Source: Candidatus Methanophagales archaeon (GTDB lineage Archaea > Halobacteriota > Syntropharchaeia > Alkanophagales > Methanospirareceae). Taken from it: a stretch of 17,149 bases of DNA. Shown here piece after piece: positions 1 through 17,149 of this stretch. The DNA lies in NCBI GenBank assembly GCA_030621535.1, contig JAUXHM010000005.1, positions 1-17,149 of the forward strand, in the 5' to 3' direction. The stretch's first letter is position 1. Each line of letters begins with the position of its first letter. The notes under the pieces are model-generated. The model saw only the letters and a list, made by a program, of their open reading frames with translations. It was not told where the DNA came from and did no database searches. The translations under genes were made by a program, and so were the position numbers.

Positions 1-99
1 ACGGCAATTTTCTCCATCGTATTCTGCCTGTTCCCGAACACGTTTTATATACTGGAGCTTGCAAAACTCGCAGTTGCAGGTTTAGGAGGAGGTGTGTGA
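1..99 (+). CDS. C-terminal end of an antiporter-like membrane protein (partial)
   Basis: Frame 1 is open from the window edge to TGA at 97-99 and encodes 32 residues, with one hydrophobic stretch and a Gly-rich end (LGGGV). The segment TAIFSIVFCLFPNTFYILEL resembles the tail of the partial minus-strand gene at the other end of the window (TAIFSVLFLLDFILGLN), whose preceding residues look like the late part of a NuoL/M/N/MrpD-type subunit. I therefore infer that this is also the C-terminus of a proton/cation antiporter-like subunit. The next gene follows after 7 nt, and the Gly-rich codons (AGGAGGAGG, 84-92) double as its ribosome binding site, so the two are probably co-transcribed and translationally coupled. 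Confidence 0.6.
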   Translation, partial: TAIFSIVFCLFPNTFYILELAKLAVAGLGGGV

Positions 100-106
100 A
101 GTAGAA

Positions 107-355
107 ATGAAGATGAAGATAGCGATAACGATGAGGCATTTGTTTTTGATGCTTTACGTGAGCCTGTTCCTGGGTGTTCTGGCTGGGATACTCGTCCAGC
201 TATTTTTACATCCACATGCGTACTTCTGGTGGGAAGAAATACCGGTATTTAGTGCAGTGTACGGTTTCGTCGGCTGCGTTATCATCATCATTGCATCAAA
301 AGCGCTCGGTCATCACTGGCTTCAGAAGGAGGAGGATTATTATGAGAAGCATTGA
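107..355 (+). CDS. Small two-TM membrane protein next to antiporter gene
   Basis: This 82-aa protein has two clear hydrophobic helices (LFLMLYVSLFLGVLAGILVQ and SAVYGFVGCVIIIIASKALG) joined by a short loop with HPHAYFWWEEIP. It ends in a charged tail, LQKEEDYYEKH. Small proteins with a 'YGFVGCV...K.LG....EDYY' pattern occur beside Mrp-type antiporter genes in other prokaryotes (from memory, no search run), so an accessory role in the antiporter complex is inferred. I chose ATG 107 because AGGAGGAGG (84-92) precedes it by 14 nt. GTG 92 is also in frame but overlaps that ribosome binding site. ATG 113 is a further option. The antiporter gene at 473 follows after a 117-nt gap holding A-rich repeats. 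A similar but diverged two-TM gene stands before the third antiporter (14673-14876). Confidence 0.75.
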   Translation: MKMKIAITMRHLFLMLYVSLFLGVLAGILVQLFLHPHAYFWWEEIPVFSAVYGFVGCVIIIIASKALGHHWLQKEEDYYEKH

Positions 356-380
356 AAAATGCAAATTGAAAATTGCAAAA
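352..380. repeat. A-rich 'TTGAAAA(A/T)TGCAAA' tandem word repeat
   Basis: TTGAAAAATGCAAA (352-365) is followed at once by TTGAAAATTGCAAA (366-379). Degenerate copies (CTCAAAATTCAAAC) come next, and near 428-441 there is a related inverted stretch (TTTTGCATTTTGCATT). The repeat starts on the stop codon of the preceding small gene and separates it from the antiporter gene. Similar words (TTGCAAAATG, TGAAAATTGAAAAATG) recur at 2361-2391, just before the duplicated antiporter tail. Confidence 0.6.
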
Positions 381-472
381 CTCAAAATTCAAACTTTAAG
401 AACGTTTGACCAAACAGCTTCGCCTATTTTGCATTTTGCATTGAGCGCCAAGCGCTTTGGAGGTGAAAGCCA

Positions 473-2341
473 GTGATTGAGTGGTTTCATCCGGGGTTCA
501 TATTCCTCTTTGGTGCTTTCTTAGTGCCTCTTTTAAAGGGTAAAAAGCGACTGAAACAGGCATATATACTCCTACTCCCTGCGTTAGCATTTGTAAATCT
601 CCTGCTCATGTCCAAAGGCGTACTTCTGTCAGAGGGGAAAACATGGGCACTTACTTTCTTAGGATATGAACTCACACTCGGCAGAATAGACCGGCTGAGT
701 ATGGTATTCGCATACGTGTTCGTGATTGCATCTTTTTGCATGTTCCTATATTCACTGCATATAAAAGAGAACTGGCAGCACGTATCCGCATTTTTGTATA
801 TCGGAAGCACGCTGGGGGTGGTTTTCGCCGGAGACCTCTTCACGTTGTTCTTTTTCTGGGAAATAATGGCTTGGGCATCACTGTTTTTAATCTGGTATGG
901 CAAGACGAAATCGGCTTTCGGTGCGGGATTCCGATATATCATGGTGCATTCATTTGGTGGTGTCTGCCTGTTAGCAGGGGTTCTGATACATTTACACAAT
1001 GGTGGTTCGCTTGCCTTTGATTCTTTTACATGGGGTATAGGGGGCGAGTATCTGGGTGTTAATCTAATATTCCTCGCGTTTATCATAAACGCGGCGGTTC
1101 CACCTTTACACGCATGGCTGGCGGATGCGTATCCAGAAGCAAGTGTTACGGGTGCGGTGTTTTTGACTGCATTTACCACGAAAAGTGCAATATACGTGCT
1201 GATACGCGGTTTCCCGGGTGTAGACATTCTGATATGGTTAGGAGCAATAATGGCGCTGTATGGAGTTGTCTTCGCGGTGCTTGAGAATGACATAAGACGA
1301 CTTTTAGCCTATCACATCATCTCTCAGGTGGGCTACATGGTAGCAGGAGTGGGGATGGGCGTTTTTGGCACGGCGGCAGGAGAAATGGCAATAAACGGTG
1401 CTGCCGCGCATGCGTTCTGTCATATTCTGTACAAGGCGGTGCTGTTCATGGGCATGGGCGCGATAATAGAGGTAACAGGCAGGAGCAAACTGACCGAATT
1501 GGGTGGTCTATACAAATACATGCCCATCACTTTCGGGCTTTATATGATAGGTGCATTTTCAATTTCCGGATTTCCTTTATTCAACGGATTCGTGAGTAAG
1601 ACAATGGTCGTCCAAGCTTCTGCTATGTGGGATTATTCAAGTATATGGCTGATGCTTGAACTCGCTTCAGTAGGAACTTTCCTGCATACGGGTCTAAAAC
1701 TTCCCTGGGGCGTCTGGTTTGCGAGAGATAAGCCAGTATGCGAAGCGAGAGAACCACCCAAGAATATGCTTGCCGCGATGGGCATAACCGCGTTTTTGTG
1801 TACTCTTCTCGGTGTGTATCCACAAATACTTTACAATATTCTTCCTTATCCAGTTCATTATGAACCTTTTGCTGTGGGTCACGTGGTAGCAATGTGCCAG
1901 CTCCTTCTATTCACATTTGTAGCGTTCTGGCTATTAAGAGCAATGCTTCACGGCACTCCTACAATTACGCTTGACACCGACTGGTTCTACCGGATACCTG
2001 GTAAAAAGGTCATAAGGTTCTGCGAAGGACCGCTGATGGCGTTTGCGAACTACACTGACCGGAATGTAATGAAAATGGCAGGTTTTTTCGTCTGGGTCAG
2101 CAGGAATCCGTTTGCCGCGTTAAGAATAAAGGGAAAAGAGGTGAGACTAAAGGTGGAGAAACCTGTTGTTTCTCCGGAAAGTGTGGAGGCATATGAGCGA
2201 GATTTAGAGGAGGTAAAGAAGAGACAACCTGCAGAAGAACCAATGGTAAGATTAAATATAGGGACCGCAATGCTGCTGGCGCTTCTCTTTACCGCTTTAT
2301 ATTTGATAGCTATGTTTATACATGGATGGCTTATAAAATAA
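473..2341 (+). CDS. MrpD/NuoM-like proton (cation) antiporter subunit, copy 1
   Basis: This 622-aa polytopic membrane protein belongs to the Proton_antipo_M family (Mrp subunit D, complex I NuoL/M/N) and should move H+ or Na+ across the cytoplasmic membrane. The family's channel residues can be placed: Glu130 in FFWEIMAW (TM5), Lys237 in FTTKSAIY (TM7), His281 in LLAYHIISQVGYM and Lys376 in FNGFVSKTM (TM12-type lysine). After the roughly 14-TM core come a YRIPGKK..FCEGPL segment, an amphipathic WVSRNPFAALRI stretch, a charged linker (YERDLEEVKK) and one last TM helix ending HGWLIK. This tail is longer than in a typical ~500-aa MrpD. The GTG start at 473 is supported by GGAGGTG at 459-465. Whether it works alone or in a complex with redox subunits cannot be told from this window. 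Two paralogs lie at 11989 and 14869. Confidence 0.93.
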   Translation: MIEWFHPGFIFLFGAFLVPLLKGKKRLKQAYILLLPALAFVNLLLMSKGVLLSEGKTWALTFLGYELTLGRIDRLSMVFAYVFVIASFCMFLYSLHIKENWQHVSAFLYIGSTLGVVFAGDLFTLFFFWEIMAWASLFLIWYGKTKSAFGAGFRYIMVHSFGGVCLLAGVLIHLHNGGSLAFDSFTWGIGGEYLGVNLIFLAFIINAAVPPLHAWLADAYPEASVTGAVFLTAFTTKSAIYVLIRGFPGVDILIWLGAIMALYGVVFAVLENDIRRLLAYHIISQVGYMVAGVGMGVFGTAAGEMAINGAAAHAFCHILYKAVLFMGMGAIIEVTGRSKLTELGGLYKYMPITFGLYMIGAFSISGFPLFNGFVSKTMVVQASAMWDYSSIWLMLELASVGTFLHTGLKLPWGVWFARDKPVCEAREPPKNMLAAMGITAFLCTLLGVYPQILYNILPYPVHYEPFAVGHVVAMCQLLLFTFVAFWLLRAMLHGTPTITLDTDWFYRIPGKKVIRFCEGPLMAFANYTDRNVMKMAGFFVWVSRNPFAALRIKGKEVRLKVEKPVVSPESVEAYERDLEEVKKRQPAEEPMVRLNIGTAMLLALLFTALYLIAMFIHGWLIK

Positions 2342-2358
2342 CGTGGGCAGTGCCCACG
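2342..2358 (+). terminator. GC-rich hairpin after antiporter copy 1
   Basis: CGTGGGC-AGT-GCCCACG is a perfect 7-bp stem with a 3-nt loop, starting one base after the TAA stop at 2339-2341. It has no U-run, so it may be a transcript-end or mRNA-stabilising hairpin, or part of an interspersed repeat, rather than a classical terminator. Confidence 0.5.
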
Positions 2359-2381
2359 AATTGCAAAATGCTGACTGAAAA

Positions 2382-2648
2382 TTGAAAAATGTAAAAACAC
2401 TTTATCTTTTCGCCTGGGTCAGCAAGAATCCGTTTGCTGCGTTGAGAATAAAGGGGGAAAGGGTGAGGCTGAAGGTGGAGAAGACAGTTATTAGCCCGGA
2501 AAAGGCAGAGGAACATGAACGTGGCTTAGAAGAGGTGAGGCTAAAACATACGAAGGAGTTTCCCAGATTGTCCTTAGGCGCCTTTATACTCTTGATTCTC
2601 CTGTTTTTCCTGATTTATTTGGCGATGTATTTGCTGACTGTGCATTGA
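2382..2648 (+). pseudogene. Detached partial duplication of the antiporter C-terminal tail
   Basis: The 88-residue frame repeats the last part of antiporter copy 1: AWVSKNPFAALRIKGERV matches VWVSRNPFAALRIKGKEV, then VRLKVEKTVISPE, a shortened charged linker (ERGLEEVR) and a final TM helix. DNA identity around 2411-2480 versus 2089-2160 is obvious by eye. The antiporter core is missing. The only upstream ATG (2382) lies inside an A-rich repeated word and has no ribosome binding site, and the GC hairpin at 2342-2358 separates it from the parent gene. I read it as a leftover of an unequal recombination between antiporter copies. It could still be expressed as a one-TM protein, since other small proteins of similar plan occur here (4244-4489, 11351-11611). 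Confidence 0.65.
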
Positions 2649-2715
2649 AAATAAAACTTTCTTAGCAAGAAAGCGTTACCAAAGAGATAGGGAGTGGAGG
2701 GAGAATACGAGTAAC

Positions 2716-2838
2716 ATGGAGATAGACGTGCAGCTAATGGAGGGCAGCAATGTAATCATCACGTTTGGCAGGGTGGACATCGAATTAACAAAGGAGCAGG
2801 GGGAAGAAATTAAAGGTACTTCTTGTAAACGCCCTTGA
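2716..2838 (+). CDS. Possible 40-aa small protein
   Basis: ATG 2716 opens a 40-codon frame (begins MEIDVQLMEGSNVIITFGRV, acidic with alternating hydrophobic residues) preceded by GGAGGGAG at 2697-2704. Its 3' end overlaps the end of the convergent minus-strand gene (2810-3061) by 29 nt. The ribosome binding site and amino-acid pattern make it plausible. It is too short to identify, and it could also be a leftover of a longer gene. Confidence 0.35.
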   Translation: MEIDVQLMEGSNVIITFGRVDIELTKEQGEEIKGTSCKRP

Positions 2839-3061
2839 GCGAGGTGAGCGTGATCTTCTCCCCCGCGGGGTCAACAAAAGCGAGCAAAGTCCTCTCGGTG
2901 AATAAGAAGAAGTCATCTCCACATTTCTCTCTTATCTCTTCTATGCTCTTACTGTCGAAATAAATCCTCTTTCCTCTTTCATCTCCCGCACGCTGCACAG
3001 AAGCTATAAGTTCAATAATCTTGTTCTCCTCAGGCTCTTCTTCAGCCATTTTATCAGCCAT
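2810..3061 (-). CDS. Small acidic hypothetical protein
   Basis: This 83-aa soluble protein starts MADKMAEEEPEENKIIELIA and ends LTSLKGVYKKYL. It is charged throughout, with no TM helix, no cysteine cluster and no motif I recognise. Its middle (RIYFDSKSIEEIREKCGDDF) suggests a small alpha/beta fold. The start at 3061 is supported by AAGGAGAT 4-5 nt upstream on the minus strand; the internal Met5 has no equally good site. A TATA-like stretch lies about 50 nt upstream (3109-3126). It sits between the antiporter block and the CBS block and is convergent with both upstream open frames. Confidence 0.7.
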   Translation of the reverse strand: MADKMAEEEPEENKIIELIASVQRAGDERGKRIYFDSKSIEEIREKCGDDFFLFTERTLLAFVDPAGEKITLTSLKGVYKKYL

Positions 3062-3108
3062 TTTATCTCCTTCCCTTAACCTTAATTAACACTTCGTTTT
3101 TGTCTCTG

Positions 3109-3126
3109 TATATAATGTATAATATA
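3109..3126 (-). promoter_or_regulatory. TATA-box region for the 2810-3061 gene
   Basis: On the minus strand TATATTATACATTATATA lies 48-65 nt before the ATG at 3061. It is the only strong TATA-like stretch close to this gene. Confidence 0.4.
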
Positions 3127-3160
3127 ACTTCCTTCTATTTAATCTGTGTTAGCAATAAAT

Positions 3161-3169
3161 CTTTTTAAA
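3161..3169 (+). promoter_or_regulatory. TATA box for CBS gene 3227
   Basis: CTTTTTAAA, preceded by an A-rich stretch (AGCAATAAAT), lies about 60 nt before ATG 3227. A transcript start near 3190 would leave a leader of about 35 nt. Confidence 0.5.
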
Positions 3170-3226
3170 CGATAGGGGCATAGTGAAGTTGTACAGTTGC
3201 TTCGTTAAGTGAGGGATAAAGGACAA

Positions 3227-3622
3227 ATGTTTTTATCAAAAGAGAAGAGGGTAAGAGACGTGATGACGAGGGGTGTCGTTACTGTATCGTTTGACACACC
3301 GGTAAGCGAAATTGCGAAACTCCTGGTAAGGGAGTGCATATCGGGTATCGCGGTAACTGCACCAGACGGCGAGGTAGTGGGTGTTATATCGGAGATAGAT
3401 ATCATTAAAGTTTTTGACAAAGATTGGGACAAATTAACGGCGGAAGATGTCCTGTCCTCCGTTGTGAGGACAATAGACCCGGAAACGACGTTAAGAAAAG
3501 CCGCAGATATTATGCGCGATTTGAACATCCACCGGTTATTGATTCTTTCTCTAAGGCCCGCTTATGGCGTTCCCATAGGGATATTAACGGCAAGTGACAT
3601 ACTAAGAGCGAGCCTCGAGTAA
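3227..3622 (+). CDS. Two-CBS-domain (Bateman module) protein
   Basis: This 131-aa protein is a single CBS pair: CBS1 from VRDVMTRGVVTVSFDTPV to VVGVISEIDIIKVF, and CBS2 from VLSSVVRTIDPETTLRKA to IGILTASDILRASL. Both carry the G-h-h-(S/T)-x-x-D signature that contacts ribose and phosphate of bound adenine nucleotides or S-adenosyl ligands in the family. It is therefore probably a cytoplasmic nucleotide sensor acting on another protein; no effector domain is attached. I prefer ATG 3227 (GGATAAAGGACAA just upstream) over in-frame GTG 3209, which lacks a ribosome binding site. It diverges clearly from the minus-strand CBS genes next to it, so it is a separate lineage and not part of their recent duplication. 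Confidence 0.88.
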   Translation: MFLSKEKRVRDVMTRGVVTVSFDTPVSEIAKLLVRECISGIAVTAPDGEVVGVISEIDIIKVFDKDWDKLTAEDVLSSVVRTIDPETTLRKAADIMRDLNIHRLLILSLRPAYGVPIGILTASDILRASLE

Positions 3623-3627
3623 ACACT

Positions 3628-3744
3628 TTTTCTTTTTGTGAAAAAGAAAACCTGTGCTAAAAGAAAAACTAAAGAAATATTTTTAGTCAAGGTTTTTACC
3701 GAAGGTAAAAAAGTTGTTGGTAAAGCTTTCTTTCCTAAAGAAAG
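3628..3744. terminator. Three successive 3-nt-loop hairpins between convergent CBS genes
   Basis: Three perfect inverted repeats with 3-nt loops lie in line. TTTTCTTTTT-GTG-AAAAAGAAAA is at 3628-3650, TTTTTACC-GAA-GGTAAAAA at 3693-3711, and CTTTCTTT-CCT-AAAGAAAG at 3726-3744. They fill the gap between the stop of the plus-strand CBS gene (3622) and the stop of the minus-strand CBS gene (3747). A bidirectional terminator is the simple reading. Confidence 0.55.
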
Positions 3745-3746
3745 GT

Positions 3747-4139
3747 TTAAAAATAGAATTCTCTTACATACTCCGGCTTCCTTGTCAACAGGTCTCGAAT
3801 ACTTACGATACCCACGAGCATCCCCCTGTCAACCACGGGCAGCCGTTTTATGCGCTTTCGCGCAGCGAGTTTGCACGCTTCATCCACGGATGTTTCTGCC
3901 TCGATAGTAACCAGAGGGAATGCCATTATCTCTTTTGCCTTCACTTCGCTTGCCCTTCTATCTTTCAATAAAACTTTCAATGCGATGTCGCGCTCAGTAA
4001 TAATCCCTGCTGGTTTGCCTTCTGAGGTTATCACTACACTCCCCACACCCAACTCGTCCATATCTTCCGCTATTTTAGTTACTATTGCGTCTCCATCTTC
4101 CGTGATAATTGGACGGCTCATCATCTCTCTGACTTTCAT
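3747..4139 (-). CDS. Two-CBS-domain (Bateman module) protein
   Basis: This 130-aa CBS pair starts MKVREMMSRPIITEDGDAIV. It holds the ligand signatures AGIITERDIALK (CBS1) and VGIVSIRDLLTRK (CBS2) and ends EYVREFYF. The expected role is binding of adenine nucleotides to regulate a partner protein or form a homodimer; no effector is fused. The start at 4139 has GAGGAGAG about 9-16 nt upstream on the minus strand. Its DNA is strikingly close to the last module of the 475-aa protein at 4512: 58 of 60 bases match between 3976-4035 and 4741-4800. The two therefore arose by recent duplication or are kept alike by gene conversion. It is divergently arranged with the small membrane-protein gene at 4244, sharing a TATA-rich spacer. 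Confidence 0.9.
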   Translation of the reverse strand: MKVREMMSRPIITEDGDAIVTKIAEDMDELGVGSVVITSEGKPAGIITERDIALKVLLKDRRASEVKAKEIMAFPLVTIEAETSVDEACKLAARKRIKRLPVVDRGMLVGIVSIRDLLTRKPEYVREFYF

Positions 4140-4195
4140 CTTTATTTCTCTCCTCTATATTAAATTTGCTTTTTTCTATATCAAATTAAATACCG

Positions 4196-4206
4196 AAATA
4201 TTTATA
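4196..4206. promoter_or_regulatory. Divergent TATA-rich promoter region
   Basis: AATATTTATAAG lies 38-48 nt before ATG 4244 and 57-67 nt before the minus-strand start at 4139. The spacing suits a plus-strand transcript starting near 4228, with a short leader carrying GGTGAGGAAGA. The same AT-rich spacer may serve the minus-strand CBS gene. Confidence 0.45.
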
Positions 4207-4243
4207 AGATATGAGTTATGTATAAATGAATAGGTGAGGAAGA

Positions 4244-4489
4244 ATGGGGGGAAAATTTATTGCCGCACTGAAATGTTTTATTAAATGCCCGGCGGACACA
4301 ATGAGGCTCATGCTGACTTTAAACCCTCCTTATGATGCCCAAGCGGTAGAAGCGGTAAAGGCGCATTGCCCGGAAGTAGAAGTAGAGGGAGTGGGTTTTT
4401 ATGCCGGGATTTTCCTTGCGCTCGTCTTCCTTGCATTCTGCGTGCTGGCGTATGTAATGTCGCTGATATATGGCGGCGTAACTATATGA
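4244..4489 (+). CDS. Small one-TM protein resembling an antiporter tail
   Basis: This 81-aa protein has an amphipathic N-terminal part (KFIAALKCFIKCPADTMRLM), a short acidic middle (HCPEVEVEG) and one strong C-terminal TM helix (FYAGIFLALVFLAFCVLAYV) ending LIYGGVTI. Its plan (amphipathic 'F-x-x-x-P...R', linker, TM, Y/H-G-x) parallels the C-terminal ~90 residues of the antiporters in this window and the 86-aa protein at 11351. Homology is suggestive only. GTGAGGAAGA precedes the ATG. It has a promoter region of its own, is convergent with the long CBS gene, and lies in the middle of the CBS cluster. A role as a membrane partner is inferred. Confidence 0.65.
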   Translation: MGGKFIAALKCFIKCPADTMRLMLTLNPPYDAQAVEAVKAHCPEVEVEGVGFYAGIFLALVFLAFCVLAYVMSLIYGGVTI

Positions 4490-4511
4490 AAAATCTGTGT
4501 AATCAGGTTTT

Positions 4512-5939
4512 TTAGGAATAGAATTCCCTTACACACTCCGGTTTCCTTCTCAGCAGGTCTTGAATACTTACAATGCCCACGAGCGAGCCATTTTCAACTA
4601 CCGGCACCCTTTTTATGCCTTTCTTCGCTACGAGTTTACACGTTTCGTCTGCGGATACTTCTGGCTTGACGGTTACCAGAGGGGAAGCCATTATCTCCTT
4701 CGCTTTTACTCCGTTTGCCTCCTTATCCGTTAATAGAACCTTCAATGCGATGTCGCGCTCGGTAATAATCCCTGCTGGTTTGCCTTTTGAGGTTATCACT
4801 ACGCTCCCTATCCCCTGCTTGTCCATATCCGCTGCTATTTTAGCGACTGATGCGTCTTCATCTTCTGTGATGACGGGATGTGTCATTATATCCCTTACCT
4901 TTTTCTCCTCTCTTTCAAATTCCCTTCTCTTTGCCCTGAAAAACGAAAAACACGATACTACCAAACAGAGCGCATTTTTACATCTGCTTGCTAAAACGCG
5001 CACTTCTGGATGAGGATAAAATCTTTTCGCACATCCGGGCTTCTTTGTCAATATGTTTCTAACACTTACAATGCCCACGAGCGAGCCATTTTCAACCACC
5101 GGCACCCTTTTTATGCCGCCCTTTGCTACGCACTCGCATGCTTCTTCAACTGGTGCGTCGGGCTCAAGGGTAATCAAAGGGGAAGACATTACTTCTCTTG
5201 ATTTCGTCTCACTTGCTCTTTTATTCCTTAATACCACTTTTGACACGATGTCGCGCTCAGTAATAATTCCTTCGGGTTTATTTTCTGAGGTTATCACTAC
5301 GCTCCCTATCCCCTGTTCTGCCATATCCTTCACTATCTTAGTGACCAAAACGTCTTCATCTTCAGTGATGATTGGGTGCGTCATTATGTCCCGGACTTTC
5401 ATCAAATCAATTCGTTTGTGTGGATATTCCGGACCCGGACCTCTCAGCGGTTCAACTCCCGCTCTCACCCACAGAACGAGTTCCTGAAAAGAAGTCATTC
5501 TCCTATGCCCGGGTTCTGAAAAGTCCTCCTCTGCCGCCAGGTCAAAATCAAGTTTATATCTTCCGGGATGTGGCGGTATAAAATCCAGTATTGCCACTTC
5601 GCCCCGGTGTATTGCCGTGTATCTTCCCAAAAACCGCTTACCCGAATAAGCCGTCTTGAAAAGTGAAGCGAAATCCATAAATGACCTTCTCTCACTGAAC
5701 AAGCACTTCCCCTGGCGGTCCGCGATTGATAACCTGTAATTGTTGAATTGAAGCCCCAAAGAAGAATTATATTCGTACCATTTAATCGTTTCGCTAAACT
5801 GGAATACAAGCCCTATTCTGCACCATTTCTGAAAGCTTGTGATTTCAAAAGAGCTGGATATTCTTATCCTCCCGTTCTTTTTATCGCCTTCAACCCTCAC
5901 CACTTCCCTTTCCAAAGATATTTTTCTCCGCCAGTTCAT
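4512..5939 (-). CDS. Unknown N-terminal domain fused to two tandem CBS pairs
   Basis: Residues 1-179 of this 475-aa protein form a soluble, aromatic-rich, probably beta-strand domain that I do not recognise (features: WCRIGLVFQFSETIKWYEY, PPHPGRYKLDFDLAAEEDF, ELVLWVRAGVEPL). Residues 180-309 are CBS pair 1 (MKVRDIMTHPIITEDEDVLV; GIITERDIVSK; GIVSVRNILTK, where the usual Asp of the second signature is Asn). Residues 310-346 are a linker with a hydrophobic run (ALCLVVSCFSFF). Residues 347-475 are CBS pair 2 (GIITERDIALK, GIVSIQDLLRRK, ending VREFYS). Met180 aligns with the start Met of the neighbouring 130-aa CBS protein, and the linker looks like a translated former intergenic gap. I therefore infer a fusion of three units. 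Only a weak site (TAGGAAAA) precedes the start at 5939. Likely role: adenine-nucleotide-controlled regulator; the target is unknown. Confidence 0.85.
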   Translation of the reverse strand: MNWRRKISLEREVVRVEGDKKNGRIRISSSFEITSFQKWCRIGLVFQFSETIKWYEYNSSLGLQFNNYRLSIADRQGKCLFSERRSFMDFASLFKTAYSGKRFLGRYTAIHRGEVAILDFIPPHPGRYKLDFDLAAEEDFSEPGHRRMTSFQELVLWVRAGVEPLRGPGPEYPHKRIDLMKVRDIMTHPIITEDEDVLVTKIVKDMAEQGIGSVVITSENKPEGIITERDIVSKVVLRNKRASETKSREVMSSPLITLEPDAPVEEACECVAKGGIKRVPVVENGSLVGIVSVRNILTKKPGCAKRFYPHPEVRVLASRCKNALCLVVSCFSFFRAKRREFEREEKKVRDIMTHPVITEDEDASVAKIAADMDKQGIGSVVITSKGKPAGIITERDIALKVLLTDKEANGVKAKEIMASPLVTVKPEVSADETCKLVAKKGIKRVPVVENGSLVGIVSIQDLLRRKPECVREFYS

Positions 5940-5968
5940 AGTTTTTCCTATCTCTTATACTGTTAGTA

Positions 5969-5987
5969 ATAACTCCCTTCTATTTAA
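5969..5987 (-). promoter_or_regulatory. Conserved 19-bp upstream element TTAAATAGAAGGGAGTTAT
   Basis: On the minus strand this element lies 29 nt before the start of the long CBS gene. An 18/19 match (TTAAATAGAAGGAAGTTAT) lies at 3124-3142, upstream of the minus-strand gene 2810-3061. A shorter match (CTAAATAGAAGAAGAGG) lies about 8084-8100, before the minus-strand membrane protein gene. The TTAAATA part could act as a TATA box; the rest may be a regulator site or the edge of an interspersed repeat. Confidence 0.4.
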
Positions 5988-6057
5988 GACGCAGATCAAC
6001 ACGGATTTACGCGGATTTATTTAAATTTAAGTTTTTTAATGTAAATCTGTGTAATCT
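5988..6057. repeat. Interspersed 'ACGCAGAT...ACACGGATTTAC' inverted repeat
   Basis: ACACGGATTTAC (5999-6010) and GTAAATCTGTGT (6041-6052) are inverted copies matching at 11 of 12 positions around an AT-rich centre (TTTATTTAAATTTAAG). Fragments of the same word occur at 3141-3151 (AATCTGTGTTA), 4493-4505 (AATCTGTGTAATC) and 7080-7096 (TGTGTAAATCCGCGCAA). Similar words occur in many unrelated uncultured genomes (from memory). It lies between the ends of two minus-strand genes and has no coding potential. Confidence 0.55.
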
Positions 6058-6063
6058 CGTGGT

Positions 6064-7026
6064 TTAACTTTTACGTGCTGGTATGGTATAATCCTCGTAT
6101 GCCTTTACTAAATGCTTCGTTAATAGTATTGTCGTGCAATAAAACAGCACCAGCATGACATATCTCACACCTCGGAATACAAAATCCCCCGGCTGCGGCA
6201 CGTACCCCCCGTACTCCTCTTCCACCTCGCCCATGATTCTCCCTATTAGCCCATACCACCGCATCCCATAATAAAAAATAGCGTAAACGTTTATCGCGCA
6301 AAGCCCAAGAGCTATTCCCTGGATGGTTCGGGTCAAATCCATCTTCCGTTTCACTTTCACGCTCAATGCCACGAGGTATCCGAAGAGGAACCAGCCGATT
6401 ATGACAAGCGAAATACCCGAGAACGTGCTTTCCCAGAAGGTTACAACGTCGTCAATGGTTATCGCTACTCGCCATAAAATCGCCGCCGCTATGATTATCA
6501 CCAATGTTCGTTCATGCGTAATCACCCTGAACATAGCTTCTTTTATGTTCTTTGTGCGTTCCTTCTTCCTCGGTCTTTCTTTAATCAGTAGTCGGTAATT
6601 CTCATGCATGCCCTTTAGATGTCGCGCCAGGGCAATTGCTATGCAATAATACGCCACGAACAGGACATATCGCACATCGCGGAAGATAAAATCCCGCGCT
6701 ACGGAAACTTCTACACGCAGTAATCCGCCCCATCGCATTCCATAGTAAATCATAATATAAAAGTTCAGCACGAGCACGCTAAAGGCGATACCGCGATAAA
6801 TCCTATTTGATACCGGCCACTCCGTTGGTTTCGCACTCATTGAATACATGTGTGCAAAGACGAGCCAGCCAATTATGAACAGACTTACACCCGAACAGGC
6901 ACTTTCCCATGAGCTTATTTCTGCATCCGCGCTTACAACCGCTCGCCATAAGAACGCTATACCGCCTACTACTATTGGTATCCTCCCATCGGTTAGTACC
7001 CGGAATAAAAAATCCCTCTTGTTCAT
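6064..7026 (-). CDS. Eight-TM membrane protein of two four-TM repeats (unknown family), copy A
   Basis: This 320-aa protein is an internal duplication; each half has four hydrophobic helices. Repeat 1 carries FLFRVLTD, LWR (26-28), WES (40-42), YYGMRW (94-99), RDVRY (116-120) and RHL (135-137). Repeat 2 carries MFRVITH, LWR (184-186), WES (198-200), YYGMRW (252-257), RGVRY (285-289) and KHL (304-306). A charged linker (KERPRKKERTKN) joins them. The conserved Arg, Glu and Tyr near the helix ends suggest a shared buried polar site, but I know no family with this signature and give no function. A paralog lies directly upstream (7111-8067). No ribosome binding site precedes the ATG; a TTTTTAAAA box about 30 nt upstream suggests a leaderless transcript. 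Confidence 0.82.
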   Translation of the reverse strand: MNKRDFLFRVLTDGRIPIVVGGIAFLWRAVVSADAEISSWESACSGVSLFIIGWLVFAHMYSMSAKPTEWPVSNRIYRGIAFSVLVLNFYIMIYYGMRWGGLLRVEVSVARDFIFRDVRYVLFVAYYCIAIALARHLKGMHENYRLLIKERPRKKERTKNIKEAMFRVITHERTLVIIIAAAILWRVAITIDDVVTFWESTFSGISLVIIGWFLFGYLVALSVKVKRKMDLTRTIQGIALGLCAINVYAIFYYGMRWYGLIGRIMGEVEEEYGGYVPQPGDFVFRGVRYVMLVLFYCTTILLTKHLVKAYEDYTIPARKS

Positions 7027-7045
7027 CTAAAGCGCCAGGCATACT

Positions 7046-7062
7046 TTTTTTTTTAAAAAGGA
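7046..7062 (-). promoter_or_regulatory. T/A-rich TATA-like box, probably for a leaderless mRNA
   Basis: On the minus strand CCTTTTTAAAAAAAAAA is centred about 28-30 nt before the ATG at 7026, which is the archaeal TATA-to-start distance. Together with the missing ribosome binding site, this points to transcription starting at or near the start codon. Confidence 0.4.
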
Positions 7063-7110
7063 GATAAGAAAACGGACTTTGTGTAAATCCGCGCAATATA
7101 AATAAAGATA

Positions 7111-8067
7111 CTATTCCTTGTACTCCTTCTCCCCTTTTTTAATCAAGAACTCACACTCTTCTGATGCCCTTTCCAGATATTTAGATAGCACTATTGACGT
7201 GCAAAAAAATAGCGCCAGGGCAAAATATCGTATATCACGGCATATAAAATCCAGTGGCATCAAAGCCTCTTCCGAAGCTGCCATGAATATTAATCTATAC
7301 CACCGCATCCCGTAGTAAACGAGAGCATACATGTTCACAGCGAATAGTGCAAAGGCAAATCCCTGGTATATCTTTGCAACGCTTGGTCGCGTAGTCCTCA
7401 CTGCCAATGAACTTATGTAACCGAAGAGAACCCAACCCAGTATGAAAAGAGCCATACCCGAGCACATACTCTCCCACAGAGCTATTTGTTTGTCGAAACT
7501 TATGACGGCACGCCATAAAAATACCACGCCTAATATCACTATTACCGTCCGTTCATCCGTTAATATCCTGAACATTGATTCCGCTGCGCTCACTTTTCGC
7601 ATCGCAGGCATCTTTTCGGTTACCAGCAAGTAATTGTCGTGCATCTTCTTTAGATGCCCCGTCGCCCATATTATTCCACAATACGCCAGCACTAACGCGG
7701 CGTATCTCACATCCCTGAGAAGAAAATCCCTTGGCACATAAATTTCAGTTTCAGTCATTAATCTATGCCATCTCATCGCATAGTAAACGAGAACGTAAGC
7801 ATTCAAGGCGCTTACGCTAATGGCAATCCCCTGAGCAAGCTTATTCGAAATTATCCAGCTCGTCTCTCGCTTAGACAGCAGATAGAGATAACTGAAGATA
7901 AACCAGCCCAGTACGATAAGAACAACACCTGAGCACACACTTTCCAGAAGCGATATCTCTTTGTCAAGGCTTACGACTGTTCGCCATAAAATCGTCACAA
8001 CCGCTATCACTGCCAGAGTTCGCCAATCCATTATCACCGTTTCGACTGAAATCCTATCGGTGTCCAT
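7111..8067 (-). CDS. Eight-TM membrane protein of two four-TM repeats (unknown family), copy B
   Basis: This 318-aa paralog of the gene at 6064 has the same two-repeat plan. Repeat 1 has LWR (27-29), LES (41-43, Trp replaced by Leu), YYAMRW (95-100), RDVRY (118-122) and GHL (137-139). Repeat 2 starts SMFRILTDERT and has LWR (184-186), WES (198-200), YYGMRW (251-256), RDIRY (277-281) and KYL (296-298). Four helices per repeat place it in the cytoplasmic membrane. The gap to copy A is 84 nt, so the pair arose by tandem duplication after the internal duplication. A GAGGGGAT site lies about 14 nt before the ATG, and a TTTATAAG box on the minus strand (8110-8119) would give a leader of about 20 nt. 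Function unknown; the kinase gene starts divergently next door. Confidence 0.82.
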   Translation of the reverse strand: MDTDRISVETVIMDWRTLAVIAVVTILWRTVVSLDKEISLLESVCSGVVLIVLGWFIFSYLYLLSKRETSWIISNKLAQGIAISVSALNAYVLVYYAMRWHRLMTETEIYVPRDFLLRDVRYAALVLAYCGIIWATGHLKKMHDNYLLVTEKMPAMRKVSAAESMFRILTDERTVIVILGVVFLWRAVISFDKQIALWESMCSGMALFILGWVLFGYISSLAVRTTRPSVAKIYQGFAFALFAVNMYALVYYGMRWYRLIFMAASEEALMPLDFICRDIRYFALALFFCTSIVLSKYLERASEECEFLIKKGEKEYKE

Positions 8068-8109
8068 TTTTATCTGAAAATCCCCTCTTCTTCTATTTAG
8101 AATTTTATT

Positions 8110-8119
8110 CTTATAAATA
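8110..8119 (-). promoter_or_regulatory. TATA box for the 7111-8067 gene
   Basis: ATTTATAAGA on the minus strand lies 43-52 nt upstream of the ATG at 8067. A further strong TATA-like stretch (GTATATAAATAC, 8134-8145) lies in the same divergent spacer and could serve either strand. Confidence 0.45.
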
Positions 8120-8211
8120 TCTGATGGATAAGGGTATATAAATACATTTCGATTTTTATTTCGGCAGAATCAAAATCTTTTTACTCTTTACTCTTCAACG
8201 AACCCCTTGAC

Positions 8212-8221
8212 ATTTTTAAAC
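8212..8221 (+). promoter_or_regulatory. TATA box for the kinase operon
   Basis: ATTTTTAAAC lies about 40 nt before ATG 8257 and 85 nt before ATG 8302. A transcript starting near 8245 would carry the GAGGAGGG and AGGGGG sites ahead of ATG 8302, supporting the downstream start. Confidence 0.45.
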
Positions 8222-8301
8222 GTAAAAAGGTAAAGCATTATCACTAATTAGTCTAAATGTATAGGAATAACGAGAGGATAGAGGAGGGAATAAGGGGGAA
8301 G

Positions 8302-10425
8302 ATGATAAAGGGGTTGAATTATAGATTTTTTATATTGCTTTCTACTGTGTTAGCCTGCACTATCTTAGCTTTTTTTGTCAGTTTTATCAAGAATGAAACA
8401 ATCGTCTATACGCATTTTTTCTATGTCCCTATCCTTTTAGCTGGGGTGTGGTATCGTAAGAAAGCCGTTTATATCGCCCTTTTTCTCAGCTTCGTCTATA
8501 TCCTTGCAACCTATCCTTTGACCCATCTTTCGATAGATGTTTTTGCAAGGAGTGCTATTTTTGTAGCAGTAGCGTATGTTATCGGGCTTGTTAGCGAGAA
8601 GCGAGCTAAAGGAGAGGAGAAGCTAAAAGAAACAAAAGAGTATCTGGATAATATTATTACGAGTTCTGTGGATGTAATTGCTGTTGTGGATATGGAGGGA
8701 ATGGTGCGTTCCTGGAACAAAGCAGCAGAAGACGACATGGGTTATTCTGCAGAGGAGGTAATAGGAACCAGCAACAAAAAATTCTTTGCTGACCCGGAAG
8801 AAGCGGAGAAAATAATGAGAATAGTGCAGAGAGAAGGGGGGCTCAAGAATTATAGAACAACCGTGTTAAATAAGGATAAAAAGCAGGTACACGTCAGCAT
8901 GTCAGCGGCATTGTTAAAGGACAAGGATGGCGTGCCGATAGGCACTGTACGTGTGAGCAGAGATATAACAAAAGAAGTGGGGTTGGAAGAGAAAATAAAA
9001 GAGGAACGTGACAACCTGAATTTGATACTTGAGAGCATGGATGATGGTGTGTACATTGTATCAAAATACTATAAAGTAGAGTTTATGAACAAGGTTTTGA
9101 TTGATGCGTTTGGATACCATGTCGGCGATGTTTGCCATAAGGTGTTTCATAATAGGGATGACCCCTGTCCACAGTGCAAAAATACAGAGGTGATGAAAGG
9201 AAAGACGGTGAGGTGGGAGTGGGACTCTCGCAGGAATAACAAGACTTATGACCTCTTTGAGACACCTTTGAAGAATATTAAGGGCACTATATCAAAATTA
9301 ACGATATTTAGAGATATAAGTGAGCGAAAGCGAATGGAGGATGAATTAAGGGATGCTGAGGAGCGTTACCGGGTAATCTTCGAGCATACACTCACCGCTT
9401 TGTGTGTCATTGAACATGGCGAAGTAGTAACTCTGGCAAACAGAGAATTTGAGACCCTGAGCGGATATTCAAGGGAAGAAATAGAGGGTAAGAAGTGGAT
9501 TGATTTCATCGCTGATGAAGATATGGGTAGGGTTCAGAATTATTGTGAGGAAAGAAGAAAAGGAGAAGCGCCGGCATGCTGTGAATTCAAGTTTACTAGT
9601 TGCAATGGAGAAATTAAGCAGGTGAATGCCTGGATAGAGCCAATCCCTGGGGCAAATAGGTGCATCGCCTCCTTGCTTGACATTACAGAGCTAAAAAGGA
9701 AGGGGGATGAACTGCGTGAGACCTGCGAAAAACTTAAGGAGCTGGACAAGATGAAGCGGGAGTTCCTTAACGTGGCTTATCATGAGATGCGGTCCCCTCT
9801 TGCTCCCATTGTGGGGTATGCAAGTATGTTGGAGCGCTGTGAACTATCGGGCAAGGGGAAGAAATATCTCTATATTATAGAGCAAAGTGCAAGAGAACTT
9901 GAGAAGATGATTAATCGGATGTTAGAACTTGCACGCATTGACAGTAAGAAAATAGAGCTGAGTTTGGAAGGGTTGTATATTCCTGAAGTCGTGGCGGAGG
10001 TGGTTAAGGGCATTGAACCTGAGGCAAAGGAGAAGAAGCAGGTTATCTCCACGGTCGTCCCGGAGGTAAAAATTCAAGCGGATAAGCAGAAGATGGTCGC
10101 TATTTTATATAACTTGATTTCCAATGCAATCAGATATACTCAGGAGGGAGGGAGAATAGACATCATGGTTGAGGATAGAGAGAAGGAGGGGGATATACGT
10201 GTTTGTATTGCAGATACAGGGATTGGCATTCCAGAGGAACATTTGCCAAAGATTTTTGAGCGATTTTATATGGTGGATACGTCTTTGACAAGGAAGTCAG
10301 GTAGTCTTGGGCTGGGCTTATCCATAGTTAAGGAATATGTAAACTTGCATGGCGGGAAAGTATGGGCTACAAGCGAATTTGGGAAGGGTTCAAAATTCTT
10401 CTTTATAATGCCAAAAAGACAATAA
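8302..10425 (+). CDS. Membrane-anchored triple-PAS sensor histidine kinase
   Basis: This 707-aa protein (numbered from ATG 8302) has an N-terminal membrane part of about three to four helices (FFILLSTVLACTILAFF; HFFYVPILLAGVW; ALFLSFVYILAT; AIFVAVAYVIGLV). PAS domains lie at about 108-223, 235-340 and 350-465, followed by HisKA with phospho-acceptor His494 (AYHEMRSPL). The HATPase_c domain has an N box (LISNAIRYT), G1 (IADTGIGIPE), F box (FERFYM) and G2 (LGLGLSIV). It is complete and should autophosphorylate. PAS2 has a Cys cluster, C278-x10-C289-x2-C292 (CHKVFHNRDDPCPQC), of the type that may bind a metal or haem. I chose ATG 8302 for its AAGGGGGAAG and GAGGAGGG sites; in-frame ATG 8257 lacks one. 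The receiver gene follows after 21 nt, so it is the probable partner. Confidence 0.92.
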   Translation: MIKGLNYRFFILLSTVLACTILAFFVSFIKNETIVYTHFFYVPILLAGVWYRKKAVYIALFLSFVYILATYPLTHLSIDVFARSAIFVAVAYVIGLVSEKRAKGEEKLKETKEYLDNIITSSVDVIAVVDMEGMVRSWNKAAEDDMGYSAEEVIGTSNKKFFADPEEAEKIMRIVQREGGLKNYRTTVLNKDKKQVHVSMSAALLKDKDGVPIGTVRVSRDITKEVGLEEKIKEERDNLNLILESMDDGVYIVSKYYKVEFMNKVLIDAFGYHVGDVCHKVFHNRDDPCPQCKNTEVMKGKTVRWEWDSRRNNKTYDLFETPLKNIKGTISKLTIFRDISERKRMEDELRDAEERYRVIFEHTLTALCVIEHGEVVTLANREFETLSGYSREEIEGKKWIDFIADEDMGRVQNYCEERRKGEAPACCEFKFTSCNGEIKQVNAWIEPIPGANRCIASLLDITELKRKGDELRETCEKLKELDKMKREFLNVAYHEMRSPLAPIVGYASMLERCELSGKGKKYLYIIEQSARELEKMINRMLELARIDSKKIELSLEGLYIPEVVAEVVKGIEPEAKEKKQVISTVVPEVKIQADKQKMVAILYNLISNAIRYTQEGGRIDIMVEDREKEGDIRVCIADTGIGIPEEHLPKIFERFYMVDTSLTRKSGSLGLGLSIVKEYVNLHGGKVWATSEFGKGSKFFFIMPKRQ

Positions 10426-10446
10426 TAAAATTTAAGGAGGGAGAAG

Positions 10447-10848
10447 ATGCAGAAGAAGAGGATATTGATTGTGGAAGATGCGGCATACATGCGTGATATG
10501 CTAAGTGAGATGCTGGAGCAGGCGGAGAGAAGCTATGAAGTGGTGGGCTTCGCGGTTAATGGAAAGGAAGCAGTGGAGAAATATAAAGAATTGAAGCCCG
10601 ATCTTGTCACCATGGATCTGGTCATGGAGGTGATGGATGGGATTCAAGCGATAAGGGAGATAAAGAAAGATGACCCAAACGCTTTGATTATCGCAATCAG
10701 CGCATTGGGTACGCCGGAGCAGAAGAAAGCAGCGCTGGATGCAGGAGCAGGTGAATACCTGTGGAAACCGTTCACCATAAAAAATTTATTTGACGCGCTC
10801 GAAAAACTGCTGAGGAAGAGAGAGGATGAGCGAGGAAGTGCTACTTGA
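10447..10848 (+). CDS. Single-domain (CheY-like) response regulator
   Basis: This 133-aa protein is a bare receiver domain: acidic pocket Glu10/Asp11 (LIVEDAAYM), phospho-acceptor Asp57 (LVTMDLVMEVMDG), Ser85 at the Thr/Ser switch (IAISALG) and Lys107 (LWKPF). There is no output domain; the C-terminus is a charged helix (LLRKREDERGSAT). AAGGAGGGAG precedes the ATG. It lies 21 nt after the kinase stop and its last 23 nt overlap the winged-helix gene, so the three form one operon. By inference it accepts phosphate from the upstream kinase and signals by protein contact, possibly to the winged-helix protein. Confidence 0.92.
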   Translation: MQKKRILIVEDAAYMRDMLSEMLEQAERSYEVVGFAVNGKEAVEKYKELKPDLVTMDLVMEVMDGIQAIREIKKDDPNALIIAISALGTPEQKKAALDAGAGEYLWKPFTIKNLFDALEKLLRKREDERGSAT

Positions 10849-11131
10849 AGAGGTTTTGCGTTCTCTCAGAAGAAGCCGAGTGAGGACTGAAATCGTAATG
10901 TATCTCTATAAAATCTATCCCCGGGCTTCGTATCCCGCGGAGATTTCGAGGAACACCGGGATAGACCCCACAAATATCCTTGGAGGGTTGCGAGGGATGG
11001 GCACTAGGTTCGATGAGTCAACTTCTCTTCTCACACAAGGAGTAGTAGAGAAGATAGAGCGTGAAAAAGCGACATACTACCGGCTTTCAGAACGGGGAAA
11101 ATCGTTGATAGAGAGCATACAGGAGACTTAG
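10826..11131 (+). CDS. Winged-helix DNA-binding protein 1
   Basis: This 101-aa protein has an N-terminal helix (EEVLRSLRRSRVRTEIVMYL), a helix-turn-helix (YPAEISRNTGIDPTNILGGL) and a wing with C-terminal helix (GVVEKIEREKATYYRLSERG). It is an archaeal-type winged-helix transcription regulator, probably a dimer. The start lies inside the receiver gene (23-nt overlap) with GAAGAGAGAGG just upstream, so translation is coupled. The second winged-helix protein at 11651 is closely similar in its recognition helix region and wing. Context suggests that it is the separate output of the two-component system. The promoter and dyads at 11242-11301, just downstream, are a likely target. Confidence 0.88.
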   Translation: MSEEVLLEEVLRSLRRSRVRTEIVMYLYKIYPRASYPAEISRNTGIDPTNILGGLRGMGTRFDESTSLLTQGVVEKIEREKATYYRLSERGKSLIESIQET

Positions 11132-11241
11132 TGGCTAATTTCAAATCAATTACGAAATTAAGAATTAGAGGTAATTCATAATAGTCCATTTGTAATTGGC
11201 TCATCATCGCCATCTGTTTTTTATGACATCACCGAAAAAAA

Positions 11242-11259
11242 ACGAAAAGCTTTTATATA
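11242..11259 (+). promoter_or_regulatory. Strong archaeal BRE/TATA promoter for the antiporter-2 operon
   Basis: ACGAAAAGCTTTTATATA combines a purine-rich BRE (CGAAAA) with a TTTATATA box and is the best promoter in the window. Transcription should start near 11280-11285, inside the dyads described next, so a protein bound there would compete with the transcription machinery. Confidence 0.75.
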
Positions 11260-11263
11260 CCTA

Positions 11264-11301
11264 CATATACACATGTATATGCAAGCACATGTGTATGTGC
11301 T
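11264..11301. promoter_or_regulatory. Two adjacent dyads, probable operator
   Basis: CATATACA-CA-TGTATATG (11264-11281) is an 8-bp inverted repeat. AGCACAT-GTGT-ATGTGCT (11284-11301) is a 7-bp inverted repeat. They share the 12-mer CACATGT(A/G)TATG at 11270-11281 and 11286-11297, exactly 16 nt apart with 11/12 identity. They lie directly after the TATA box over the expected transcript start. Genes for winged-helix proteins stand on both sides, so repression or auto-regulation is inferred. An mRNA hairpin is the alternative for the second dyad. Confidence 0.65.
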
Positions 11302-11350
11302 GATAAGGGGAGAAAAAAAGGGATAAAAAGATAGGAGGGAAAAGAAGAAA

Positions 11351-11611
11351 ATGGAAATAGGAATAGATAGAATTTTGGACTCGTGGAGCTGTTTTGGCAG
11401 GAACCCGGGGCTTGCAACTCGGGTAATGTTTGATGAGGCAGGAGCGACTGTGGTGCATTCTAATCCGGTGCGTCACATGCTGGAATTAGAGAAGAGCGGT
11501 TACCTGGAGGATGCCCGAACGTTAGCGATATGGACTGCGATGCTGTATTCAATAGCTTTTGGCGCATCGTATGCGCTCATGGCAATGACGTACGGTGTGT
11601 TTTGGATTTAG
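11351..11611 (+). CDS. Small one-TM protein resembling an antiporter tail
   Basis: This 86-aa protein begins MEIGIDRILDSWSCFGRNPG, then LATRVMFDEAG, a charged stretch (HMLELEKSGYLEDAR) and one long hydrophobic C-terminal helix (LAIWTAMLYSIAFGASYALM) ending TYGVFWI. The FGRNPGLATRVM segment parallels WFSRNPTAASRIM in antiporter 2, and the final YGVFWI parallels HGVLWV. It therefore looks like a free-standing version of the antiporter C-terminal module. It is the first gene after the strong promoter, with GGAGGG 11 nt before the ATG, and is followed by the winged-helix gene (39-nt gap) and antiporter 2. A membrane partner or sensor for the antiporter is inferred. Confidence 0.75.
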   Translation: MEIGIDRILDSWSCFGRNPGLATRVMFDEAGATVVHSNPVRHMLELEKSGYLEDARTLAIWTAMLYSIAFGASYALMAMTYGVFWI

Positions 11612-11650
11612 GTTGGGTAGACAACAAAAAAGAAAGGAGGGATTAAAAAA

Positions 11651-11962
11651 ATGTTTGATAGAAGTAAAAAAGCGGGATTGGGGGATGTATCTCAGTCTCT
11701 TAGAAAGAGCAGGGTACGAAGTGAGATTATGATGTATTTGTACAACAATTATCCAGAGGATTCGCATCCGGCTGAGATTGCTAAGAACACAGGGATAGAC
11801 TCCAAAAATGTCTTTAAAGGACTGAGAGGTACGGGCTGGCTTAATGTAGCGAAATCTCTTCTCAAACAAGGTGTTGTGGAAGAGATAGAGCGTGAAAATG
11901 AGACATACTACCGGCTTTCAGAACGTGGTAAATCGCTGGTAGAGAGCCAGCAGGAAGCCTAA
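11651..11962 (+). CDS. Winged-helix DNA-binding protein 2
   Basis: This 103-aa paralog of the protein at 10826 shares SLRKSRVRSEIMMYLYNNYP, the helix-turn-helix HPAEIAKNTGIDSKNVFKGL and the wing GVVEEIERENETYYRLSERG, ending SLVESQQEA. AAAGGAGGG precedes the ATG. It lies in the operon between the small TM gene and antiporter 2 (26-nt gap to the latter), so it is made with the transporter and could control its own promoter through the dyads at 11264-11301. The two paralogs may compete or form mixed dimers. The DNA-binding role is well supported by the fold pattern; the target is inferred. Confidence 0.88.
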   Translation: MFDRSKKAGLGDVSQSLRKSRVRSEIMMYLYNNYPEDSHPAEIAKNTGIDSKNVFKGLRGTGWLNVAKSLLKQGVVEEIERENETYYRLSERGKSLVESQQEA

Positions 11963-11988
11963 AAAAGAAAGGAGGGATAACAAACAGA

Positions 11989-13818
11989 ATGATAGACATA
12001 GGATGGATCCCCAATGTGCCTCCGGCCATTATTTATATTATAGGGGCCGCCTTACTGCCCCTGCTCGGCACGGGAAAGGCGAGGAAGATATATCTTATCG
12101 TCTTAGCTGCGCTTGGGTTAATCACCGTGGCGTTGATACGACCACAGACGAACTGGGTATTCTCTGTTATGCCGGGATTTGAGCTGACATTCCTGCATGC
12201 GGATTCATTGAGCCTTATAATGGGTTATATATTTGCCCTAATCGGCGCTGCGGCGATAATATACTCATTGGATATAGTAAAGGAGAATGGGGAGCTTGTA
12301 TGTGGCTTGCTGTATTTAGGAAGTGCGCTGGGCGCGGTATTTGCCGGTGACTTCTTCACGCTATATATCTTCTGGGAGATAATGGCGTTCTCTTCGGTCG
12401 GGCTGATATGGTACAGCCGGACAGAGCGGGCGACAAATGCGGGGATGCGATATATCATATTTCACTTGCTTGGAGGCTGTGCCCTTCTTGGGGGAATACT
12501 GATACATTACATGAATACGGGTTCTATCACGATTGGACCCGTAGAATCGGGCATAGGATATTTCCTTCTGCTCATAGGGATAGGAGTAAACACGGCATTC
12601 ATATCTCTTCATTCATGGCTGCCGGATTCGTATCCGAAGGCAACGATAGCCGGTGCGGTATTCATGTGTGTATTTACGACAAAAACCGGTGTGTATGTGC
12701 TTGCGAGAACTTTCCCGGGTGTAGAAGCGGTAGCGTACATGGGCGGTGTGATGTGCCTCTACGGCGTTGCATTCGCACTGATGCAGAACGACGTGCGGAA
12801 ACTCCTTTCTTACCATATTGTGTCACAGGTTGGCTACATGGTAGCGGGGATAGGAATCGGCACATATATAGGCATAAACGGTGGAATCGCGCACGTTTTC
12901 AACCATATCCTGTACAAGGCGCTGCTGTTTATGTGCATGGGTGCAGTGATATATGCGACCGGGAAGAACAACCTCACAGAACTTGGCGGACTGGCGAAGA
13001 AGATGCCAATAACGATGATAACGTGCGTGATAGCAGCTCTTTCCATTTCTGGCATGCCCGGCTTTAATGGATACGTGAGTAAAGGTATGATAGTCCATGC
13101 CGTGGAATTAGAAGGGATGCATATCCTTGCATTTGTTTTAATCCTGGGTTCGGTGGGCACTTTCCTGTCTTTCTTAAAACTCACTTATTTCGTGTTTTTC
13201 AAGCGAAATGATGGAATAAAAGCGAAAGAAGCGCCGCTGCCCATGCTTATCGCAATGAGCGTTACGGCTTCCCTTTGCGTTGTCCTCGGTGTATATCCGG
13301 AACTGCTCTACCGAATACTTCCTTATCCCGGGGTTGCGTTTCACTACCACGCATACGGATTCGCGCATACGATAGGCACGCTGGAGTTATTGATGATGAC
13401 CGCGGTGGGATTTGTCGCGCTGCAATTTGTATTCTCGCCCCATGAGAAAATAACGTATGACATAGACTACCTTTACAGGAAGGCAGGAAGAGGATTTATA
13501 TGGTTCTGCGAGCAGCCGTTAGTGACCGTTGCGAATTTTATTGATAAAAGCTTGCTGAAACTCGCTGATGCAGCTGTATGGTTCAGCAGGAATCCAACGG
13601 CGGCGTCAAGAATAATGGTGGCTATGGTAGGTGCAGTGGTAACGAGACCTTTTTTCAATCCATCGTATGGGCAATACGCGCGTGATTTGGAAGAGCTCAA
13701 GCAGATGTATCCGGGAGAAGTGCCGCGGGTAGCGATAGGAACAGGCGTGCTGTTAGCACTCGTGCTTTTCACGCTCTATTTGATCGTTTATCTAACGCAT
13801 GGAGTGCTGTGGGTATAA
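11989..13818 (+). CDS. MrpD/NuoM-like proton (cation) antiporter subunit, copy 2
   Basis: This 609-aa member of the Proton_antipo_M family has channel residues Glu130 (IFWEIMAF), Lys232 (FTTKTGVYVLAR), the His of LLSYHIVSQVGYM and Lys365 (FNGYVSKGM); AHVFNHILYK is intact. The C-terminal extension has YDIDYLYRKAGRGFIWFCEQ, an amphipathic WFSRNPTAASRIM stretch, YARDLEELKQ and a final TM helix ending HGVLWV. It is clearly closer to copy 3 (14869) than to copy 1 across the core. GGAGGG (11971-11976) precedes the ATG. It is the last gene of the operon starting at the 11242 promoter, followed by a repeat and a hairpin. It should translocate H+ or Na+; the coupling partner is not in this operon, apart perhaps from the small TM protein. 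Confidence 0.94.
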   Translation: MIDIGWIPNVPPAIIYIIGAALLPLLGTGKARKIYLIVLAALGLITVALIRPQTNWVFSVMPGFELTFLHADSLSLIMGYIFALIGAAAIIYSLDIVKENGELVCGLLYLGSALGAVFAGDFFTLYIFWEIMAFSSVGLIWYSRTERATNAGMRYIIFHLLGGCALLGGILIHYMNTGSITIGPVESGIGYFLLLIGIGVNTAFISLHSWLPDSYPKATIAGAVFMCVFTTKTGVYVLARTFPGVEAVAYMGGVMCLYGVAFALMQNDVRKLLSYHIVSQVGYMVAGIGIGTYIGINGGIAHVFNHILYKALLFMCMGAVIYATGKNNLTELGGLAKKMPITMITCVIAALSISGMPGFNGYVSKGMIVHAVELEGMHILAFVLILGSVGTFLSFLKLTYFVFFKRNDGIKAKEAPLPMLIAMSVTASLCVVLGVYPELLYRILPYPGVAFHYHAYGFAHTIGTLELLMMTAVGFVALQFVFSPHEKITYDIDYLYRKAGRGFIWFCEQPLVTVANFIDKSLLKLADAAVWFSRNPTAASRIMVAMVGAVVTRPFFNPSYGQYARDLEELKQMYPGEVPRVAIGTGVLLALVLFTLYLIVYLTHGVLWV

Positions 13819-13822
13819 TCGG

Positions 13823-13850
13823 AGCCAATAGGGAATAGCCAATAGGGAAT
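13823..13850. repeat. Tandem 14-bp repeat AGCCAATAGGGAAT x2
   Basis: Two perfect copies lie at 13823-13836 and 13837-13850, directly after the antiporter-2 stop codon. It is a non-coding word repeat, one of several different ones in the gaps of this window. Confidence 0.8.
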
Positions 13851-13852
13851 GG

Positions 13853-13875
13853 GATTGGAGGGGTCACCTCCAATC
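13853..13875. terminator. Hairpin between antiporter 2 and the minus-strand small gene pair
   Basis: GATTGGAGG-GGTCA-CCTCCAATC is a perfect 9-bp stem with a 5-nt loop. It is followed on the plus strand by a short T-containing stretch (TTCAACATTTTTC), so it can serve as terminator for the plus-strand operon. It lies 12 nt beyond the end of the minus-strand gene at 13887 and could serve both. Confidence 0.6.
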
Positions 13876-13886
13876 TTCAACATTTT

Positions 13887-14102
13887 TCACTCATGTGTAA
13901 TTGATATCTTTTTGTCCTTTATCCTATCATATAAGTATTTGGGAAGCGGAATTTTAACCTCTTCATCAAAAATTAAAAGTTTCGTGTTTAGTGTTCCCTC
14001 TTCAACAAGCTTGAATTTAACATCGCATGATTCAACTTCTACAATCTCTCCCTCCGGCAAACTTTCCATGTCTTCCATTGTTCTTATCTTTATCTTCTTC
14101 AT
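13887..14102 (-). CDS. Small protein paired with a BrnT-like toxin (putative antitoxin)
   Basis: This 71-aa protein starts MKKIKIRTMEDMESLPEGEI, has alternating beta-type stretches (VEVESCDVKFKLVEEG, TKLLIFDEEVKIPLP) and ends YLYDRIKDKKISITHE. It lacks the ribbon-helix-helix pattern of the usual BrnA antitoxin, and I do not recognise its family. It lies 6 nt after the BrnT-like gene on the same strand with a weak GTGAG site, so the two are co-transcribed. Its position suggests the antitoxin or partner of that gene. This rests on context and not on sequence recognition. Confidence 0.65.
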   Translation of the reverse strand: MKKIKIRTMEDMESLPEGEIVEVESCDVKFKLVEEGTLNTKLLIFDEEVKIPLPKYLYDRIKDKKISITHE

Positions 14103-14108
14103 TATATC

Positions 14109-14375
14109 TCACTTTACCTTTTTTGCATATAAACTTTTTTCTGATTTTGTGCTTTCTCTTGCGGTTATAAGATAACATATCCCTCCTTCTTTTGTTTCTA
14201 ATACGATTGTCAAAATTCTTCCACTGTTTGTTTTTCCATAGATCAAAAATCGGTTCTTCTTCCGCTGAATGAAATTGAGCGTATTTAAAACTTCCAAGAC
14301 TTCTTTTCGCCTTATATTATGCCTTACGATATGATATTCCGCTTTTTTCGTGATAATGATGTTTTTGATAAGCAT
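14109..14375 (-). CDS. BrnT/RelE-like toxin
   Basis: This 88-aa protein has a helical first half with His (YHIVRHNIRRKEVLEVLN), a beta-sheet core (FLIYGKTNSGRILTIVLETK; GGICYLITARE) and the terminal ARESTKSEKSLYAKK. The last resembles the 'ARpat..Er..Y' signature of BrnT-like members of the RelE fold, whose known action is ribosome-associated mRNA cleavage. The ATG at 14375 has only a weak GAGAAG site. It precedes the 71-aa putative antitoxin by 6 nt, so the toxin comes first, as in brnT-brnA order. The family call is from motif memory; activity is not provable here. Confidence 0.65.
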   Translation of the reverse strand: MLIKNIIITKKAEYHIVRHNIRRKEVLEVLNTLNFIQRKKNRFLIYGKTNSGRILTIVLETKEGGICYLITARESTKSEKSLYAKKVK

Positions 14376-14433
14376 GTTTTCTACTTCTCATTTGGATTTG
14401 AAGTATGGCAATGCTTTAGATTTTAAAAAATAA

Positions 14434-14472
14434 AAAAGGGGGGACTGATGGATAAGATGTCCAACCCCTTTT
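14434..14472 (-). terminator. Long hairpin with U-run, minus strand
   Basis: AAAAGGGG (14434-14441) pairs with CCCCTTTT (14465-14472), extended by GGAC (14442-14445) with GTCC (14459-14462). Read on the minus strand, the stem is followed by TTATTTTTT, a good terminator. It begins on the stop codon of the minus-strand fragment at 14471-14599. Confidence 0.55.
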
Positions 14473-14599
14473 ACATCTCTCTTGCAAATGCAACCCGGGT
14501 TTCGGTTGTTGAGACATCTCTGCTTTCGTGAAGGAAATCTTCAATCACTTTCGCGTCTTCCGCTTCGTAACTTTTGATTTTGTCGAGAATTAAAAATGG
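14471..14599 (-). pseudogene. C-terminal fragment of an unidentified gene
   Basis: A minus-strand frame of 42 residues includes DKIKSYEAEDAKVIEDFLHE and ends TETRVAFAREM before TAA. It looks coding, with a well-balanced amphipathic helical pattern and a terminator at its end, but it has no ATG. An in-frame TAA lies directly upstream, and a TATA-like stretch starts beside it. I infer a decayed or truncated gene whose front was lost where the antiporter-3 promoter now lies. It could instead be a short gene starting at the GTG of VIEDF. I do not recognise the parent. Confidence 0.4.
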
Positions 14600-14613
14600 T
14601 TATATTTTATATA
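14600..14613 (+). promoter_or_regulatory. TATA box for the antiporter-3 operon
   Basis: TTATATTTTATATA, preceded by an A-rich stretch (AATTAAAAATGG), lies about 60 nt before ATG 14673. A transcript start near 14637 leaves a leader of about 35 nt with GAGGTATGAGGG. Confidence 0.55.
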
Positions 14614-14672
14614 CAACATAGAACTTAATTTAGGATATACACTATCAATAGAGGTATGAGGGCAGAAGAAAG

Positions 14673-14876
14673 ATGGATAAAAAGGTGCTGAAAGGATTAC
14701 TAATAATGCTTGCATGTGCGGTATTAGTGGTATCAGCGGTATCCGTGTTTGTGCTGCATTCTGAGCATTCAGAACTTTTAGAAGGTTTTCTGTACGGAGC
14801 GGTAGGAGTAGGTCTATTCATGATAACGGCTAAGATATTGACCCTAATACAAAAGGAGGGGAAACAGGATGATTGA
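14673..14876 (+). CDS. Small two-TM membrane protein overlapping antiporter 3
   Basis: This 67-aa protein has two helices (LLIMLACAVLVVSAVSVFVL and LYGAVGVGLFMITAKILTLI) around a polar loop (HSEHSELLEGF) and a charged end (QKEGKQDD). The layout matches the 82-aa protein before antiporter 1: two TM helices, His/Glu loop, YG-x-VG start of helix 2, and a K-x-L...QKE tail. Its last 8 nt overlap the start of antiporter 3 (ATGATTGA), and its final codons supply that gene's AAAAGGAGGGG site. Tight translational coupling suggests equal amounts and direct binding. GAGGG lies about 10 nt before the ATG. It is probably an accessory subunit of the antiporter; the enzymatic role is unknown. Confidence 0.8.
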   Translation: MDKKVLKGLLIMLACAVLVVSAVSVFVLHSEHSELLEGFLYGAVGVGLFMITAKILTLIQKEGKQDD

Positions 14877-16758
14877 GTTTGATATACCTCCTTTTCTCAT
14901 TTATTTTTTAGGTGCGGCATTAATTCCGCTACTGGGAAAGGGAAAAGTAAGGAAGATTTCCCTCGTTGCTTTAGCGGTTTTTGGCTTTGTCTGTGTCGCG
15001 CAGATACAACCTCATACCGGCTGGGTATTTCCCATTTTCTCGGGAATTGAGCTGACATTTTTGCATGCGGATAGGCTTAGCCTGATAATGGGGTATATAT
15101 TTGCGTTAGCAGGCGGTGGTGCGATAATATACGCGATTAGCACGGTAAAGGAGTCGGGACAATATGTGTGCGGATTGTTATACATGGGGAGCGCTTTAGG
15201 GGCGGTATTTGCGGGGGATTTCTTCACTTTGTATATCTTCTGGGAGATAATGGCGTTCTCTTCGCTCGGTTTGATCTGGTATGAGGGTTCGAAGAGGGCG
15301 AGAGATTCGGGGATGCGATATATTTTGTTTCACCTGTTTGGTGGTTGTGCTCTTCTTGCCGGGATAATCATTCATTATACGAGCACAGGCGACATAGCGG
15401 TACAATCCATAGAACCGGGCATAGGATACTTTTTACTGCTAATCGGGATAGGCGTAAACGCGGCATTTATACCATTCCATACCTGGCTGCCGGATTCATA
15501 CCCAAAGGCGACAATCGCAGGCACCATTTTCTTATCCATATTCACGACGAAGACGGGTATATACGTGCTTGCAAGGACCTTTTCGGGTGTAGAGGTAATA
15601 GCATATATGGGTGGAGCGATGTGCCTCTACGGCGTTATATTTGCGATATTGCAGAATGACGTGAGAAAGCTCCTTTCTTATCACATTGTGAGCCAGTTGG
15701 GCTATATGGTGGCAGGGGTGGGAATGGCAGGTGTAGGAATGGGTGTTATAGGACTGGATGCCGCCGCCATGGGGACAATGGTGGAAAAATTAGCGTTAGA
15801 TGGTGCTATAGCGCATCTTTTCAACAACCTCTTGTTCAAGACCACGCTGTTTATGTGCATGGGCGCGGTGATATATCGGACAGGGAAAAACAATCTCACC
15901 GATATGGGAGGACTTGCGAGGAAGATGCCAATAACGATGATAACGTGCGTAATAGCAGCTCTTTCTATCTCGGGTATTGTGGGCTTTAATGGGTACATAA
16001 GCAAAGGGATGGTAATTCACGCTGCTGAACTGAAAGAGATGCATATTCTCGCATTTGCTTTGACGCTGGGTTCGGTAGGCACGCTAATATCATTTATAAA
16101 ACTCACCTATTTCGCTTTTTTCGCTAAGAATGAGCACATAGAAGCGAAGGAAGCGCCCTTACCTATGCTCGTTCCGATGTGCATTACCGCTTTCCTCTGT
16201 ATGGCTATCGGGCTATACCCGAAGTTGCTTTACTGGATATTACCCTTCCGAGATGCGGCGTTCCATTACCACGCATTTGCACTAGGGCACACGTTAGGAA
16301 CAGTGGAACTGGTGCTGATGACGGTTTTCCTGTTCTTCATGCTCGGGTATTTTGCACCTCACGAGAAGATAACGTATGACATAGATTACCTGTATAGAAA
16401 GGCAGGTAGAGGATTTATATGGTTCTGTGAGAATCCGTTAGCGCATTTTGCGATTGGATTGGAGAAGGTAGTACTGAGAATTGCGGATTCTTTCGTCACC
16501 TTCGGCAAGAATCCAATAAGAGGAATAAGAATGGTGGTGGACACGATAGGCGTAGCGCTGTTGAAACCTTTTGTTTTTGTTTACAATCGGGTAGTACAGC
16601 CGGTGTACAGGCATTATGAGCGAGACCTGGAAGAAGTAAAGATGCGACCAGCGGAAGAACCCCTGGAGCGAATGAGCATTGGAACCGGTGTGCTGCTGGT
16701 GCTTCTCTTTTTCGCTTTATATCTGATTGCTATGCTTGTGCATGGGTGGCTGGCTTAG
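14869..16758 (+). CDS. MrpD/NuoM-like proton (cation) antiporter subunit, copy 3
   Basis: This 629-aa Proton_antipo_M protein has channel residues Glu126 (IFWEIMAF), Lys228 (FTTKTGIYVLAR), the His of LLSYHIVSQLGYM and Lys379 (FNGYISKGM). Between GYM and the next AH motif it has 34 residues, against 16 in copy 2 and 22 in copy 1. These include AGVGMAGVGM (282-291), from a 15-bp tandem duplication at 15712-15741. In the following motif (AHLFNNLLFK) the second His seen in copies 1 and 2 is Asn. The C-terminal extension repeats YDIDYLYRKAGRGFIWFCE, FGKNPIRGIRM, YERDLEEVKM and a final TM helix ending HGWLA. The start overlaps the two-TM gene. It is convergent with the partial gene at 16922. Confidence 0.94.
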   Translation: MIEFDIPPFLIYFLGAALIPLLGKGKVRKISLVALAVFGFVCVAQIQPHTGWVFPIFSGIELTFLHADRLSLIMGYIFALAGGGAIIYAISTVKESGQYVCGLLYMGSALGAVFAGDFFTLYIFWEIMAFSSLGLIWYEGSKRARDSGMRYILFHLFGGCALLAGIIIHYTSTGDIAVQSIEPGIGYFLLLIGIGVNAAFIPFHTWLPDSYPKATIAGTIFLSIFTTKTGIYVLARTFSGVEVIAYMGGAMCLYGVIFAILQNDVRKLLSYHIVSQLGYMVAGVGMAGVGMGVIGLDAAAMGTMVEKLALDGAIAHLFNNLLFKTTLFMCMGAVIYRTGKNNLTDMGGLARKMPITMITCVIAALSISGIVGFNGYISKGMVIHAAELKEMHILAFALTLGSVGTLISFIKLTYFAFFAKNEHIEAKEAPLPMLVPMCITAFLCMAIGLYPKLLYWILPFRDAAFHYHAFALGHTLGTVELVLMTVFLFFMLGYFAPHEKITYDIDYLYRKAGRGFIWFCENPLAHFAIGLEKVVLRIADSFVTFGKNPIRGIRMVVDTIGVALLKPFVFVYNRVVQPVYRHYERDLEEVKMRPAEEPLERMSIGTGVLLVLLFFALYLIAMLVHGWLA

Positions 16759-16772
16759 CATTGTGAGTACAA

Positions 16773-16813
16773 TTAGCGGTTTAGCTATTTAGCGGCTTAG
16801 AGGTTTAGCTATT
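16773..16813. repeat. Direct repeat TTAG(C/A)GGTTTAGCTATT x2
   Basis: Copies at 16773-16789 and 16797-16813 match at 16 of 17 bases, with a 24-bp period. They lie just after the antiporter-3 stop codon and are non-coding. Confidence 0.75.
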
Positions 16814-16856
16814 CGAGCAATCGCTAAAAAACCAGCCTTCTAATCTGCTTGAAAGC

Positions 16857-16919
16857 CCTGACACCTAACACCTAACACCTAACACCTAACACCTAACACC
16901 TGGATGTAACCTGACACCT
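16857..16919. repeat. Heptamer microsatellite ACACCTA x5.9 between CCTGACACCT copies
   Basis: ACACCTA is repeated five times plus ACACCT (16861-16901). The array is bounded by CCTGACACCT at 16857-16866 and again at 16910-16919, with GGATGTAA between the array and the second copy. It fills the gap between two convergent antiporter-type genes. It has no spacers (so it is not a CRISPR) and no coding frame. Confidence 0.9.
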
Positions 16920-16921
16920 GT

Positions 16922-17149
16922 TTAAATTACATTCCCGATTGCTACTTCTACAAGCTTATAGAAATACATAGAGATTACGTTCAGCCCCAGAATAAAATCC
17001 AGGAGGAACAAAACCGAGAAAATCGCGGTTATTGTTAATGGAATGAGCATGAACAAAGGTGCTTCTTTTACTTCTACCTCTTTTGCCTCCCCTTCTGGCT
17101 GCTTGAAGAATGCCGTATGTATGATAGGGAAGAAATAAACGACATCCAG
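16922..17149 (-). CDS. C-terminal part of an antiporter-like (NuoL/M/N-type) subunit
   Basis: The frame is open from the right window edge to TAA at 16922-16924, encoding 75 residues. It includes a hydrophobic start (VVYFFPIIHTAFF), a charged loop (KQPEGEAKEVEVKEAP), then LFMLIPLTITAIFSVLFLL and a last helix ending VAIGNVI. The pattern 'F.K.P....E..E.P..MLIPL.ITA' is that of the late TM region of proton-antiporter subunits, where a charged loop precedes the last helices. The tail resembles the partial gene at 1-99. It lacks the long YRK..FCE extension of the three full antiporters, so it belongs to another subfamily. It is convergent with antiporter 3. Confidence 0.75.
   Translation of the reverse strand: MDVVYFFPIIHTAFFKQPEGEAKEVEVKEAPLFMLIPLTITAIFSVLFLLDFILGLNVISMYFYKLVEVAIGNVI

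Follow-up and report, generated by a model that had tools for sequence, protein, structure and literature searches.

The window, i.e., the whole stretch of 17,149 nucleotides that was analysed, comes from a genome which its relatives place in ANME-1, and it carries on the forward strand a histidine kinase, a receiver, two small winged-helix proteins, a small transmembrane (TM) protein and an MrpD-like membrane protein. The kinase (8257..10425, 722 aa) has a hydrophobic N-terminus, three PAS stretches and Pfam HisKA and HATPase domains, with the phospho-acceptor histidine of its H-box at residue 509. A first-pass annotation rightly took this frame to be complete, although the start it gave, 8302, is an in-frame internal ATG and the frame opens at 8257. 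The receiver-only response regulator (10447..10848, 133 aa; Pfam Response_reg, E 4.1e-27) has its aspartate at position 57 and no output domain above the Pfam cut-off. The first winged-helix gene, WH1 (10826..11131, 101 aa), starts 23 nt before the receiver gene ends, and the two are separate open reading frames in the window rather than a single REC-HTH chain. Reading frames and Pfam therefore agree with the earlier description of a complete kinase, a receiver without an output domain and an overlapping winged-helix gene.

Further downstream lie the small TM protein (11351..11611, 86 aa), the second winged-helix gene, WH2 (11651..11962, 103 aa), and the MrpD-like protein (11989..13818, 609 aa). 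The last of these matches Pfam Proton_antipo_M (E 1.7e-45) and NCBIfam PRK12668, the Na+/H+ antiporter subunit D equivalog (664 bits against a cut-off of 564), and is presumed to be an antiporter subunit; several homologues of the small TM protein also match the MrpD query. Together with a promoter and two dyads, these genes make up the second half of the locus much as it had been annotated. The BRE (11243-11249, + strand) and TATA box (11250-11259, + strand) were assigned by eye from the sequence. Dyad 1 (11260..11285), in which 10 of 13 positions are paired, holds TACATA at 11262-11267, overlapped by ACCTACAT at 11259-11266, while dyad 2 (11285..11300), read by eye as GCACATGTGTATGTGC, is imperfect.

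Both winged-helix proteins belong to the EarA family, PF07381 (presumably the former DUF1495), with 92.1 bits for WH1 (E 1.9e-26) and 67.9 bits for WH2 (E 7.1e-19) against a cut-off of 22. This membership had escaped the first-pass annotation, as had the EarA-type boxes in the dyads and the position of the dyads after the TATA box, which points to repression. In WH1 the recognition helix, which by the winged-helix pattern would read DNA, is PTNILGGLRGMGTRF and resembles ASNVLGCLKGMGNRY of the archaellum-linked EarA of G046, whereas that of WH2 has diverged. In G046 the EarA gene lies ~4 kb from the archaellins, and ACCTACAC precedes the archaellin TATA-like box. Predicted alone, WH1 has low confidence (mean pLDDT 61.2), and its helices and pair of strands fit a winged helix; a Foldseek search with this model gave no match at E ≤ 0.001 (best AspA at E 8.7e-3, and also MarR proteins), and a sequence search gave no solved structure below E 0.12.

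The arrangement of kinase, receiver and EarA is conserved among relatives. A receiver is adjacent or fused to EarA in 33 of 40 EarA-positive ANME-1 genomes, spanning 12 of the 14 genera of the ANME-1 family, and in 32 of these 33 the receiver is preceded by a kinase. All 33 receivers have the residues of a two-component receiver (acidic pair, Asp57, T/S and Lys): E10, D11, D57 and K107 are invariant and position 85 is S or T. Gaps between receiver and EarA genes run from -70 to +42 nt across the 32 unfused trios. The 23-nt overlap is not general: in sequence G004 has it too, the four other relatives compared carry one additional base at this point, and in 14 of the 32 the overlap is called as 4 nt. 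Exceptions to the linkage are G024 and G032, where EarA is kept without a neighbouring receiver, and G016, where the kinase and receiver lie ~47 kb from EarA.

In G014 the two domains are joined, as receiver, linker and EarA in a single frame of 293 aa beside a kinase and MrpD. Receiver and EarA domains are likewise joined, receiver first, in at least 12 protein clusters among the 120 listed of 234, and a fusion of this type also follows a kinase in G138. On the receiver tree the G014 fusion falls inside the split clade (support 96/94). Two independent fusion events are not claimed, because the AU test did not reject a grouping of all 13 fusions (p 0.196). The structure predicted for the G014 fusion was set aside as unusable for a receiver-winged-helix interface (mean pLDDT 56.5, pTM 0.41).

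Within the window alone the EarA words show no enrichment over expectation (TACATA, 9 occurrences against 7.9; ASSTACAY, 2 against 2.3); support for the operator comes from its conservation in other genera. The BRE/TATA arrangement recurs in an alignment of 28 promoters, a set picked for GAAAAGC[AT]T followed by five or more short words; by this choice, 8 of the 11 invariant alignment columns and the TACATA or TATGTA present in 25/28 are wholly or partly by construction. A palindrome test, in which 13 of the 28 exceeded 95% of shuffles, shares this bias. Neither TACATA nor TATGTA occurs within 68 nt before the BRE in any of the 28; the EarA-type boxes lie after the TATA box, not upstream of the BRE as for the archaellum activator. 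At E ≤ 1e-9 a promoter model had 33 matches, spread over 28 of 74 genomes, and those 28 are all EarA-positive ANME-1; 28 of the 33 matches are training sites recovered by construction, and the other five fall at loci of the trio or of MrpD.

A test free of promoter-word choice used first genes picked by protein homology. Leaving aside BRE and TATA box, the operator was found at 24 or more identical bases of 41 upstream of 16 of 23 first genes outside the genus of the window, and was missing upstream of the other 7; the background was 2 of 188 other ORFs, which need not all be real genes, and none of 460 shuffles. The published Thermococcales EarA word precedes 12 of 29 first genes, a set that includes the window and its genus, against 3 of 206 background ORFs, again not necessarily real genes; at least two copies of TACATA/TATGTA were found upstream of only 7/29 (background 5/206). 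Among 14 other promoters, a set that probably contains some operator sites itself, six had TACATA and none the Thermococcales word.

The operator accompanies both halves of the locus. MrpD was not within 5 kb in 10 of the 33 trios, in seven of which the contig ends sooner; the three with long enough contigs are G018, G021 and G022. The sites stay with small-TM/MrpD genes on trio-free contigs in G018, G021 and G258, and with the trio in G022, where no MrpD is near. The 11 EarA-negative genomes gave no clean separation of operator from EarA: G006, G010, G011, G028 and G272 have an MrpD2-like gene (judged in G006 and G011 by the small gene preceding it), G005 and G313 have MrpD matches of 44-49% identity only, and G029, G189, G240 and G263 have no MrpD match at E ≤ 1e-60. 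In G001 a dyad precedes MrpD1, yet no separate EarA gene was found in that genome.

We consider it fairly probable that the response regulator of this locus is split, and that its EarA-type output controls the MrpD operon by binding the dyads, probably as a repressor. The membrane kinase would phosphorylate Asp57 of the receiver-only protein, which, to judge by synteny and the fusions, would act through contact with WH1 from the overlapping gene. Motif match and helix conservation suggest that WH1 reads TACATA/ACCTACAY boxes, the putative sites that form inverted repeats immediately 3' of the TATA box in the promoter of the small-TM/WH2/MrpD operon. These boxes lie over the point where transcription is expected to start. 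Repression by WH1, possibly joined by WH2 in a feedback role, is therefore the most likely outcome, and the receiver would set its level; of the steps proposed, the direction of this effect is the least secure. Adjacency or fusion to a receiver in 33 of 40 genomes, together with the further fusions, argues for the annotated idea of WH1 as a detached output. Control of the antiporter operon through the dyads, also proposed there, is supported by the conservation of the operator at that operon, while an equal part for WH2 in dyad binding is doubtful because its recognition helix is changed.

EarA is known from Methanococcus maripaludis and Pyrococcus furiosus as a euryarchaeal regulator of the archaellum (PMC5512572, PMC10665913), and PF07381 is the family of this activator. 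The likeness lies in the PF07381 domain of WH1 and WH2 and in the TACATA and A(C/G)(C/G)TACA(T/C) boxes of the dyads, whereas the known boxes lie upstream of the BRE and the known EarA serves the archaellum rather than an MrpD operon with a linked kinase and receiver. We see roughly even chances that an archaellum activator has here become a detached two-component output, with signalling running from the receiver through a separate, translationally coupled EarA protein to start-site repression of an antiporter-like operon. Roughly 40% of the response regulators of archaea consist of a receiver alone; according to Galperin et al. 2018 (PMC5847659), receiver genes frequently adjoin HTH genes, while an interaction between the products has yet to be demonstrated. 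Systems described there are comparable in part. FilI/FilR1/FilR2 of Methanosaeta harundinacea also combines a kinase with a bare-receiver regulator and a wHTH output, but there wHTH, DUF1724 and receiver share one chain in the wHTH regulator, and the output family is another; LtrK/LtrR is likewise an archaeal two-component transcription regulator, with HTH and REC fused where the window has separate genes of EarA type. In Thaumarchaeota a stand-alone receiver adjoins an ArsR-like HTH gene, but with divergent transcription, another HTH family and the interaction left open in that text. The fusion, the conserved trio and the conserved operator bring the receiver-HTH question within reach of a test that needs three small proteins and a single DNA of 60 bp. 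If the proposal is true, it would provide an example of how archaeal stand-alone receivers reach DNA, give EarA a role outside motility and offer regulatory access to the energy-converting membrane proteins of the methane-oxidising ANME-1. The open-access PMC literature yielded nothing joining EarA with a receiver domain or two-component system in archaea, or ANME-1 with a response regulator and an antiporter; EarA with response regulator led only to a Haloferax transposon screen, and ANME-1 with MrpD only to a Methanosarcina paper.

That WH1 and the phosphorylated receiver activate, as EarA does in Methanococcus, despite the downstream sites, seems unlikely to us: the EarA proteins described in PMC5512572 and PMC10665913 do activate, but the sites here fall across the expected start, not 5' of the BRE. 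Moreover, among the weaker promoter-model matches listed, the BRE/TATA half fits many other ANME-1 places, so the promoter looks strong and general, needing no help. It is also rather improbable that the dyads serve the EarA-like proteins in controlling the MrpD operon independently of kinase and receiver, which would be neighbours by co-inheritance only; the operator does persist in G024, whose EarA lacks a neighbouring receiver, and contact between receiver and WH1 is a prediction, but the fusions and the tight gene gaps speak for a working link. Finally, WH1 and WH2 are very unlikely to be ordinary archaellum EarA proteins lying here by chance, with the receiver acting elsewhere, for although they share PF07381, some relatives bear the NCBI name archaellum operon transcriptional activator EarA family protein and the window's own genome has archaellin matches, the conserved operator sits at the MrpD operon, 7 of 11 near-complete (≥90%) EarA-positive ANME-1 genomes have no archaellin match, the 14 EarA-positive ANME-1 genomes with archaellins all carry them on contigs other than EarA's, and by eye no paired boxes stand at the promoter in the 13 archaellin upstream regions that could be read (a single word in 4/13). 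Archaellum control by WH1 or WH2 was accordingly judged unlikely.

The histidine kinase frame opens at 8257, the start at 8302 in the first-pass annotation being an internal ATG, and encodes a protein whose N-terminus is hydrophobic and which carries three PAS stretches plus the HisKA and HATPase domains (Pfam). It is followed by a receiver (10447-10848) in which Pfam found no output domain, and by a winged-helix gene overlapping that of the receiver (WH1; 10826-11131). WH1 and its paralog WH2 (11651-11962) are both EarA-like (Pfam PF07381), i.e., related to a known family of archaellum activators. WH2 shares an operon with a small TM protein (11351-11611) and a membrane protein (11989-13818), a putative transporter that passes the PRK12668 threshold (Na+/H+ antiporter subunit D) and is here called MrpD. 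The elements listed by the first-pass annotation, i.e., kinase, receiver, winged-helix genes, promoter, small TM protein and antiporter-like gene, were right according to ORF calls, sequence and Pfam. Relatives of WH1 were found at 36 named loci (20 Methanophagales or ANME-1, 11 Methanosarcinales and 5 other), the nearest named being ANME-1 cluster archaeon GoMg1, whose WH1 is identical; on this basis the window is assigned to ANME-1.

EarA matches were present in 40 of the 51 genomes of the window's family. The neighbourhood of the trio of kinase, receiver and EarA gene, whose conservation had been set beforehand as a check, is retained in 33 of these 40 genomes, the receiver lying directly before EarA in 32 and being fused to it in one, and these genomes cover 12 of 14 genera (tallied from match lists). 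The kinase lies ahead of the receiver in 32 of the 33, and in the exception (G008) the contig ends soon after. The phosphorylation residues are invariant in all 33 trio receivers, with S or T at position 85. Where no receiver adjoins EarA, the contig starts 0.3-2.1 kb ahead of the EarA gene (G003, G012 and G019), kinase and receiver lie approximately 47 kb from EarA on the same contig (G016), no receiver is found near EarA within the 5.3 and 2.9 kb readable (G024 and G032), or an EarA-like stretch forms the tail of a 933-aa protein with a signal-like N-terminus (G001, contig C30, 905-3706). No receiver neighbours EarA in the two genomes of sister family f2.

In G014, receiver, acidic linker and EarA domain form a single 293-aa frame, with a kinase before and MrpD after. 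A search with this fusion returned 234 proteins; among the matches listed, PF00072 and PF07381 occurred together in 12 of 120, in which the receiver comes first and the EarA part has drifted, and one of which carries the name Methanophagales. On contig C88 (5453-7960), G138 has, besides its split trio, another kinase gene and after it a receiver-EarA fusion frame with a truncated EarA part. These proteins offer domain-fusion evidence for a predicted functional pairing of receiver and EarA, short of proof of contact.

The promoter after WH1 is common to many relatives and reads ACCGAAAAGCTTTTATATA, CCTACAYATA...TATATGTAGG, then GCACATGTGTATGTGC or a variant, although the 28 aligned sites were partly picked by such words. 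In the window, the candidate operator comprises two dyads (11260-11285 and 11285-11300) directly after the TATA box. A test free of this word-based choice used the window's 41-base operator, excluding BRE and TATA, with a match defined as at least 24 bases, and 23 first genes picked by protein homology, all outside the window's genus; matches lay upstream of 16 of these 23 genes, versus 2/188 other ORFs and 0/460 shuffled regions. The operator boxes agree with both published EarA words (PMC10665913), TACATA and A(C/G)(C/G)TACA(T/C). The latter occurred within 200 nt upstream of 12/29 first genes versus 3/206 other ORFs, and at least two TACATA/TATGTA upstream of 7/29 versus 5/206. A sequence-only promoter model (E<=1e-9) gave 33 matches, 28 of them training sites, in 28 of 74 genomes, i.e., 28/40 EarA-positive ANME-1, 0/11 EarA-negative ANME-1 and 0/23 others. 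The five non-training matches (G017, G249, G258 and, twice, G022) all fall at trio or small-TM/MrpD loci, and weaker matches, among those listed, mostly cover the BRE/TATA half only.

The site is also found apart from its usual neighbours. In G018, G021 and G258 it stands ahead of a small-TM/MrpD operon, the trio being on a different contig. The 16.7-kb trio contig of G022 has no MrpD match and carries, after the trio, three near-identical promoter-operator copies within 3.5 kb (C169, 1713-1790, 1862-1935 and 5089-5162), with a tandem pair ahead of one gene and a single copy ahead of a second, both gene products apparently being exported. Since these genomes separate the site from trio or MrpD, the link between operator, EarA and MrpD seems to go further than adjacency alone. 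The EarA-negative genomes are no clean negative control for the operator; in G006, G010 and G011 no MrpD1 operon was found, and an MrpD2-like gene has upstream DNA that resembles the corresponding region of the window's MrpD2 and lacks the dyad. G001 (85% complete) has MrpD1 with a TTACATATATGTAA dyad, and no separate EarA gene was found there.

The role of the ANME-1 EarA-like proteins probably does not lie mainly in the archaellum. Archaellin matches are present in the window's own genome (61% complete) and absent from 7 of 11 near-complete EarA-positive genomes. Fourteen archaellin upstream regions were looked at, one being too short to read; by eye, none of the 13 readable regions has paired boxes at the promoter, and four have a single word. 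In the positive control, G046, EarA lies approximately 4 kb from the archaellins and ACCTACAC just ahead of the archaellin TATA-like box. The recognition helix of this EarA resembles that of WH1, and that of WH2 is changed. Upstream of ANME-1 archaellin genes at three loci (L135, L139 and L143), an AT-rich element like AATTATTTCAATTATTTGCTAAAATAATTGCA was seen by eye before the TATA box, perhaps the site of another regulator.

Beyond the observed gene order, fusions, conserved receiver site and conserved operator, we propose that the kinase would phosphorylate the receiver, which would contact WH1, and that WH1 would bind the dyads. The outcome would probably be repression of the operon, since a position after the TATA box agrees with what PMC5512572 summarises for archaeal repressors. 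WH2, encoded within the regulated operon, may provide feedback or form a mixed dimer. Galperin et al. 2018 (PMC5847659) describe HTH-bearing regulators as rare in archaea and note that genes for receivers and HTH proteins often lie side by side, their interaction being unproven; the main text of that paper does not contain the terms PF07381 or DUF1495. Neither EarA joined to a receiver nor an ANME-1 system of this type was found in the open-access literature, by title and start of abstract, and a word search of Chadwick et al. 2022 (PMC9012536) gave no hit for antiporter, histidine kinase or MrpD.

The window holds three MrpD paralogs within 17 kb (473-2341, 11989-13818 and 14869-16758) with differing upstream regions, the middle one sharing 46% and 64% identity with the outer two. 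The small TM proteins at 11351-11611 and 2382-2648 resemble, by eye, a C-terminal end of MrpD that has become detached, the latter protein showing 37% identity (E 2e-9) to an MrpD query, and many relatives have similar small genes beside MrpD genes. A run of CBS-domain proteins spans 3209-5939, including a minus-strand ORF (4512-5939) with four CBS stretches that looks like merged genes. Two membrane-protein paralogs lie in tandem on the minus strand (6064-7026 and 7111-8067), each seemingly an internal duplication with no Pfam match; look-alikes occur in the same neighbourhood at another locus (L048). A gene that may encode a BrnT-like toxin, accompanied by a small partner, lies at 13887-14375 on the minus strand, scoring below the Pfam cut-off (27.6 versus 34.5 bits).
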